DNA of 64,000 nt from Blautia sp. (GTDB taxonomy: Bacteria; Bacillota; Clostridia; Lachnospirales; Lachnospiraceae): NCBI GenBank assembly GCA_017475035.1, contig JAFVGK010000077.1, positions 1 to 64,000 on the forward strand. The letters run 5' to 3'. This document shows, piece after piece, positions 1 to 64,000 of the stretch (within the stretch, counting starts at the first letter, position 1; each line of letters begins with the position of its first letter). The notes below the pieces were generated by a model that worked only from the letters and a program-made list of their open reading frames with translations, did not search any database and was not told the DNA's origin. Both the position numbers and the translations under genes were made by a program.

Positions 1-2
1 AA

Positions 3-39
3 ATGAGTGGATTCCGAGTGGCTGTAGGTTGCTGCATGC
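3..39 (+). repeat. Dispersed repeat R7, copy 1
   Basis: This segment shares the core GGATTCCGAGTGGCT and a terminal GCATGC with the reverse strand of 14738-14774, with only scattered differences. It lies in a non-coding stretch that also carries repeat R1 (86-140). No protein is encoded. Two copies are too few to define its boundaries or role. Confidence 0.5.
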
Positions 40-85
40 CAGTGGCATGCGTTTAGCAACGACCGAGCCGGGAGGCGAGACGCGA

Positions 86-140
86 GAGCAGCTCCGCTGC
101 GAAGCGATCCGTAGAATCAGGCTTTTGTCGATGCAATCAT
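86..140 (-). repeat. Dispersed repeat R1, copy A
   Basis: Read on the minus strand this is the R1 order: TGATTGCATCGACAAAAGCC, then GATTCTACGGATC, then the hairpin GCTTCGCAGCGGAGC. Other copies are at 16932-16979, 18164-18250, 33211-33259, 49009-49060 and 50923-50995, with a fragment at 51031-51052. This copy ends about 30 bases before the start codon of the FAD dehydrogenase gene. Confidence 0.75.
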
Positions 141-169
141 CATATGAATATTACGAAAAGAGAAAGAGT

Positions 170-1549
170 ATGGATATGAATTATGACGTCATCATCATTG
201 GTGCCGGTCCGGGCGGCATCTTCTCTGCTTATGAACTGATGAAGAAGAATCCGGAATTGAAGGTTGCGATTTTTGAGTCAGGCAATCCTCTGGAAAAAAG
301 GATCTGTCCGATTGACGGTGATAAGATAAAAAGCTGCATCAAATGCAAAACCTGCGCGGTCATGAACGGTTTCGGCGGAGCCGGAGCCTTTTCCGACGGC
401 AAATACAATATCACCAATAATTTCGGCGGGACATTGTATGAGTATATCGGAAGGGAAAAGGCTCTTGAACTGATGCATTATGTCGATGAGATCAATCTGT
501 CCCATGGCGGTGAGGGAACCCGAATGTATTCCACAGCCGGCAGCGAATTTAAAAAGCTGTGCATGCAAAATAAGCTGACGCTTTTGGATGCCTCTGTGCG
601 TCATCTGGGAACCGACATCAATTATATCGTACTGCAAAACCTTTATGCTGAACTCAGCAAACACGTATCCTTCTACTTCAAAACGCCGATCCACCAGGTG
701 CAGCCCCTGGAAAACGGGGGCTTTCGCGTGTATTTCGATTCCGGTGAGGCGGAATGCAGATACTGCATCATTTCCGTCGGACGGAGCGGCAGTAAGTGGA
801 TGGAAAAGGTCTGCACAGATCTCTCGATACCCACCAGCTCAAACCGGGTAGATCTCGGCGTGCGGGTCGAGCTTCCGGCCGTCATCTTTTCTCATCTGAC
901 AGATCAGCTTTACGAGAGCAAAATCGTCTACAAAACCGAAAAATTTGAAGATAATGTACGCACCTTCTGCATGAATCCCAACGGCATTGTGGTAAATGAA
1001 AACACAAACGGGATCGTCACCGTAAACGGCCACAGCTTCGAAGATCCCGCCAAAAAAACAGAAAATACCAATTTCGCCCTCCTGGTTTCCAAACACTTTT
1101 CACTGCCCTTCCGAAACAGCAACGAATACGGCGAAAGCATCGCCAGATTATCAAATATGCTGGGCGGAGGTGTGATCCTCCAGCGCTTCGGCGACCTGGA
1201 AAGAGGACGCCGCAGCAACGAAAGCAGGATCCGGGAATGCACCGTACGCCCGACTCTGACAGCGACACCAGGAGATTTAAGCCTGGTTCTCCCCAAACGA
1301 ATTCTCGACGGAATCATTGAAATGATTTATGCCCTGGATAAAATCGCTCCCGGAACTGCAAACGACGACACCTTGCTTTACGGCGTAGAAGTAAAGTTCT
1401 ATAACATGGAAGTGAAACTTGACAACCATCTCGAAACCCTGTATCCGGGACTGTTTATCATCGGAGACGGAAGCGGCGTGACCCATTCTCTCTCCCACGC
1501 CTCAGCCAGCGGCGTATACGTCGCACGACAGATAACCGAAAGAAAATAA
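170..1549 (+). CDS. FAD-dependent dehydrogenase (COG2509-type)
   Basis: Predicted soluble flavoprotein of 459 residues. The N-terminus carries a Rossmann motif (GAGPGG at residues 11-16). A cysteine-rich segment (C-x2-C-x2-C around residues 57-63) leads into GFGGAGAFSDGK, and the C-terminal FAD contact is GLFIIGDGSG. This layout is that of the NAD(FAD)-utilising dehydrogenases of COG2509; their substrate is not established, so none is given. The frame stays open further upstream, but that part would translate repeat R1. The ATG at 170, preceded by a purine-rich AGAGAAAGAG, gives the normal family N-terminus and was chosen. The gene stands alone and ends in a strong hairpin terminator. Confidence 0.85.
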   Translation: MDMNYDVIIIGAGPGGIFSAYELMKKNPELKVAIFESGNPLEKRICPIDGDKIKSCIKCKTCAVMNGFGGAGAFSDGKYNITNNFGGTLYEYIGREKALELMHYVDEINLSHGGEGTRMYSTAGSEFKKLCMQNKLTLLDASVRHLGTDINYIVLQNLYAELSKHVSFYFKTPIHQVQPLENGGFRVYFDSGEAECRYCIISVGRSGSKWMEKVCTDLSIPTSSNRVDLGVRVELPAVIFSHLTDQLYESKIVYKTEKFEDNVRTFCMNPNGIVVNENTNGIVTVNGHSFEDPAKKTENTNFALLVSKHFSLPFRNSNEYGESIARLSNMLGGGVILQRFGDLERGRRSNESRIRECTVRPTLTATPGDLSLVLPKRILDGIIEMIYALDKIAPGTANDDTLLYGVEVKFYNMEVKLDNHLETLYPGLFIIGDGSGVTHSLSHASASGVYVARQITERK

Positions 1550-1557
1550 AAAAGCTT

Positions 1558-1594
1558 AAAATGCGCACATAGCAGGAACTATGTGCGCATTTTT
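1558..1594. terminator. Bidirectional intrinsic terminator
   Basis: A 12-base perfect stem (ATGCGCACATAG with CTATGTGCGCAT) is flanked by AAAA on the left and TTTTT on the right, so it can end transcripts from either side. It lies directly after the FAD dehydrogenase gene. Confidence 0.85.
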
Positions 1595-1640
1595 ACACTT
1601 TCACTATACAGCTCGGCTCATACCCTGAAAGCAGGCGGAC

Positions 1641-1704
1641 GGATCAATGTCACAATGAGCGATGCATTTGAAAAATAACAGCCGAGCGAATGTGACATTG
1701 ATCC
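1641..1704. repeat. Perfect 14-bp inverted repeat with 36-base loop
   Basis: GGATCAATGTCACA at 1641-1654 is matched exactly by its reverse complement at 1691-1704. A second stem, CTCGGCT at 1612-1618 with AGCCGAG at 1680-1686, interlocks with it in pseudoknot fashion. There is no U-run, so it is not a standard terminator for the converging metallopeptidase gene that ends at 1717. Confidence 0.6.
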
Positions 1705-1716
1705 GGGAGCCGGGTG

Positions 1717-4425
1717 CTAACCTTGAAGCCGAGCGTCAGATTCAGCTTCCGTCTCAGTTTCCATCTTCGGACGTGATTTTTTCCCCGGCTCAATCGTCCC
1801 GAACGCTCTTTCTTCAAAAGCCGTCGGAGCCGGAATAACGATCTCGTCCAGTCCATTGGCAGAGATCTCCAGAATCTCACCACCCTTGATATCAACGGTA
1901 ACCAGATCCAATACATCATCGAGACTATGGATATTACCCAGATTCTTCAGAATTACATTCATCAGATCTGAGGTCAGTTCCCTGATTTCCTCAGACAAAG
2001 CTTCATTTTCTTCCTTTGCATCCGCATTCTTTCCCGGAGCAGCAAAATCTTCCACTCCCGCTCCGTACCACTTGCCATTCATGTAGACCGCAAAAGCAAC
2101 CTGATCCGGCACCTGAGAGCCTTCCTTCAGAACAATGTGCTGAAGTATGGGGATACAGCGTCCCGGACGAACGACCATATGCAGTGTACTGCCATCCAGG
2201 CCTGCGTTTCCGTATGAGGAGAAAACATTATCCCGGATTCCCTTTAAGAACCATTGCATAAAATCCTGAAATACTTCTTCGCTTTTTTCTTTCTCCAACA
2301 GTCTTTCCGGTGATAATTCCGTCAACTCTGCCGCTTCCGCAACAGCCTCGATCAGACCCTCGAAAAAGCCTTTCCTTTCTTCCTCTGATTTTCTGTTCTG
2401 CCGCTCTTCCTTTGCTGCCTCAACAGCCTGCCGGACAGACTCCGGAAGGATCGAAAAATCACTGCTGAGCAGGCTGGACAGAATACTTCTGTAATTCTCG
2501 ACAATATCATCAAGCCTTATGCTGGTAAGAGACAGGATCCAGTTGTCCGTATCAAACGCTTCGGTATCAGGCAATGTCATCGTGACCAGGGCACGGTCCT
2601 CATCAAGGCTCTGCGGCATTTCCCTGGTATTCAGACGTGTATTTTCTATCGCCTGATTCAGCTGATCTGCATACTGATCCATCCCGGCGTTTTTTAATAC
2701 CCAGGGAAGCAATTCAGCCAGCTGCAGATAATCGGTTCCCGGCACCATGGTACAGTCTGTCATAAACCAGAAAACACGAGCTTCCTCAAGTGTCATGCCG
2801 CCTTCCTGCACCAGGAAATAACCGATCCGGTTCAGCAAAGAGGAATTGGAATGAACGCCTCCGTGATCATTGGCTGCGGTAGGTGTCTCTACTGTCTCAT
2901 GATAATACAGATCCCAGCTGTATTCCGGCTGCGTATAAAGATGCGGATCACTCATGCTGCGGACCGGGGTATTACTGTTTGCTCCCATGACCCAGTTTGT
3001 CCTGTCCACATCACCGGCCATCATTTCACAGTTCTTGCCCTGCAGATCACTCAGAGCCTCATTGATCGCGCCATAATCGTTCATGTACGAATTATAGGTC
3101 ATAAGAGACCTTGTCACGCAATGTGTGAATTCATGCGCGATAACGTCCAGGCACTGGGATAAATCATTAATCTTGCTGGCAAGAAAAACCTGCATGCCAT
3201 AGACCTGACCTACATAACATGCATTATTAACCTCAACGCGATGATCATCACAGAAATTATTGAGAATGATAATCGGTGTATCGTCGCCGTCAGCGCCGCT
3301 CCAGCCGATCTCCTTGTAATAATCCCACGCCCGGCAATAGTTGTACAATGATAAAAGTCCGACCTGGTCCCATTCCTTATTGTCGGGACTGTATTCCAGC
3401 ACAATCTGACCTTCATTGTAAAGGAAATCATAGCACTGTCCGACAACAATCCTGCGCTCGATGTTCCCCAGGTAATACATACCCGTACGTGTATCGCGCA
3501 TCACGGTAACGGTAATCTCTTTTTCGCTGCCGTCAGACAGATCCACGTAACCAGTATACTCTGCCGGTTCCATAAACTGGAACACATAGCCGGAATCATA
3601 TCCGGATCTGCCCGCATCATCATCCGGAATGATGGCAGGCATCTGATACAGGTACTCTCCGGTCATAGACACATAGTGGGCCAGATAAGGCAGATCCGTA
3701 CCATGGATTACGTCTCCGGAAAGGTTGTCGGTATATACTACATAAGCAAAACGGTTGCTCTCATCTTCACTTTCGATGTCAAACTTCAGCATGGCGGGAA
3801 GAATCACCCGATCGGTAAACTGGCTTAAGATTTCCGGATTCCGGCCTGTTGCAGCCCTTTCCTTCTCATTTACGATTTCTTCCGCTTCCTCAGCGGTAAT
3901 CCCTTCGCCCTCTTCTACCTCCGGCATCCTGGCCTCCACACTGCTGGTCAGTCCGATCATCATTCCTTCCATGTCAGTGATCACCTTGACCGCTCCGCCG
4001 CAGACCGTTGTATTCCGATACATCTGCTGGAAAATGTAATAGTTGTTTCCCATAGGATCCGTCACCATTCTCCAGGGAATAAATTCCGTATTGGCATCGG
4101 CGCCGATCAGAGTCATCATAGAATTTACGACTCCGGCAGCATCGTCAAATCCGGCAACGGGATGATCGGTACAGGTTCCGTCCACAAAGGTTACATGGTC
4201 ATTATGAGAATAAACCTTTTCCGCCCCGCCATTCATGGCACTGATATCATCCAGGGTCAGCTGTCCCTCAAGGTTTATTTCCTGCCCGTTCTCATCATCC
4301 GCTGTTACTTCTGTCTCATTGTCTATGTTTTCTGTTTCCGCCTGTTCCCCGGCCCAGACTGCGGTCGATCCGGTAAGCAGACTGCAGGCCAGACCTATGG
4401 CAATGCATTTCTTCCAATTTTTCAT
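1717..4425 (-). CDS. Secreted thermolysin-like (M4) metallopeptidase
   Basis: Predicted exported zinc endopeptidase of 902 residues. The ATG at 4425 is preceded by GAGGT and starts a clear signal peptide (KK, hydrophobic core, AVWA cleavage region). A propeptide of about 300 residues follows. The zinc site HEFTH is at residues 431-435 and the third ligand lies in GAINEALSD (E456), one residue further on than in thermolysin. The second catalytic histidine is in HGGVHSNS (about H525). About 270 residues follow the catalytic domain; they are acidic, and I recognise no domain in them. M4 enzymes are usually near 550 residues, so this is unusually long. The gene lies 36 bases downstream of the ACT-MBL gene and may be co-transcribed with it. 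Confidence 0.9.
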   Translation of the reverse strand: MKNWKKCIAIGLACSLLTGSTAVWAGEQAETENIDNETEVTADDENGQEINLEGQLTLDDISAMNGGAEKVYSHNDHVTFVDGTCTDHPVAGFDDAAGVVNSMMTLIGADANTEFIPWRMVTDPMGNNYYIFQQMYRNTTVCGGAVKVITDMEGMMIGLTSSVEARMPEVEEGEGITAEEAEEIVNEKERAATGRNPEILSQFTDRVILPAMLKFDIESEDESNRFAYVVYTDNLSGDVIHGTDLPYLAHYVSMTGEYLYQMPAIIPDDDAGRSGYDSGYVFQFMEPAEYTGYVDLSDGSEKEITVTVMRDTRTGMYYLGNIERRIVVGQCYDFLYNEGQIVLEYSPDNKEWDQVGLLSLYNYCRAWDYYKEIGWSGADGDDTPIIILNNFCDDHRVEVNNACYVGQVYGMQVFLASKINDLSQCLDVIAHEFTHCVTRSLMTYNSYMNDYGAINEALSDLQGKNCEMMAGDVDRTNWVMGANSNTPVRSMSDPHLYTQPEYSWDLYYHETVETPTAANDHGGVHSNSSLLNRIGYFLVQEGGMTLEEARVFWFMTDCTMVPGTDYLQLAELLPWVLKNAGMDQYADQLNQAIENTRLNTREMPQSLDEDRALVTMTLPDTEAFDTDNWILSLTSIRLDDIVENYRSILSSLLSSDFSILPESVRQAVEAAKEERQNRKSEEERKGFFEGLIEAVAEAAELTELSPERLLEKEKSEEVFQDFMQWFLKGIRDNVFSSYGNAGLDGSTLHMVVRPGRCIPILQHIVLKEGSQVPDQVAFAVYMNGKWYGAGVEDFAAPGKNADAKEENEALSEEIRELTSDLMNVILKNLGNIHSLDDVLDLVTVDIKGGEILEISANGLDEIVIPAPTAFEERAFGTIEPGKKSRPKMETETEAESDARLQG

Positions 4426-4461
4426 ATCTACCTCATTACGCACATGCACAGCACGTTTCTC

Positions 4462-5898
4462 TCAGGGACACTCGTTTTCCTGGCTTTCTACTATAGGTCC
4501 GTGTCCCGGACAGATCGTGTACCCTGCAAATTTCTCCAGCAGATGATTGCGCGTAGCCGTTGCCAGGGCAGAATCTTCATCCACGCGGGTCATCAGGTAT
4601 GGCGCAAGGATGTTGAAGGCTCTCTGCTCTTGGGAAAATCCCTTGATGTTTACGTAAATATCTCCCGTAAAAACCAGCTTCAGCTCCGGGCAGGCAATGA
4701 CGGTTTCTCCCCGGACATGTCCTCCCAGCCCTTCGTAAACCCTCCATTCCTTTTCTCCAAAGTGCAGAGTCCCGATCCTTGACAGCAGCTTCTGATCCTT
4801 TTTCACTCCCACCACCGTGCAGCGGGACAGATCCGGCGTCTGATATCCGGTAATGATTTTGCTCAAAAGACTGTAGGGCTGATGCATAATATTCTGTTCC
4901 CGGAAATTCGGCTTTTTTCTCCGTTCCAGCTGGAAATTTTCCAGGCAGGTCTGATTCATATAAGCCGCGTCGAAAAGATCCATCAATCCTGTATGATCGA
5001 TATCCGCATGCGTGATCATGATGCTTTTTTTACGCATGTCAAAATCCGGAAACATCTCACGTATGATCTTCAGCATTTCCTCCCGATAACAGAAAAAGCC
5101 GCTGTCAACAAACCAAAGCTCATCCATGTATTCAAGTATATAGGTATTGCTGCCGCATGGCGGTTCGATCACATAAAGCTTCATCTCTTCGTCCAGTCGG
5201 CGGCTGGAGACAGACACGCGGAAATTTTCGCCTTTATGATCCTTTATGAATCCTGCAAACAGGCGAATACATTCAAAGGTTTTCATGTAGGCTTCATTGC
5301 CCGTATCCAGTTCCAGCATCTGCATAATCCTGTTCGACTGGATCAGAACCTGCTCCGTTTCTTCCGGCGACAGGTTTAAAAGATCATGCATTTCATGGGC
5401 AAAGGTCACATAAAAGACCGAACCGTCCACGGAATTCTCCGTCACCTCATAGTCCGCTACGGAAACCTTGCAGAATTCTGACAGTTCCTCCAGGATTTCC
5501 CGCAGCTTCTCCTGATCGCGGATCAACAGGCCAAGGCGGATTCTCTGGATCACAGCGGTTCTTTTCCGATAATTGACAAAGGAAATATTCACATGATGCC
5601 GGCTGATCACCTTCAGAACGGTCATCAGGACACCCACTCCGTTTTCCAGCTCCAGATCCAGCAGCTCCACATGACTCTCTTCCTTCGGTCTTCCCAGATA
5701 CCCCTCCTGCGAAAGGTTCTCACGGATCATGCAAAGCTGCTCTTCTTCTCCGGAAACCTCGAGGAAAACCGTGTTCTCATCAATTCCTTTATTGTAGTTT
5801 ACCCGATCAATACTCCCGCCATGTCGGGCGATAATCTGGCAGACTGCCTCAAAAGCTCCTGCCTGATCCGGCAAATTGGTTATATAATTTTCTCTCAT
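4462..5898 (-). CDS. ACT-ACT-metallo-beta-lactamase fold protein
   Basis: Predicted 478-residue cytosolic protein. Residues 1-70 and 77-150 look like two ACT domains, the ligand-binding fold used to sense amino acids. Residues about 240-470 form a metallo-beta-lactamase fold with THADIDH (296-302), GGHVRGE (H394), FTGDIY (D413) and CPGHGP (H466). The metal motif is normally HxHxDH; here the second histidine is aspartate (D299). The substrate is unknown. An ACT pair suggests control by an amino acid, which is inference. The ATG at 5898 has a GGATAGGATT ribosome site. It is the first gene of a probable pair with the M4 peptidase. Confidence 0.75.
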   Translation of the reverse strand: MRENYITNLPDQAGAFEAVCQIIARHGGSIDRVNYNKGIDENTVFLEVSGEEEQLCMIRENLSQEGYLGRPKEESHVELLDLELENGVGVLMTVLKVISRHHVNISFVNYRKRTAVIQRIRLGLLIRDQEKLREILEELSEFCKVSVADYEVTENSVDGSVFYVTFAHEMHDLLNLSPEETEQVLIQSNRIMQMLELDTGNEAYMKTFECIRLFAGFIKDHKGENFRVSVSSRRLDEEMKLYVIEPPCGSNTYILEYMDELWFVDSGFFCYREEMLKIIREMFPDFDMRKKSIMITHADIDHTGLMDLFDAAYMNQTCLENFQLERRKKPNFREQNIMHQPYSLLSKIITGYQTPDLSRCTVVGVKKDQKLLSRIGTLHFGEKEWRVYEGLGGHVRGETVIACPELKLVFTGDIYVNIKGFSQEQRAFNILAPYLMTRVDEDSALATATRNHLLEKFAGYTICPGHGPIVESQENECP

Positions 5899-6002
5899 AA
5901 TCCTATCCCCGTCATAATGATCGAGTCAGCCTCACGCACTTGGTTTTTCAATTCTTTCTGTACCTGTTTCCGATACCCCGCAGATACCGTACAGAAACGA
6001 CC

Positions 6003-6050
6003 GAGCCGGAAGGCAGGAACCGGTGAACGACTTAGCCGGCGTTCCGGCTC
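6003..6050 (-). terminator. Possible terminator overlapping a gene end
   Basis: GAGCCGGAA (6003-6011) pairs with TTCCGGCTC (6042-6050). On the minus strand the hairpin begins inside the last codons of the amidotransferase gene and is followed by a weak U-rich stretch. The sequence AACGACCGAGCCGG next to it also occurs near position 57, so part of it may be repeat-derived. Confidence 0.4.
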
Positions 6051-6838
6051 GATTCCACGATGTTCTGAAAAAAGCGGAATACCTCCAGTCCGTTTACGGT
6101 ATCCGTCCGTTCATATTTCAAACACATCCGTTCCGGATGCCATTGAACGGCATAAATCGGAAGTTCCCTGTGATGGAGCGACTCAGCCACTCCGTCTTCC
6201 GTGCAATGAGAGTCAATGACAAGGCCATCGCCAAGACGATCAGCAGCCTGATGATGAGCACTGTTATGAAAAAACTCGCTTCCGTACAATAGCTCTATCC
6301 AGGAACCTTTTTCCGCTCTGCACCCATGAACCTTGTCAATTTTGCTGTCTGCCGGCCGGGCATGGCGCTCGAAAGTCGGCAGATGCTGAATCAGGGTCCC
6401 CCCGAAATACACATTGATCAGCTGCTGTCCGCGGCAGGTGCCAAAGACAGGCTTCTTTGCCTTTATAAAGCTGTCAAACACCAAAAACTGCAGCTCGTCC
6501 AGATCCTCATGGATGCCTTTGCACATCCCCTGATTCCTCTGACCGTAACGTTTGGGATCGATGTCTCCTCCGCCCGGCAATACCAGTCCGTCATAATCCT
6601 CGACACAAAACCGGGAGTAATCCAAAAATTCAGGGATATAATCCGATGCCGTAAGACCTTCAGATATACCTTTTTCCGTGGATTCTCTTGCAGCCTGCCG
6701 CATGGCTTCCGCCTGCAGTTCTGCCGTACCTGCCGTATCTGTGATCGCTATGGGCTCCATTCCCAGAGCATGCAGCGCATTATAGTAATTTCTCAGATCC
6801 TGTCTGATCTCCGGTAAAGCAATTCTCTGCTTTCTCAT
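6032..6838 (-). CDS. Class I amidotransferase-like hydrolase (peptidase C26 / PuuD-like)
   Basis: Predicted 268-residue cytosolic hydrolase. Nucleophile cysteine is in FGTCRGQQ, the oxyanion region is LPGGGDIDP, and the catalytic His-Glu pair is in AVQWHPE. This matches the gamma-glutamyl-gamma-aminobutyrate hydrolase family, which splits gamma-glutamyl amides; the real substrate here is not shown. The ATG at 6838 follows GGAAG and was preferred to an in-frame TTG at 6889, which lacks a well-placed ribosome site. Repeat R2 lies upstream, and its GGAGG (6913-6917) is too far away to serve this start. The neighbouring peptide importer suggests use of peptide-derived substrates. Confidence 0.8.
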   Translation of the reverse strand: MRKQRIALPEIRQDLRNYYNALHALGMEPIAITDTAGTAELQAEAMRQAARESTEKGISEGLTASDYIPEFLDYSRFCVEDYDGLVLPGGGDIDPKRYGQRNQGMCKGIHEDLDELQFLVFDSFIKAKKPVFGTCRGQQLINVYFGGTLIQHLPTFERHARPADSKIDKVHGCRAEKGSWIELLYGSEFFHNSAHHQAADRLGDGLVIDSHCTEDGVAESLHHRELPIYAVQWHPERMCLKYERTDTVNGLEVFRFFQNIVESSRNAG

Positions 6839-6912
6839 TTTTTTCTTCCGGCTCGTACGGCTGGCTGTCTGAATAAACCTTTTCCGCAATCTACAGGTAC
6901 GGACCGTTCTTT

Positions 6913-7002
6913 CCTCCTAAAATGAAGTTTTGTACGTTGATGCAACGTCTTCTGATAACGATTTTGCTTCTTTGGCAGTTGGACTGCCGAAGTCAAAATC
7001 AG
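6913..7002 (-). repeat. Dispersed hairpin element R2, copy a
   Basis: On the minus strand the order is ACTGATTTT, then hairpin CGGCAGTCCAACTGCC, then TTATC, then GAAG-ACGTTG-CAT-CAACGT-ACAAAA-CTTC (a nested stem), then ATTTTAGGAGG. Other copies are at 15796-15833 (3' part), 26086-26177, 50099-50158, 61531-61590 and 61812-61902. The terminal GGAGG lies about 75 bases before the downstream start codon, so here it probably does not act as that gene's ribosome site. Confidence 0.75.
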
Positions 7003-7029
7003 TATCCTCTGAAATATACGATTTGATTT

Positions 7030-7983
7030 TCAGTTTTCTTTCAGAAAGCACGCAACTTTATGGCCCGGCGCGATCTCCTTCAGCTCCGGCTCTCCCTGCA
7101 GGCAGCGCTCTGTCGCGTACAGGCAGCGGCTGGCAAAGCGGCAGGCCTTCGGCAGATTAATCGGGGACGTGATCTCTCCCTTCAGGATAATCCTTTCACG
7201 CCGGTTTTCCAGCTTCGGTACCGGGATCGCGCTCAGCAAAGCCTGGGTATATGGATGGGTCGGCGCCGCAAACAGATCGTCCGAGGACGCCATCTCAATG
7301 ATCTTTCCCAGATACATAACCGCGATCTGGTCAGAAAAGTGATGGACCACGCTCAGGTCATGGGTGATGAACATATAAGTCAATCCCATCTGCTTTTGCA
7401 GATCTTCCAGAAGGTTCAGGATCTGTGCCTGGATCGAGACATCCAGAGCAGAAACCGGTTCATCGCAGACAATGAATTTTGGTTTGACCGAAAGAGCGCG
7501 GGCAATCCCGATCCTCTGGCGTCTGCCGCCGTCCAGCTCATGGGGATAGGTGGAATAATACCTCTGGGCAAGTCCTACCGTCTCCATCAGCTCCAGCACG
7601 CGTTTCTGGCGATCCCTGGCAGAAGGAATCAGCTTATGGATCTTTAACGGTTCCTCGATGATCTGTCCAACTGTTTTTCGAGGATCCAGAGACGCAAGCG
7701 GATCCTGAAAGATCATCTGCATCTCTTTTCTCTTGCTGCGCATCTGGGACTCTTTCAGCTTTGAGATATCCTCTCCCTCAAGCATAATACTGCCTTCCGT
7801 AGGCTCCAGAAGCCGAAGGACGACACGTCCCGTCGTGGATTTCCCACAGCCGGACTCACCGACTACTCCCAGTGTCTTTCCTCTGTCAATGGAAAAGGTC
7901 ACGTCGTCTACCGCATGAAGAATGCCTTTGGGGGTATTGAAGTATTTTTTTACGTGGTTCACTTCCAGCAATGTATCTGACAT
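7030..7983 (-). CDS. oppF: Peptide ABC importer ATP-binding protein (OppF/DppF-like)
   Basis: Predicted 317-residue cytoplasmic ATPase that powers peptide import. Walker A is GESGCGKST (residues 39-47). The signature reads LDGGRRQR instead of LSGGQ, and Walker B is [12 protein letters not shown]. The C-terminus has the oligopeptide/dipeptide extension with cysteines ([14 protein letters not shown]). It starts four bases after the stop of the other ATPase, with AAGGAGG before the ATG. It is the last gene of the importer operon. The family transports peptides, dipeptides or nickel; the specificity of this one cannot be read from sequence. Confidence 0.88.
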
Positions 7984-7986
7984 TTC

Positions 7987-8958
7987 TCAATCCTCCTTAA
8001 ACAGATGGCAGGCAACGATGTGCTCTCCTCCGACGTTGACATAGCCCGGACGTTTCGACTGGCATACTTCGGTCGCATGAGGACAACGGGTACAGAAGGT
8101 ACAGCCCTCCGGCAGTTTTGTGGGATCCGGCATCAGACCCGGAATCGGCTTCAGGCGCTGGGTCCGGTCATCCATATTGGGAAGCGAGCCGAACAGACCG
8201 ATCGTATAGGGATGGGCCGTATGGTTAAAGATATCCTCCAAAGAGCCGTACTCTACGATCCGGCCGGCATAAACGATCGCCACCGTATCACAGATTTCCG
8301 CGACGATCCCCAGATCATGGGTAATCATGATCATGGACATATCATATTTCCGTTTCAGCTCACGAATCATATCCAGCACCTGTGCCTGAATCGTTACGTC
8401 CAGAGCCGTCGTCGGCTCATCGGCGATCAGGATCTCCGGGGAACAGGCCAGGGCCATGGCAATCACGACACGCTGCTTCATGCCTCCGGAAAACTGATGG
8501 GGATACTCCACGCCGCGGTCTCCGGGAATACCTACCATTTCCAGCATCCGGCGGGCTTTTTCAATGGATTCCTTTTTGCTGCATTTCTCATGCAGGCGGA
8601 TCACCTCGGCGATCTGATTCTCTACGGTCTTCGTCGGATTCAGGCTGGTCATGGGATCCTGGAAAATCATGGAAACGGTATTTCCACGGATCGACTCCAT
8701 CTGCTTTTCCGACAAGGTGCTGATATCTTCCCCGTGAATCCGGATTGTCCCATGGACGACGCCGGGAGGCGAAGGAATCAGGCGCAGGATCGAAAGACCG
8801 GTTGTTGTCTTTCCGGCTCCCGTTTCGCCTACCAGGCCTATGGTACTGCCCTTTTCGAGCTTAAAACTGATTCCATTCAGCGCATGGACCACTTCTTTAT
8901 CCACATGATACTCCACCTGCAGATTCTCTATCTCAAGGGCATATTGTTTTTCTGACAT
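7987..8958 (-). CDS. oppD: Peptide ABC importer ATP-binding protein (OppD/DppD-like)
   Basis: Predicted 323-residue ATPase, partner of the following ATPase gene. Walker A is GETGAGKTT, the signature is FSGGMKQR, and Walker B is [11 protein letters not shown]. The C-terminal extension holds [14 protein letters not shown], a four-cysteine cluster seen in Opp/Dpp ATPases. AAGGAGGGCC precedes the ATG. Its start lies 14 bases after the permease gene, in one operon with binding protein and permeases. Confidence 0.88.
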
Positions 8959-8972
8959 AAAAGCGGCCCTCC

Positions 8973-9839
8973 TTAACGCAGTCTCGGGTCAAGGGCATCA
9001 CGAAGGCCGTCTCCCAGAAGATTCAGGGAAAGGATCGTCGTCATGATAGCCAGGCCCGGAAAGATGGTCAGATAGGTATGTTCACGCATATAGGAACGGG
9101 AGCTTGATAAAAGCGCTCCCCATTCCGGCCGCGGAGCGGCTACGCCAAGTCCCAGGAAGCTCAGACCGGAAATCGTCAGAATCGTGGTGGCTACGCTTAA
9201 CGTAAACTGCACCAGAACCGGCGCGATACAGTTCGGCAGAATATGGTGAATGATGATCGTAGAGGTTTTTGCCCCGATCGCTTTTGCCGCTTCCACATGT
9301 TCGCTTCCGCGCTGGGTCATGACAGATCCGCGCAGCAGGCGGCAGTAAATCGGGATATTGGAGATCGCCAATGCCACCACTAAGGTAAATGTGCTGGTCC
9401 CCAGGGCAGCTACAAGCGTAATGGCAAACAAGGTCTCCGGTATGGCCAGCAGAATATCAGTCAGGCGCATGATGACAGAATCCACCTTGCCTCCGAAATA
9501 TCCGGAGATCGCCCCAAAGAAGCAGCCAACCATAGTCGCAAGGCAGACAGCGGCAAAGCTGATAAACAAGGAAGCCCTGGAACCGTAGATGATTCGGGCT
9601 AAAAGATCACGCCCCATCTCATCTGTGCCGAAGGGATGCTTCAGGCTCGGGGACTGCAGAAGCTCGCTGTAATTCTGGCCTATGACGTCCGTATCATAAT
9701 CAAAGATCCATCCTGCGGTCAATGCCAGGACAAACAGAATCACGACAATTACAAGCCCGATCATGGCGCCTTTATTTTTTTTCAGACGCTTCCAGGTCTC
9801 CACAAACATACTTCTCTGACGGAAATCACTATTTTCCAT
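8973..9839 (-). CDS. oppC: Peptide ABC importer permease (OppC/DppC-like)
   Basis: Predicted 288-residue inner-membrane permease. A short cytosolic N-terminus is followed by a first membrane helix (residues about 25-47), then the BPD_transp_1 region with five helices. The coupling-loop EAA motif reads [21 protein letters not shown]. The ribosome site AAGGAGG lies close to the ATG at 9839. It lies 12 bases from the other permease gene and pairs with it to form the channel. Confidence 0.88.
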
Positions 9840-9851
9840 GGCGCGCCTCCT

Positions 9852-10781
9852 TTATTGATACTGTGACTTGATCCGTGGATCAATAAAGGCATACAGGATA
9901 TCCACGATCAGATTCACCAGGGAAAAACAGATTGAGAATATGATAATGCATCCGAGAACCACAGGCGTGTTCCGGGACTGGATGGACTGTACCAGGAGAC
10001 GTCCGATCCCGGGCCAGGCAAACACGGTTTCACAGATAACGGAGCCTGCCAGAAGACCACCGATGCGAAGGCCGATCACTGTAACCGTAGGGATCATGGC
10101 ATTTGGTACCGCATGATGCAGAATGACATTCCTGTTGGAAACGCCCTTCGCGCGGGCAGTACGGATATAATCCTGGCGGATGACTTCCAGCATGGAGGAA
10201 CGGGTGACCCTCGCCATGGATGCCATACTGTGGAAGCCCAGGGTCACGGCAGGCAGAATGATACCCTTCAGGGAATCAACCTGCCCGCTCACCGGAAACC
10301 ATTTGAGATTTACCGCAAAAACCAGGATCAGGATCAGGCCAAACCAGAAGGTCGGGCAGGAGATACCGATGATGGCGATAAACATAGAGGCACTGTCAAA
10401 GAACGTATTCTGCTTGACAGCAGCGATGATGCCTAAGGGAAGTGCCAAAAGGATCGAGATCAGGCTGGCGCATAAAGCCAGCTTGATGGTATTGGGGAAT
10501 CGGGACCAGATCTCCGTGGAAACATTGATCCGGCTCGAATAGGAGGTTCCCAGATCTCCGTGAAGCAGATTCCAGACATAACGGAAATACTGGATGATCA
10601 CAGGCTGGTCAAGCCCCATCTGGGCACGCAGCTCAGCCACCTGCTCCTCTGTAGCTACCTCTCCGAGAATACTTCTGGCCGGGTCACCCGGCGCCAGGCT
10701 CATGATAAGATAAACAATCAGGATAACGCCCAGAATAACAGGAATCATGGCAAGCAAGCGCTTTCCGATGTATTTTAACAT
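9852..10781 (-). CDS. oppB: Peptide ABC importer permease (OppB/DppB-like)
   Basis: Predicted 309-residue permease with six membrane helices. The N-terminus MLKYIGKRLLAMIPVILGV is typical for OppB/DppB, which supports the ATG at 10781 with GAAAGGAAG upstream; an open extension further upstream is not needed. The EAA coupling loop includes RTARAKGVSNRNVILHHA. A hairpin terminator (10902-10935) separates it from the binding protein gene, so the downstream genes are probably made in smaller amounts. Confidence 0.88.
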   Translation of the reverse strand: MLKYIGKRLLAMIPVILGVILIVYLIMSLAPGDPARSILGEVATEEQVAELRAQMGLDQPVIIQYFRYVWNLLHGDLGTSYSSRINVSTEIWSRFPNTIKLALCASLISILLALPLGIIAAVKQNTFFDSASMFIAIIGISCPTFWFGLILILVFAVNLKWFPVSGQVDSLKGIILPAVTLGFHSMASMARVTRSSMLEVIRQDYIRTARAKGVSNRNVILHHAVPNAMIPTVTVIGLRIGGLLAGSVICETVFAWPGIGRLLVQSIQSRNTPVVLGCIIIFSICFSLVNLIVDILYAFIDPRIKSQYQ

Positions 10782-10857
10782 GCGTTCACTTCCTTTCAGA
10801 TAATAGGTCAGAGTGAGGTGAAGCCTCAACTCTGTCCTCCCCCGAGCCGCCCGTCGT

Positions 10858-10890
10858 CGACAGGAAACATCTTCCTTTCGGCAGTTCGGG
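10858..10890 (-). repeat. Dispersed repeat R3, copy 1
   Basis: CGACAGGAAACATCTTCCTT followed by TCGGCAGTTC matches 20754-20790 and 59552-59590 (consensus GACAGGTGACATCTTCCTTT plus GGGCGG). All three copies lie next to an intrinsic terminator. Here it lies in the leader between the binding protein terminator and oppB. Confidence 0.6.
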
Positions 10891-10901
10891 GACAACAGAA
10901 A

Positions 10902-10935
10902 AGCTGCCGAAAAACCAGACGGCTTTTCGGCAGCT
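10902..10935 (-). terminator. Partial terminator inside the importer operon
   Basis: The 12-base perfect stem AGCTGCCGAAAA with TTTTCGGCAGCT is followed on the minus strand by TTTTCTG. It lies after the binding protein gene and before oppB. Such mid-operon terminators usually make the binding protein more abundant than the membrane parts. Confidence 0.8.
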
Positions 10936-10987
10936 AACTTGTGTTCAGAAACAGTCGTTACTGTTCAGATACTCTGATTTTTCTGAA

Positions 10988-12481
10988 TTATTCCCAATAC
11001 CACTCACTTACATAGAAGTAGCCGTTCGGAAGTACGTTCACGCCTGCAAGGCCGGCAGCAGAAGCATACAGCTTCTGGTTCTGGTACAAGGAAACCTGCG
11101 GGCACTTCTTGTTGATCATGATGTTGACCTCTTCAAGAAGGGCGCTCATCTCTTCCGTCGTACGTGCGGATGCGGCAGCCTCGATCTTGGCATCGATCTC
11201 AGGATCGTTCAGGCGGGACTTGTTTGCCGCGCCGATTGCGCTGGAATGGAAGTTCAGCATCAGGTACTGGATCATGGAGCTGGCCGTGTAGCCGCCTATG
11301 AATCCGGTATGGTTGCCTGCCGCTGTGACATCCAGATAGGTCGCAAGATCCATCTGCTCGATGGTGGCATTGATGCCGATATCCTTCAGGTTTGCCAGAA
11401 TGACCTCTGCCGCGCGCTTCTTAGCGTCGTTGGAGCAGATGATCGCCAGCTCGATCTCTGCAGGATCGCCGCCCCAGGCTTCGAGGTATTCCTTCGCCTT
11501 GTCAACGTTGTACTCTGTGTCGCAGCCTTCGGTAGTCGCTCCGACGAAACCGATCGGTGTCTGTGCATAGGCGACCATTGCGTGACCGTTTTCAGCGATC
11601 TGTACGACTGCTTCTTTGTTGATCGCGCAGTTGATGGCTTTACGTACATTCTCATCGGCAAGGAAGCCCTTCTCATCGTTCAGGTTCAGGAACTGAAGAG
11701 AGATGGAATCCACAACGATCATGTTCAGATCAGGATTGTTCTCAATACCGGCCATGTTGGCGGCATCGACGTCGATAACGAAATCAACTTCTCCTGCTTC
11801 AAGAACCAGGGAGCGGGATGTTCCTTCCGGAATGAACCGCCAGGTCAGCTTCTTAATGGCGGGTGCGCCTGCATAGTAGTCTTCGTTTGCAACAAACTCG
11901 ATGCTGTCACCGTGATTCCACTTCACAAACTTAAAGGCGCCCGTGCCTACAGGCTCTTCGTTAAAGTTATGTCCGGACTCCAGAAGAGCCTTCGGCAGAA
12001 CGAAGTTCGCATGGTTGGCAAGGGAGTAAAGCAGGTTGGAGTTGTAGCCGTCGGTGGTAATGGTGACGGTGTACGGATCCGTTGCTTCTACTGCCGTATA
12101 GTCATGGGTGAAGTTGGCAACGTTGGGCTCTGACTGTGCCGCAATCATGGATGCGACAACGTCGTCTGCTGTCATCTCTGTGCCGTCATGGAACTTGACG
12201 CCCTGGCGGAGATGGAAGGTCCATGTGCATCCGTCTTCAGATACGGTGTAGTCCTCAGCAAGATCCGGAACAGGTGTCATCGTGTAGTCCAGCTTCATCA
12301 GGCCGTTGTAGCTCAGAACATTCAGGTATGCGGTCTGGAGTGCGTCATGACCGGTCGTGGAAAGATTTGCGGACTCATCCGGCGCAGCCACAACCAACGT
12401 ATCCTTGTCTGCTGCAGCTGCCGTCACGGAGACGGAAAACGCCATCGCAAGAACAAGGATCAGAGACAGGATTTTTTTCAT
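10988..12481 (-). CDS. Peptide ABC importer substrate-binding protein (SBP family 5)
   Basis: Predicted 497-residue secreted binding protein that captures peptides for the adjoining importer. The ATG at 12481 follows AGGAGGAG and begins a signal peptide (MKKILSLILVLAMAFSVSV...AAAA). The body has the family 5 layout, for example YTVSEDGCTWTFHLRQGVKFHDG (quoted in part) and the PVGTGAFKFV motif. Binding proteins of Gram-positive bacteria are normally lipoproteins, yet no lipobox cysteine is present here. It may be anchored otherwise or released. First gene of the operon. Confidence 0.88.
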   Translation of the reverse strand: MKKILSLILVLAMAFSVSVTAAAADKDTLVVAAPDESANLSTTGHDALQTAYLNVLSYNGLMKLDYTMTPVPDLAEDYTVSEDGCTWTFHLRQGVKFHDGTEMTADDVVASMIAAQSEPNVANFTHDYTAVEATDPYTVTITTDGYNSNLLYSLANHANFVLPKALLESGHNFNEEPVGTGAFKFVKWNHGDSIEFVANEDYYAGAPAIKKLTWRFIPEGTSRSLVLEAGEVDFVIDVDAANMAGIENNPDLNMIVVDSISLQFLNLNDEKGFLADENVRKAINCAINKEAVVQIAENGHAMVAYAQTPIGFVGATTEGCDTEYNVDKAKEYLEAWGGDPAEIELAIICSNDAKKRAAEVILANLKDIGINATIEQMDLATYLDVTAAGNHTGFIGGYTASSMIQYLMLNFHSSAIGAANKSRLNDPEIDAKIEAAASARTTEEMSALLEEVNIMINKKCPQVSLYQNQKLYASAAGLAGVNVLPNGYFYVSEWYWE

Positions 12482-12544
12482 CTTATTTCTCCTCCTTCTG
12501 TTCAATCTATCCAATCAACTCCTATCGGTTGACTGTAGATAGAG

Positions 12545-12577
12545 ATTATAATATCATAAGCAACAGGGATCTGTAAA
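12545..12577 (-). promoter_or_regulatory. Possible promoter of the peptide importer operon
   Basis: On the minus strand TTTACA (12572-12577) lies 18 bases before TATTAT (12548-12553), which overlaps a TATAAT (12545-12550). The position, about 65 bases before the binding protein start, fits. The -35 box is only a moderate match. Confidence 0.4.
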
Positions 12578-12699
12578 CTGTTTTCGTGCTTCTTTTTTAA
12601 ATAAGCGTTCCGTCATGCAGCATGTTTTGGATACACTCCGGCTGCGTGGATGACAGGCAGCAGATTGAACATGATCATAAAGAAAAAAGGTGAAATCAT

Positions 12700-13320
12700 A
12701 TGAAAATACTTTACACGGGCTTTGCCCCTTTCGGCGGCGAAACCATCAATGCCGCTTATGAAGCGATCCGGCTTCTTCCAGACAGGATCGAAGGAGCTGA
12801 TGTCGTCCGTCTTTTGCTTCCCACGGTATTCGGGGAAGGCGGGCGCGTTTTGTTGTCTGCCCTCGAAGAGAAACGCCCGGACGTTGTGATCTGTGTCGGT
12901 GAAGCGTCCGGGCGGGCTGCGGTCACGCCGGAATATGTGGCAATTAACTGCCGGAATGCCCGTATACCGGATAATGCCGGGCAGCAGCCTTTTGACGAAA
13001 AAATCCGGCCGGAAGGGCCAGATGCTTACTTTACAAAGCTTCCCATCCATGATATCGTACAAAGGTGTCTGGAGCACGACATCCCCTGCTCCGTTTCCTA
13101 TACGGCCGGCACTTATGTCTGCAACGATGTCATGTACAGCCTGCTGCACGCCATACGAACCGATTGGCCGGAAATGACAGGCGGCTTTATCCATGTGCCA
13201 TGTCAGCCTTCCCAGGCAAAGAAAAAACATCCCGTGCCGCCCAGCATGGACGTCCGGCTGGCTTCCATGGCTTTGCGGCTGGCCGGAGAAGTGAGCATCC
13301 AGGCAGTAAACGCAAAATGA
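12700..13320 (+). CDS. pcp: Pyroglutamyl-peptidase I
   Basis: Predicted 206-residue cytosolic cysteine peptidase (C15) that removes N-terminal pyroglutamate from peptides. Start MKILYTGFAPFGGE is the usual family N-terminus. The catalytic cysteine is in TAGTYVCNDVMY and the catalytic histidine in FIHVPCQP; the glutamate is likely in the VGEASGR...PEYVAIN region. AAAAGGTG precedes the ATG. It lies divergent from the importer operon and ahead of pepT, fitting breakdown of imported peptides. Confidence 0.9.
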   Translation: MKILYTGFAPFGGETINAAYEAIRLLPDRIEGADVVRLLLPTVFGEGGRVLLSALEEKRPDVVICVGEASGRAAVTPEYVAINCRNARIPDNAGQQPFDEKIRPEGPDAYFTKLPIHDIVQRCLEHDIPCSVSYTAGTYVCNDVMYSLLHAIRTDWPEMTGGFIHVPCQPSQAKKKHPVPPSMDVRLASMALRLAGEVSIQAVNAK

Positions 13321-13382
13321 CAGGTATGTATAGTAAGCACACGAATTTACTATTGAACTTTTTTGACAGGTGCAGCCAGACA

Positions 13383-13426
13383 AAAAGACCAGCAGATTGA
13401 CCCATTCATTTACGGATGGATCCTAA
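13383..13426 (+). repeat. Dispersed repeat R6, copy 1
   Basis: AGACCAGCAGATTGACCC followed by TTTACGGATGGATCCT matches the reverse strand of 23491-23537. Both copies lie upstream of a gene start (pepT here, hisD there) and in the same orientation relative to it. I see no hairpin that would explain the conservation. Confidence 0.55.
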
Positions 13427-13480
13427 GGACTTACGCGTCTGATAAAAAACTTATAAATAAAGAAAGAAGGAATATGTACC

Positions 13481-14731
13481 ATGAATCTTCAGGAAAGACT
13501 GATATCCCGTTTTCTGCGCTACGCAGCCATCTCCACCCAGAGCAAGCCGGAATCCAGGACGGTTCCCAGCACTCCCGGACAATGGGATCTCGCGCATCTT
13601 TTGATGAAGGATCTTGCTGAGCTTGGCGTTACGGATATTTCCATTGACGATCATGCCGTTGTCATCGGCCGCCTGCAGGCACGGCTGCCTGAAGGGCATG
13701 CCCCGGTACCGGTCGTGGGCTGGGTCGCGCATATGGATACTGTGGACGTTTCCATGTCTCCTGATATTCATCCCGTTATCATCCGTAATTATCAGGGCGG
13801 GGATATCTGCCAGAATCAGGAAAAACAGCTCTATATGTCCGTGGAAGACCATCCCGAACTGATAAAATATATCGGGCAGGATATCATTGTCAGTGACGGC
13901 ACCTCCGTGCTGGGCGCAGACAACAAGGCTGCCATCGCGAATCTCATGGTGGCCCTTGAAGTCCTTGCTGAGAATCCCGACATTCCTCACGGAGAAATCT
14001 ACATCTGCTTTGTCCCTGATGAGGAGATCGGCCTTTGCGGGGCCAAAAGCATGGATATCCGTCGTTTCCCCGTTGACTTTGCCTATACCATCGACTGCTG
14101 TGAGCAGGGAGAGCTTGTATATCAGACCTTCAACGCTGCCCGTGCCTTTGTAAATATTACCGGCGTAACAGCCCATCCCATGTCCTCCAAAAACCATACC
14201 GTCAACCCGATCCTGATCGCCACCGATTTCATCAACCTTCTGGATCGGGGCGAAACTCCGGAGCACACGGAAAAAACGGAAGGCTACATCTGGGTGACCG
14301 GCATCGAAGGCAATCAGCTCACTACCGTCCTGAAGCTGCAGATCCGTGACCACGACCGGAAGAAATTCCTGGCGAAAAAAGAGTATCTCAAAGCCTGCAC
14401 CGAAATGATGAAGCTGCGTCATCCAAAAGCTGTCCTTTCCCTGGATATCCAGGATGATTACAGCAATATCAAGGATGCCATCACACCGGAGAACAGCATC
14501 TGCGTCGATTATCTCTTCCAGGCGATGGAATCTTTGGGCATTGAAGTGAAGGATATCGCCATGCGCGGAGGAACAGACGGCTCCTATCTTTCCACAAAGG
14601 GCATTCCGACCCCGAACTATTTCACCGGGGCCCACAATTTCCATTCCCGTTATGAATTTATGCCGATGGGAGCTGTAGAAAATTCCTGTAAGACAACGCT
14701 GAAGCTGATCGAATTAATTGCCAATGGCTGA
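13481..14731 (+). CDS. pepT: Peptidase T (aminotripeptidase)
   Basis: Predicted 416-residue cytosolic di-zinc M20B peptidase that removes the N-terminal residue of tripeptides. Metal and catalytic motifs are visible: AHMDTVD, SVLGADNKAAIA with the bridging aspartate, PDEEIGL with the catalytic glutamates, and GGTDGS and HNFHS near the C-terminus. Length is normal. The ribosome site AGAAGGAA lies before the ATG at 13481. It probably works with Pcp on peptides brought in by the adjoining importer. Confidence 0.92.
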   Translation: MNLQERLISRFLRYAAISTQSKPESRTVPSTPGQWDLAHLLMKDLAELGVTDISIDDHAVVIGRLQARLPEGHAPVPVVGWVAHMDTVDVSMSPDIHPVIIRNYQGGDICQNQEKQLYMSVEDHPELIKYIGQDIIVSDGTSVLGADNKAAIANLMVALEVLAENPDIPHGEIYICFVPDEEIGLCGAKSMDIRRFPVDFAYTIDCCEQGELVYQTFNAARAFVNITGVTAHPMSSKNHTVNPILIATDFINLLDRGETPEHTEKTEGYIWVTGIEGNQLTTVLKLQIRDHDRKKFLAKKEYLKACTEMMKLRHPKAVLSLDIQDDYSNIKDAITPENSICVDYLFQAMESLGIEVKDIAMRGGTDGSYLSTKGIPTPNYFTGAHNFHSRYEFMPMGAVENSCKTTLKLIELIANG

Positions 14732-14737
14732 GCCTAT

Positions 14738-14774
14738 GCATGCGGAAGCCTGAAGCCACTCGGAATCCGCTCAT
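14738..14774 (-). repeat. Dispersed repeat R7, copy 2
   Basis: The reverse strand reads GCGGATTCCGAGTGGCTTC and ends at a GCATGC, matching positions 3-39. It lies directly after the pepT stop codon. Confidence 0.5.
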
Positions 14775-14822
14775 CTTGCACAGAAAGAGTTCATACACAA
14801 CATTTCAGAAAGGATCTTTACA

Positions 14823-15608
14823 ATGAAAAATAAAACTTTAAAAAAATTTTTGCTCGCTCTTCTTACAATCAGTGTTTTAAGCACGGCAGCATCCATCTGC
14901 GCAGCTGAGTCTGCCGAACCGGCTGAGGATGTCAGTGAAAGTGACGTTATGGCCGGCGCTGAGAAAAGCGAAAGTGATGAAGAAGCAGACGCGCAGACAG
15001 ACGAAATTGATGAAGCTGCAGACTCACAGGCAGACGAAAATGATGAGGCAGCAGACGCGCAGGCAGACGAAATCGACGAGACAGCTGACGCGCAGGCAGA
15101 CGAAATCGACGAGGCAACAGACGAAATTGACGAGACAGCTGACGATGCCTCAGCCGCGCTTCAGTGGGAGGATATACAGGAAGAGCTCGATAAGCTTGAT
15201 ATTGAGGGTGAATTCATCAACCTGGATGAAGCCGGAGTAAAAATCTGGATGCCGCCGTTTCTGATTGCGGATGAGCTGACTGACGAAGACAAGGAAAACG
15301 GCTATCTGGGCTATTACCAGCAGGAAGACAAAAAGGGCTGCGTCAGTATCCTGTACGTAGATTCCTATGGTATTACCCTCGAGGAATATGCGGGACTCAT
15401 CGATGAGGATGGCTCCTTCACTGAAATCGCCTTCTGCAAGGTTAACGGGATGGATGCCCTCACATATAAAAATGATCAAAGCGTAGAGGTTTTTGTTACC
15501 TTTATCACAGAGGATGAACACATCCTTGAGTTCACATTCTGGCCGGTATCGAATGATTATTTCTATACCATCGCCCAGATCATGGCTGCCTCGATCCAGC
15601 CGATCTGA
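14823..15608 (+). CDS. Secreted protein with acidic tandem repeats
   Basis: Predicted exported protein of 261 residues with no family I recognise. A signal peptide (KNKTLKKFLLALLTISVL, cleavage near AAESA) is followed by an extremely acidic low-complexity region. In it an 11-residue unit of the form DAQADEIDEAA is repeated about 4.5 times (residues 56-106). Residues about 110-261 form a globular domain with one hydrophobic strand pattern per turn and few cysteines (2). The ribosome site AGAAAGGA precedes the ATG. The acidic linker may bind cations or act as a spacer from the cell wall; this is inference. Confidence 0.75.
   Translation: MKNKTLKKFLLALLTISVLSTAASICAAESAEPAEDVSESDVMAGAEKSESDEEADAQTDEIDEAADSQADENDEAADAQADEIDETADAQADEIDEATDEIDETADDASAALQWEDIQEELDKLDIEGEFINLDEAGVKIWMPPFLIADELTDEDKENGYLGYYQQEDKKGCVSILYVDSYGITLEEYAGLIDEDGSFTEIAFCKVNGMDALTYKNDQSVEVFVTFITEDEHILEFTFWPVSNDYFYTIAQIMAASIQPI
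14988..15140 (+). repeat. Coding tandem repeat, 33-bp unit
   Basis: About 4.5 units of 33 bases encode the acidic 11-residue repeat of the secreted protein. Units two to four are nearly identical at the base level (GCGCAGGCAGACGAAATCGA recurs), which suggests recent unit gain and possible length variation between strains. Confidence 0.8.
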
Positions 15609-15697
15609 AGATCTTTGCATAAGTAACCTTTACATCTCGCGCGTCTAAATCCGCCCAGTCTGCGTTGTTGTCAGTCGCAGTTGTAGGTTTGTCTGGA

Positions 15698-15787
15698 TTA
15701 TATTTTGTCCCGGAGCGCGAAATGCGACAGACCGAAAAGAGAATATTTTGCCACGGCTGCGTTTTTTGCAGGCGTGGCAAAATAGTC
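15698..15787 (+). repeat. Stem-loop element R5, copy 1
   Basis: ATATTTTGTCC, GAGCGCGAA and CAAAATAGTC occur in the same order as on the reverse strand of 26043-26088, where they fold into one long symmetrical stem-loop. Here the middle is expanded and includes a near-perfect inverted repeat at 15744-15784 (TATTTTGCCACG with CGTGGCAAAATA, inner CTGC with GCAG). No U-run follows. Confidence 0.5.
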
Positions 15788-15795
15788 TCCGTGGC

Positions 15796-15833
15796 CATTG
15801 AGTCAGCGTACATAACTTCGTTTTGGGAGGAGG
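15796..15833 (+). promoter_or_regulatory. R2 element, 3' part, forming a ribosome site
   Basis: CATTGAGTCAGCGTACATAA then CTTCGTTTTGGGAGGAGG matches the end of R2 copies a and e. The GGAGGAGG is the ribosome site of the YedK-like gene that starts at 15845, so here the element is part of the mRNA leader. Confidence 0.65.
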
Positions 15834-15844
15834 AAACGGGAAAT

Positions 15845-16456
15845 ATGTGCTGCCGTTATTATCTGGATGAATCCCCTGAGCTGAAGCCATACGTGGATGA
15901 AGCAAAGGGTTCTTCTCTTTCCGTAAAAATGTCTCAGGAGGGAAAGCTTCTGAAAACAGAAGGGGAAATCCGTCCGACAGATACCGTTCCGGTTCTCGCT
16001 AAAAACAGACAGGGAAAAAGCGCCGTATTTCCTATGATCTGGGGCTTTACCACAAGGAGCGCGCCCTTGTTTAACGCCCGTTCGGAAACCGCTCATTTAA
16101 AGCCCTCCTTCCGGGAAGCTTTTGAGCGTCGGCGCTGTGTGATTCCCTGTTCCCGGTATTTCGAATGGGAACATATCCTCTTATCAAACGGAAAAAACAA
16201 AACAGGAGATCGATACTCCATCCGGCCTGCCGGAGAGACACTGACCTGGCTGGCCGGTCTTTACCATTTCGAAACGGACGGTTTTCCCCATTTCGTCGTG
16301 CTGACGCGGGAACCGGGAGAAAACATCCGTTTCATCCACAACCGGATGCCGGTCATTCTTCCCGAAAAAGAAATCAGAAAATGGATCTATGATCTTCCCG
16401 AAAAAAACTGGCTTGAAGATACAGCTCTTACCGAAATGGACTTTCAGATGGGATAG
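15845..16456 (+). CDS. SOS response-associated peptidase (YedK/HMCES)
   Basis: Predicted 203-residue DNA-repair protein that crosslinks to abasic sites in single-stranded DNA through Cys2. The ATG at 15845 gives MCCRYY, so cysteine is residue 2 as the mechanism requires; this decides the start against an open upstream extension. Other family residues are visible: NARSE, PCSRYFEWEH with the catalytic glutamate, and HNRMPVIL with the active-site histidine. GGGAGGAGG, part of element R2, precedes the start. It stands alone between repeats. Confidence 0.9.
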   Translation: MCCRYYLDESPELKPYVDEAKGSSLSVKMSQEGKLLKTEGEIRPTDTVPVLAKNRQGKSAVFPMIWGFTTRSAPLFNARSETAHLKPSFREAFERRRCVIPCSRYFEWEHILLSNGKNKTGDRYSIRPAGETLTWLAGLYHFETDGFPHFVVLTREPGENIRFIHNRMPVILPEKEIRKWIYDLPEKNWLEDTALTEMDFQMG

Positions 16457-16490
16457 CGGAAGGAAGACTCCTTTTTATGCTCTCTGCTCT

Positions 16491-16901
16491 TTAAGGATAG
16501 AATAACTTCAACAGAAAGCTTGCAAGTACAAGGGTCATGGATCCGCAAATCCTGGTTGCCAGCTGGGCAAAGGGAAGCAGTTCCATTCGTTTGGAGGCAG
16601 AGAGAATCGCGATATTCCCGGTTCCTCCCATGTTGATTGTGCAGAGTCCTGCGGTAATGCCGGACTCTACAGGGTAAAAGCCAACCAGCCGGCCTCCGGC
16701 AGCGGCGCCCAGCGTAACGGCAGCCGTAAGCACCAGAACAAGGAGAAGCCAGGAAAGCGTGATGGTTCCGATCAAAGAATCCACGTCAATCAATGAAATC
16801 CCGATTCCCACCAGGATGCCATAGGTAAAGGTTCCGATCATGAAATCACTCCACTGGCGGCTGCCTTCCGCTATCAAAACCAGGTTTGCCGCCTGAATCA
16901 T
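16491..16901 (-). pseudogene. Truncated 2-hydroxycarboxylate transporter (C-terminal fragment)
   Basis: The 136-residue frame matches only the C-terminal third of the 2HCT family (citrate/malate carriers such as CitS, about 440 residues). The signature re-entrant motif NMGGTGNIAILSASKRMELL is followed by the last helices. An in-frame TGA lies 18 bases upstream of the ATG at 16901. No convincing ribosome site is present. The N-terminal two thirds are absent and aroC begins just upstream. The most likely reading is the remnant of a deletion whose end point lies near repeat R1 (16932-16979). Expression as a short membrane peptide cannot be excluded. Confidence 0.75.
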
Positions 16902-16931
16902 TTTTTTTATCGAAAATCAGAGGTTTGCAAA

Positions 16932-16979
16932 ATACAGAAGCCTCAATTCTGCGAGTCACTTCGCAGCGGAGCAGCTCTC
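16932..16979 (+). repeat. Dispersed repeat R1, copy G, inside the aroC 3' end
   Basis: ACAGAAGCCTCAATTCTGCG and then CACTTCGCAGCGGAGCAGCT match the R1 core. Read on the minus strand this R1 copy supplies the last 12 or so codons and the stop of aroC. Confidence 0.65.
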
Positions 16980-18079
16980 ATGTTTTTCTCATAAAACATT
17001 TCTACAAACTCCATCCTGGAGCTCATATGAACCAGGAGCGCATCCACAAGCGTCAGCGCTGTCATTGCTTCCACAACAACCACAGCCCTTGGCACGATCA
17101 CAGGGTCATGGCGGCCGCTGATTTCCAGCATCAGAGGCTCTCCGTTCCGGGTCACGGTCTGCTGCGGCTTTCGGATCGAGGGAGTCGGCTTAATATGTAC
17201 CTTTAGAAACAGCTCTCCACCGTCACTGATTCCCCCGAGGATTCCTCCCGCATGATTGGTTAAGGGGATTGTCCGCCCTTGGCTGTCGGTCGTAAAGCCG
17301 TCATTATTCTCCGATCCTCTTGTCCGCGATACATTCACTCCGTCCCCGATCTCCACAGCCTTCACCGCGCCAATGCTCATCAAAGCATGAGCCAGCACCG
17401 CATCCAGTTTTTCAAAGACAGGCTCGCCCAGACCCGGCATCAAGCCGGTGACACGGCATTCTACCGTTCCGCCTGCGCTGTCTCCCTCTTCCATGCATTG
17501 ATTCAGGTATTTTTCCGCCAGTTGGGCGGCTTCCCTGTCCGGCATATAGAAAGGATTGCGGAAAATCTCGTCTGCCGAAAAGTCTTTCGCCTCCACTTCT
17601 CCGATACTTTTTGCGTAACACAGAAACGAAATGCCCAGCCTGGACAATACTTTCTCCGCTATCGCTCCCGCAGCTACACGGGCTGCTGTCTCACGGGCAG
17701 AAGACCTGCCCCCGCCGCGATAATCCCGAAAACCATATTTTGCGTCGAAGCCAAAATCCGCGTGGCCCGGACGAAACGCCTCAGCCAGATTCCCATAATC
17801 CCGGGACCGCTGATCCGTATTCGGGATCAGCAACGAGATCGGTGTTCCTGTCGTCTTTCCTTCAAACACCCCGGAAAGAATCTGAACCTGGTCACTCTCC
17901 TTGCGCGCTGTCACAAATTTACTCTGTCCCGGCTTCCTGCGGTCCAGCATGGCCTGAATATCCTCTTCACATAAAGGCAGCCCCGCCGGACAACCGTCCA
18001 CCACTGCCCCTATGGCTTTCCCATGAGACTCTCCCCAGGTCGTCACAACAAATCTTGAGCCAAATGATGATCCGCTCAT
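16943..18079 (-). CDS. aroC: Chorismate synthase
   Basis: Predicted 378-residue flavoenzyme that makes chorismate from EPSP, the last shikimate step. Family motifs are present: GESHGKAIG near the N-terminus, RRKPGQSK, FRPGHADF, YRGGGRSSARET, and GGISDGGE toward the C-terminus. AGGAGTATTCAC precedes the ATG at 18079. The final residues (MRAAPLRSDSQN) are encoded by repeat R1 and are not a conserved part of the enzyme. No other shikimate gene is adjacent. Confidence 0.93.
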   Translation of the reverse strand: MSGSSFGSRFVVTTWGESHGKAIGAVVDGCPAGLPLCEEDIQAMLDRRKPGQSKFVTARKESDQVQILSGVFEGKTTGTPISLLIPNTDQRSRDYGNLAEAFRPGHADFGFDAKYGFRDYRGGGRSSARETAARVAAGAIAEKVLSRLGISFLCYAKSIGEVEAKDFSADEIFRNPFYMPDREAAQLAEKYLNQCMEEGDSAGGTVECRVTGLMPGLGEPVFEKLDAVLAHALMSIGAVKAVEIGDGVNVSRTRGSENNDGFTTDSQGRTIPLTNHAGGILGGISDGGELFLKVHIKPTPSIRKPQQTVTRNGEPLMLEISGRHDPVIVPRAVVVVEAMTALTLVDALLVHMSSRMEFVEMFYEKNMRAAPLRSDSQN

Positions 18080-18163
18080 GTGAATACTCCTTTCTCATCC
18101 CACATCCGGGCAAAGATAACTTTTCCGCTTTTCTGACGATCTTTTTCCAATCTTTTTTATACT

Positions 18164-18250
18164 ATGATTACATCGGCAAAAGCCTGATTCTACGGATCGC
18201 TTCGCGTACAGGTCGAAATCGAATCTGTCTCTCGACTGAATCAACATTAT
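18164..18250 (+). repeat. Dispersed repeat R1, copy B
   Basis: ATGATTACATCGGCAAAAGC then CTGATTCTACGGATCGCTTC match the R1 left part, followed by a diverged middle and a right end CTCGACTGAATCAACATT that resembles the tail of copy E. The end sequences ATGATT and GAATCA are imperfect inverted repeats. Confidence 0.65.
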
Positions 18251-18405
18251 AACAGATATTCTCTGAAAAACCATAAAGAAATAACCCTCACATTCCGCTG
18301 GTCTGTATTTCTATTTATGGCATTGCTGCCGGTCATGGACGGTCTCGGCTTCCCTGTACAGGCTTTGAAGTCAGACATCCGATCAAGCCGCTGACAGCGT
18401 TCCCA

Positions 18406-18434
18406 TTGACAAACCACTTCTTCCCATTTATAAT
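18406..18434 (+). promoter_or_regulatory. Consensus housekeeping promoter
   Basis: TTGACA (18406-18411) and TATAAT (18429-18434) are perfect consensus boxes with a 17-base spacer. The start of the rhomboid-like gene follows 48 bases later. Confidence 0.85.
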
Positions 18435-18481
18435 CACCCTATACTCTCAAACAGTCATTACGTTTTAAAGGAGCCTTCCAT

Positions 18482-19366
18482 ATGAACTGGATTGATAAAT
18501 TAGAACAAAAATACGGCAGATTCGCGATTCATAATCTGACGAATTACATTATCATCTGCTATATCATCGGCTACCTGCTGCAGATCGCGGCACCTCAGCT
18601 TCTTTCTTATCTCAGCCTCGATTTCCGTCTGATCTTCCGGGGCCAGATCTGGCGATTATTCACGTGGGTACTGTATCCGCCCAACAGCAGCAGCGTCCTG
18701 TTCTTCGTGATCGCGGTATTCTTTTTCTATCTGCCCATCGGCCGATCCCTGGAGGCTCTCTGGGGAAGCTTCCGTTATACTCTGTATATTTTTTCCGGTC
18801 TGTTTTTAACCGTTGTGGGAGCTTTGCTGTTATACGTCTTCACCGGTAATATCATTACTCTGGGAGGAGTCGCGTTTCCGCTTCCGGCCCGCATTTTTTC
18901 ACCTTATTACATCAGTCTCTCGATCTTTCTGGCGTACGCGCTTTCCTATCCGGATGCGAGAGTGCTGCTCTGGTTTGTCATCCCGATTAAAATGAGCTGG
19001 ATGGCTATTGTCTATGGTCTTCTGATTGCTTACGATGTATTCAGCTATGTCCGCGCAGGAATGTGGTTCATGATCGTACCCATCGCCTGCTCACTGCTCA
19101 ATTTCGCGATCTTTTACTTCAGCACAAAAAATCTCAGCCGTTTTCATCCGAAAGATGTCAAACGCCGGGCTGATTTTCGAAAGGCTGTAGAACCGGCCTC
19201 CAGAGTCTTTCATACCTCAAACAGCCAGATCAGCAAACATAAATGCGCCATCTGCGGTCAGACAGAATTGGATAACCCCGATCTGGAATTCCGTTTCTGC
19301 TCTAAATGCAACGGAAATTATGAATACTGCCAGAATCATCTGTTTACACATGAACATGTCAAATAG
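18482..19366 (+). CDS. Rhomboid-like membrane protein with C-terminal zinc ribbon
   Basis: Predicted 294-residue membrane protein with about six helices (residues 20-215). The segment RGQIWRLFTWVLYP resembles the WR loop of rhomboids, and SLEALWGSFRYTLYIFSG resembles their second-helix region. The catalytic GxSG serine and the partner histidine are not found, so it looks like a pseudoprotease of the derlin/iRhom kind. The cytosolic tail has CAIC and CSKC pairs (about residues 255-282), a likely zinc ribbon, and a His/Cys-rich end. AAAGGAG precedes the ATG and a consensus promoter drives it. It lies 88 bases before lysA. Function unknown. Confidence 0.7.
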   Translation: MNWIDKLEQKYGRFAIHNLTNYIIICYIIGYLLQIAAPQLLSYLSLDFRLIFRGQIWRLFTWVLYPPNSSSVLFFVIAVFFFYLPIGRSLEALWGSFRYTLYIFSGLFLTVVGALLLYVFTGNIITLGGVAFPLPARIFSPYYISLSIFLAYALSYPDARVLLWFVIPIKMSWMAIVYGLLIAYDVFSYVRAGMWFMIVPIACSLLNFAIFYFSTKNLSRFHPKDVKRRADFRKAVEPASRVFHTSNSQISKHKCAICGQTELDNPDLEFRFCSKCNGNYEYCQNHLFTHEHVK

Positions 19367-19454
19367 CCCTCATGCCTCGCAAACCCGGCACCACCATAAA
19401 TGGGCGCCTTTAAAAACAGCAAAGGTCATCAACACACAAGGAGGAACTGTCACC

Positions 19455-20747
19455 ATGGAGAAGACACCTTTTGTCACGCTGGAACAACTCAATGAAATGA
19501 TCGCCGTATACCCCACTCCTTTCCATCTTTACGATGAAAAAGGCATCCGCGAAAATGCGGCCGCTTTGCTTCGGGCTTTTTCCTGGAATCCGGGCTTCCG
19601 CGAGTATTTTGCGGTAAAAGCAGCACCGACTCCAAAGCTGATGCAGATTTTGAAGGAATGCGGCTGTGGATTTGACTGTTCCTCTCTCACCGAATTAATG
19701 CTGGCAAAAGCAGTCGGATGTGAGCCTGGTGATGTTATGTTTTCTTCTAATGATACCCCTGTTGAAGAGTTTTATTATGCGGATGAAATCGGAGGAATCA
19801 TCAATCTCGATGATATCACACACATCGAAACCCTGGAAGCTGCGCTGGGACATATACCGGAAACGATCAGCTGCCGCTATAATCCGGGCGGGGTTTTTAC
19901 CATGAGCAACGGAATCATGGATAATCCCAGCGATTCCAAGTATGGCATGACAAAAGAGCAGATCGTAAGCGCTTTCCGTATCCTGAAGGACAAAGGTGCA
20001 AAGCGTTTTGGCATACACGCTTTCCTGGCAAGCAACACCGCCACCAATGAATATTATCCCAAGCTGGCCGGCATCCTCTTTGAGCTGGCCGTATATCTGA
20101 AAAAAGAAACCGGTGCGGATATCCGATTTGTCAATCTTTCCGGCGGTATCGGCATTCCCTATCGTCCGGAAGATGAGCCAAATGACATCGCCGTTATCGG
20201 TGAAGGTGTCCGAAGAGCATACGAGGCGATCCTGACCCCTGCCGGTATGGGAGATGTGGCGATCTATACCGAGCTGGGACGGTATATGACAGGACCTTTT
20301 GGATGCCTGATCACAAAAGCGATTCATGAAAAGCATATCCACAAAGAATATATCGGTGTGGATGCCTGTGCGGTCAATCTCATGCGTCCGGCAATGTACG
20401 GGGCATATCACCATATCACGGTCATGGGAAAAGAAAACCAGCCCTGTGACCACATTTATGATGTCACCGGTTCCCTGTGTGAGAACAATGACAAGTTTGC
20501 CATAGACAGACATCTCCCCCTGATCGAACGGGGAGACCTGCTGCTTATCCATGACACCGGAGCTCACGGATACTCTATGGGATACAATTACAACGGAAAA
20601 CTGAAATCGGCCGAAATTCTTCTCTGCCAGGACGGCTCCTTCGAGCTGATCCGCCGCGCGGAGACTCCGAAGGATTATTTCTCGACATTGGACTGCCTCC
20701 CTGTTTACAAGCAGCTGGAATCAGAGATAAACAGAATATGCCGTTAA
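19455..20747 (+). CDS. lysA: Diaminopimelate decarboxylase
   Basis: Predicted 430-residue PLP enzyme that makes L-lysine from meso-diaminopimelate. The PLP lysine lies in YFAVKAAPTP. Downstream motifs are CGFDCSS, NPGGVFTMSNG, LSGGIGIPYRP, ELGRYMTGPFG and HDTGAHGYSMGY. The ATG at 19455 after AAGGAGGAACTG was chosen; the frame is open upstream but overlaps the preceding gene. Possibly co-transcribed with the rhomboid-like gene. No lysine riboswitch fits in the 88-base gap. Confidence 0.92.
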   Translation: MEKTPFVTLEQLNEMIAVYPTPFHLYDEKGIRENAAALLRAFSWNPGFREYFAVKAAPTPKLMQILKECGCGFDCSSLTELMLAKAVGCEPGDVMFSSNDTPVEEFYYADEIGGIINLDDITHIETLEAALGHIPETISCRYNPGGVFTMSNGIMDNPSDSKYGMTKEQIVSAFRILKDKGAKRFGIHAFLASNTATNEYYPKLAGILFELAVYLKKETGADIRFVNLSGGIGIPYRPEDEPNDIAVIGEGVRRAYEAILTPAGMGDVAIYTELGRYMTGPFGCLITKAIHEKHIHKEYIGVDACAVNLMRPAMYGAYHHITVMGKENQPCDHIYDVTGSLCENNDKFAIDRHLPLIERGDLLLIHDTGAHGYSMGYNYNGKLKSAEILLCQDGSFELIRRAETPKDYFSTLDCLPVYKQLESEINRICR

Positions 20748-20753
20748 TATCCC

Positions 20754-20790
20754 GACAGGTGACATCTTCCTTTGGGCGGTTCTGAGATAA
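20754..20790 (+). repeat. Dispersed repeat R3, copy 2
   Basis: GACAGGTGACATCTTCCTTT then GGGCGGTTCTGAGATAAAA is almost identical to 59552-59590. It lies between the lysA stop codon and the terminator. Confidence 0.7.
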
Positions 20791-20795
20791 AAGGA

Positions 20796-20835
20796 AAAAC
20801 AGGTGGACGTTTGGAACCGTCCACCTGTTTTTTTT
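20796..20835. terminator. Bidirectional terminator between lysA and the his operon
   Basis: An 11-base perfect stem (ACAGGTGGACG with CGTCCACCTGT) has AAAA before it and eight T after it. It can stop lysA transcripts and, on the other strand, the hisIE transcript that ends 21 bases away. Confidence 0.88.
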
Positions 20836-20855
20836 CTCTTCGCAGCCTTCAGGCT

Positions 20856-22160
20856 TTATTCCCTTCTCGCCAGTTCATCGGCAACCTCTTCCCAGGTCAG
20901 TCCCTTCTCTGCCATCAGCACCATCGCATGGTACAAAAAGTCCGCAAGTTCATATTTGACCTCTTCCTTGTCGGGATTTTTTGCCGCGATAATGATTTCC
21001 GCCGCCTCTTCGCCGACCTTCTTGAGGATCTTGTCTATCCCCTTGTTAAAAAGATAATTCGTATAGGAGCCTTCCTTCGGGTGTTCCTTGCGATCCATAA
21101 TGACCCTGTAGACATCCTCCAGAACAAGAAGCGGATTCTTTTTCCGTTCCTCACTCTTCGCCAGGGAAGTAAAGAAGCAGCTCCTGTTTCCCGTATGGCA
21201 GGCAGCGCCGATCTGAATTACCCTTGCGAGAAGCGTATCATAATCACAGTCGATATCGAGGGATCTGACATACTGGAAATGTCCGGAGGTAAGTCCCTTC
21301 ACCCAGATTTCCTGTCTGCTGCGGCTGTAATATGTCATCCGGCGTGTCTTTAACGTAAGGCGGAAAGCTTCTTCATTCATATAGGCGACCATTAAAACCT
21401 CATCCGTTGCGTCATCCTGTACCACAACAGGGATCAGACCGTCAGCTCCCGGTTTAAAGTTTTCCCACGCGACACTGCTTTTCCACAGGCGGGTTTCAAT
21501 TCCGTTGTCTTCGCATTGCTCCTTCAGGGCCAGAGCTGAGATTTTCCTTCCGCCAATGCAGCCCCAGGCCAATGCCTCCACGCCTTGTCCAAGGAGACCG
21601 GAAAGAGTCTCCGGCTTCACAGCATCATCAAAGGAAGATTCTTCCTCGATCTGAAGCATGACCGGCATTCCTTCCGGAACAGATGCTTTCCATGCCGCAT
21701 CCTGAACAAGAATACTTCCGGCATATTCTCTGATCAGGTCTTCTTCCGTTTTATATTGTTCCGGGGAGGAAACAGAAACGATCATTCTTTCCTTTCCGAA
21801 TCGTTCCGATGCCTCCTTCAGAACAGCAATATTGTCATCCCTGGAAAAATCCAGTACAGTCTTTGCCGCTCCGGCATAAAGATATTTTTTCACATCCTCG
21901 AGACGACGGATGCGTCCGCCGCAAAATACGGGACAGGTGTAAGACACGGCACAGATCTGCCGAAGAACGGCAATCGCCTTTTCATGCGCGTCGTCATCCT
22001 CTGAAAGATCATACACCAGAATGGCATCGGCTCCGTCATCACGATACTCCCCGGCCAGCGCTGCCGCATCTCCATTCTCTACCGGGGAAAAATCAGAGAG
22101 TCCCTTCACGGCGCACTCATCTTTCAGGTAGATGCATCTCACCATTGCTAACCGGCCCAT
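20856..22160 (-). CDS. hisI: HisIE with an extra N-terminal HisA/HisF-like domain
   Basis: Predicted 434-residue protein for histidine steps two and three: phosphoribosyl-ATP pyrophosphohydrolase (HisE, residues about 335-430, [15 protein letters not shown]) and phosphoribosyl-AMP cyclohydrolase (HisI, about 215-320, zinc motifs DCDYDT and CHTGNRSC). Residues 1-200 resemble the HisA/HisF barrel ([27 protein letters not shown]) but lack the catalytic first-strand aspartate, so it is probably a scaffold. Plain HisIE is near 200-220 residues. The ATG at 22160 follows GGAGGAGGAA, which lies in the end of hisD. Confidence 0.85.
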
Positions 22161-22161
22161 T

Positions 22162-23460
22162 TTATTCCTCCTCCTCAAATCTGACTCCAATGGAATTGGC
22201 ATGTGCGGTAAGCTGCTCTGACCGGGCAAACGTCATGATATCCTCACTCACTTCTTTCAATGCTTCCCTGGAATAATAAATGACGCTGGACTTCTTGACA
22301 AAGTCGTCCACGCACAAGGCGGAAAAGAATTTTGCCGTCCCGTTGGTCGGAAGAATATGATTCGGTCCCGCAAAGTAATCCCCCAGAGGCTCACTGCTGT
22401 ATTCTCCCAGGAATATCGCTCCCGCATGGCGCACCCTGGTCATATCCTCGAAGGGATTTTTCGTCACGATTTCCAGATGCTCGGAAGCGATCTCATTGAC
22501 GGCCTCAATGGCCTGCTCTTTCGTCTGCGCCAGCAAAATATAACCAAAGGAATCCAATGATTTCTGAATAATCTCCCTGCGGGACAGCTTCTTCAGGAAA
22601 CCTTCTATTTCTTTTTCCACCGCGTCCGCAAGTTCTTCGCTGGTCGTCACCAGGATCGCCGAGGCCATTTCATCATGCTCTGCCTGTGACAGCAGATCGG
22701 CTGCCACATAACGAGGCGTTGCCGTTTCATCGGCAAGGACAAGAATCTCACTGGGTCCGGCGATCGAATCAATACTCACATGCCCATAAACAGCCCTTTT
22801 CGCCAAAGCGACAAAGATATTTCCCGGACCTACGATTTTGTCCACCTTCCGGATGCTCTCGGTGCCGTAAGCCATGGCAGCGATGGCCTGTGCTCCTCCG
22901 ACTTTATAGATCTCATCCGCTCCCGCTTCCTTTGCGGCAACCAGGGTAGTAGGACACACTTCCCCGTTCGAGCCGGGAGGCGTTGTCATGATGATCCGGC
23001 CCACTCCGGCAACTTTTGCTGGAACAATATTCATAAGCACAGAAGACGGATATACGGCTTTTCCGCCCGGAACATATACTCCGACTCGATCCAGCGGCGT
23101 TACCTTCTGGCCAAGGAGGGTACCCTTCTCATTTGTAGTAAACCAGCTGTTCTGTCTCTGTTTTTCATGATAGGATCGGATATTGACAAGAGCCTTTTGA
23201 ATCACCCGGATCAGTTCCGGGTCTGCCTTTTCATAGGCTTTTGCGATCTCCTCATCCGTAACCCGGAATGTTTCTTCGGAAATCACAGCATGGTCAAACT
23301 TTTCCGTATAGGCAAAAAGGGCTTCATCGCCCTTCTCCCGTACCTCTTTGCATATATCCGCGACAATTTCCTCATAATTGCCATAATGATTGGTGCTTCT
23401 CTTGAGCAGGGCATCCAGAAGATCCCCGGTTCCTTCCATTGCAAGGTTCACTCTTCTCAT
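22162..23460 (-). CDS. hisD: Histidinol dehydrogenase
   Basis: Predicted 432-residue zinc enzyme that oxidises histidinol to histidine with NAD in two steps. Family motifs are visible: [57 protein letters not shown] and [19 protein letters not shown] precedes the ATG at 23460, which matches the family start; the open extension upstream is not needed. The stop codon is one base from the hisIE start, so translation is probably coupled. Confidence 0.93.
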
Positions 23461-23490
23461 CTTGTCTCCTTGTATCCGCCTTTCTGTCAC

Positions 23491-23537
23491 ATAAGGATCC
23501 ATCCGTAAATAAACGGGGCAATTTATTGGTCTTCTGA
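23491..23537 (-). repeat. Dispersed repeat R6, copy 2
   Basis: The minus strand reads AGACCAATAAATTGCCCC then TTTACGGATGGATCCTT, matching 13383-13426. It lies in the 195-base hisG-hisD gap, about 30 bases before the hisD start. Confidence 0.55.
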
Positions 23538-23655
23538 CAGACACATCCGAACAAAAATCCTCGGCAGCTTGTTCCATTTATTCCGGCTCCTGAGCAGCGA
23601 ATCCGACGGTCATTCATGATTCGATCCGCTGCCTGAAAACCGGTGATCTTTATCA

Positions 23656-24291
23656 TCAGCAAACGCTCTTCAAAAGTGCGAGCAGCTCGCGAATCCTCCG
23701 GGCTTCCATTTTCATGCTGACCTGGTTCACCACAACACGGGCGGAAAGATCGCATACCTCATCCAAAACATGCAATCCGTTTTCCCGCAGCGTGCTGCCC
23801 GTCTCAACAATATCCACGATCACTTCGGACAGACCGACGATCGGCGCCAGCTCGATCGACCCATTCAGTTTTATAATCTCAACCGTCTGATGCCTTTGAT
23901 TAAAGAAATAATCCTTTGCGATATTGGGATATTTCGTCGCAACATGGATTAAACGTTTATCTTCCAGAAGAGGCAAGGCTTCCTTCGGACCGCAGACACA
24001 CATTCTGCATTTTCCGAAGCCCAGATCCATGACCTCGTAAAGCTTCCTGCCTTCCTCAAGAATCGTATCTTTCCCGACAACGCCGAGATCTGCCGCGCCA
24101 TATTCTACATAAGTCGGCACATCCGGTCCTTTGGCAAGGAAAAAACGCAATCCTGCTTCCTCGTTTGTAAATATCAGCTTCCGGGAATTTTTGTCTTTCA
24201 TTTCCTCACAGGGAATCCCCGCTTTTTCAAAGAGAGCCATTGTTTTTTCCGCAAGGCGGCCTTTTGTCAGGGCAATTGTCAGATATCTCAT
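23656..24291 (-). CDS. hisG: ATP phosphoribosyltransferase, short form
   Basis: Predicted 211-residue catalytic subunit for the first histidine step, joining ATP and PRPP. It is the short HisG form, which needs HisZ; hisZ is next upstream. Motifs are [14 protein letters not shown] at the start and [15 protein letters not shown], the PRPP loop. The regulatory C-terminal domain of long HisG is absent, as expected. GGAGAG lies 12 bases before the ATG. Confidence 0.93.
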
Positions 24292-24325
24292 AAGCCGGAC
24301 GAACTCTCCTTTCCCGGAACCATGA

Positions 24326-25411
24326 CTACGTTTTTGCTTCCTTCCGCAAAGCCGCGGCAGTGCGGATTGCGTCCAGAGTTTTTTCAGGAGTATAGAAAAC
24401 GGTTACCGTTTCAGGCAATTCTTCTTCCGTTTCATCCTCCGGCAATGCAGCCAGAAGACTGTCCACCACAATCACAAAGCCAACAGAAGGAGCCGGCTTT
24501 CCGAAATGCCGCAGCAGCTCGTTATACCTTCCGCCTTTCAGCAAGGGTTCTCCCGATCCGTAGGTATATGCCTGGAAAATGATGCCTGTATAATATTGAT
24601 ATTTAGACAGGAGGCCAAAATCGAAGGTAATATGATCCTGGACGCCATATGCGCACAGATACGTATAGATCTCTTCCAATCGTTCAACAGCCGATCTGGC
24701 ATGTTCAGACGTGGCAAGCTCCTTTGCCGTTTTTAATATGTCAACAGAGCCAAACATCTGCGGCAGCATGAAAAATGCCTTTGCTTTTTCTCCGCTCAGC
24801 CCCAGTTTACGTACCAGCGCTTCGACGCCATAGGCGTTTTTTTCGGAAATCAAAGCGCGCAGCTTGTCCTCTGCTTCCCAGGTAAGATCCGCGTCGTCCA
24901 GCAATGCCTTGAAATAATCAACCTGGCCGATGCTGACCTGAAACTCAGTCAGCCCGGAAGCCTTCATACACTCCACCGCCATCGCGAGAATCTCCGCATC
25001 CGCCGCCGCCGAGCCGTCACCCATCTTTTCCACGCCCATCTGGGTCGTTTCCTTCAGTCTTCCCTGATAACTGGAAGTATTTACAAAAGCCTGACCGGTA
25101 TAGCAAAGATTTACCGGCTCGGCATCGGGATTAAAATACGTCGCGCAGGCACGGGATACGGATGGCGTAAAGTCAGGGCGAAGAACGAGGGTGTCGTTGT
25201 CCCTGTTGAAAAACTTAAACAGCTCCCTGGACGGAATCGTTCCGACCTCGTTGCTGAACACTTCAAAATATTCAAAAGAAGGCGTCTGGATGTCAGAAAA
25301 GCCATGTGACGCAAACACTTTATGGATGCCTTCTTCAAGACTTTTTTTTCGTCTGTATTCCCTGCCATAGATGTCCCGAACCCCTTCCGGAGTATGAAAA
25401 ATGCGCTGCAT
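24326..25411 (-). CDS. hisZ: ATP phosphoribosyltransferase regulatory subunit
   Basis: Predicted 361-residue HisRS-like protein that activates and feedback-regulates short HisG. It resembles the histidyl-tRNA synthetase core ([17 protein letters not shown], the class II motif 2 region, and CYTGQAFV) but lacks the anticodon domain. The first residues, [10 protein letters not shown], are typical. GGAGGAGGCGG precedes the ATG. It is the first his gene here, 33 bases after recU; hisB, C, H, A and F are not in the window. Confidence 0.9.
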
Positions 25412-25444
25412 CCGCCGCCTCCTCCTGCAATATATTTCTATGCT

Positions 25445-25987
25445 TCAGCCGTTTCCGTTCCTTCCATCCAGATCCTTTGCCAGCCCTTCCAGATAAGGGA
25501 CGAGGACGCCGCCCTGTCTCGGGAGATAAAATCCCTCGTCCAGTTCTTCACGCCGGAAGCTTTTCCGGCCTCCTGTCTCCATCCGCTCCCAAAAACGGGA
25601 AAGCTCCTGAAAGCGCAGATAATACAACAAATCTTCATGGCTGAAAAGCACCAGTATAAATGCTACTCCGCCCTGACGCTCAAAATCTCTCATAAACCTT
25701 ACCTGATGAGGATGAATATTCGCCAGCGGAAAGGTATCCCCACCGCACTCCTTCGCGTCAAAGCAGACCGGAATTCCCTGCACGGCCCCGATATAGTCAA
25801 CCGTGCTTTGCTGCTCAAAATAGGCCAGTGTAATATGCCTGGATTCTTTATCGATCCGAAGCGGGGTAATGGGCGTCGGGATTTTCTGAATAAGGGCAAG
25901 CCCTTTTTCCCTGTATTGCTCATTCGTGCGATTGACCAATTCCTCCAGTGTCGACCCCCTCAGGCCCCGGCTGTTCCATGTCGCCAA
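25445..25987 (-). CDS. recU: Holliday junction resolvase RecU
   Basis: Predicted 180-residue nuclease that cuts Holliday junctions in Firmicutes. Motifs are TWNSRGLRG at the start, TNEQYREKGLALIQKIPTP, VDYIG with the metal aspartate, CFDAKE with the catalytic Asp/Glu/Lys set, and NIHPHQ. The start is a TTG at 25987 preceded by AGGAGGAGACAGAGC. It gives the family N-terminus MATWNSRG; upstream residues in the same frame look non-native. Elements R5 and R2 lie between lepB and this gene. Confidence 0.9.
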   Translation of the reverse strand: MATWNSRGLRGSTLEELVNRTNEQYREKGLALIQKIPTPITPLRIDKESRHITLAYFEQQSTVDYIGAVQGIPVCFDAKECGGDTFPLANIHPHQVRFMRDFERQGGVAFILVLFSHEDLLYYLRFQELSRFWERMETGGRKSFRREELDEGFYLPRQGGVLVPYLEGLAKDLDGRNGNG

Positions 25988-26042
25988 GCTCTGTCTCCTC
26001 CTCTTACAATGCAAATTGTAAACCGGCATACCGTCCGGATGA

Positions 26043-26088
26043 CTATTTTGTTGCCTATCGCGCTTCACGCTCTAGGACAAAATATGTC
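26043..26088 (-). repeat. Stem-loop element R5, copy 2
   Basis: On the minus strand ATTTTGT-CCTA-GA-GCG folds back on CGC-GA-TAGG-CA-ACAAAAT around a TGAAG loop. That is a long symmetrical stem-loop with matched internal loops. The same blocks appear at 15698-15787. It lies in the probable leader of recU. Confidence 0.55.
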
Positions 26089-26177
26089 TCCCATAGCGAA
26101 GTTTTGTACGTTGGCTCAATGTCTTCGGATAACGGTCCTGCAGCTTCGGCAGCTGGGCTGTCGTAGATAAAAATCCG
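26086..26177 (-). repeat. Dispersed hairpin element R2, copy c
   Basis: The minus strand carries a GACAGCCCAGCTGCC hairpin, TTATCCGAAGACATTGAGCC, then AACGTACAAAACTTCG and a degenerate GGGAGAC. The stems are kept with different bases from copy a (CAGC with GCTG; TTG-AGC-CAA), which hints at structural conservation. It lies between lepB and recU. Confidence 0.65.
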
Positions 26178-26220
26178 TCTCCTTCACGATTCCTCTCAGG
26201 ATCGGGTCATAAATCATTTC

Positions 26221-26868
26221 TCACTTCTGCCCATGATAGGTCAAAAGCTTCGGCGGCCAGAAATAGCGGAACAATGCCTTTCCGACAATCTGGTCAAACG
26301 TAACATAGGTATTGTGCCAAAAACGGGAATCCTTTGAATTATTGCGGTTGTCTCCCAACATAAAATAACAGTTCTCCGGAACCTCGTATGGCCCAAAGCT
26401 TCCTCTCATGGGCTCCCGGAGAAACGAATCATCCAGGAGGATCCGCTCCCCATCGGTTTTGGTAACGTATACGTCTCCGTCAATGATCTCAACCGTTTCC
26501 CCGGGAAGGCCGATCAGTCTCTTGATAAAAAGACTGCTCTCATCATCCGGATAACGGAAAATGATAATATCATAACGCTCTGGATCCTTCATTTTCACTG
26601 TCCAGACATCCTTGTTGAAGAAATCCAGATTGATGCCATAAGCCATGCGGAAACCAAAAATACGGTCCTTCGTCATGATCGTATTTTCCATCGAAGCGGA
26701 AGGAATCTTTGCGTTAATCAGCACAACCTCATCCACGATATAAACTATCAGCACCACCATGATAATCATTTTGATCAGTTCAATGACTTCCGCCTTCAGA
26801 TTCATCTTATCTTCCTTTTCCGGCATTCCGGTTTCTTGTTCGTTTCCCATGTTTTTTTCATTCTCCAT
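26221..26868 (-). CDS. lepB: Signal peptidase I
   Basis: Predicted 215-residue membrane serine peptidase that removes signal peptides from secreted proteins. One N-terminal membrane helix (about residues 30-52) is followed by PSASMENT with the nucleophile serine (S59), FIKRLIGLPG with the general-base lysine (K116), and GDNRNNSKDSR. The ATG at 26868 follows GGAGG at a slightly long distance. It has its own promoter (27072-27100) and the 106-base element R4 in its leader. Confidence 0.92.
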   Translation of the reverse strand: MENEKNMGNEQETGMPEKEDKMNLKAEVIELIKMIIMVVLIVYIVDEVVLINAKIPSASMENTIMTKDRIFGFRMAYGINLDFFNKDVWTVKMKDPERYDIIIFRYPDDESSLFIKRLIGLPGETVEIIDGDVYVTKTDGERILLDDSFLREPMRGSFGPYEVPENCYFMLGDNRNNSKDSRFWHNTYVTFDQIVGKALFRYFWPPKLLTYHGQK

Positions 26869-26956
26869 CTTATATCGGGAGCCTCCTTCCATTGATCTGT
26901 TGGGTTTTCCAGAAGGGAATCAGAATTTACGCCGCGAGAGCATTAAGCTTTTGCAG

Positions 26957-27062
26957 TATACTCGTGAACACATGTAACTGCCGCTTTCGGATTGGAAGGG
27001 AAGCGCGTTCACCCGTGATACCTTGAGCATATCGGCAGACATTTCCTTTACCGGGTATAAAT
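26957..27062 (-). promoter_or_regulatory. Conserved leader element R4, copy 1
   Basis: This 106-base block on the minus strand matches 51064-51169 end to end with about 12 differences and no gaps by hand alignment. It starts a few bases after the predicted transcription start of lepB and ends about 88 bases before the start codon. Conserved parts are ATTTATACCCGGTAA, CTGCCGAT, a GTGAAC/GTTCAC stem and AATCCGAAAGCGGCAGTTA. A CTGCCG/CGGCAG pairing could compete with a CCG-AAAG-CGG hairpin. Confidence 0.7.
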
Positions 27063-27071
27063 TCGTGCCAT

Positions 27072-27100
27072 ACTATAGCACACTTTTATCTAAACCGCAA
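27072..27100 (-). promoter_or_regulatory. Promoter of lepB
   Basis: On the minus strand TTGCGG (27095-27100) lies 17 bases before TATAGT (27072-27077). It overlaps the end of the pseudouridine synthase gene. Confidence 0.6.
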
Positions 27101-28106
27101 GATGAACGGTTTCCCTCCATCCGGGAATCTCCCTGTCCAGGATACTCTCAAACCGGTGTCCCGGACGGGCAAGAAATGTTCTGCCTCCGGTACGGCACAG
27201 TATCCCTTCCGGATCCGTAAAACACAGACTGTACGCATGAAGCAGCTGCCTGTTCAGGGCATATTTGTTTCGGTAAAGTGTATTCAGTTTTGCATTTCCG
27301 TATTTCGTGTCTCCGAGGATCGGGTGACCCAGTCCGGCCAGTGCCGCCCGGATCTGGTGCGGCTTTCCGGTTATGAGCTTTGCCTCCATGAGAGTACAGC
27401 CTTTTCCCTGGCAAAGCGGACGGAAATACGCTTCTATATAGCTTCTGCCCTCGGCAAAATCCCGGTACAGTGTCACCTTGTTCTGTCTCTCATCTTTATC
27501 GAGATAGCCCTGATCATGTATTTCTTTTGTCAGCTCTCCCGCCGCCAGGCACAGATACCGTTTATCTGTCCGATGTTCCCGAAAGGCATGAGATAAAGCC
27601 TGCAGTCCGGCAAGCGTTTTTCCGGCTGCAAGAATGCCGCTGGTATTCTGATCCAGGCGGTTGCAGATGGCAGGGTGAAAGGTATGAAGCTCTTCCGGAC
27701 GTACAGCGCCTGACCGCAGCAGATAATCCGTCACTACATCCAGCATCGAAAGCTCACCTGCTTTTGCCGGCACCGAAAGGATGCCTGCCGGCTTATTTAC
27801 CAGGAGAATATCCCCGTCCTCATAGAGGATTTCGGGAGAAGGCATCTTCTTTTCCGGCTTTGCGCCGGGACATGCTTCCTTATCGTCACCATAGAAATGC
27901 CGAAAGGTCTCATCGGAGAGGTAAAGCCGTACCACATCCCCGATGTCAAGCTTTTCACTGCCGGATGCTTTCTTATCATTCAGCGTTATGTTCTTTTTCC
28001 GCAGCATCTTGTAGCAAAAGCTCTTCGGCGCATTCTGAAGCAGCTTCCCTAAGTACTTATCCAGCCGCTGCCCGGCTTCATTTTCACGAATCGAAAATTC
28101 CCGCAA
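27090..28106 (-). CDS. RluA-family pseudouridine synthase
   Basis: Predicted 338-residue enzyme that isomerises specific uridines in rRNA to pseudouridine. An N-terminal S4 RNA-binding region (residues 1-60) is followed by the catalytic motif NRLDQNTSGI, where the usual histidine before RLD is asparagine. The C-terminal motif is PHQIRAALAGLGHPILGD. The start is TTG at 28106, preceded by GAGGGGG; no ATG gives the family N-terminus. It lies 14 bases after the small membrane protein gene. RluC/RluD type by layout; the target uridine is not determinable. Confidence 0.85.
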   Translation of the reverse strand: MREFSIRENEAGQRLDKYLGKLLQNAPKSFCYKMLRKKNITLNDKKASGSEKLDIGDVVRLYLSDETFRHFYGDDKEACPGAKPEKKMPSPEILYEDGDILLVNKPAGILSVPAKAGELSMLDVVTDYLLRSGAVRPEELHTFHPAICNRLDQNTSGILAAGKTLAGLQALSHAFREHRTDKRYLCLAAGELTKEIHDQGYLDKDERQNKVTLYRDFAEGRSYIEAYFRPLCQGKGCTLMEAKLITGKPHQIRAALAGLGHPILGDTKYGNAKLNTLYRNKYALNRQLLHAYSLCFTDPEGILCRTGGRTFLARPGHRFESILDREIPGWRETVHLAV

Positions 28107-28120
28107 ATGTTATTACCCCC

Positions 28121-28750
28121 TCACAGGCTCAGATCCAGCAGAATCGCACGGATCACTTCATCTCTTTCGAGACCGGGATAACGTTCATCCTGTCTGGGTT
28201 TCACCTGATTTTCGAGAGATTCATAATTCTCGTTCAGCTGGTCCAGGCGCTCCAGGAAGGTTTTCCGCGAGACGGCAATAAAAACATCCTGACGGTAACC
28301 GGCTGTTTTTAAATTCTCCTCAATCTGACGTATCATATACGCTGTGTCCAGTTTTTCCTGGGGCGAATAAAGTATCAGGTTTTTTCCGCAGACCGCAAAG
28401 GCATCGAAGTAAGCGCTTTTTTCATAAAATGTCATGTAGATCTCATATGCCATACAGAGTCTGCCCTGATGTGTTTTGATCTCTTCGTATGTCTGACGAT
28501 CCATGGATTTGCGCATCCACATCATGACAAGGCCCACCATCGAGCGGCAGCCCGGCAGACAGCCAACCGCGGCAGCCACGGTCCAGATCGTCTCCCGGCT
28601 TTTCAGCTGGTACCAGGCAATAAAAAAGATTCCCAGCGGAGCCGCAAATAAAAGCAGTGTGATAATGAGCCTCCGCCTTTTCTCTTTCGCGAAATATCCT
28701 ATCTCTCCTTTTCCTTCCTGTCCTGTAAACCAGCGGAGCAGTTTTTTCAT
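28121..28750 (-). CDS. Small membrane protein of unknown function
   Basis: I do not recognise this 209-residue protein. It has a basic N-terminus with KEKRRRLI, two adjacent membrane helices (about residues 30-70) with a CLPGCRS loop, and a mainly helical, charged cytosolic C-terminus of about 130 residues. The ATG at 28750 lies six bases after AGGAGG. The gene starts 12 bases after YgiQ and ends 14 bases before the pseudouridine synthase, so these three are likely one operon. Confidence 0.6.
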   Translation of the reverse strand: MKKLLRWFTGQEGKGEIGYFAKEKRRRLIITLLLFAAPLGIFFIAWYQLKSRETIWTVAAAVGCLPGCRSMVGLVMMWMRKSMDRQTYEEIKTHQGRLCMAYEIYMTFYEKSAYFDAFAVCGKNLILYSPQEKLDTAYMIRQIEENLKTAGYRQDVFIAVSRKTFLERLDQLNENYESLENQVKPRQDERYPGLERDEVIRAILLDLSL

Positions 28751-28761
28751 CGCCATCCTCC

Positions 28762-30699
28762 TCAGCCTCTCTTGTTTCTGCTTTTTCCTGTCTTGTGAAT
28801 CGCCGTATGTTGATCTTTGTTTCTTCTGCTCTTCGTCTGCGAACCTCGATCCTTGCCGGCCCCGGACCGGGATGTTTTTTTCTCTGTCTTTTCCGGCCGA
28901 AGCAGACATTTCGGCCCATAACCAACCAGGTCCATGCGATGTGCCCTGCGCAGTCCTTCCAGCACAAGCTCTCTCATCTCCGGGCGGCGATACTGCATCA
29001 ATGCACGTTGTATGGCTTTCTCCCCAGGAGCCTTTGCCGTGTAGACCTTCTCTCCGGTCAGAGGGTGTATGCCTGTAAAATACATGCAGGTTGACAGCGT
29101 GGAAGGTGTAGGATAAAAATCCTGAACCTGTTCCGGCATATATCCAAGGTCCCGTATATATTCAGCCAGCTCAATTGCTTCCCGGATCCCGCAGCCGGGA
29201 TGGGAGGACATAAAATACGGAACCGCATATTGCTCTTTTCCCGCACGTTTTGTCGCTTTTTCAAATGCTTTCGTAAAAGCCAGATAAACCCGATGGGGCG
29301 GCTTGCCCATCAGGGTGAGTACGCGGTCCGATACATGTTCCGGGGCAACCCGAAGCTGCCCGCTGACATGATACGCAGCCAGTTCATTCAAAAAACGCGG
29401 ATCCGGATCAGCCATACAGTAATCAAAACGAATTCCCGAACGCACAAATACTTTTTTCACTCCCGGAAGGCTTCGAAGCTTCCGAAGCAGCGAAAGATAA
29501 TCTTTATGATCCACTTTTAAGTTCGGGCAAGGTTCGGGAAACAGACATTGCCGATTCGGACATACTCCTTTTTTCAGCTGTTTGTCACAGGAAGGGCCTC
29601 GAAAATCCGCCGTCGGTCCTCCGACATCGTGTATGTAGCCCTTAAAATCAGCGCTTTGCGTCATACGTTTTGCTTCTTCTATGATAGAAGCATGGCTTCG
29701 GCACTGCACAATTCTTCCTTCGTGAAACGTCAGCGCGCAAAAGCTGCAGCCCCCATAACAGCCCCTGCAGCTTGTCAGGCTGAAACGTACCTCCGAGAGA
29801 GAAGGTACGCCTCCCTCTGCGGCATATACGGGATGCGCCTCTCCGGTAAACGGCAAAGCATAAACATCGTCCATCTCCTGCATGGATAAAGGTTTTGACG
29901 GCGGGTTCTGAACGACATAGCCATGCCCTCCATAGCTTTCCACCAGCGGCCTCGCCGTAAAGGGATCCGTATGGATATACTGTATCGCGAAGCTGTCCGC
30001 ATATCGTCTGCTGCAGTCCGTCATCTCATCATAGGAAGGAAGTATGACCGGATCCTGCACATGGGAGATGTCATGGCATTTGTATACCGTACCGGCTATA
30101 TAAGTCAGTTCCTTTATCGGAATCCCTGCCTGTAAAGCTTCCGCTATCGCCAGAACAGATCTCTCCCCCATGCCATAGGACACCAGATCCGCTCCGGAGT
30201 CCAGGAGAATACTTCGTCTGAGCCTGTCTTCCCAATAATCATAATGGGCCAGCCGGCGCAGGCTGGCCTCGATACCGCCAAGTATAATCGGTATATCTTT
30301 GTAAACCCGCCGGATCAGATTGCTGTAAACAATACAGGCCCTGTCCGGGCGCAGTCCGATCCTGCCTCCGGGCGAATACGCATCCTCGCTCCGCCGTTTT
30401 TTGGACACGGTATAATGATTCACCATGGAATCCATATTTCCCGCCGAAACCAGAAAACCAAGCTTTGGTCTGCCAAACACCTGGATGGAAGCTTCGTCTT
30501 TCCAATCCGGCTGGGGAATGACCGCAATACGATAGCCGTATCGCTCCAGCAGACGGCTGATAATCGCCGTACCGTAAGAGGAATGGTCAACATAGGCATC
30601 CCCGCTGATATATACAAAATCCGCTTCTTCCCAATGACGGCGTTTCATATCCTGCCTGGTAATGGGCAGAAATCTGTCATCACCGGTATCTTCCACCAT
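28762..30699 (-). CDS. YgiQ-family radical SAM protein
   Basis: Predicted 645-residue iron-sulfur enzyme using S-adenosylmethionine radicals. The N-terminal third (DAYVDHSSYGTAIISRLLE) is the YgiQ-specific domain. The radical SAM cluster motif CYGGCSFC (C314, C318, C321) and RVAPEHVSDRVL follow. The C-terminal tail is long and very basic, rich in K/R/S. The reaction of YgiQ proteins is not established. The ATG at 30699 has GGGGGTG directly before it. Confidence 0.88.
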   Translation of the reverse strand: MVEDTGDDRFLPITRQDMKRRHWEEADFVYISGDAYVDHSSYGTAIISRLLERYGYRIAVIPQPDWKDEASIQVFGRPKLGFLVSAGNMDSMVNHYTVSKKRRSEDAYSPGGRIGLRPDRACIVYSNLIRRVYKDIPIILGGIEASLRRLAHYDYWEDRLRRSILLDSGADLVSYGMGERSVLAIAEALQAGIPIKELTYIAGTVYKCHDISHVQDPVILPSYDEMTDCSRRYADSFAIQYIHTDPFTARPLVESYGGHGYVVQNPPSKPLSMQEMDDVYALPFTGEAHPVYAAEGGVPSLSEVRFSLTSCRGCYGGCSFCALTFHEGRIVQCRSHASIIEEAKRMTQSADFKGYIHDVGGPTADFRGPSCDKQLKKGVCPNRQCLFPEPCPNLKVDHKDYLSLLRKLRSLPGVKKVFVRSGIRFDYCMADPDPRFLNELAAYHVSGQLRVAPEHVSDRVLTLMGKPPHRVYLAFTKAFEKATKRAGKEQYAVPYFMSSHPGCGIREAIELAEYIRDLGYMPEQVQDFYPTPSTLSTCMYFTGIHPLTGEKVYTAKAPGEKAIQRALMQYRRPEMRELVLEGLRRAHRMDLVGYGPKCLLRPEKTEKKTSRSGAGKDRGSQTKSRRNKDQHTAIHKTGKSRNKRG

Positions 30700-30785
30700 T
30701 TCACCCCCCGGGATCGAACCATAAAACGACTGAATTCGTGCGCATACTTACGGTCACCGCACAGGTCGACGTTATTGCATACATG

Positions 30786-31604
30786 TCAGCCCGCATCGTT
30801 GAAATTGACTTCCTGCGCGCGATAACCTTCCGCGATAATATCCAGCTCACGCTGAAATCTGGTCAGACGATCCAGATCCTTCAAACGGAAAATCCGGAAA
30901 AACTCGTCCTGAATCTTGGCCACTTCCCTTTGATTCGTCAGATGATAGAGGTTCTCGATCGTATTGAGGATCTCCTGGACCAGGTTCATCTGCATCTGAG
31001 AAGAAACCTGCGCATCCATGATCTCGCTGCGCACTTCACTCATCTCATGATCCAGCATAATGATGGCATCCGCCGCATTGCTCAGACGGTCTGTCACATG
31101 GGGAGGAATATCTCCTTTATATTTATACTGAAGAGAATGCTCCACCGTCGCCCAGAAATTCATCGCCATCGTTCGAATCTGGATCTCCACCTGGATCTCT
31201 CTGGCTCCTTCGAGAGTCTCTACCGGATAATACACGATCATGTGATAACTCCGATAGCCGCTCTCCTTGATATGCCGCAGATAATCCTTTTCGCTCTTTA
31301 CTCTCATATCGCTTCGCCGCCGAATCAGATCTGCGACGGTGTCTATATCCTCCTCAAACTGACAGATAATACGAACTCCTGCGATATCTTCTATTTCATC
31401 GAGCATCCGATCCATCGTAACATTTTTTCGCTGCATCTTTTCCAAAATGCTCGCTACACTTTTTACCCTGCCTCGTACCTGCTCGATCGGCGAATATCTG
31501 TCCTGATCTTTGTGCTCCTGTCTGAGATGTTCAAATTTCAGAGTCAGTTCCTTCACCGCCAGCGCGTAAGGATCAAGGAGACTTCGCCAAAGCTGTATTT
31601 CCAT
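30786..31604 (-). CDS. Small alarmone (p)ppGpp synthetase, RelQ/YjbM type
   Basis: Predicted 272-residue single-domain RelA/SpoT synthetase that transfers pyrophosphate from ATP to GDP or GTP, making (p)ppGpp. Motifs are RGRVKSVASILEKM, DIAGVRIICQF with the catalytic aspartate, ESGYRSYHMIVYYP and EIQIRTMAMNFWATVEHSLQ (quoted to its last core residue). There is no hydrolase or TGS domain. AGAGGTG precedes the ATG. It follows pepD by 85 bases. Confidence 0.9.
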   Translation of the reverse strand: MEIQLWRSLLDPYALAVKELTLKFEHLRQEHKDQDRYSPIEQVRGRVKSVASILEKMQRKNVTMDRMLDEIEDIAGVRIICQFEEDIDTVADLIRRRSDMRVKSEKDYLRHIKESGYRSYHMIVYYPVETLEGAREIQVEIQIRTMAMNFWATVEHSLQYKYKGDIPPHVTDRLSNAADAIIMLDHEMSEVRSEIMDAQVSSQMQMNLVQEILNTIENLYHLTNQREVAKIQDEFFRIFRLKDLDRLTRFQRELDIIAEGYRAQEVNFNDAG

Positions 31605-31689
31605 TTTTCACACCTCTAAGAACGCCGTTCCGGTACATCATTTCATAACTGTTCAGTAAGGATCTGAACATAAATATAACCTTTACGGC

Positions 31690-33135
31690 TTATAAAGCCT
31701 CAAGCACTCGAACCAGATAGCGGTACATCCGCTCCACAGAAGCAATATCCAGACGTTCCTCACTGGTATGGATGTCATGGATATCCGGGCCAAGGGAAAC
31801 ACAGTCCAGATCGTCAATCCTGCGGTAAAAGAGCCCGCATTCCAGTCCTGCGTGAATCGCAACGACTGCCATATCCTTTCCGAACATCTCCCGGTAGATC
31901 TCTGTCATCTGATCCCGCAGCGGGCTGTCCTTACGATACTCCCACGCCGGGTATACTCCCTCCGTCTCATATTCACCGCCCAGAAACTCCGTAAGGAGCC
32001 GGACCTTGTCAGAAACCGCATCTTTCGCGCAATCTACGCTGCTTCGAATGCTGGTCTGAACGCAAAGCTCCTTCCCTGTCAGGGTCATTATCCCCGGATT
32101 TAAGGAGGTTTCCACCAGTCCTTCCACAGAACCGCTCATTTTCTGTATGCCGAAGGGCAGCTCTGCCAGGAAGAACACGACCTTGGAAAGGCTGGTCTGA
32201 TGCAGCACCGGAAGTGTCTTTTCCCCTTCCGCTTCTGTTTCGATCCTGATCTTTTCATCCGAGCCTGCATACTCCTGCAGAAATTCATGTTCCAATCCGG
32301 AACAGATCTCTTTGACTGCCTCCGGTTTTGTTGTCAGGACAAGCACCTCGGCCTCTCTGGGTATCGCGTTATCCTTTGTCCCGCCGGACAGGGCAGCAAT
32401 CTGAAGATCCTCGTCAAGGTCCCTCCCCAGACGCAGCAGAAGCCTTCCCATAAGAGAGACCGCACTCGCTCTTTTTTTGTCGATTTCCGCTCCGGAATGC
32501 CCGCCGGTAAGACCGGCAATCCTGATCCGCAGCGCCTCTCCCGTACCGTCCAGCCAGCGGACCTGCAGGCGGGAAACGCCTGTCATTCCTCCGGCACAGC
32601 TTACCCACAGGGATCCTTCTGCCTCGGAATCCAGATTAATCAGCCTTTTACCCTTTAATGCCGTACAGTCAAAGCCTGCCGCACCCAGAAGGCCAATTTC
32701 TTCATCTACGGTAATCAGGATCTCCAGCGGAGGATGACGTAAGGTATCGTCCTCAAGAACTGCCAGAGCGTAAGCCACGGCAATACCGTCATCTCCGCCC
32801 AGTGTCGTCCCGTTTGCGGAGACAAAGCCATCCTGTACGGACAGACACAATCCGTCCTTCAGAAAATCATGCTCCACATCCGCGCGCTTTTCGCATACCA
32901 TGTCCATATGGCCCTGCAGGATCACCGGAGCAGAGGTTTCATACCCCGGCGAACCAGCCTTGCGGATCAGAATGTTCCCCATCTCATCCTGCAGACAATC
33001 CAACCCATGATCATAGGCAAAGCTTTTCAGATAATTACTGATCTGCCATATATTTCCTGATCCATGGGGAATCCCGCATATCTCTTCAAAATAATAGAAA
33101 ACTCTCTCCGGCTGTATTCCTTCCAGCTTTCTCAT
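31690..33135 (-). CDS. pepD: Aminoacyl-histidine dipeptidase (PepD)
   Basis: Predicted 481-residue cytosolic di-zinc M20C dipeptidase that cleaves Xaa-His and other dipeptides. Motifs are CGIPHGSGN, LQGHMDMVCEK, TLGGDDGIAVAYALA with the bridging aspartate, TVDEEIGLLGA with the catalytic glutamate pair, and HAGLECGLF. CAGGAGCG precedes the ATG. It adds to the peptide breakdown enzymes elsewhere in the window. Confidence 0.92.
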   Translation of the reverse strand: MRKLEGIQPERVFYYFEEICGIPHGSGNIWQISNYLKSFAYDHGLDCLQDEMGNILIRKAGSPGYETSAPVILQGHMDMVCEKRADVEHDFLKDGLCLSVQDGFVSANGTTLGGDDGIAVAYALAVLEDDTLRHPPLEILITVDEEIGLLGAAGFDCTALKGKRLINLDSEAEGSLWVSCAGGMTGVSRLQVRWLDGTGEALRIRIAGLTGGHSGAEIDKKRASAVSLMGRLLLRLGRDLDEDLQIAALSGGTKDNAIPREAEVLVLTTKPEAVKEICSGLEHEFLQEYAGSDEKIRIETEAEGEKTLPVLHQTSLSKVVFFLAELPFGIQKMSGSVEGLVETSLNPGIMTLTGKELCVQTSIRSSVDCAKDAVSDKVRLLTEFLGGEYETEGVYPAWEYRKDSPLRDQMTEIYREMFGKDMAVVAIHAGLECGLFYRRIDDLDCVSLGPDIHDIHTSEERLDIASVERMYRYLVRVLEAL

Positions 33136-33210
33136 CTTACAATCGCTCCTGTTATTTATTCTTTGATTTCATTTCTTTTTCGCCGTTTCGTCTGTGATAT
33201 ATCTATTTAT

Positions 33211-33259
33211 ATCGACAGAAGCCGATTCTGCGGATCGCTTCGCAGCGGAGCTGCTCTGC
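33211..33259 (+). repeat. Dispersed repeat R1, copy C
   Basis: ATCGACAGAAGCCGATTCTG then CGGATCGCTTCGCAGCGGAG match the R1 core. It lies directly beside the terminator at 33263-33298, upstream of pepD. Confidence 0.7.
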
Positions 33260-33262
33260 GAT

Positions 33263-33298
33263 AAAAAAAGGCAGAGGTCGGCTTTTTCTCCCTCTGCC
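33263..33298 (-). terminator. Terminator of the mgsA-rsmD-coaD operon
   Basis: On the minus strand GGCAGAG pairs with CTCTGCC and is followed by seven T. It lies about 100 bases after the last gene of the operon. Confidence 0.75.
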
Positions 33299-33397
33299 CT
33301 CATGATCTATTTCACCATCCATTACCGGATGTTCAGAACCCGGCTCCGTTTTTGGAGACCCTGTCCATATGCAATGAATCCTTTCCGGTACCGATTA

Positions 33398-34045
33398 TCA
33401 GTTTTCATCCAGAAGATCCAGATCGTCGCTCTCATCACTGCCTGCGTCACCGCCCACGGCTGCTTCCTGCGGGGCATAAGAAGCACTGTAGGCGCCGGCC
33501 TGTGCTGTCTGCGGTGCAAGTTCCGCGCGGTTCTGATTTACCACATTCAGACAGCTCTGCAACGCCTCAACCGTCATACGGTATTTCTCACCGGCATCTC
33601 CCAGAGTATCACTCAAAACCTGTCCGATACTGGCCAGCATATCATCCGTATACGTCAAAGCACTCAGACGGATGCTGTTTGCTTCCTGGTTCGCCGAATC
33701 AAGAATCTCCTGTGCCTGCCTGTTTGCGGCGTTAATCGTCTCATTTGCCTGCGCATATGCTTTTTGCATAATTTCATGCTGCTGAATCAGCTCCGACGCC
33801 TTTGCCTGCGCTGCTTTGACCTTCTCATCCGCCTCTGCCTGCGCTCTTTCCAGAATCGCATCTTTCTGGCTGATGATCTTCTGTACACGTTTGATCTCCT
33901 CCGGAGTCTTTAAACGGAGCTCCCGGAGCATTTCCTCGATTTCTTCTTTATTTACAACAATCTTTGTCGTCGAAAGAGGCTGATACCTGCAGCTGTCTAC
34001 GTATTCTTCAATCTCTTCTATAATCTGTTCTATCCTGTTGCTCAT
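33398..34045 (-). CDS. Coiled-coil protein (annotated ATPase / DivIVA-like in relatives)
   Basis: Predicted 215-residue soluble protein made largely of coiled coil (residues about 55-145, rich in A, E, Q and K). The N-terminal segment contains KEEIEEMLRELRLKTPEEI and the tail is acidic (ESDDLDLLDEN). Proteins like this are common next to coaD in clostridia and carry vague names; no function is shown. It starts 28 bases after coaD and ends the operon. Confidence 0.65.
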   Translation of the reverse strand: MSNRIEQIIEEIEEYVDSCRYQPLSTTKIVVNKEEIEEMLRELRLKTPEEIKRVQKIISQKDAILERAQAEADEKVKAAQAKASELIQQHEIMQKAYAQANETINAANRQAQEILDSANQEANSIRLSALTYTDDMLASIGQVLSDTLGDAGEKYRMTVEALQSCLNVVNQNRAELAPQTAQAGAYSASYAPQEAAVGGDAGSDESDDLDLLDEN

Positions 34046-34073
34046 TTGTCCTACTCCTTACTCCCCTCCTGGG

Positions 34074-34565
34074 CTATTTATCACCTTGCTTTTGCAGCTT
34101 CTCAATGACCCGCCTGGTAATCTGCGGTGGCGCAAATCTGCCTAAGTCCCCCCCGAAACGCGCGACCTCCTTCATGATCGTCGAGCTCAGATAGGCATAT
34201 TCCAGGCTGGTAGTCAAAAACATCGTATCCACATCCGGCGCCAATACCCGATTCGTCTGAGCCATCTGCAGCTCATATTCAAAATCCGTAACAGCCCTGA
34301 GTCCTCGGATAATCACCGATGCGTGATGCTCCCGGGCAAAGTTAACCGAGAGTCCTTCAAATGAATACACGGCAACGTTCCCCAACAAAGCCGTAGCATC
34401 CTTAAGTATATTAACACGTTCCTCCACAGAAAACAACGGAGATTTTGTGGAATTTAGCAAAACGCCAACAATCACCTGATCAAAAAGCTTGCTTGCCCGT
34501 TTGATCACGTCCAGATGGCCATAAGTAGCAGGGTCAAAACTGCCCGGATAGACTGCTCTTGTCAT
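34074..34565 (-). CDS. coaD: Pantetheine-phosphate adenylyltransferase
   Basis: Predicted 163-residue enzyme that adenylates 4'-phosphopantetheine in coenzyme A synthesis. The nucleotide motif is TYGHLDVI (T/HxGH), followed by [11 protein letters not shown] and a late [15 protein letters not shown]. The start [12 protein letters not shown] at 34565 is canonical; a GTG three codons upstream is possible. It lies between rsmD and the coiled-coil gene, a common clostridial order. Confidence 0.92.
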
Positions 34566-34598
34566 CTCACTCACTCTCTTCGCATAAATGCCTGCCCT

Positions 34599-35162
34599 TT
34601 ACCGATGCCGCTGTGTCAGGCTTAAGAATATATGCTTATTGGTTTTATATGCTTTTACGCGCCGGATCGTAAAGCCCATCTCCTCCGCAAAGGAAATATC
34701 CGTGTCCAGCCGCTCTTCGATTACAATCAAGGTATCTTCATCCACAACAGCACTATCTTTCAGATAAGAAAGAATTTTTTCCGGATAACCCTTTCCATAA
34801 GGCGGATCGGCAAAGACAAAATCAAATCTGCCTTTTCCCTCTAAAAAAACGAGTGCCTGCATGACATCCATGTTTAAGATTTTACCATGATCTGCCAGTT
34901 TTGTAAATGACAGATTCTTACGGATGCACATGCAGGCACGTTTATGAGATTCTACAAATACAGCAGAAGAGGCTCCTCTGCTCAGGGCTTCGATGCCGAT
35001 CGCCCCGCTTCCGGCAAACAGATCCAAAAAAGTACAATCGGGAAGCCCCGGGGAAAGGATGTTAAACAAAGTCTCTTTAATCCGATCCGTAGTAGGTCGT
35101 GTATCCATCCCTTCCACCGTTTCCAGCCTCAGGCTTCTCGCTGTTCCGGCTATCACTCTCAT
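34599..35162 (-). CDS. rsmD: 16S rRNA (guanine966-N2)-methyltransferase
   Basis: Predicted 187-residue SAM-dependent enzyme that methylates 16S rRNA. The N-terminus MRVIAGTARS and RPTTDRIKETLFNIL are typical, then LDLFAGSGAIGIEALSRGA (SAM site) and FADPPYGKGY with the catalytic DPPY. Its ATG overlaps the mgsA stop codon (ATGA), so translation is coupled. Confidence 0.92.
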   Translation of the reverse strand: MRVIAGTARSLRLETVEGMDTRPTTDRIKETLFNILSPGLPDCTFLDLFAGSGAIGIEALSRGASSAVFVESHKRACMCIRKNLSFTKLADHGKILNMDVMQALVFLEGKGRFDFVFADPPYGKGYPEKILSYLKDSAVVDEDTLIVIEERLDTDISFAEEMGFTIRRVKAYKTNKHIFLSLTQRHR

Positions 35163-35554
35163 TTTAGGTTCAGTCTCCAGTCCAGATCTCCACGGGCCAG
35201 CCCCAAAATAAGCAGCTCCGCTGTAGCTATATTGGTCGCGACCGGAATATTGTACTGATCACAGCGGCGCACGATCGCTGCAATATCCGGCTCTTTCGGA
35301 TCAATCATAACGGGATTATAAAACAGGATCACGAGATCCAGATCCTGTCTCTCCACCATCTCCATAAACTGCTTATCTCCCCCAATGCTTCCGGCCAGAA
35401 ATTTGTGTACATGGAGGCTGGTAGCGTCTTCAATCCTTCGACCGGTAGTACCCGTCGCAAAAACCTGATGTTTCACCAAAATGTTTTTGTAAGCGATACA
35501 AAAGTCCTCGATGAGCACTTTTTTACTGTTATGCGCGATAACTCCGATATTCAT
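35159..35554 (-). CDS. mgsA: Methylglyoxal synthase
   Basis: Predicted 131-residue enzyme that converts dihydroxyacetone phosphate to methylglyoxal, relieving sugar-phosphate stress. Motifs are IAHNSKK, FATGTTGRRIE, GSIGGDKQ and DLVILFYNP with the catalytic aspartate region. The ATG at 35554 lies eight bases after GGAGAG; the frame is open further upstream without family similarity. First gene of the operon driven from 35661-35689. Confidence 0.93.
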   Translation of the reverse strand: MNIGVIAHNSKKVLIEDFCIAYKNILVKHQVFATGTTGRRIEDATSLHVHKFLAGSIGGDKQFMEMVERQDLDLVILFYNPVMIDPKEPDIAAIVRRCDQYNIPVATNIATAELLILGLARGDLDWRLNLK

Positions 35555-35660
35555 CCAGCCATCTCTCCTTTCCTCGTGGATGCCCTGCAAGGGTGCGCGT
35601 CCTTGCAGAGTACTGCTTTCGTTCACGGCTCACAATCTTTTCTTGCAAAAGCCCGTATGC

Positions 35661-35689
35661 ATTATAACAAATCACCAAATGGATTGCAA
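35661..35689 (-). promoter_or_regulatory. Promoter of the mgsA-rsmD-coaD operon
   Basis: On the minus strand TTGCAA (35684-35689) lies 17 bases before TATAAT (35661-35666). The mgsA start is about 105 bases downstream. Confidence 0.7.
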
Positions 35690-35765
35690 TATTTTCTTTT
35701 ACAATTATGCAACTATTCAAAAATTAAATGGCAGTTCAGGGTTTTAAACGATTACTTTGAAAGTC

Positions 35766-35906
35766 GGCCCACCCCGCAAGGGGTTCGGCCATGATGGGAT
35801 GCACCCATGCCCTCACTTTCATTCATGGTAGTGCCAGGCATAGCGGGGCATGGGGGGTTACATTGAAAACGCCCGCTGCGATAGCAGCGTAGCATAGTGG
35901 GATGCT
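35766..35906. ncRNA. Candidate structured region: run of short hairpins
   Basis: Four perfect small hairpins occur in a row: ACCCC-GCAA-GGGGT (GNRA loop on the plus strand), ATGGG-ATGCA-CCCAT, CGCTGC-GATA-GCAGCG (35873-35888) and TAGCAT-AGTGGG-ATGCTA (35889-35906). The middle part (GGTAGTGCCAGGCATAGCGG) is G-rich. I recognise no known RNA family. It could be a small RNA, the 3' end of the recG transcript, or a repeat cluster. Confidence 0.35.
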
Positions 35907-35917
35907 ATCGCCTTCTT

Positions 35918-38026
35918 TTACAGCTCCCAGCCATCCCGGGACAAAAACGCTTCCATTTGTCCGGCAAGCCTTTTATGCTCCGGCGCTTCCAGAAACGGAT
36001 CTTCTTTCAGAAGAGCGTCCGCTTCGGCAGCGGCGCTCTTTGCCAGGTCGGCGTCCCGATAAATATCCGCAATCTGAAACATCAGCTCTCCGCTTTGCCG
36101 GACTCCGAAAAAATCGCCGGGGCCGCGGAGCTTCAGATCCTCATTGGCAAGGAAAAAGCCATCGTTGGAACGCCCGATTAATTCCAGGCGTTTATCCGTC
36201 TCCGAAGCGCCATTCCCCTGAACGAAAATACAATAAGACTGATCCTGTCCTCTGCCTACCCGTCCGCGCAACTGGTGCAGCTGTGCGAGACCAAATCGCT
36301 CGGCGTTTTCAATCATCATAACGACAGCATTCGGCACATTGACTCCGACCTCAATCACCGTCGTGGAAACAAGAACCTGTATTTCCCCTCCGGAGAACCG
36401 CGCCATGATCCTATCCTTTTCCTTAGCCTTCATTCTTCCGTGAAGCACATCGACACAAATGTCTTCGGGCAGCTGAAGGCGAAGGGCAGCCGCGTAATCC
36501 GTGACATTCTCTGCTTCTATTTCATCATTTTCTTCTACCATCGGGCAAATCACATATGCCTGATGCCCCAGGCCAACCTGCTTTGCAATGAAAGCGTACG
36601 CGTTCGGACGCCAGGAGGGATTTACCACGCAGTTTTTGATCGGTATCCTGTTTTTCGGCATCTCATCTATCGCGGAGATATCCAGATCGCCATAAAGGAT
36701 CAACGCAAGCGTTCTCGGGATCGGCGTCGCGCTCATGACAAGGAGATGGGCCGGTCTTTCACGAAACGTAAGGGCATGTCTTTGACGAACCCCAAAGCGG
36801 TGCTGTTCGTCAATCACTGCCAGACCGAGCTCCCTGTACTCTACTCCTTCCTGGATCAAGGCATGGGTTCCCACCACCACAACCATGGTCTGGGACGATA
36901 TTTTTTCAAGAGCTTTTCGTCTCACCGTCCCCTTGACCGAACCTGTCAGAAGGATTATTTCGATATCCTCCCTCCCCAGGCTCCGGAAAAAAGCTTTTAA
37001 ATCCTCATAGTGCTGTACGGCCAGCACTTCCGTCGGTACCATCAGCGCTGCCTGATATCCGTTTAAAATTGTCTGATAAATCGCAAGAAAAGCAATAATC
37101 GTTTTGCCGCTTCCGACATCGCCCTGTACAAGGCGCGCCATCCTGGTATGCGAACACAGATCTGTTTCTATCTCTCCAAACGCATTCTCCTGGGCTTTGG
37201 TGAGACGATAGGGCAAGGCGTCTATTGCCTGCCTTGTCTCCCACATACGCTCCATCGGGTACGCATTCTGTTCCGTTTCGCTTTTCCCTTTCATGATCCG
37301 GATCGCTAAAATAAACAAAAAGAGTTCATCAAAAGCCAGGCGTTTTTTTGCCTGCAAAAGCTCTTCCATTCCCCCCGGGAAATGGATCCCGCAAAGAGCC
37401 CTTTTTAAATCAGTCAAGGACAGCCTCTCCCTCATACTTTCCGGAAGGTAATCAGCGAAAGAGGATTCCGATAACCTGCCAACCTGAATGCCGGGGCTGT
37501 TTTCTGATTCCGTAATAAAAACGCTGTCCAACGCAAGCTTTACCATGCGTCGGACAGTCTTATTGGACAATCCCTTCGTTAACGGATAAACCGGCAGCAG
37601 CCTGCCCTGTACCAAAGCGTACTCATCTATGGTGAACACTTCCGGATGTTCAAAAACAAGCGTTTCTCTTTTTCGAACCGTCTTCCCACGAAAAACATAT
37701 TTACAGCGGGGCTTTAACAGCGCCCTGAGGTAAGGCGTATTGTACCAGATTGCCTCCAGCTTCTGATCCGGTTCTCCAAGAGCCGCCGTAACAATCGTTT
37801 TGCCGCCCCGTGCGGATACATTTACCTTTCCGCGCAGAACAGTTTCGACCGTCTCCAGGGAACCCTCCTTCACTTGCGATGCCGGCACCGGGACTGCATA
37901 GGAAACATACTCGCGGGGATACTGGTGAATCAATTCCGTTACCGTATGAACCCCCGTTTTTTCCAAAAGCTTTTGCGTTTTCTCGCCCAGACCTTTCAGG
38001 CTTTGTAATTCGTCGTTCCTTACCAT
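35918..38026 (-). CDS. recG: ATP-dependent DNA helicase RecG
   Basis: Predicted 702-residue helicase that remodels stalled replication forks and Holliday junctions. An N-terminal wedge/OB domain (about 60-170) precedes the helicase core with VQGDVGSGKT (Walker A), VIDEQHRFGVRQR (DExH motif), MSATPIPRT and HGRMKAKEKD, then VIEVGVNVPNA and QLRGRVGRG. The start at 38026 gives a normal length. It lies downstream of fakA, as in Bacillus-type gene order. Confidence 0.95.
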   Translation of the reverse strand: MVRNDELQSLKGLGEKTQKLLEKTGVHTVTELIHQYPREYVSYAVPVPASQVKEGSLETVETVLRGKVNVSARGGKTIVTAALGEPDQKLEAIWYNTPYLRALLKPRCKYVFRGKTVRKRETLVFEHPEVFTIDEYALVQGRLLPVYPLTKGLSNKTVRRMVKLALDSVFITESENSPGIQVGRLSESSFADYLPESMRERLSLTDLKRALCGIHFPGGMEELLQAKKRLAFDELFLFILAIRIMKGKSETEQNAYPMERMWETRQAIDALPYRLTKAQENAFGEIETDLCSHTRMARLVQGDVGSGKTIIAFLAIYQTILNGYQAALMVPTEVLAVQHYEDLKAFFRSLGREDIEIILLTGSVKGTVRRKALEKISSQTMVVVVGTHALIQEGVEYRELGLAVIDEQHRFGVRQRHALTFRERPAHLLVMSATPIPRTLALILYGDLDISAIDEMPKNRIPIKNCVVNPSWRPNAYAFIAKQVGLGHQAYVICPMVEENDEIEAENVTDYAAALRLQLPEDICVDVLHGRMKAKEKDRIMARFSGGEIQVLVSTTVIEVGVNVPNAVVMMIENAERFGLAQLHQLRGRVGRGQDQSYCIFVQGNGASETDKRLELIGRSNDGFFLANEDLKLRGPGDFFGVRQSGELMFQIADIYRDADLAKSAAAEADALLKEDPFLEAPEHKRLAGQMEAFLSRDGWEL

Positions 38027-38059
38027 CCGATCACCATCCGTTTATCACAACCATAAAAA

Positions 38060-38158
38060 GGTTTTCTGCAGCTGTTCCGCCCGGGCTGACAGCCGCGTTT
38101 TACCGCCATAAAAGATTTCTGCATGACCGCGCCGACCGACACAGCCATGCAGAAAACC
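38060..38158 (-). terminator. Pair of mutually exclusive hairpins between fakA and recG
   Basis: On the minus strand one arm, GGTTTTCTGCATG, can pair with either of two downstream arms. The near one is CATGCAGAAA (38116-38125), followed by TCTTTTATGG. The far one is TGCAGAAAACC (38060-38070), followed by TTTTTATGG. Each looks like a weak terminator for fakA, and only one can form at a time. Confidence 0.55.
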
Positions 38159-38166
38159 GACATTCA

Positions 38167-39858
38167 TTATTCAACAGAAATAATATAATAGTAGACCGGC
38201 TGTCCGCCCGGATTAAACTCAATCTCACAATCCGGGTACATTTCCTCCAGCTTCTTGTTCAGCTGGTCGGATGCCTCCTGGGAAATATCCATCCCTGTGT
38301 AAACACTGATAACTTCGCTTTCATCATCCATCATGGCGGAAACCGTTTCAATGGCGGTAAGATTAATGTCTTTCCCTACGGCAAGGATCCCATGATCCCC
38401 GATCCCCATAAAGTCTCCCTCATGAATCTCTTTTTCATTGAGGCGGGTATCCCGGACCGCATACGTGACCTGGCCTGTTTTTACCGTTTTGAGAGCGTCT
38501 GTCATAATCGTCAGATTCTCCTCGGGACTCTTTTCCGGCACATAGCCGATGATGGCTGTTATACCCTGCGGTACGGTTTTGGAAGGAATCACGATAATTT
38601 TCTTGTCCGTCGTCAGATCTCTTGCCTGGTTCGCCGCAAGAATAATATTGCTGTTGTTCGGCAAAATGAAAATCGTCTCGGCATTTACCCTTGCGATTGC
38701 CTCCAACATATCCTCTGTCGAGGGATTCATGGTTTGTCCGCCCTCAATCAGACAGTCAACGCCGAGATCTTTAAAAATATCGCCCAGTCCTTCTCCCACC
38801 GAAACGCTGATAAATCCAACCGGCTTACGGTTTTCATCTTTCGCTGCTTCCTCCCGCAGACGATCCGCCTCCGCCTGTTCCTTTGCCAGCTTTTCCGCAT
38901 CCTTTATCAGCTTCTCCTGATGTTCTTCCCGCATATTATCAATCTTCATACGCGAAAGAGCGCCATAAGTCAGAGCTTTTTCAAAGGCTTGTCCTGGATG
39001 GTTGGTATGTACATGTACCTTCACGATCTCATCATCGGCAACCAAAACAATAGAATCACCGATCCCGTTCAAAAAGCTTTTAAAAGAGTGCAGCTCCTCG
39101 TCCGGCATCGGATTGTTCAAAAGAATAATGAACTCTGTGCAGTATCCGAATTCTATATCTGACTCCGCCTGCTCGGAAATCCTGGTTACCTTTGGGCCGG
39201 ATGTACTCTTGACAAACTCTGTGTAATCAATCACTTTGCCAAGGTATCCGTCAATAATGCCGCGGAATACTTCTACCAGGCCCTGCCCGCCGGAGTCCAC
39301 GACTCCCGCTTCCTTTAATACCGGCAGCATGTCCGGAGTCTTTGCAAGGGTCTGTTCCGCATGTTCCATGATATCACGGAAGAAAAGCTCAAGGCTGTTT
39401 GCGTCCTCACAAATCTCACTTGCCTTTTCCGCCGCCTCCCTGGCAACAGTCAGAATCGTTCCTTCTTTGGGCTTCATAACCGCCTTATAGGCAGTTTCGA
39501 CAGCCTTATCCATAGCTTCCGCAATCAGGGTGGCATCCAGTCTGTCATGACTCTGTACAGACCTGGTAAAGCCTCGAAGCAGCTGTGACAGGATCACGCC
39601 GGAATTTCCTCTGGCTCCACGCAGGGATCCGGAAGAAATCGCCTTGCATAAGGACTCCATATCCATCTGCTCACCCAATGCGCTGACCTCGGAAGCCGCC
39701 GAAAGGATCGTGAGCGTCATGTTTGTTCCCGTGTCTCCGTCCGGAACCGGAAACACATTCAGCTCATTAATCCACTCCTTCTTCGCCTCAAGATTTTTAG
39801 CTCCTGCCAGAAACATCCTGGCCAGGACAGCCGCATCTATGGTCTGTCTATTTTCCAC
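38167..39858 (-). CDS. fakA: DAK2-domain fatty acid kinase subunit (FakA/YloV)
   Basis: Predicted 563-residue protein. The N-terminal DhaL-like kinase domain (residues 1-200) shows NVFPVPDGDTGTNM and SLRGARGNSGVILSQ, the nucleotide and metal site; a charged linker with KLAKEQAEADRLREEA lies near 330. The C-terminal half binds the partner. In Firmicutes FakA works with a FakB lipid-binding protein to phosphorylate free fatty acids; no fakB is in the window. AGGAGGAAG precedes the ATG. It lies 16 bases after asp23. Confidence 0.9.
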   Translation of the reverse strand: MENRQTIDAAVLARMFLAGAKNLEAKKEWINELNVFPVPDGDTGTNMTLTILSAASEVSALGEQMDMESLCKAISSGSLRGARGNSGVILSQLLRGFTRSVQSHDRLDATLIAEAMDKAVETAYKAVMKPKEGTILTVAREAAEKASEICEDANSLELFFRDIMEHAEQTLAKTPDMLPVLKEAGVVDSGGQGLVEVFRGIIDGYLGKVIDYTEFVKSTSGPKVTRISEQAESDIEFGYCTEFIILLNNPMPDEELHSFKSFLNGIGDSIVLVADDEIVKVHVHTNHPGQAFEKALTYGALSRMKIDNMREEHQEKLIKDAEKLAKEQAEADRLREEAAKDENRKPVGFISVSVGEGLGDIFKDLGVDCLIEGGQTMNPSTEDMLEAIARVNAETIFILPNNSNIILAANQARDLTTDKKIIVIPSKTVPQGITAIIGYVPEKSPEENLTIMTDALKTVKTGQVTYAVRDTRLNEKEIHEGDFMGIGDHGILAVGKDINLTAIETVSAMMDDESEVISVYTGMDISQEASDQLNKKLEEMYPDCEIEFNPGGQPVYYYIISVE

Positions 39859-39874
39859 TTGCTTCCTCCTAACG

Positions 39875-40234
39875 TTAATCTATCGCCCTGACACCTTCAA
39901 TATAAATGTCAAGCTTCTCGATCTCCATTCCGGTAAAATCTTCAACTTTGTATTTCACACTGCTGAACAGATTGTCCGCAACGGCTGAGATATTGGTGCC
40001 GTAAGCTACAATCACATGAAAATCCAGTTGAATTTTATTATCCTTTGTGATACGTACCGTAATGCCGTGTTTTAAGCTGTCCCTGCGCAGAAGCTTTACC
40101 AGACCGTCTCTCATGCTCACAGCTGCCATACCAACGATGCCAAAACATTCTACGGCAACGGATCCGGCATAGGTGGAAATCACATCCGTATCTATCGTGA
40201 TTTGTCCTATTCCGGAATCAATACGTCCATTCAT
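39875..40234 (-). CDS. Asp23/Gls24 family protein (YloU-like)
   Basis: Predicted 119-residue protein of the alkaline-shock family. The pattern GQITIDTDVISTYAGSVAVE ... GIVGMA and the RDSLKHGITVRI ... VIVAYGTNI region match YloU, encoded beside fakA in many Firmicutes. The ATG at 40234 follows GGAGGCAGAG. First gene of the asp23-fakA-recG unit and divergent from rpmB. Its leader has two hairpins (40276-40294 and 40311-40339). Confidence 0.88.
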   Translation of the reverse strand: MNGRIDSGIGQITIDTDVISTYAGSVAVECFGIVGMAAVSMRDGLVKLLRRDSLKHGITVRITKDNKIQLDFHVIVAYGTNISAVADNLFSSVKYKVEDFTGMEIEKLDIYIEGVRAID

Positions 40235-40310
40235 ATGCTCTGCCTCCATTTCTAAACCAGATATATAAGGAAACGCCGCAGACAAAACGTGCGGACTGCA
40301 AAGGATTTTT

Positions 40311-40339
40311 CCCCTGCAGGCATTTTCCATTTGCAGGGG
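40311..40339 (-). other. Leader hairpin of asp23
   Basis: CCCCTGCA pairs with TTGCAGGGG across a 12-base loop. A smaller hairpin, CCGCA with TGCGG, lies at 40276-40294. Both are in the likely 5' leader of asp23. No U-run follows on the minus strand. Confidence 0.4.
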
Positions 40340-40409
40340 GCGCCAAAAAGGCAGTACCGATTATACAATGTTTCTTGAAAAAAGGGAATATAATTTTTTC
40401 ATTTTTTAC

Positions 40410-40438
40410 TTGCAAAAGGACTTTTCATCTGTTAAAAT
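40410..40438 (+). promoter_or_regulatory. Promoter of rpmB
   Basis: TTGCAA (40410-40415) and TAAAAT (40433-40438) are spaced by 17 bases. The rpmB start codon follows 38 bases later. Confidence 0.7.
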
Positions 40439-40475
40439 ATACGCTGTTGAGAAAATGAAGCGAGGAGGTGCAATC

Positions 40476-40661
40476 ATGGCCAAGTGCGCAATCTGTGAAA
40501 AAGGCGCTCATTTCGGAAACAACGTGAGCCATTCCCATAGAAGGTCCAACAGGATGTGGAAGTCCAATATCAAGTCTGTCAAAGTAAAGACGGAAGGCGG
40601 CTCCAGAAAGATGTATATCTGTACATCATGCCTGCGCTCCGGTCTGGTCGAAAGAGCGTAA
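40476..40661 (+). CDS. rpmB: 50S ribosomal protein L28
   Basis: Predicted 61-residue ribosomal protein of the large subunit. The start MAKCAICEKG and the later YICTSCLRSG give two CxxC pairs, the zinc-binding (C+) form of L28. The ATG at 40476 follows GAGGAGGTG. It is a single-gene unit with its own promoter and terminator. The divergent arrangement with yloU-fakA-recG is typical of Firmicutes. Confidence 0.95.
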   Translation: MAKCAICEKGAHFGNNVSHSHRRSNRMWKSNIKSVKVKTEGGSRKMYICTSCLRSGLVERA

Positions 40662-40743
40662 GTTCTTCAGCCGGTCTGTATCGTTTTTCCGTTTTTTTCT
40701 GTGTGGGTGTTATCGGACAGGCGATATATACGGATATGGGATG

Positions 40744-40778
40744 AAACCCTTGTCAGTTATGACAAGGGTTGTTTTTTT
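40744..40778 (+). terminator. Terminator of rpmB
   Basis: AACCCTTGTCA and TGACAAGGGTT form an 11-base perfect stem with a GTTA loop, followed by GTTTTTTT. Confidence 0.9.
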
Positions 40779-40877
40779 GCCGTTTTTCTTTTTTCCACAG
40801 GATCAAAGCTCCCGATCCCGGCTTAGGATTGAGTCAGAAATTGCTGTCCAGGATTACCTGTCTTTTTGTCCTGTTCC

Positions 40878-41249
40878 TTATGTCTCTTCAGGCTCTTCCG
40901 CGCCGTCTGCGCGCCAGGCCGAAAATTTATTGACAAGATCCGGTACCAGATCCAATACCTTCGTAATGCCGTCCTGGTTTTTAATGCTGACAACCTTTGT
41001 GGTACCGTTAGAGATAATCAGTACCGCACAGGGTGACATTTTGCCTCCGGCTCCGCCCCCGTCAGATTCCTTGTTCTCCTCTGCGGCAAAAGCTCCGGCC
41101 CCCATCCCGAAAGAGACGTCAGCCAGAGGAATAATAATCGTATCGCCGACGTGGATCGGTTCTCCGACAACTGTTTTTGCGGCAATAAATTTATCCATCC
41201 CGGCAAACAAAGTGCTTACGGTATCACCAAAATTCTTTTTTTCCTCCAT
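40878..41249 (-). CDS. GerW family sporulation protein (YtfJ)
   Basis: Predicted 123-residue protein. GEPIHVGDTIIIPLADVSFG and the glycine-rich GGGAGGKMSPCAVLII match the GerW/YtfJ family, needed in Bacillus for normal germination response. The next gene upstream is DUF2953, as in Bacillus (ytfI-ytfJ). It suggests a spore-forming lineage but does not prove sporulation. GAGAGGTAGG precedes the ATG. Confidence 0.88.
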   Translation of the reverse strand: MEEKKNFGDTVSTLFAGMDKFIAAKTVVGEPIHVGDTIIIPLADVSFGMGAGAFAAEENKESDGGGAGGKMSPCAVLIISNGTTKVVSIKNQDGITKVLDLVPDLVNKFSAWRADGAEEPEET

Positions 41250-41252
41250 AAC

Positions 41253-42074
41253 CTACCTCTCTTCTTTCCAGGCTTTCCACAAACGCCTCGTCTGACGATG
41301 AAGCACCATCCGGAGCACTTCTGCCAGAATCCCGAAAAGAAAAATCCTTCCTCCGACTTTGCCATCAATGGAAAAATGATTTTCTTCCTGAAAAGAATAT
41401 CGAACCGACAATCTGTTTTGATGCAAAGGAAGCAGGATCCCCAGTACGCCAAGCAGCATCCCCGTAACAGCCGGATCAGCGGCAGAGAAAAAAACCTCAC
41501 CGTCCACTCTGCGAAGTCCGGCTTTTTTTCTCAGTCTGCAGATACAGTTCCGGATCACCTGCCTTCCCTCAAGATACTCATCGCTCCGCAGCAACAGCCA
41601 TATCCGTCCTGCCCTTTTTCTGCTTTTTGTATTTTTTCTGTTTTTTTCTCCTTTGATCGTTTTTCCGGTCTCTCCCGGTGCCGCTTCCTCTTTGAAGGAT
41701 CCGGCAGGCTGACGGGTCTGTTCAGAATACTGACCGGTTCCTTCCGGTTTCCTTCTCTTTTCTGCTCTTTTCCCCGGCCTTTTTTTCAAACCTTCCCGGT
41801 AATTTTTCAGAGAATCGATCGGCAGAAAGCAAAGCCATAAACGCCAGCTGAACTTTTTTCTTTCATACCTGACAGAAAAGCAAAAAAATCTCCAAAGGAT
41901 CTGTCCCTGAAATGAAAGAAAAATCTCATCAAGCCTTTTGCTGTCAGCCAGAAGCTTCGCCTCATATCGTAAAGGGAATAAAAGGACGCATATCACAAAA
42001 GCCAGGAAAAAAACCAACACCGCAATCAGGACAATCGTGATGCCAACACCTGCCTTTATCAAATATGCCAACAT
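41253..42074 (-). CDS. DUF2953 membrane-anchored protein
   Basis: Predicted 273-residue protein. One N-terminal membrane helix (residues 8-32) leads to a basic, K/R-rich middle (residues about 90-150). The C-terminal DUF2953 region begins near VFFSAADPAVTGMLLGVLG. Role unknown; conserved beside gerW/ytfJ. The ATG at 42074 follows GAGGAGGCAG. It ends three bases before gerW. Confidence 0.75.
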   Translation of the reverse strand: MLAYLIKAGVGITIVLIAVLVFFLAFVICVLLFPLRYEAKLLADSKRLDEIFLSFQGQILWRFFCFSVRYERKKFSWRLWLCFLPIDSLKNYREGLKKRPGKRAEKRRKPEGTGQYSEQTRQPAGSFKEEAAPGETGKTIKGEKNRKNTKSRKRAGRIWLLLRSDEYLEGRQVIRNCICRLRKKAGLRRVDGEVFFSAADPAVTGMLLGVLGILLPLHQNRLSVRYSFQEENHFSIDGKVGGRIFLFGILAEVLRMVLHRQTRRLWKAWKEER

Positions 42075-42105
42075 CTGCCTCCTCGCTCTTTCATTGTTTT
42101 CAGGT

Positions 42106-42459
42106 TCACTGTGAAAAATCCGGGGACCAGCTCCGCCTGTTTTTCAAAAACAAGTCTACGCGATAATCGCTCCTTTGACGATATGTTTCTTCAAGGATCC
42201 GGAGAATGAGCCGGATCGCGCGTTCCTTGCCGATCGCCATACCGACCACCGGCTGACACCTGTCAAGAAACAGCTCCTGCCGTAAAAAAATGCTGGAGAA
42301 AATCTCCAGCATATTTCCCGGAGTGGCAGACAAAGTGACCAGATAAAGCCGTCTCTCGTAATCGCCCCGTCGAAGCTTCTTTTTTATCCGGTCCGGATCC
42401 TTCACCGACTCATCCACATAAACCTTCTCTCCCCACGCAAGGCTCACCGTTTCCCCCAT
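42106..42459 (-). CDS. Hypothetical protein, 117 residues
   Basis: I do not recognise a family. It is a soluble, basic protein with no signal peptide or membrane helix, predicted mixed alpha/beta, with GKERAIRLILRILEETYRQR as a likely amphipathic helix. It overlaps the Nudix gene by 16 bases and has AGGAAA before its ATG, so it is translationally coupled and probably real. Confidence 0.6.
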   Translation of the reverse strand: MGETVSLAWGEKVYVDESVKDPDRIKKKLRRGDYERRLYLVTLSATPGNMLEIFSSIFLRQELFLDRCQPVVGMAIGKERAIRLILRILEETYRQRSDYRVDLFLKNRRSWSPDFSQ

Positions 42460-42887
42460 TTTCCTGCGTAACGAAGATCCTGATACTCTTGATACGCCTT
42501 CTCAACAATCTGCTTTTCATTTGCGAACCTGAGCAAATGATATACCTCATGAAATTTATAATATCCTGAGTCCACAAAGTACTCTTCTCTCTGCGGTCTG
42601 CTGTGATAATTATCTGCCGTCATCAGATACCAATGTACCTCTTTGTTTACGATTCCCTCCGGTACGGAAAAACTGTACTGGCTTTTTCCAAGATACTTCA
42701 CTATGGTAGCTTTTACATCGGCCTCCTCCTTGACCTCCCGCAAGGCCGTCTGTTCAAAGACCTCCCCACTCTCCACTGTCCCTTTTGGAAGCACCCATCC
42801 TTCATAACGGTTTCTGTAAGATTTAAAAAGCGCCAATATCTTACCCCGATGAATTACCACACCGCCACAGCTTGTTGCTTCAATCAT
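42444..42887 (-). CDS. Nudix hydrolase
   Basis: Predicted 147-residue pyrophosphohydrolase acting on nucleoside diphosphate-linked compounds. The Nudix box reads GTVESGEVFEQTALREVKEE followed by ADV, so the late box glycine is aspartate. The ATG at 42887 follows GGAGGATTGC, giving the usual short N-terminus; the open upstream part is not needed. Substrate cannot be read from sequence. First gene of a four-gene unit ending at gerW. Confidence 0.85.
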   Translation of the reverse strand: MIEATSCGGVVIHRGKILALFKSYRNRYEGWVLPKGTVESGEVFEQTALREVKEEADVKATIVKYLGKSQYSFSVPEGIVNKEVHWYLMTADNYHSRPQREEYFVDSGYYKFHEVYHLLRFANEKQIVEKAYQEYQDLRYAGKWGKR

Positions 42888-42929
42888 TCTGCAATCCTCC
42901 TGTATGCGCGTGTTCTTTCTCTGAAGGAT

Positions 42930-42958
42930 AGTATACTCCATTTTTATCGTGACGTAAA
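42930..42958 (-). promoter_or_regulatory. Promoter of the Nudix-gerW unit
   Basis: On the minus strand TTTACG (42953-42958) lies 17 bases before TATACT (42930-42935), about 40 bases from the Nudix start. Confidence 0.6.
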
Positions 42959-43160
42959 CCTTTTTAACCTTTTTCATGAATTCGTATTTCAGAAATCCAA
43001 TTCGATTCTGCCGCTTATTCGAAGGAACAATAAAGAAATACCTTTCACCTTTTGTCCGTCTGAATTTCCGTACGCCACGCTGCCGCCGGTCGTCGCTGTA
43101 CCGCATCAGGCATGATTTCCGGATGCGGTGCAGCTCAGAAAAGCTGTCAGGTCATCCGGC

Positions 43161-44645
43161 TTACCCGTAATAATATGCGTCAAAGATCTGTCCCGCGATA
43201 GGTACCGCGCTTTCGCTTCCGGCGCCTCCTCCTTCCACAATGACCGCAACCACCAGATCCGGGTCATCCGTATTGCAATAGCCGACAAACCAGGAGTGGC
43301 TGTCCCCTTCTTCATTGTACTCCGCGGAACCTGTCTTTCCTGCTGCCGTATAACCGTTCCAGTTCAGAGACAAAGCCGTTCCCGAAGTCACAACCTCCTC
43401 CATCAGTCTCTGCAGAATCTTTGCTTCGGACCGGCTCATGAGAATAGTATTCTGAGATGGCTCATAAGTTTTCACGGTCTGACCGTCCGAAGTCACCACG
43501 CGGTCAATCAGGCTTGGGCGCATCAGGACGCCGTTATTTGCTACCGCGCACGTAATCATAGCCATGTGCAGAGGCGAGACCAGGGTGTCGCCCTGACCGA
43601 TCGCAGTCTGCATCACCAGAGAGATTCTGGAGGCTTTTGTTAAAGAAAAAGTACTCTTCCGATAAGAGGAGAAGGGAAGGTCTTTATTAAACAAAAGCGA
43701 TTCCGCGGTCTCCCTCAGACTCTGAGCCCCGAGCTGCACGCCGATCTGGGCAAAGGCACAATTGCAGGAATTGGCAAAGGCTCTGGTAAAATCTTCCTCT
43801 CCATGGGCGGAATGGCCATAGCAATGAATCGTATAATCATCCATGCTGACCTCCCCATTGCACCAGAAAGTAAAGCCGTCAAAATTTCCCTTCCTGCGAT
43901 AATAATCCAGCGCCGTTACCATCTTAAATATGGAACCGGGCGGATACGCCCCGTCTGTCACACGGTTCAACAGCCGGGAATCATTTTCATCCTCCACCAT
44001 ATATTGCCAGTCATAGACAATATCATTGGGGTCAAAATCCGGCTTGCTGACCATTGCGAGGATCCGTCCGGTCTTCGGCTCCATAGCCAGGATCGCTCCC
44101 CGGTTTTCCCCCAGCGCATAATAGGCCGTCGTCTGCAGAGAGGTATCCAGTGAAGTGACGACATCATCCCCCTTGTTTTTGACACCCGACGCCTCATTTC
44201 TGATCTGATCCAGAAAATATTCATGAGAACGTAAAAGCAGGAAATTGGCTTCCGCCTCCAAACCGCTCTTTCCGTTTGAATCATACCCCACCACATGGGC
44301 AAATATATTCCCGTAAGGATAATTCCTGTATGTCCCGCCTTCCCAGTCATCCAAAGACTCAGCCAGAACCTGGCCGTCTGAGGAAAGAATTCTGCCCCGT
44401 ACGACACGGTCCGCAAAGGAGTCCTGTCTTGTATTGTAAGGACTGTTGATGAACTCTTCGCTTTGCATCACCTGAAAATAAATCAGGTAACAGACCATTG
44501 CGACAAAAATCATGACAAAAAAACCGGCAACCAGGGTATATTCCCTGTTCCTGTCACTACCTTTTCGTTTTTTGCCGGAGGGCTGCCTGTATGGGATGTT
44601 TTTGTCTGAAGGCTGCCTCTCTTCGTAATCTCTCAATTTCCTCAT
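43161..44645 (-). CDS. pbpA: Penicillin-binding protein transpeptidase (PbpA-like)
   Basis: Predicted 494-residue membrane-anchored peptidoglycan transpeptidase. One N-terminal helix (about 38-58) is followed by a dimerisation part and the catalytic domain: YPPGSIFK (active serine S238, K241), SCN (293-295) and AGKTGSAEY (KTG 437-439). The second of two close ATGs (44645) has the right distance to GGGAGG. It overlaps the upstream FtsW/RodA gene by 89 bases; the two act as a glycan polymerase and crosslinker pair. Confidence 0.9.
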   Translation of the reverse strand: MRKLRDYEERQPSDKNIPYRQPSGKKRKGSDRNREYTLVAGFFVMIFVAMVCYLIYFQVMQSEEFINSPYNTRQDSFADRVVRGRILSSDGQVLAESLDDWEGGTYRNYPYGNIFAHVVGYDSNGKSGLEAEANFLLLRSHEYFLDQIRNEASGVKNKGDDVVTSLDTSLQTTAYYALGENRGAILAMEPKTGRILAMVSKPDFDPNDIVYDWQYMVEDENDSRLLNRVTDGAYPPGSIFKMVTALDYYRRKGNFDGFTFWCNGEVSMDDYTIHCYGHSAHGEEDFTRAFANSCNCAFAQIGVQLGAQSLRETAESLLFNKDLPFSSYRKSTFSLTKASRISLVMQTAIGQGDTLVSPLHMAMITCAVANNGVLMRPSLIDRVVTSDGQTVKTYEPSQNTILMSRSEAKILQRLMEEVVTSGTALSLNWNGYTAAGKTGSAEYNEEGDSHSWFVGYCNTDDPDLVVAVIVEGGGAGSESAVPIAGQIFDAYYYG

Positions 44646-45942
44646 CCTCATCCTCCCGATAGATATACAATCCCTGGACGATCGCGATCATCAGTAGAGA
44701 ACATACCAGTGAACTTCCTCCATAGCTGACCAAAGGCAGGGTAACGCCTGTCATGGGAATGAACTTGATCGCTCCCCCGATGGTCAGAAAAACCTGAAGG
44801 GCGTATTCGATTCCCAGCCCCAGCGCGACCAGCTTGTAAAAAGGATTTTTTATCTGCAATGAAATATTCACGATCAACAGGAAAAAGCAAACGCAGACAC
44901 AGATCAGGCAGATTGCAAAAATCCCGCCCAGCTCCTCATAGATCGCGCTGAATATAAAGTCATTCTTCACCACAGGGATCACCTCCGGCGATCCCTGGCA
45001 AAGCCCCATGCCGAACCAGCCTCCCGTGCCGATGGCAAACAGGGACTGGACGATCTGATATCCCTCATTCTCATATACTGCCAGCGGATCAACAAAGGCA
45101 CTGACCCGCTCCTTCACATGATGAAACAGATGATATGCGCATACGGCAGCGACGGCTCCTCCGGCAGCCCCGACGCCAAGCAGAACCGGTTTTCTGGTAG
45201 AAACATAAATCAGGGCAAGATAGGTGACAAAGAAAATCAAAGCGCTGCCAAGGTCCCTTGACAGAACGAGAATGCCCACATGCAGCGCTGCCACGATTGT
45301 GGCCGCCGCCACCTTCCCGAGGGACGGAGTCCGCCAGAGTACGGAAGCAAGAAAAAACACAAACGTGATTTTGATTGCCTCTGACGGCTGAATTCCCATC
45401 AGGGAAAGCTTTGCCCCGTAGCTTGTCTGCGCAAGCATCAGAACCGCCCCAAGCAAAAGAATACCGGCGGCGGCATAGACAGCCGCCAGTTTTTTCAAAA
45501 ACCTCATTCTGCGGATCATCAACGGAACCGCCAAAGCCAGTACCGAAGCTCCCGCCGCAATCAGCAGCTGACGGGAAGCCGATACGATATCCAGCCGGCA
45601 CAGCATCGTAAATCCCAGTCCCAGCAGCATGCATGTCGTATTTAACAGGGCGACGGAAGCCTGAGGGTAGATCAGCCGATAACTGATCTGCAAAGCCAGA
45701 AACAGGACAAGCATTTCCACGTAAAGCACCACAACCCCATAATCTCTTGTCTTTAAGGCAATCACAAGAAAAGAAATCGAATACATGCATATAACAAGAA
45801 AGAACTGTCCCCAGTTCCAGAACCTGCTTTGTCTGCCCACCGGCTTTTCGACCAGATAAACACAGGATAATGTATAGAGTACCATCAAGGTAAGGATGGC
45901 ATACTTGGAAAACTCAACGATCAGATTCACCATAAGCCTCAC
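44557..45942 (-). CDS. FtsW/RodA/SpoVE family peptidoglycan polymerase
   Basis: Predicted 461-residue membrane protein with about ten helices, a SEDS glycosyltransferase that polymerises lipid II. Motifs are QPSEAIKI, LSRDLGSALIFF and TGVTLPLVSYGGSSLV near the C-terminus. The GTG at 45942 overlaps the stop of the U32 gene (GTGA) after GAGGAG; an ATG at 45933 is an alternative. Coupling with the following PBP gene supports a matched SEDS-PBP pair, either elongation or sporulation. Confidence 0.9.
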   Translation of the reverse strand: MRLMVNLIVEFSKYAILTLMVLYTLSCVYLVEKPVGRQSRFWNWGQFFLVICMYSISFLVIALKTRDYGVVVLYVEMLVLFLALQISYRLIYPQASVALLNTTCMLLGLGFTMLCRLDIVSASRQLLIAAGASVLALAVPLMIRRMRFLKKLAAVYAAAGILLLGAVLMLAQTSYGAKLSLMGIQPSEAIKITFVFFLASVLWRTPSLGKVAAATIVAALHVGILVLSRDLGSALIFFVTYLALIYVSTRKPVLLGVGAAGGAVAAVCAYHLFHHVKERVSAFVDPLAVYENEGYQIVQSLFAIGTGGWFGMGLCQGSPEVIPVVKNDFIFSAIYEELGGIFAICLICVCVCFFLLIVNISLQIKNPFYKLVALGLGIEYALQVFLTIGGAIKFIPMTGVTLPLVSYGGSSLVCSLLMIAIVQGLYIYREDEDEEIERLRREAAFRQKHPIQAALRQKTKR

Positions 45943-48245
45943 TCGACTCCTCTCTTAAAATGTCCCTTCGTATAAACCGTCTGTCTTCGGGAAAGCGCCG
46001 CCGGATTTCCTGCCGGCTGTTCAGTTTTCGCCTTTTCCGGATTCAAAAATGAGCTTTCATATTCTCTCAGCACTCTTTCCGTTTCATTTTTGTCTTCCAT
46101 GGTAAAAGACAGACGCACCGCTTTCATTCCAAGGGCAGTGACTTTTGAATGCTCCTGAAACAGTCCAAGCGGCAGACTGTTGTAAATCACATTATAGCAG
46201 CCGGAAGAAGGCCTGGCCTTCACATACCATGGATCACAACAGCATTGTGCCCAAAATCGGGTGCTCTGCCGGTCCAGAAAACCAACGAGCTCATTGCCGC
46301 CGCTGCATGCATCCGTATTTTTCTTCACGCACTGGCAGGAAATCATGGTCGGAAGATAACCATAAATCAGCATCTCGCTGTCCGGATTATCCCTGTGGCC
46401 AAGTTCCCCTTCATTCAGCTCCAGAGGAGCTGTCATGCGTTTTACGCCTCTTTCCCGCCAAAAAGAAACCGCGTCGTCATTAAAGGTATAAACCGAATGA
46501 TCCAGGACACAAAAATCGGCAAATCCCAGCCGCTGAAGCAATGCATAGCCTTCGAGATTTCTCACGAGAAAACCATCTGTGCCTCTCCTGACCAGGTCTG
46601 ACAGTTTTTCTTCTATTCCCGCCAGAAAGGCGGCATCCGTCTGCCTTACCACATATGGCAGAGCGAGATAAATCTCCTTTTCCGCCTCCCGGCATTTCTT
46701 CCAAAAAGAATCGAACAGTGAGAAAGGAAGATACAGTCCCGTGACATAAGGTTTTTGCAAAGCCGCTTCAGCCTGTAAGGCCGTCTCGCAGGAGACATAG
46801 CAGCTCATCCTCTGCCTCATCCGCTTTTTGTTCTGTGCAGGATCCGTAACAGACACACCTTCCCTGATCCGGCTGTTCCCCGATCCGGCTGTTCTGCGCC
46901 AGGGCTTCAGAAGGGTTTCCGTCAATGCCCGGATCGCCTGACGGCGAAGCGCATTCAGTTCCCCTACCGGAATGAAAAGATCTCCCTCCATATCAATCTG
47001 CAGGCTCTCCGGACAAAACGGCGTGTCTCCCATCTTTCCGATTCTTTCGGTCAGCTCTTCCTTAGAAAGAGGATGGTTTTGTGCATGCTGCGCCGGTTTC
47101 CCGGTAATGACAACAGCCTTTTCTTTTTGGTCACCGCGCCAGAGCTCTAACGATACCGGTTCATCCATACGCAGATAAAGCCTTCCTGAGACCGGCAGTT
47201 TTTTTTCTGCCGGCGGCGTTCCGTATTCTCCGGCAATTTTCTCACTGCCTGTGAAAAAAATCATATTCTTCCCGTTATGCTGGTGATAGTATCCTTCACA
47301 GGAACCGCCGCGGCTGAAAACGGCCAGCAGCTCCTGCCTGTCCTTCGGATCCACGCGATACTGCCGGGGACCGGCTTCCTTCAGAAGATCCAGATATTTC
47401 CGATACACAGCCGTCACTCCGGCTGTATAAGCGGGTTGTTTCATTCTCCCCTCAATTTTCAGAGAAGATACGCCTGCTGCCATCAGCTCCGGAAGAAGGT
47501 CAATTCCGCAAAGATCCTTCATGCTCAGTAAACAGCATGGCTTTGTCATATCGGGACGCGCTTCTTTGTTCCCGTAAGCCTGTTTCTTTTTCCCTTTTAC
47601 GGGCCCGGCTTCATAATTCAGGCGGCAGGGCTGGGCACATCTTCCGCGATTCCCGCTCCTGCCTCCGATCAGGCTGCTGTGCAGGCACATCCCGGAAATA
47701 CTGTAGCATAAAGCTCCATGCACAAAGGTCTCAATCTCCAGTGGAGATTCCTGATGCATCTGCGTCAGCTCTTCCAGCGAAAGCTCCCTGGCCGGCACCA
47801 CTCTCGTCACACCAAACTGCGACAGAAAATTCATGCCGCGGCTTCCTGTTACCGTCATCTGAGTGCTTGCATGAATGGGAAGATCCGGAAATGCCTCGTG
47901 AATCCTCTTCAGTACACCGAAATCCTGTACCAGTACCGCATCCAGTCCCTGTTCATAAAGCGGCTCCAGATACGGGACAACATCTTTTAACTCCGTATTT
48001 TTCAGCAGCGTGTTGACCGTCAGGTAGAGTCTTTTTCCGCGGAGATGCACATAATCGATTGCCGCCAGCAGCTCTTCGGGAGAAAAATTCCTGGCGTACG
48101 CTCTCGCTCCAAAACGGTCCCCTCCCAGATAAACCGCGTCTGCTCCCGCGCTGACGGCTGCTTTCAGCCCTTCGAAGGAGCCTGCCGGCGACAAAAGCTC
48201 CATTTCTCCCGTACCGGCGTTAAATGCCTCATCGACGTTTCCCAT
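45939..48245 (-). CDS. U32 peptidase family protein with DUF3656
   Basis: Predicted 768-residue protein. The U32 core has MELLSPAGSFEGLKAAVSAG, HASTQMTV and FVHGALCYSISGMCLHSS with NRGRCAQPCR, the conserved cysteines. A DUF3656 segment (around residues 380-470) and a C-terminal domain with CQCVKKNTDAC follow. Despite the name, relatives such as TrhP and RlhA hydroxylate tRNA or rRNA bases. This long form may do similar work; inference. The ATG at 48245 follows AAAGGGGAC. Confidence 0.85.
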   Translation of the reverse strand: MGNVDEAFNAGTGEMELLSPAGSFEGLKAAVSAGADAVYLGGDRFGARAYARNFSPEELLAAIDYVHLRGKRLYLTVNTLLKNTELKDVVPYLEPLYEQGLDAVLVQDFGVLKRIHEAFPDLPIHASTQMTVTGSRGMNFLSQFGVTRVVPARELSLEELTQMHQESPLEIETFVHGALCYSISGMCLHSSLIGGRSGNRGRCAQPCRLNYEAGPVKGKKKQAYGNKEARPDMTKPCCLLSMKDLCGIDLLPELMAAGVSSLKIEGRMKQPAYTAGVTAVYRKYLDLLKEAGPRQYRVDPKDRQELLAVFSRGGSCEGYYHQHNGKNMIFFTGSEKIAGEYGTPPAEKKLPVSGRLYLRMDEPVSLELWRGDQKEKAVVITGKPAQHAQNHPLSKEELTERIGKMGDTPFCPESLQIDMEGDLFIPVGELNALRRQAIRALTETLLKPWRRTAGSGNSRIREGVSVTDPAQNKKRMRQRMSCYVSCETALQAEAALQKPYVTGLYLPFSLFDSFWKKCREAEKEIYLALPYVVRQTDAAFLAGIEEKLSDLVRRGTDGFLVRNLEGYALLQRLGFADFCVLDHSVYTFNDDAVSFWRERGVKRMTAPLELNEGELGHRDNPDSEMLIYGYLPTMISCQCVKKNTDACSGGNELVGFLDRQSTRFWAQCCCDPWYVKARPSSGCYNVIYNSLPLGLFQEHSKVTALGMKAVRLSFTMEDKNETERVLREYESSFLNPEKAKTEQPAGNPAALSRRQTVYTKGHFKRGVE

Positions 48246-48389
48246 AGATCCCGTCCCCTTTATCCTTCTTTACATGGGCATCCGTCCGCAGATGCCCTGA
48301 TCATTTTATCTTCATTTCTCTTTTTATGCAGGATTTTCAACAGACTTTCTCAGAAATTACCTTCCTCAAAACCATGGCCTGTGTATAAA

Positions 48390-48426
48390 ATAGGGTAGAG
48401 GAAAGTCCTGTCTCCCTCTACCCTAT
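48390..48426 (-). terminator. Terminator of zapA
   Basis: TAGGGTAGAGG pairs perfectly with CCTCTACCCTA across a 13-base loop. On the minus strand a short U-run (TTTTAT) follows. Confidence 0.8.
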
Positions 48427-48487
48427 CTCTGTATCGTCAAGCCGTGTAAAAAAACGTCAGCAGAAAACTGACCCCGGTCTGCGTTCG

Positions 48488-48931
48488 TCATGAATCCTTT
48501 GCATCCTTTGCAAGCTGAAGCGCCTCCTCCAGCCGCCGGTCGAAATCACTTTCCAACGCAAGAAGCCGATCCTCCAAAGCCTGTCTGGCATCCTCTGCCT
48601 CCTGTGAAAGTCTCTGGGCTTCCTCCAGCTTCATGCGTACACCGATCAGCTCATGCTTCAGGTCATACATCTCCTGATCCTTGCGCTGCATATCCTGCTC
48701 ATAGTCTTCTGCCTGCTTTTTGGCCTTAAAATAATCATCGCTGATATTCAGACTCAGAAGGTTATGCTTGGTCTCCATAGGCAGACGGCTATAGCCCGGC
48801 ATCTCCGAAAGCTCCGCGATCTTTCTGTTCATATATGTAGCGACCGTGTGAAGGTATTCTTCCGACTCGTATCCGCTGAGGGTAACTACCTTTCCATCGA
48901 TCAATACCTGTGCTTTATTTTTCACTGCCAT
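48488..48931 (-). CDS. zapA: Cell division protein ZapA
   Basis: Predicted 147-residue FtsZ-associated protein that bundles division filaments. The N-terminal head (VLIDGKVVTLSGYESEEYLH, then TYMNRKIAEL) is followed by a coiled coil from about residue 65, longer than in Bacillus ZapA (about 85 residues). The ATG at 48931 follows GGGAGACTTG. It lies upstream of the U32 gene, from which it is separated by a terminator. Confidence 0.88.
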   Translation of the reverse strand: MAVKNKAQVLIDGKVVTLSGYESEEYLHTVATYMNRKIAELSEMPGYSRLPMETKHNLLSLNISDDYFKAKKQAEDYEQDMQRKDQEMYDLKHELIGVRMKLEEAQRLSQEAEDARQALEDRLLALESDFDRRLEEALQLAKDAKDS

Positions 48932-49008
48932 AACAAGTCTCCCTATTTCATGGTTATTCCATCTCGCCCGACGGTCTTTCCTGCCGTGACGAATCACCAC
49001 TTATTTTC

Positions 49009-49060
49009 TCAGCTGCAAAGAGATTCGTAGAATCATGCTTTTGCCGATGCAATCATTATA
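49009..49060 (-). repeat. Dispersed repeat R1, copy D
   Basis: The minus strand reads AATGATTGCATCGGCAAAAG then CATGATTCTACGAATCTC and a diverged CTTTGCAGCTGAG hairpin. It lies between ruvB and zapA. Confidence 0.65.
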
Positions 49061-49104
49061 TACGAAATGCCCGAAAAAGTATAGAGCAAATTTTCGGCAT
49101 TCTC

Positions 49105-50091
49105 TCACAAGCCCAGATGGGCATATGCTTTTGGGGACACGACACGCCCCCGTGGGGTCCGGCTGATAAATCCGTTCTGGAGCAGATAAGGTTCATACAC
49201 ATCTTCCAGGGTGCCGGCGTCTTCTCCGATGGATGCGGCAAGGGCTTCGATTCCTACCGGACCGCCCTGGAAATGCTCGATCATTGTACGTAAAATCTTT
49301 CTGTCGGTCTTGTCCAGACCATAAGCGTCTACTTCGAGAAGATCCAAAGCAAAGGACGCCACATCATACGTGATGTTTCCTTCATATTTGACCTGCGCAA
49401 AATCTCTGACACGGCGAAGCAGCCGATTTGCCAGACGAGGGGTTCCTCTGGAACGTCTGGCGATCTCCCTGGCCCCGTCCGCATCAATCTTTACGCCGAG
49501 AACATCCGCAGAGCGGACTACAATTGTCGTCAGCTCTTTCTGGTTATAAAACTCCAGATGATGTACCACGCCAAACCGGTCTCTGAGCGGGGCGGATAAC
49601 AGGCCGGCCCGGGTAGTAGCCCCAACCAGCGTAAATTTCGGCAGATCCAGACGGATCGAACGGGCTGAAGCTCCTTTTCCGATCATGATGTCAATCGCGT
49701 AATCCTCCATGGCGGGATACAATACTTCCTCTACCTGGCGGTTCAGACGGTGAATTTCATCCACAAACAGTATATCCTTTTCCTGAAGATTATTCAGGAT
49801 AGCGGCCATTTCTCCCGGCTTCTCGATGGCGGGACCGGACGTCACCTTTAAATGTGTCCCCATCTCATTCGCTATGATGCCGGAAAGCGTCGTCTTGCCA
49901 AGACCCGGAGGGCCATAAAACAGTACGTGATCCAAAGCATCGCCTCTTAACTTTGCCGCCTCGATATATACCTTAAGAGTATCTTTTATCTTATCCTGTC
50001 CGATATACTCGTCCAATGTCTGAGGACGCAGACTTCCCTCCGCGGCAAAGTCCTCCTCTGTCACTTCTGTCGTAATGATCCTCTTCTCCAT
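49105..50091 (-). CDS. ruvB: Holliday junction branch migration ATPase RuvB
   Basis: Predicted 328-residue AAA+ motor that drives branch migration with RuvA. Motifs are [26 protein letters not shown] (Walker A), [10 protein letters not shown] (Walker B), [18 protein letters not shown] and the winged-helix end [11 protein letters not shown]. The ATG at 50091 lies after GGAGGAGGGC, which is the 3' end of element R2. The spare frame upstream reads into R2 and is not conserved. Confidence 0.95.
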
Positions 50092-50098
50092 CAAAGCC

Positions 50099-50158
50099 CT
50101 CCTCCCAAAGCACAGTTTGTTGCACAGCTTCTTAAACTGCCGAAGACAAAATCTGTCT
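50099..50158 (-). promoter_or_regulatory. R2 element, copy f, carrying the ruvB ribosome site
   Basis: The minus strand reads ACAGATTTTGTCTTCGGCAG, then GAAGCTGTGCAACAAACTG, then CTTTGGGAGGAGG. It is shorter and more diverged than copies a and e, but keeps the order and the terminal ribosome site. It fills the ruvA-ruvB gap. Confidence 0.5.
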
Positions 50159-50168
50159 CCCTGTATGT

Positions 50169-50771
50169 TCACAGATTTTTCAGTGCTGCCCGAAGCAGTT
50201 CTTCCACATTCATCTCAGCCGCGCCGTCAACTTTCTGTATCGCTTTCGCAGCTTCCGCCTGATAATATCCAAGCGCTGTAAGAGCGGCCACGGCTTCACC
50301 GATGCTGCCGGTATTCCCGGGCATATCCACATATGGTATCTGGCTTTCCATGGACAAAACAGACGGTTCGAGGGCATGAAATTTATCCTTGAGCTCCAGG
50401 ATCAGCTTCTGCGCTGTTTTTTTGCCTACTCCCGGTGCCGCCGACAATGCCTTTACGTCATCTGCCATAACCGCGCGGCGAAGGTCATTGGAACTGATAC
50501 CGCCCAGAATTCCCATTGCCGCTTTCGGACCGACTCCATTGACATTCAAAAGAAGCTTAAAAACCGTAAGATCATCCTTGTTAAGAAAACCAAACAGCTG
50601 CATCGCATCTTCCCGAACCTGAAAATATGTGTGAAGCTTTACTTCTTCTCCCACTGCCTGACGTGACAGATCCGCCGGCATCATCCAGATTTCAAGTCCC
50701 AATCCATGCACCAGCACAACAGCCGTATTTTCCGTCAGATCTATGACCTTGCCCTGTACAAAACAAATCAT
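50169..50771 (-). CDS. ruvA: Holliday junction DNA helicase subunit RuvA
   Basis: Predicted 200-residue DNA-binding subunit that holds the four-way junction. The N-terminal OB fold (residues 1-65, VGLEIWMM region [12 protein letters not shown]) precedes two helix-hairpin-helix motifs ([16 protein letters not shown] and [19 protein letters not shown]). Domain III binds RuvB. The ATG at 50771 opens a separate unit with ruvB; the gap between the two genes holds R2 copy f. Confidence 0.95.
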
Positions 50772-50922
50772 TCTATTTTTCCTCTATATCTTTTTTTCAC
50801 AGCTCAGAGTGTCCGTTACAGTATGCGCACGGATTTACTGCAGAAATATGCCGCTCACGCGGCATAAATCCGGCGCCGTAAACAAATCAGAATGCAGGCA
50901 TTTTGTTCTTTTGCCATACATT

Positions 50923-50995
50923 ACATGGCTGCATCGGCAAAAGCCTGATTCTGCTAATCGCTTCGCAGCGGAGCTGTACTCGCCTGAATCATTAC
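50923..50995 (+). repeat. Dispersed repeat R1, copy E
   Basis: TGCATCGGCAAAAGCCTGAT then CGCTTCGCAGCGGAGCTGTA, ending in CGCCTGAATCATT, is the most complete copy. Its tail also resembles R8 (57679-57709 and 62499-62529). Confidence 0.75.
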
Positions 50996-51002
50996 ATTTT
51001 CC

Positions 51003-51031
51003 TTGCGCAGCCTGCGCTTTCATGTTAGGAT
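51003..51031 (+). promoter_or_regulatory. Possible promoter of the RNase H-fold gene
   Basis: TTGCGC (51003-51008) and TAGGAT (51026-51031) are spaced by 17 bases. The arrangement (promoter, then R4, then gene) repeats that of lepB. Confidence 0.45.
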
Positions 51032-51052
51032 CATATGACTGCATCGACAAAC
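51031..51052 (+). repeat. R1 fragment, copy F
   Basis: TCATATGACTGCATCGACAA matches the left end of R1 copy A. The rest of R1 is missing. Confidence 0.45.
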
Positions 51053-51063
51053 AATGCTCTGTC

Positions 51064-51169
51064 ATTTATACCCGGTAACGGAAATGTCTGCCGATCTGCT
51101 CAACGTATAATGAGTGAACACGCTCCCTTTTCAATCCGAAAGCGGCAGTTAAATGCGTTCACGAGTATA
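51064..51169 (+). promoter_or_regulatory. Conserved leader element R4, copy 2
   Basis: This 106-base block matches the lepB leader (26957-27062, reverse strand) over its full length with about 12 differences. It ends 26 bases before the GTG start of the next gene. The stem GTGAAC/GTTCAC and the block AATCCGAAAGCGGCAGTTA are fully kept. A third, more diverged relative lies at 60138-60200. Confidence 0.7.
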
Positions 51170-51195
51170 AGAAATAAGAAAAAGGAGGTTCCCTG

Positions 51196-52230
51196 GTGTA
51201 TTCTGCAGAACAGTTTTTGACCTCACCTTTTTTGCCTGTCTCAGATCTGGCTCTTGCTCTTGGCAGCAGCCAAAAAGACCGGTGGCCGCCGATCTTTCTC
51301 TCGATCGAGACCACCGGCCTTGTGAAAGAGCAATCCATGATCTTTCTTATCGGTGCCGTTCGCCCTTATGAGGACTCCTATCTGCTCTCGCAATGGTTTG
51401 CCGAAACGCCGCAGGAGGAAAAAGACATCCTGCAGGCTTTTCTTAACTGGCTTCCCAAAGAGCAGGCTGCTCTTGTTCATTTTAACGGAGAAGCCTTTGC
51501 GCTGTCTTTCCTTCGGGAATGCTGTACCCGGTACGCACTGGAACACTCCTTTGACGCTCTTCCTTCTCTGGATCTTTATCGAAAAGCCAAATCCCTGAAA
51601 AGCCTTCTTTCTCTCCCCCGACTGCGCCAGGTTGAACTGGAGGCCTTTTTCGACTGCCATCCGCGAAACGGGATAAAAGCCAGAACCTGTCCGGCCCTGT
51701 ATCAGCAGTATGTTGGAAGTCATTCAGAGGAAATACGCTCCCGGCTTCTTTATCATAATCTGGAAAACCTCATCGGCATCACAGATCTCACCTGTATTCT
51801 CACATATGATCAGTTTACGGACGGCGGCTATGATCTCGTTTCCTGTCAGGCTGATCCCGGCAGCAGCGAAATCCTCTTTCATCTGTCCCTGCACGCCCCG
51901 CTTCCAAAGGCTCTTTTCGTTGCCGGTAAGGACTGCCGCCTGGAAGCCTCCGGCCGGAAAGTCACCGCTGCCTGCATTCTCTCCCCAGGCAGGCAGCTGC
52001 GTCTCTACCATCAGGACTATCGTTCCTATGACTATCTGCCGCTGGAAGATAAAGCCGTTCCCCGGTCCCTCTCCGGATATCTGGATCGAAGCCTGAAAAA
52101 GCCCGCTGTCCCGGAAACCTGTTATACCTGGTTTACCTGCACCGATGCCTTTCTTCAGAATCCCGGCGGGCAAAAGCGCTTTCTCTCTGCCCTGCTGCCG
52201 ATTCTGACGGGGCTTTCGGAACGGAGTTAA
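51196..52230 (+). CDS. RNase H-fold (YprB-like) protein with eroded active site
   Basis: Predicted 344-residue protein with an N-terminal DEDD exonuclease-like fold of the YprB ribonuclease H-like family. Motif I, usually DIETTG, reads SIETTG (about residues 36-41). Motif II, usually NGxxFD, reads NGEAFALSFL. The last motif reads HNLENLIGITDL, where the final aspartate would be N. Three of four acidic residues therefore seem lost. The last 150 residues have no recognised domain. The start is GTG at 51196 after AAGGAGGTT. Probably a binding or structural role; family call moderate. Confidence 0.6.
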   Translation: MYSAEQFLTSPFLPVSDLALALGSSQKDRWPPIFLSIETTGLVKEQSMIFLIGAVRPYEDSYLLSQWFAETPQEEKDILQAFLNWLPKEQAALVHFNGEAFALSFLRECCTRYALEHSFDALPSLDLYRKAKSLKSLLSLPRLRQVELEAFFDCHPRNGIKARTCPALYQQYVGSHSEEIRSRLLYHNLENLIGITDLTCILTYDQFTDGGYDLVSCQADPGSSEILFHLSLHAPLPKALFVAGKDCRLEASGRKVTAACILSPGRQLRLYHQDYRSYDYLPLEDKAVPRSLSGYLDRSLKKPAVPETCYTWFTCTDAFLQNPGGQKRFLSALLPILTGLSERS

Positions 52231-52267
52231 CTATAGCATATCACCGTCAATTATTCAAGCGCAACAA

Positions 52268-52320
52268 AACGCCGGTCCATATCCCCCTGTGAAGAACATA
52301 TGAGCCGGCGTTCTGTTTTT
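52268..52320. terminator. Terminator between converging genes
   Basis: AACGCCGG (52268-52275) pairs with CCGGCGTT (52305-52312), followed by CTGTTTTTG on the plus strand. On the other strand it can serve the ABC exporter genes. Confidence 0.65.
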
Positions 52321-52334
52321 GCCTGAAAATTTCG

Positions 52335-54287
52335 TTATCCGTTGTAAAGCTGGTAATATCTTCCCTTCTGCTCCATCAGCTCTTCATGATTTCCTCTCTC
52401 AATGATTCTTCCCTGTTCCAGAACCATGATGCAGTCGCTGTTGCGTACCGTGGAAAGACGATGGGCAATTACAAATGTCGTTCTGTCCTGCATGAGCTGA
52501 TCCATACCCTCCTGCACCAGCCGCTCGGTACGGGTATCGATGGAGCTGGTCGCCTCATCCAGGATCAGAACAGGGGGATCCGCCACGGCCGCTCTGGCAA
52601 TGGCAATAAGCTGTCTCTGCCCCTGGCTCAGGTTTGACCCGTTGCCCCGGAGCATCGTCTGGTATCCGTCAGGAAGTCTCCGGATAAATCCGTCTGCGTT
52701 TGCCAGCTTTGCGGCAGCAATGACCTCTTCATCCGTCGCGTCCAGCTTTCCATAGCGGATATTCTCCATAACCGTCGCGGAAAACAGGTTTGTTTCCTGC
52801 AGAACAATACCGATTGCACGCCGGAGATCTGCTTTCCTGATCTTCGTCACATTGATCCCGTCATATCGGATCTTTCCGTCCTGTATATCATAAAAACGAT
52901 TCAGCAGATTCGTGATGGTAGTTTTTCCGGCTCCGGTTGAACCGACAAACGCAATCTTCTGACCCGGCTTTGCATACATCTTGATGTCATGCAGCACAAT
53001 CTTCTCCGACGTATACCCAAAATCCACGCCGTCCAGAACCATCTCGCCCTTCATCTCCACAAATGTGGTCGTGTCCGTTGCTTTATGATAATGCTTCCAG
53101 GCCCATTTTCCTGTCCTTGTCTCGGATTCGGTCAGCTCTCCGTCTTTCTCCGCGGCATCAACCAGAGTGACATAACCGTCATCCGTCTCAGCAGGTTCAT
53201 CCAGCAGATCAAACACACGCTTTGCGCCGGCCAACGCCATGACAATACTGTTAAACTGCATGCTGACCTGATTGATCGGCATGTTAAAGCTTTTGTTGAA
53301 AGTCAGGAAGCTGGCCAGACCGCCCAATGTAAAGCCTCCGACGCCATAGGCAGCCAGAACGCCGCCGAGAATCGCGCAGAACACATAGCTGATATTGCCG
53401 ATCTGGGCCACGGAAGGCATCATCACATTCGCGAATTTATTCGCATTGTTTGCGCTCTCAAACAGCCTGTCATTCATTTCAAGAAACGTAGAAAGACTTT
53501 CCTCCTCATGACAGAAAACCTTTACCACCTTCTGTCCTTCCATCATCTCTTCGATATACCCGTTCACCGCGCCGAGATTCTGCTGCTGAGCCATAAAATA
53601 CCTGCCTGAAAGTCCTGCGAGTTTTCCGCTCACAACCAGCATCACAGCCACCATTGCCAGCGTAAGGCAGGTCAGCGGAATATTCAGGATAATCATACTC
53701 ACCAGAACGGAAACGATCGTTATGCCGGAATTGATCATCTGCGGGATACTCTGGCTGATCATCTGGCGGAGGGTATCGATGTCATTTGTATAAACGGACA
53801 TGATATCTCCATGGGCGTGGGTATCAAAATATTTGATCGGTAAGGTTTCCATATGCGCAAACAGATCATTTCTTAAATCGCGCAAAGTACCCTGGGTCAC
53901 GAAAATCATGATGCGGTTATGAGTATAAGCCGTGATGACGCCAATCATGTAAAAGCAGGCGACCCGAAGAATAGCATGGGCGAGAGGGCCAAAGTCCGGA
54001 TCCGTCTGCCCGATCATCGGTGAAATATAACTGTCAATCAAGGTTCTGGTAAACATCGTTCCCTGTACATTTGCCAGAACGCTGATAAAAATACAGATTA
54101 ACACGGCAATCAGGGCAAACCCGTACTTCTTCATCATAAAGCCAAAAACCCGCGCCATAAGCTTTCCCGGGTTTTCCACTTTCGGACCGGTGCGGAACCT
54201 TGCGCCGCCCCTCATATTATTAGGAGGTGGAGTCTGTTGATTTTTCCCATATTCCGGCCGGCCTGTTGTTGTTCTCTCTTCACTCAC
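52335..54287 (-). CDS. ABC exporter half, ATPase with intact catalytic site
   Basis: Predicted 650-residue protein: a long proline/glycine-rich cytosolic N-terminus (about 50 residues), six membrane helices (about 55-350), and an ATPase domain. Walker A is GSTGAGKTT, the signature LSQGQRQL, and Walker B LILDEATSSID with the catalytic glutamate. An 80-residue insert (about 370-410) precedes the ATPase domain. The GTG at 54287 after GGAGGTG was chosen; it lies just after the stop of its partner. It likely forms a heterodimer of the BmrCD/TM287-288 type that exports drugs or lipids. Confidence 0.85.
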   Translation of the reverse strand: MSEERTTTGRPEYGKNQQTPPPNNMRGGARFRTGPKVENPGKLMARVFGFMMKKYGFALIAVLICIFISVLANVQGTMFTRTLIDSYISPMIGQTDPDFGPLAHAILRVACFYMIGVITAYTHNRIMIFVTQGTLRDLRNDLFAHMETLPIKYFDTHAHGDIMSVYTNDIDTLRQMISQSIPQMINSGITIVSVLVSMIILNIPLTCLTLAMVAVMLVVSGKLAGLSGRYFMAQQQNLGAVNGYIEEMMEGQKVVKVFCHEEESLSTFLEMNDRLFESANNANKFANVMMPSVAQIGNISYVFCAILGGVLAAYGVGGFTLGGLASFLTFNKSFNMPINQVSMQFNSIVMALAGAKRVFDLLDEPAETDDGYVTLVDAAEKDGELTESETRTGKWAWKHYHKATDTTTFVEMKGEMVLDGVDFGYTSEKIVLHDIKMYAKPGQKIAFVGSTGAGKTTITNLLNRFYDIQDGKIRYDGINVTKIRKADLRRAIGIVLQETNLFSATVMENIRYGKLDATDEEVIAAAKLANADGFIRRLPDGYQTMLRGNGSNLSQGQRQLIAIARAAVADPPVLILDEATSSIDTRTERLVQEGMDQLMQDRTTFVIAHRLSTVRNSDCIMVLEQGRIIERGNHEELMEQKGRYYQLYNG

Positions 54288-54294
54288 GACAGCT

Positions 54295-56049
54295 TCACCT
54301 CCTCTCCAGTTTGGATTCATCGAAATCTCCGCCGCCCTGCGTCTGAGATTCATATACCTCGCGATAGATCTGATTCGACGCAAGCAGCTCTTCATGTGTA
54401 CCAAAACCGTCTACCCTGCCGTTATCCATGACAATGATACGGTCACAATTCTGAATGCTTGATATACGCTGCGCAATGATCAGCTTTGTCGTTTCCGGTA
54501 TAAACCGGGCAAAGCCCTTGCGGATACGGGCGTCGGTCGCGGTATCCACCGCGCTTGTCGAGTCGTCCAGAATCAAAATCTTCGGTTTCTTGAGCAAAGC
54601 GCGGGCAATACAAAGCCTCTGTTTCTGTCCGCCGGATACATTCGTGCCGCCTTGTTCGATATAGGTATCATACCCGTCCGGCATCTTTTCGATAAATTCA
54701 TCGGCCTGTGCCAGGCGGCAGGCTTCGCGGCATTCCTCCAATGTTGCGTCTTTATTGCCCCAGCGAAGGTTTTCCAGGACCGTGCCCGAAAACAGAACAT
54801 TTTTCTGAAGAACGACGGCAACCTGATTGCGCAGGGTTTCCATATGATATTCCCGCACATCAATGCCGCCTACTTTTACGGATCCTTCCGATACATCGTA
54901 AAGGCGGCTGATCAGGTTAACCAGGCTCGTCTTTGCGCTGCCCGTCCCGCCGAGTATGCCAATGGTCTCCCCTGAACGGATCGAGAGGTTGATATCCTTC
55001 AGTACCGGCTCGCCTGTGCTTGCCTTATAGCGGAAGGATACATGGTCAAACAGGATGCTTCCGTCCGGGATTTCCATGACGGGATTCTCAGGATCAGACA
55101 GATCCGCTTTCTCATTGATAACCTCACTGACACGTTCCCCGCTGGCCATACTCATTGTCATCATGACAAAAATCATGGAAAGCATCATCAGGCTCATCAG
55201 GATATTCATGCAGTAGGTAAGCAGGCTCATCAGCTCCCCGGTGGTGAGACTGCCGCCGACAATCATCTTCGCGCCGACCCAGCTGATGCCAAGGATACAG
55301 GCATAAACCGTAAAATTCATGACCGGCATATTTAAAACGACAAGCTTCTCCGCCCGCACAAACAAAAGATAAAGATTATTGCAGGCCTTTTGAAATTTAC
55401 TTGTCTCATAATCCTCGCGGACATAAGCCTTCACCACGCGGATTGCCGAAACGTTCTCCTGCACGCTCGCATTCAGATCATCATATTTCTTGAAAACTTC
55501 CCGGAAATATTTCGTTGCGCGGCGCATCATAAAACTGAGAAAAACCGCAAGAAATATTACGGCAGCCAGATAAATGCTGGCAATTCTGGCATTGATGAAG
55601 AAAGCCATCGACATTGCGCAGATCAGGTTCATAGGAGCCCTCGTGCACATTCTCAGCAGCATCTGGTATGCATTCTGCAGATTGGTGACGTCCGTCGTCA
55701 GCCTGGTGATCAGACCCGCGGTACTGAATTTATCAATATTGGAAAATGAAAACGTCTGAATGTTGGTGTACATGGCAATCCGGAGGTTTCTGGCAAAACC
55801 GGTAGATGCCAATGCTCCGTATTTTCCGCCCAGTACGCCTGTTGCCAGACCAGCGCCTGCCAGACATGCCATAATCAGGCCCATCCGGATGATATGCCCG
55901 ATATTTCCCACTTCGACACCGCCATCAATCAGGGAAGCCATGACCAGAGGCATCAGTGTATCAACCACCACCTCCAGAATCATGAACACCGGAGTCAGGA
56001 TCGATGCCCTTTTATACTCTTTTATTTGACTCATCAATGTTTTGAGCAT
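54295..56049 (-). CDS. ABC exporter half, degenerate ATPase site
   Basis: Predicted 584-residue partner of the next ABC gene: six membrane helices (about 15-300) and an ATPase domain. Walker A is GGTGSAKTS, the signature VSGGQKQR, and Walker B ILILDDSTSAVD. The residue after the Walker aspartate is Asp where an active site has Glu. That is the known mark of the degenerate half in heterodimeric exporters. AAAGGAGAGAATTC precedes the ATG. The eamA gene ends 49 bases upstream. Confidence 0.85.
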   Translation of the reverse strand: MLKTLMSQIKEYKRASILTPVFMILEVVVDTLMPLVMASLIDGGVEVGNIGHIIRMGLIMACLAGAGLATGVLGGKYGALASTGFARNLRIAMYTNIQTFSFSNIDKFSTAGLITRLTTDVTNLQNAYQMLLRMCTRAPMNLICAMSMAFFINARIASIYLAAVIFLAVFLSFMMRRATKYFREVFKKYDDLNASVQENVSAIRVVKAYVREDYETSKFQKACNNLYLLFVRAEKLVVLNMPVMNFTVYACILGISWVGAKMIVGGSLTTGELMSLLTYCMNILMSLMMLSMIFVMMTMSMASGERVSEVINEKADLSDPENPVMEIPDGSILFDHVSFRYKASTGEPVLKDINLSIRSGETIGILGGTGSAKTSLVNLISRLYDVSEGSVKVGGIDVREYHMETLRNQVAVVLQKNVLFSGTVLENLRWGNKDATLEECREACRLAQADEFIEKMPDGYDTYIEQGGTNVSGGQKQRLCIARALLKKPKILILDDSTSAVDTATDARIRKGFARFIPETTKLIIAQRISSIQNCDRIIVMDNGRVDGFGTHEELLASNQIYREVYESQTQGGGDFDESKLERR

Positions 56050-56098
56050 GAATTCTCTCCTTTCCTTGCTCTTTTCCGTTCAAGCCTGCCATTTCTTC

Positions 56099-57055
56099 CT
56101 ATGTATCATCAACTCTGCTCTTGTCAGATGCAGGAAATTGAGCAAGGATGATCGCCAAAAACATCAAAGCGCAGCCCCATAGTTCCCTTGCTGAAAGAGA
56201 CTGCCCCAGGAGAAGCCATCCCGCGATGACACTGATCGATGATTCCAGGCTCAGTATCAGTGACGCAATCGTTGGATTCATTCCCTTCTGTCCTATGATC
56301 TGCAACGTGTAAGCCACGCCGCAGGACAGAACACCCGCATATCCGATGGGCATCCATGCAGCCAGAATCGAAGAAAGATCCGGAGCTTCAAACAAAAAGG
56401 CACATAGCATGGAGATGAAGCCCGCTATAAGAAACTGGATACAGGAAAGCTTCACACCGTCTGTTTTTGGGGAAAAACTGTCGATCACCAGGATATGTAC
56501 AGAAAAGGCAAAGGCACAAAGAAGCATAAGGATGTCTCCCCTGCCGGGGATCAGATCTTCTTTTATACACAATAGATAAAGGCCTGCCATTGCAAGCGCC
56601 ACCGCCCCCCACAACAAAGCGCCGCATCTGCGATGCAGAAAAATACCCAGGACAGGTACCAGTACGATGTAACAGGCAGTGATAAACCCGGCTTTTCCAA
56701 CCGTTGTGTACTGTATGCCGATCTGCTGCAGATTTGACGCGACACATAAGCAAAGTCCGCACAGAATTCCTCCGGTCAGCAAAGTCTTTGTTTTTTCTGT
56801 CCGTTCGTTACCGGCTTCCCGGGTACCTTTTCCTTTTTTTTCGTCTGTCTGAGGTTTTTCCCCGAAAAAACGGATTACCGGCAAAAGAACAGCCGCTCCG
56901 ATCAGGCTCCTCACACCATTAAACGTAAAAGGACCGACATAGTCCATTCCCACGCACTGGGCGACAAAAGCAATTCCCCAGATCACAGCGGTCAAAAGCA
57001 GCAGCAGGGAATTTTTCCAAGGCACTCCGTGATATTGATGATTGATGTCTTTCAT
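56099..57055 (-). CDS. EamA/DMT family transporter
   Basis: Predicted 318-residue membrane protein with ten helices in two EamA repeats (start NSLLLLLTAVIWGIAFVAQ; second repeat from about GDILMLLCAFAFSVHILVI). A charged loop of about 25 residues (EKPQTDEKKGKGTREAGNER) lies after helix 3. Family members export amino acids or other metabolites. It lies 38 bases after ilvN, so a link to branched-chain amino acids is plausible; inference only. Confidence 0.85.
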   Translation of the reverse strand: MKDINHQYHGVPWKNSLLLLLTAVIWGIAFVAQCVGMDYVGPFTFNGVRSLIGAAVLLPVIRFFGEKPQTDEKKGKGTREAGNERTEKTKTLLTGGILCGLCLCVASNLQQIGIQYTTVGKAGFITACYIVLVPVLGIFLHRRCGALLWGAVALAMAGLYLLCIKEDLIPGRGDILMLLCAFAFSVHILVIDSFSPKTDGVKLSCIQFLIAGFISMLCAFLFEAPDLSSILAAWMPIGYAGVLSCGVAYTLQIIGQKGMNPTIASLILSLESSISVIAGWLLLGQSLSARELWGCALMFLAIILAQFPASDKSRVDDT

Positions 57056-57093
57056 TCTCTGTTCTTCTCTCTGCAGCGCTTCCGGATTGACGC

Positions 57094-57606
57094 TCAGCGG
57101 TCCATCATGCTGATCGATTCTATTCCTACGCTGCCGCCCCGCACAACCTCGATCCGTCCGAATTCTTCTTTGATCAGTTTAATGACAGCATCATTTTTCG
57201 TTGCCGTCTGGACAAATTCCAGAAGAAGACTGTCATGCCCATAGTCAATCACCTTTGCTTTAAAGGTAGACGCAATCTGGAAAAGCTGGGTCTTATCCTC
57301 CGTCTTTAAATCAAACACTTTGATATACAGGATCTCCTTCATACGGACGAAAACATCTGTGAAATCGATCACCTTAATCACTTCCACCATCCGGTTCAGC
57401 TGTTTTTTTATCTGCTCAAAGGTCTCATCATCACTGACCGTGGCGATCGTCATGCGGGAAACCGTGGGATCCTCTGTCGTACCCACGGTAAGGCTGTCAA
57501 GATTATAGCTTTTACCCGAAAACAGGCCGGATATCTTCGAAAGAACACCAACCTGATTCTCTACATAAAGGGAAATCCAGCGTTTTTTCATCCCCTTTTC
57601 TATCAT
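57094..57606 (-). CDS. ilvN: Acetolactate synthase small subunit
   Basis: Predicted 170-residue regulatory subunit with an N-terminal ACT domain (WISLYVENQVGVLSKISGLF, GKSYNLDSLTVG) and a C-terminal domain from about residue 85. It activates the large subunit and confers valine inhibition. AGGAGGATTTTG precedes the ATG. The 123-base gap after ilvB holds the R8 motif. Confidence 0.92.
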   Translation of the reverse strand: MIEKGMKKRWISLYVENQVGVLSKISGLFSGKSYNLDSLTVGTTEDPTVSRMTIATVSDDETFEQIKKQLNRMVEVIKVIDFTDVFVRMKEILYIKVFDLKTEDKTQLFQIASTFKAKVIDYGHDSLLLEFVQTATKNDAVIKLIKEEFGRIEVVRGGSVGIESISMMDR

Positions 57607-57678
57607 TACAAAATCCTCCTAAGAAAATCGACCTGTGCGTCACAAAGAACCTGTGCAAAAATGAGCGAGCTCCTTTTT

Positions 57679-57709
57679 GCATGACCTTTTGTCGCCTGAA
57701 TCATAAAAT
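57679..57709 (+). repeat. R8 motif, copy 1
   Basis: GCATGACCTTTTGTCGCCTG then AATCATAAAAT matches 62499-62529, where it forms a consensus-like promoter. Here it lies antisense in the ilvB-ilvN gap, with ATGACC in the -35 position. Confidence 0.4.
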
Positions 57710-57729
57710 ACCGATCCGCAATCTGAGGG

Positions 57730-59448
57730 TCAGCTGTCCAATATCATATCTTCCAGCGTCCCTCCCGGCTGAATCATGGGATACACCATTTCCTCCGGGT
57801 CGATGATGAATTCGATCAAGGTCGGGGCGGAAGTATTTTCTTTTGCCCTGGCAATTGCTCCTGCTACTTCTTCTTTTTTTGTCACCCGCATTCCAAAGGC
57901 TCCATAGCTTTCCGCCAGGCGGACGAAGTCCGGGGTATACGCCGGATGTTCTTTATAATCCGTTCTGCGCGTCAGCGCGCCGGAGCGGAGATCCGTCATG
58001 CTGTATCTCCGGTCGTAAAAAAGCTTTTGCCACTGACGGACCATTCCGAGATAAGAGTTATTAAAAATGCAGACAATCACCGGCAGCTCTTCCAGAACCG
58101 CAGTAGCCAGCTCCTGAATATTCATCTGCATGCCGCCGTCACCTGAAATCACGACCACAGGACGGTCCGGGTTTCCGATCTTTGCTCCGATACCGCCAGG
58201 GAATCCATATCCCATGGTACCGAGTCCACCCGACATAATCATCTGTTTTTCTCTCGTAATCTCGGCATACTGTGCGGCCAGCATCTGATGCTGTCCGACA
58301 TCCGTTACCAGAATAGCGTTGTCGAACTGTCGGTTGATCTCTCCGATAATGTCCATCGGGCTCAACGCATCGTGATCCCTCATCTTCAGAGGATGCTCCG
58401 CTTTCCATCCTGCGATTTTTTCCTTCCAGGGATCGCAGGAGCAGGTCTCCACAAGCTGGGCCATCTTTTCCAATGCTGCCCTGGCATCTGCGACAATCGG
58501 GATATCCACCTGGATATTCCGGGAAATCGACGCCGTATCGATGTCAATATGAACGATCTGGGCTTTCGGCGCAAAAGCGTGCAGTCTTCCGGTAATACGG
58601 TCATTAAACCTTGTTCCGATCGAAAAAAGAAGATCACAGTTGCTCACCGCCATATTAGCCGCGTAACTGCCATGCATGCCAAGATTTCCTATATATAAGG
58701 GATTGTCCGTGGAAATGGAGCCCCTTCCCATAACCGTTGTAATGACAGGTACCCGGGTTTTTTCCACAACCTGGGCAAAGGCATCTCTCGCTCCTGCGAT
58801 CATGACACCGCCGCCCGCAAGAAACAGAGGTTTCTTTGCGGAAGATAATGCAGCTATCGCTCGTTTCAGCTGGCCGACATGCACGCTGGTGTTTGGTTTA
58901 TAGCCGCGGATATTTACTGTCCTGGGATATTCGTCAGATCCCATTTCAGCCATTACATCCTTTGGGAGATCAATCAGGACAGGACCCGGCCTTCCGGTAC
59001 CGGCTATATAAAAAGCTTCCTTGATAATCCGTCCCAGGTCCTCTCTGCGGCGCACCGTAACCCCATATTTCGTAATGCTCCGGGTAATTCCGACAATATC
59101 CACTTCCTGAAAAGCATCGTTTCCTATCAGATGGCGCGCGACCTGCCCCGTAAAGCAAACCAGAGGAACACTGTCATAATTTGCCGTGGCAAGACCCGTA
59201 ACGAGATTTGTTGCCCCGGGACCGCTGGTCACCAGACAGACGCCTACCCTGCCGGTCGTTCTGGCGTAGGCATCCGCTTCATGCACCAGGGCCTGTTCAT
59301 GACGGGGAAGAATAATTTTTATGCTCTTTTCCTTATACAGTTCATCGCTGATATCAATTGTACAGGCGCCGGGATAGCCAAAGAGAACCTCGACCCCTTC
59401 TTCCACAAGCGCTTTGACCAGCAGTCTGTTGCCTGAGATCTGCTTCAT
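57730..59448 (-). CDS. ilvB: Acetolactate synthase large subunit
   Basis: Predicted 572-residue thiamine diphosphate enzyme that condenses pyruvate into acetolactate or acetohydroxybutyrate for valine, leucine and isoleucine. Motifs are FGYPGACTID, LPRHEQALVHEADAYAR with the catalytic glutamate, TSGPGATN, and the TPP motif GDGGMQMNIQEL. GGAGG lies 10 bases before the ATG at 59448; ATGs closer to it are less likely. A consensus promoter is 32 bases upstream, so no T-box leader is present. Confidence 0.94.
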   Translation of the reverse strand: MKQISGNRLLVKALVEEGVEVLFGYPGACTIDISDELYKEKSIKIILPRHEQALVHEADAYARTTGRVGVCLVTSGPGATNLVTGLATANYDSVPLVCFTGQVARHLIGNDAFQEVDIVGITRSITKYGVTVRRREDLGRIIKEAFYIAGTGRPGPVLIDLPKDVMAEMGSDEYPRTVNIRGYKPNTSVHVGQLKRAIAALSSAKKPLFLAGGGVMIAGARDAFAQVVEKTRVPVITTVMGRGSISTDNPLYIGNLGMHGSYAANMAVSNCDLLFSIGTRFNDRITGRLHAFAPKAQIVHIDIDTASISRNIQVDIPIVADARAALEKMAQLVETCSCDPWKEKIAGWKAEHPLKMRDHDALSPMDIIGEINRQFDNAILVTDVGQHQMLAAQYAEITREKQMIMSGGLGTMGYGFPGGIGAKIGNPDRPVVVISGDGGMQMNIQELATAVLEELPVIVCIFNNSYLGMVRQWQKLFYDRRYSMTDLRSGALTRRTDYKEHPAYTPDFVRLAESYGAFGMRVTKKEEVAGAIARAKENTSAPTLIEFIIDPEEMVYPMIQPGGTLEDMILDS

Positions 59449-59486
59449 CCCAAACATACCTCCTATCCGCAAAATCCATTTCGCAT

Positions 59487-59515
59487 ATTATAGTGAAACG
59501 CGGAAGTGATGTCAA
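59487..59515 (-). promoter_or_regulatory. Consensus promoter of ilvB-ilvN
   Basis: On the minus strand TTGACA (59510-59515) and TATAAT (59487-59492) are perfect boxes with a 17-base spacer. The leader is only about 30 bases long. Confidence 0.88.
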
Positions 59516-59551
59516 GACAGATGGCGAAGAGCAAAGCGGGGTGTCGGTCAC

Positions 59552-59590
59552 CGACAGGTGACATCTTCCTTTGGGCGGCTTGGAGATAAA
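59552..59590 (+). repeat. Dispersed repeat R3, copy 3
   Basis: CGACAGGTGACATCTTCCTT then TGGGCGGCTTGGAGATAAAA is nearly identical to 20754-20790. It lies between the cdd terminator and the ilvB promoter. Confidence 0.7.
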
Positions 59591-59630
59591 AAAAGACCCG
59601 CCGGACAATCATCTGCCGGACAGGTCTTTT
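59588..59630 (-). terminator. Terminator of the rpiB-upp-cdd unit
   Basis: On the minus strand AAAAGACC pairs with GGTCTTTT around an inner CCGG pair, followed by TTTTTTT. It lies about 30 bases after cdd. Confidence 0.8.
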
Positions 59631-59661
59631 CGGGTTTACTTTTTACTGATCAGTTTAATTG

Positions 59662-60072
59662 TCAGTGTAAAGACTCATTTGTAAATCCCAAAGGAAGTAA
59701 TTCCGCGAGTTTATAAATTTTATAGTTTTCTTCCGTAACCGCCAGAACGATCTCAAAATCCTCCGGGGAACAAAATTCTGTTAACGCCTGTCTGCAGATG
59801 CCGCAGGGAGCGCAGAGCTTTGGTTCCGCCCCTTCGGCTTTTCCCACGATCGCAATGGCAGTAAATTCCCGTTTTCCTTCAAAAACCGCCTGAAACAGAG
59901 CCGTCCGCTCCGCGCACTGGCTCACGCCGAAGGCAGCGTTCTCTATATTTGCGCCTTGATAAACGGTACCATCAGCACACAAAAGAGCCGCCCCAACCGC
60001 AAAGTGGGAGTATGGAGAATAACTGTGGCTTCTGGCTTCCAAAGCTTTCCTGATCAAATTCGTATAATCCAT
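59662..60072 (-). CDS. cdd: Cytidine deaminase
   Basis: Predicted 136-residue zinc enzyme that deaminates cytidine and deoxycytidine in salvage. Motifs are SPYSHFAVGAALL, GANIENAAF with the catalytic glutamate after the first zinc-ligand region, and APCGICRQAL with the two zinc cysteines. GGAGGGACTGAC precedes the ATG. Last gene of the rpiB-upp-cdd group. Confidence 0.93.
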   Translation of the reverse strand: MDYTNLIRKALEARSHSYSPYSHFAVGAALLCADGTVYQGANIENAAFGVSQCAERTALFQAVFEGKREFTAIAIVGKAEGAEPKLCAPCGICRQALTEFCSPEDFEIVLAVTEENYKIYKLAELLPLGFTNESLH

Positions 60073-60137
60073 GTCAGTCCCTCCTCACCCGCAAAGCAGC
60101 AATCCGCACTCTGACCGTGTCCGCGGCAATAAACGAG

Positions 60138-60200
60138 ACCGTCTGCGCCTGACGGGTGAATACGCTAGCCTTCCGATCTGCAACGATTGTCCGCTGCGTT
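60138..60200 (+). repeat. R4-related fragment, copy 3
   Basis: GGGTGAATACGC, CCTTCCGATCTG and GCGTTCACG match the hairpin half of R4 in order, but with more changes. Here it is antisense to the flanking upp and cdd genes, so it is not a leader. R4 may therefore be a dispersed repeat that was co-opted elsewhere. Confidence 0.4.
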
Positions 60201-60221
60201 CACGTACATCGATTCGTCAGA

Positions 60222-60851
60222 CTACTTCGTTCCGAAAATACGATCACCCGCATCGCCCAGACCCGGCATAATATAGGCGTTTTCGTTCAGGCATCTGTCC
60301 AGGTGTCCTACATAAATCTGAATATCCGGATGTGCCTCGGCAAGCTTCTTCAAGCCCTCCGGAGCCGCAATAATACACATAAACTTGATCGTCCTGCCTC
60401 CGTGCTGCTTGATAAAATCCACCGCGGATACAGCGGAACCGCCTGTTGCCAGCATCGGATCCACGACCAGCGCAATACGCTCTCCGATCGATTCCGGAAG
60501 CTTGCAGTAATACTCATGCGGAGCATGAGTTTCCGGATCACGATACAGGCCGATATGTCCGACCTTTGCGGATGGAACCAGGGTCAATATCCCGCTGACC
60601 ATTCCCAGCCCTGCGCGCAGTACGGGAATGACGGCAAGCTTCTTTCCCGAAATCATCGGGGTCATGCATTCCTCGATCGGCGTCGTCACATGGACGTTCT
60701 CCGTCGGAAGGTCACGAAGCGCTTCATATCCCATCAGAACGGCAATCTCTTCTACCAGCTGCCGAAATTCGTTTGTTCCCGTATTGATGTCGCGCAACAT
60801 AGAAATTTTGTGCTGAAGCAGCGGGTGATCCATGATTACTACATTATTCAT
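60222..60851 (-). CDS. upp: Uracil phosphoribosyltransferase
   Basis: Predicted 209-residue salvage enzyme that makes UMP from uracil and PRPP. Motifs are [15 protein letters not shown] at the start, [10 protein letters not shown], the PRPP loop [12 protein letters not shown] and the uracil site [11 protein letters not shown]. The ATG at 60851 follows AGAGGAGG. It lies between rpiB and cdd. Confidence 0.94.
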
Positions 60852-60933
60852 CTGAAAACCTCCTCTTCTTATCCGTATCCGCGCAGCCAAAGGGCAAATA
60901 CCTTCCGGCTTAATTTCCTTCTGTCTTAATTTC

Positions 60934-61380
60934 TTAATTTTCTTCTATATCCATGATCATCTGGACACGTTTCGCATGACGTCCGCCTTCAAAAGTCGAG
61001 TCAAAGAAAGCGTCTACGATCGCTTTGGCCATCTCCGGCCCGACGATCCTGGCACCGACAGAAATAATATTGGCATTATTATGACGTGTTGCCAGAGAAG
61101 CCGATACCGGCTCGGAACAGACGGCAGCCCGGATTCCTTTCACCTTGTTCGCCGCCAATGAGATACCGATGCCTGTACCGCAGACCAGAACGCCTTTTTC
61201 GACTTCACCGGACGCCACAGCCTCACCTACCTTACGGCCGGGTACAGGATAATCTACCTTCCCCTCTGCCGCGTCAAACGCGCCATAATCTACACACTCA
61301 TATCCTTTTTCTTTCAGATGCTCCATAAGCAGCTGCTTCAGTTCAATCCCGGTGTGATCACATCCAAATCCTACTTTCAT
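60934..61380 (-). CDS. rpiB: Ribose 5-phosphate isomerase B
   Basis: Predicted 148-residue enzyme interconverting ribulose and ribose 5-phosphate. Motifs are [39 protein letters not shown] with the catalytic cysteine, and [13 protein letters not shown]. It shares a unit with upp and cdd, linking pentose phosphate to pyrimidine salvage. GGGAGGGTC precedes the ATG. Confidence 0.92.
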
Positions 61381-61441
61381 ATTATGACCCTCCCAACAGC
61401 GATAAAAAGTGCCGGAACACGCTCGTTTATATTTTCACTCT

Positions 61442-61470
61442 ATCATAACACGATTCCGGTAAATTCTCAA
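61442..61470 (-). promoter_or_regulatory. Promoter of rpiB-upp-cdd
   Basis: On the minus strand TTGAGA (61465-61470) lies 17 bases before TATGAT (61442-61447). R2 copy d lies further upstream, outside the transcript. Confidence 0.6.
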
Positions 61471-61530
61471 TCTGCAATGCCAAAAAAACACGCTTGTTCA
61501 GACATACCTGCGAAGCTTTGGACCCAATTA

Positions 61531-61590
61531 TAACGAAGTTTTGTCCCTCGACTCAATGTTTTCAGTCTCCAATCTTTCAGAATCAATTTT
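61531..61590 (-). repeat. R2 element, copy d (partial)
   Basis: The minus strand reads CATTGAGTCGAGGGACAAAA then CTTCGTTATAATTGGG, which matches the 3' half of R2 without the GGAGG. It lies upstream of the rpiB promoter, so it is not in that leader. Confidence 0.5.
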
Positions 61591-61811
61591 TATGCACAGA
61601 TCCCTATTTCAGACCAAAGGAAAGACTATCACAGGCAATGATAAATGTCAATGACATTGAATACGGCAAGACGTAGTATGGTTTGTTGAACTACATCCTG
61701 CATTCTTCATACTATTTTTAGGCACTCGAAGGTTTTTGTCTATTTTTTTTTTCGTTCCGGTGCGATATACTTTTTTTCATCTGAGGCAAGGGAGAAACAC
61801 CAGAAAAAGGA

Positions 61812-61902
61812 GACTGATTTTTCTTCGGCAGTTCCGGCTGCCAAAGATCATTATCACCCGAAGACATTGCGTCAACGTACTGAATTTCATTCTGGGAGGA
61901 GG
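61812..61902 (+). promoter_or_regulatory. R2 element, copy e, carrying a ribosome site
   Basis: ACTGATTTTTCTTCGGCAGT, a GCTGCC partner arm, TTATCACCCGAAGACATTGC, GTCAACGTACTGAATTTCAT and GGGAGGAGG follow the order of copy a. The GGAGGAGG is placed correctly for the GTG start at 61910, so this copy is probably the leader of the DUF308-like gene. Confidence 0.65.
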
Positions 61903-61909
61903 TGTAAAT

Positions 61910-62470
61910 GTGGATTCACAGCTAAGCGTCAAACTTGCCAGAAACGGTTACATCATTGTATCCTTGCTCTTTTGCCTTACCGGGATATGGGAATGTACGG
62001 GGCTTTTGACAGATATTCGTTTGCTGTGTACTTTAGTAGGCCTTCTGTGCATAACATGTGGACTGATAAAGATGATCGGATATTTCTCCAACGATCTTTA
62101 TTGCCTTGCTTTCCAGTATGACTTTGCCTTTGGCCTTTTGATGTCCAGCGTAGGATGCATTCTGCTGATACGTTTTCAGCTTTTGCATCCCTTTATCTAT
62201 AATATTCTGGGGCTTATCATTCTTACCGATTCCGTCTTTAAAATCCAGATGTGCATGGACGCAAAGCGCTTCGGTATGCACCGTTTGTGGTGGAGACTGA
62301 TGATGGTTGCCATTGCAACGGGAGTTTTAGGTGCTCTTATTCTGATCAGGCCTTTCCAGGTTTCTTTTTTACTGGATCGCTGGTTTGGATATGCTTTGAT
62401 TTCGGAGGGAATTTTAAATCTCCTCGTAGCCATTTTTACGGTAAGGGTAACCAAAATTCATCCTTTGTAA
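61910..62470 (+). CDS. DUF308/HdeD-like membrane protein
   Basis: Predicted 186-residue membrane protein with six helices, arranged as three similar pairs (for example LLCTLVGLLCITCGLIKMIG and YNILGLIILTDSVFKIQM), as in the HdeD/DUF308 family. Function unknown; HdeD relates to acid resistance in enterics, which need not hold here. The GTG at 61910 follows GGAGGAGG. The ATG one base earlier opens only a five-codon frame and was rejected. Confidence 0.7.
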   Translation: MDSQLSVKLARNGYIIVSLLFCLTGIWECTGLLTDIRLLCTLVGLLCITCGLIKMIGYFSNDLYCLAFQYDFAFGLLMSSVGCILLIRFQLLHPFIYNILGLIILTDSVFKIQMCMDAKRFGMHRLWWRLMMVAIATGVLGALILIRPFQVSFLLDRWFGYALISEGILNLLVAIFTVRVTKIHPL

Positions 62471-62499
62471 TAAACCTTTGTAATAAAAAGGATCTTTTT
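62460..62499 (+). terminator. Weak terminator after the DUF308-like gene
   Basis: ATCCTTT (62460-62466) pairs with AAAGGAT (62487-62493), followed by CTTTTTC. The stem includes the end of the gene and is short. Confidence 0.4.
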
Positions 62500-62500
62500 C

Positions 62501-62529
62501 TTGACTTTTTGCCGTCTGAATCATAAAAT
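62501..62529 (+). promoter_or_regulatory. Promoter of the radical SAM gene
   Basis: TTGACT (62501-62506) and TAAAAT (62524-62529) are spaced by 17 bases. The spacer and -10 box are shared with the R8 motif at 57679-57709. Confidence 0.65.
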
Positions 62530-62640
62530 TCACTGATTGTCAATAAACAAAGACATGTGAACCACACTTCAAAGATGTTTCTTCCGCCACGAGCCTTCAT
62601 CGTTCATTATGAAAAATTTATAAAGGAGGTTTCACCAACA

Positions 62641-64000
62641 TGACCATTATCGACAAAGCCAGGCAGGCTGCAATCGCAGCTGCATTCAACACCGCTCTCG
62701 GCTATCTGGAAAAAGATCCGGAACAAAATATACCAAAGCTGATGGATCTTATTGACAAGGTAGTCCCGGACGGATGGTACGACGGGCAGCGCAACGCCAT
62801 CCGAAGCGCCGTCAAAAATCCGGACAGCAATTGGTATCGTCTGATCATGAATATGTATAAGCTGGATCCTGATGTCCGTGAAACCTTCTTCCGTAATTTC
62901 ATCATCAACGCCAGCCTGAAGGGCAGCGCGAAGCAGTATGAAACAGCAAGGGAAAATCAGTGCAACGTACCGTGGGCGATCCTTCTGGATCCCACCAGCG
63001 CCTGCAATCTTCATTGCACCGGCTGCTGGGCTGCCGAATATGGCCATAAGCTGAACCTTACCTTTGAGGAAATCGATTCCATTATCTGCCAGGGCAAGGA
63101 TATCGGCGTTCATATGTACATCTACACCGGCGGTGAGCCCACCGTACGTAAAAAGGATCTGATCCGTCTGTGTGAAAAGCATCCGGACTGTGAGTTCCTT
63201 TCCTTCACCAACGGCACTTTGTTTGACGAAGAGTTCTGTGATGAAATCAAACGTGTGAAAAACTTTGTTCCCGCCTTTTCTCTGGAGGGATCCGAGGAAG
63301 CAAATGACGGGCGCAGAGGAGAGGGAATCTATCAGAAGGTGCTTCATTCCATGAGCCTGCTCAGGGAACGGGGACTCCCCTTCGGCGTATCCACCTGCTA
63401 CACTTCCGCAAACGTAGAAAGCATCTGTACGGATGAATACTTTGACAATCTGGTTGACAACGGCGTTCTCTTTGCATGGTTCTTCCATTTTATGCCCACC
63501 GGATATAATTCAACGCCTGAGCTTCTGCCTTCACCGGAACAGCGTATGATGATGTATAACAAGATCCGTGAATTCCGTAAGACAAAACCGATCTTCACCC
63601 TGGACTTCCAGAATGACGCGGAATACGCCGGAGGCTGTGTCGCCGGCGGACGTCATTATCTGCATATTAACGCAAACGGAGACGTGGAGCCCTGTGTATT
63701 CATCCACTATTCCAACTGCAACATCCGCGAAACATCTCTGCTTGATGCCCTGAAGAGTCCGCTCTTTTTAGCGTATCATGATAACCAGCCTTTCAACGAC
63801 AATATGCTGCGCCCGTGTCCGATGCTTGAAAACCCGGAAAAGCTGCGCAAAATGGTCGAAGAAACCGGCGCAAAGCCCACGGACCTGCAGGCACCCGAAT
63901 CTGCCGAGCATCTCTGCTCCAAGTGCGACAAATACGCCGAGCATTGGAAGAAACAGGCTGACATTGTCTGGGAAGAAACACTCGAAAGAAAGAAAGCCGC
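62641..64000 (+). CDS. Radical SAM protein, cut by the window edge
   Basis: The frame runs from the ATG at 62641 (after AAAGGAGG) to the end of the window without a stop, at least 453 residues. Residues 1-110 are a helical N-terminal domain. The radical SAM motif CNLHCTGC (C122, C126, C129) follows LLDPTSA, then YTGGEPTVRKKDL. A C-terminal cysteine set (GGCVAGGRHY, VEPCVFIHYSNC, CPML, CSKC) suggests a second iron-sulfur site of SPASM type. The reaction is unknown. Confidence 0.85.

Follow-up and report, generated by a model that had tools for sequence, protein, structure and literature searches.

Directly before a DUF308-like gene (Pfam E 3e-07; GTG start at 61910 assumed), a 5.08 Mb Blautia-like Lachnospiraceae genome carries a hairpin-rich sequence that ends in a ribosome site and has relatives nearby. 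For this element, designated R2, the initial annotation offered two options: a leader that acts in cis by concealing or uncovering the ribosome site, or a mobile element recruited into that role. The stretch analyzed, referred to as the window, comprises 64,000 nt of this genome, which is assembled in 200 contigs.

Anatomy and copies of R2 in the window and the genome

The R2 unit has the order GGAGAC, long hairpin H1, GTCATCC, spacer, short hairpin H3, and GAGGAG, or more fully GGAGAC - NN - ATTTTG - variable tip - CAAAAT - GTCATCC - G - spacer - H3 - GAGGAG. Its 5′ module occurs in three forms (A, B, and C), to all of which the foot of H1 is common, and copies combine differing 5′ modules and 3′ hairpins. 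Folds of one consensus and of two consensus-like typed copies showed that GGAGAC pairs with GTCATCC at the H1 foot. Six places in the window had been proposed to share related sequence, and they do: the covariance model R1 scored 66–92 bits at four of them, weakly at one, and non-significantly at one. R1 was built from 43 copies, and three of the six places [6911-7009 (-), 26085-26183 (-), and 61803-61901 (+)] lie inside its alignment, so that these were matched by construction. The features of the window are as follows:

61809..61902, plus strand: A-type copy with GGAGAC at 61809 and GGGAGGAGG at 61894-61902
61522..61577, minus strand: decayed 3′ half of a copy, without ribosome site (R1 21.2 bits, E 0.0014)
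50099..50160, minus strand: internally shortened copy between ruvA and ruvB (copy from sequence; RuvA and RuvB by Pfam)
26088..26182, minus strand: A-type copy, first of a tandem pair upstream of recU (R1 80.9 bits at 26085-26184; copy in model)
25995..26091, minus strand: C-type copy, second of the recU tandem pair (5′-half HMM match without an A-type 3′ half)
15736..15833, plus strand: B-type copy ending in GGGAGGAGG (R1 66.3 bits at 15736-15832; outside the model alignment)
15697..15733, plus strand: fragment like a C-type 5′ module, just 5′ of the B-type copy (by eye, no model score)
6911..7009, minus strand: A-type copy, 20 nt past an ABC ATPase gene (R1 91.7 bits; copy in model)

The boundaries given by the initial annotation had to be corrected: the element extends from GGAG to GGAGGAG, i.e., about 93 nt plus the left GGAG, and the copy placed at 15796 begins at about 15736. 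The copy at 61809..61902, itself part of the model, scored 74.2 bits at 61807-61901 (+); its H1 is decayed, with a folding z-score of -0.41 and an unpaired GGAGAC/GTCATCC foot. The 3′ half at 61522..61577 (-) was also detected by the 3′-half HMM (21.7 bits). Taken alone, the shortened ruvA/ruvB copy is not significant (R1 10.8 bits, E 0.67 at 50099-50162 (-)); it keeps both ends, GGAGACAGATTTTGTCTTCGGCAG...GGGAGGAGG, and the latter is followed by the ruvB ATG at 50091. The two units upstream of recU (Pfam RecU E 1.5e-65; probable TTG start near 25987) have one GGAG in common, and H3 of the C-type unit reads TTACAAT-TTGC-ATTGTAA, directly before GAGGAGGAG. Behind the B-type copy lies an SRAP-family gene (Pfam SRAP E 9.1e-35) with an ATG at 15845. 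The element indeed provides the ribosome site at 15845, at 50091, and, with the GTG start assumed, at 61910, and the recU start near 25987 probably uses it as well. For the copy at 6913, a role as ribosome site is doubtful: the likely start of the downstream gene (Pfam Peptidase_C26) lies about 70 nt further down, and the copy is probably not at the next gene's ribosome site.

Three window copies precede genes of DNA repair or recombination, namely recU (25985-26182), ruvB (50089-50160), and the SRAP gene (15736-15847). This neighborhood may be a coincidence, since the genes downstream of copies elsewhere are mixed. For REP elements, many DNA repair genes are described among the genes with in-frame copies (PMC3733652).

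R1 detected at least 150 full-length copies in the genome, all at E ≤ 2.5e-12 (150 scored out of 2,117 candidates). A blastn search of the same genome with the 61812 copy yielded at least 44 matches (40 of 86 candidates scored), and a 39-nt pattern for which at most 3 mismatches were allowed hit 51 sites, compared to 0 for the reversed pattern. A sample of ~0.45 Mb, consisting of the whole of C90, most of C143 and C94, and the window, contained 63 R1 matches at E ≤ 0.01. The 58 matches of at least 28 bits represent the working set of own copies; the five left out have 26.5, 25.5, 22.2, 21.8, and 21.2 bits, and two of them are antisense echoes of copies. Extrapolation would give ~600 copies genome-wide, starting from sampled contigs that are long and were already known to carry copies. 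R1 misses subfamilies with a different 3′ half. When the two halves were sought apart in the ~0.45 Mb, 43 of 80 5′-half and 43 of 60 3′-half matches paired up, and the unpaired halves listed seem to stem from decay, from other subfamilies, or from the palindrome being matched in antisense. No longer, autonomous version with halves flanking a gene was seen by eye in this sample.

The units are ~84–102 nt long, mostly 90–97 nt. Counted to the first right-hand GGAG, the length peaks at 90 nt both in the own genome (9 of 22) and in the carrier RGIG2469 (14 of 30), and the own-genome peak moves up by 3 nt when the whole GGGAGGAG is counted. In SRR873601_bin.66, the peak is at 94 nt (12 of 29), a length that would shift a reading frame. 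The right end of the 58 own copies, decayed halves included, has GGAG in 50 cases and none in 8, and their left end has GGAG in 32, GAG in 11, and neither in 15. The cross-genome search patterns require a left GGAG (or GAAG), so that they provide no test of the left end. In tandem copies, neighboring units share the GGAG. A classical MITE has terminal inverted repeats and a target-site duplication; the ends of R2 are direct and not inverted repeats of GGAG. With such direct ends, a target duplication and an end motif would look alike unless a close empty site is at hand.

Structure of the R2 copies

RNAalifold gave no consensus structure for the mixed alignment A1 of the 43 copies, and the structure was instead assembled manually from individual folds. 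Within A1, H1 is 86% paired. Paired cells, cells changed on both sides, and the covariation score of A1 were all above those of shuffled alignments (0 of 500 shuffles each), with 32 cells changed on both sides over the whole structure vs. 15.7 in the shuffles. The number of pairs with both-sided change (12 vs. 10.3; 137 of 500 shuffles) and that of further pair types (45 vs. 42.3; 92 of 500 shuffles) were not raised in A1. H3 alone showed no excess in this alignment, its paired percentage being reached by 108 and its covariation score by 155 of 500 shuffles. Across all carriers, 87 of 90 natural copies fold more stably than the mean of their own shuffles, and the mean energy of the 90 copies is -40.5 kcal/mol compared to -31.2 kcal/mol after shuffling.

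For H3, a wider cross-genome set of 133 copies identified by an H1 pattern was used, of which 124 have a recognizable GGAGG-like site. Ninety-three of these 133 copies come from loci retrieved with that pattern alone. The remaining 40 come from loci retrieved in other ways, among them whole-element searches, and some of these searches employed a model containing H3. In this set, the stretch before the ribosome site reaches a hairpin score of at least 5 in 47.6% of the copies vs. 6.5% after shuffling. The arms of H3 differ by lineage and yet pair (CAAAAC/GTTTTG, GTGAAC/GTTCAC, TTATAC/GTATAA, TATAAC/GTTATA, TTACAAT/ATTGTAA, and CGAAAC/GTTTCG). In 122 copies (the 124 minus two dropped for length or motif), H3 pairing was 4.61 of 6 compared to 3.65 (maximum 3.94) when the 5′ arms were swapped across genomes in 1,000 swaps. 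Swaps within genomes gave 4.39 (maximum 4.58; 1,000 swaps), which leaves a narrow margin. The 84 copies from the pattern-alone loci showed 4.56 vs. 3.75 (maximum 4.05) after swaps. Because natural H3 arms pair better than swapped ones, the structure of the element is under selection, with the support for H3 coming from the wider cross-genome set.

The structural selection proposed in the initial annotation was thus confirmed with respect to compensatory change in the kept pairs, above all those of H3, but not with respect to the GAAG/CTTC stem. One of the four pairs of this stem fails in 20 of the 43 copies (one of them gapped), whereas its inner TTG/CAA pairs are near-invariant in these copies and therefore uninformative, and other carriers, RGIG2469 among them, have retained neither. 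The second hairpin that finds support is H3, directly before the ribosome site.

Position at ribosome sites, empty sites, and in-frame copies

To relate the copies to genes, a copy was counted as positioned if a start codon 7–23 nt after the start of its Shine-Dalgarno sequence opens an ORF of ≥60 aa. By this measure, 59 of 86 copies in the pattern-alone loci provide a ribosome site for a start codon (54 ATG), compared to 777 of 3,007 GGAGG control sites in the same loci (479 ATG). The corresponding numbers are 34 of 38 (25 ATG) for copies from other fetches and 93 of 124 (79 ATG) for all cross-genome copies with a site, and in 86 of these 93 the start codon is 11–18 nt from the start of the Shine-Dalgarno sequence. 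Among the own copies, 39 of 58 are followed within 15 nt by a start codon that opens an ORF of this length (33 ATG). At least one of these 39, L104:6963, is a coding copy and thus a false positive; for GGAGG outside of elements, the control value is 291 of 1,095 (179 ATG). The predicted bias toward positions before genes is therefore strong, both for own and for cross-genome copies. Some copies are located neither at a start codon nor inside a gene. The downstream genes are diverse and include, with names from sequence alone, Hsp33, a sugar ABC permease, and aldolase-like, FtsW-like, and RtcB-like genes, as well as, by Pfam, those for SRAP, RuvB, and RecU.

Sites with and without the element were compared at two loci. 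In the own genome, a single B-type copy, beginning at the stop codon, makes up the 120-nt gap between an MTase gene and hslO (Hsp33), and the stop overlaps AAGGAG. Hsp33 is present in 61 sister genomes, and in all 29 loci fetched from them MTase and Hsp33 are both found, while the copy is present in none of the gaps. R1 had a single match in 52 Hsp33/HelD loci, namely the own locus. The second case is a HelD-like helicase (Pfam UvrD-helicase). Of 22 same-genus orthologues, one ends before the site of the copy, and the 21 that span it all lack exactly the 31 residues contributed by the copy. The protein alignment suggests an insertion after ATGGAG of 93 nt that ends in GGGAGGAG. At both sites, the sister proteins are ~54–76% identical, so the relatives are distant. 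The element thus appears to behave as a mobile entity and not as a fixed leader, and the comparison with repeat-free sites in relatives speaks for an inserted repeat.

Further copies lie in frame inside unrelated proteins. A CbiA/GATase_3 protein contains three tandem units in frame (two of them reported by R1), and one in-frame copy each is found in a DUF2264 protein, in an ABC permease (BPD_transp_1), and in FtsK of RGIG2469. An HGD-D/BcrAD_BadFG protein (L043:743-2707, 655 aa) has two copies, at residues 145 and 266, whose reading frames differ from each other; they lie between or at the edge of the HGD-D and BcrAD_BadFG domains. Orthologue alignment was applied to the HelD-like case, the other host proteins being identified by their Pfam domains, and the Pfam-supported coding cases come from the own genome and RGIG2469. 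One copy is antisense in a 421-aa ORF whose sole Pfam match (DUF5105) is below the cut-off. Two copy-bearing ORFs of RGIG2469, L272 and L276, have no Pfam match; these, the antisense ORF, L255, and the glycosidase ORF L040, which may include an untranslated stretch, are excluded from the coding count. Inside open frames of RGIG2469, tandem copies with a 90-nt period were seen at L276:4406-4590 and L255:4093-4240.

These observations bear on the proposal of a true cis-regulatory leader that, in the manner of a riboswitch or by binding a protein, would cover or free the ribosome sites of a regulon and would have been spread by gene duplication or recombination. Compensatory pairs and the position directly before start codons would fit such a leader, and the structure is conserved. 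However, a defined gene set is absent, copies occur inside proteins, one of them antisense, and the extrapolated number of ~600 copies also speaks against a leader. Rfam had no match at the gathering score in the window and none at E ≤ 0.1 in seven copy-bearing loci, and H1 decays in single copies such as that at 61812. Since the corresponding sites in relatives lack the repeat, unrelated proteins carry in-frame copies, and the downstream genes share no theme, we consider a dedicated regulatory leader highly improbable. The other option of the initial annotation, a co-opted mobile element, comes close; as a whole, the initial interpretation was partly supported.

Most probably, R2 is a mobile element, short and non-autonomous, for which GGAG is both the sequence behind which it inserts and its own right end. 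Such a so far unrecognized element, which would resemble REP and RPE in its behavior, is the best explanation of the data. The structured unit (H1, spacer, and H3) would insert immediately 3′ of a GGAG and bring GGAG or GAGGAG with its own right end. The Shine-Dalgarno sequence has GGAG at its core, which would explain why many surviving copies are found at ribosome sites. There, the old Shine-Dalgarno sequence would become the base of H1 and be masked, whereas the right end would restore an equivalent one at the normal spacing to the start codon, and because the site is restored at the right distance, the insertion should do little harm. In coding regions, an insertion would be tolerated if its length is a multiple of three and its frame is free of stops, for which the 93 nt in the HelD-like gene and the 90-nt tandem period in RGIG2469 would be examples. 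Folding of 90 copies with the ATG in place predicted the left GGAG to be unpaired at 0.13 compared to 0.42 with a shuffled core, and the right Shine-Dalgarno sequence at 0.55 compared to 0.47. The predicted masking of the left site is clear, and the right site is predicted to become only slightly more open. The insertion is presumed to be neutral for translation. Hiding and exposing of the ribosome site is thus predicted in a fixed sense only, with the left GGAG masked and the right one open.

It might also be that insertion is untargeted and that selection alone leaves copies at ribosome sites. Copies in coding and other places and the 15 of 58 own copies without a left GGAG or GAG would agree with this, and part of the ribosome-site bias could reflect selection, since an insert ending in GGAG is least harmful there. 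However, the left flank is purine-rich and resembles a Shine-Dalgarno sequence (A at -1 in 80% of 90 copies), a feature that no search pattern required; the left GGAG is present in 32 of 58 own copies, and the spacing of 11–18 nt holds for 86 of 93 positioned copies. Untargeted insertion is therefore judged unlikely, and GGAG is the putative insertion target of the mobile element. The mobilizing enzyme may seek ribosome sites, or it may use any GGAG with selection clearing the rest. As a tentative extension, in which we have less than even confidence, the signal for starting translation could be what the element targets: an enzyme, which might use single-stranded DNA or mRNA as its substrate, would join the unit to the GGAG of the Shine-Dalgarno sequence, and the hairpins would be selected both for mobility and for masking the old site while leaving a working one. 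The element would then enter genes with little damage at the non-coding position where they are most vulnerable.

Carriers, candidate mobilizers, and known repeat families

The presence of R2 in the genus is patchy. R1 matched 7 of 64 genomes at E ≤ 0.001 (the own genome and 6 of 63 others) and left 57 without a match in a scan with stricter filters, by which weak relatives may be missed. The six other carriers (G068 with 30 matches, G070 with 28, G032 with 9, G079 and G071 with 7 each, and G018 with 1) hold diverged versions of the element. In GTDB contigs, a family-wide pattern hit at least 93 stretches, and among the 80 matches listed all labels are Clostridia, Clostridiales, Lachnospiraceae, or Blautia; a narrow pattern had 0 hits in these contigs, among which the own genome may be masked. 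By eye, copies are mostly more alike inside one carrier than between carriers, as separate bursts would give. A 60-nt H1 is letter-identical in G070 and SRR873601_bin.66 (L216 and CAMOSC loci such as L221), which may point to horizontal transfer or to a recent source common to both. Viral contigs had 0 matches to the exact family pattern, and plasmids and phages had no blastn match to one B-type consensus.

None of the candidate mobilizers searched for is common to the carriers: Y1_Tnp was found in 8 of 13 (with 5 of 13 lacking a match), Y2_Tnp in 2 of 13, and RVT_1 in 7 of 13. Since the carriers are fragmented, incomplete assemblies, this is weak evidence. Y1_Tnp occurs in 40 of the 64 genomes of the genus. 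In G032, a long RAYT-like Y1 gene is bordered by palindromes of another family, of GAACCAGGGGGGTTCCCTGGTTC and GGGACGGTCC types (L321 ~250-280 and 1080-1130), and a similar palindrome is present in G068 (L189:4516-4613). Short tandem repeats of the ACTGAAACGTAATCTTTT kind lie 5′ of a 217-aa Y1 gene in G079 (L322:1300-1400), and CCCTTTCAGGGC-like repeats follow the IS200-like gene end of the own genome (L047).

One may ask whether R2 represents ordinary REP elements moved by a RAYT (REP-associated tyrosine transposase). REPs are described as palindromic, single or grouped, with a tetranucleotide tag at one end and, in several bacteria, some of them within coding sequence (PMC3733652), and R2 is likewise palindromic, of high copy number, tandem, and in places in frame, with GGAG as an end tetranucleotide. 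In addition, a long Y1 protein is encoded ~250 nt from one copy in the copy-dense genome of RGIG2469. However, the sole Y1_Tnp match of the own genome is a partial IS200-like gene end at a contig edge (L047:1-330) with an unrelated end; the long Y1 gene of G032 stands beside the different palindrome, that of G079 has no credible adjacent copy, and five of 13 carriers have no Y1 match. No RAYT gene flanked by R2 copies was found in the own genome, G032, G079, and RGIG2469. Furthermore, REPs measure 20–40 bp and lie mostly near gene 3′ ends according to PMC3733652, whereas R2 is ~93 nt long, biased to 5′ ends, and has a conserved end GGAG instead of a GTAG/CGTC tag on a 20–40 bp palindrome. R2 thus departs from REPs in two features by which these are defined, namely the end tag and a neighboring RAYT, and we regard its being an ordinary REP as quite unlikely.

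IS200/IS605-type ends consist of hairpins beside a short cleavage motif, with insertion 3′ of the motif and a like motif at the right end, and their tandem joins share the end motif. By analogy, R2 might work like such a Y1-type end pair; in contrast to these elements, no Y1 transposase was found to be common to its incompletely assembled carriers, and no relative with a gene between the halves was found in the ~0.45 Mb. RPE and similar elements of Rickettsia, Wolbachia, and Methanocaldococcus are short palindromic multicopy repeats that are reported in frame in unrelated proteins (PMC10969869, PMC2996958, and PMC3733652). R2 shares with them the in-frame presence in unrelated protein genes without disrupting these, as in the HelD-like protein with its 31 additional residues, but differs by its two distinct hairpins, its GGAG ends, its frequent role as ribosome site, and its Lachnospiraceae host. 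The resemblance would be one of behavior, drawn from descriptions of RPE and not from their sequence, and no RPE membership is claimed. PARCEL are mobile palindromic amphipathic coding repeats present, among others, in Firmicutes subgroups (PMC2996958); compared by description, they differ as coding repeats for which the part of the source available mentions no ribosome-site role. BOX, RUP, and SPRITE of pneumococcus are short interspersed repeats that spread in bursts in a Firmicute, and BOX is described to form new ORFs without good Shine-Dalgarno sequences (PMC3049150), whereas R2 ends in one.

The titles and abstract beginnings listed in searches of one open library included neither a repeat that supplies the Shine-Dalgarno sequence of many genes nor the R2 family in Blautia or Lachnospiraceae. 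Insertions at a ribosome site normally harm the expression of the downstream gene. If the proposed mechanism is true, a repeat that replaces the Shine-Dalgarno sequence would explain how hundreds of copies accumulate right before genes, and it would offer a natural means of placing extra sequence in front of genes or at their 5′ ends. In metagenome-assembled genomes, R2 copies may pass as false N-terminal extensions or short ORFs. One and the same R2 unit would serve as a leader or as a protein segment, depending on where it lands, and gut Lachnospiraceae would thereby join Rickettsia, Wolbachia, and other lineages with in-frame palindromic elements.
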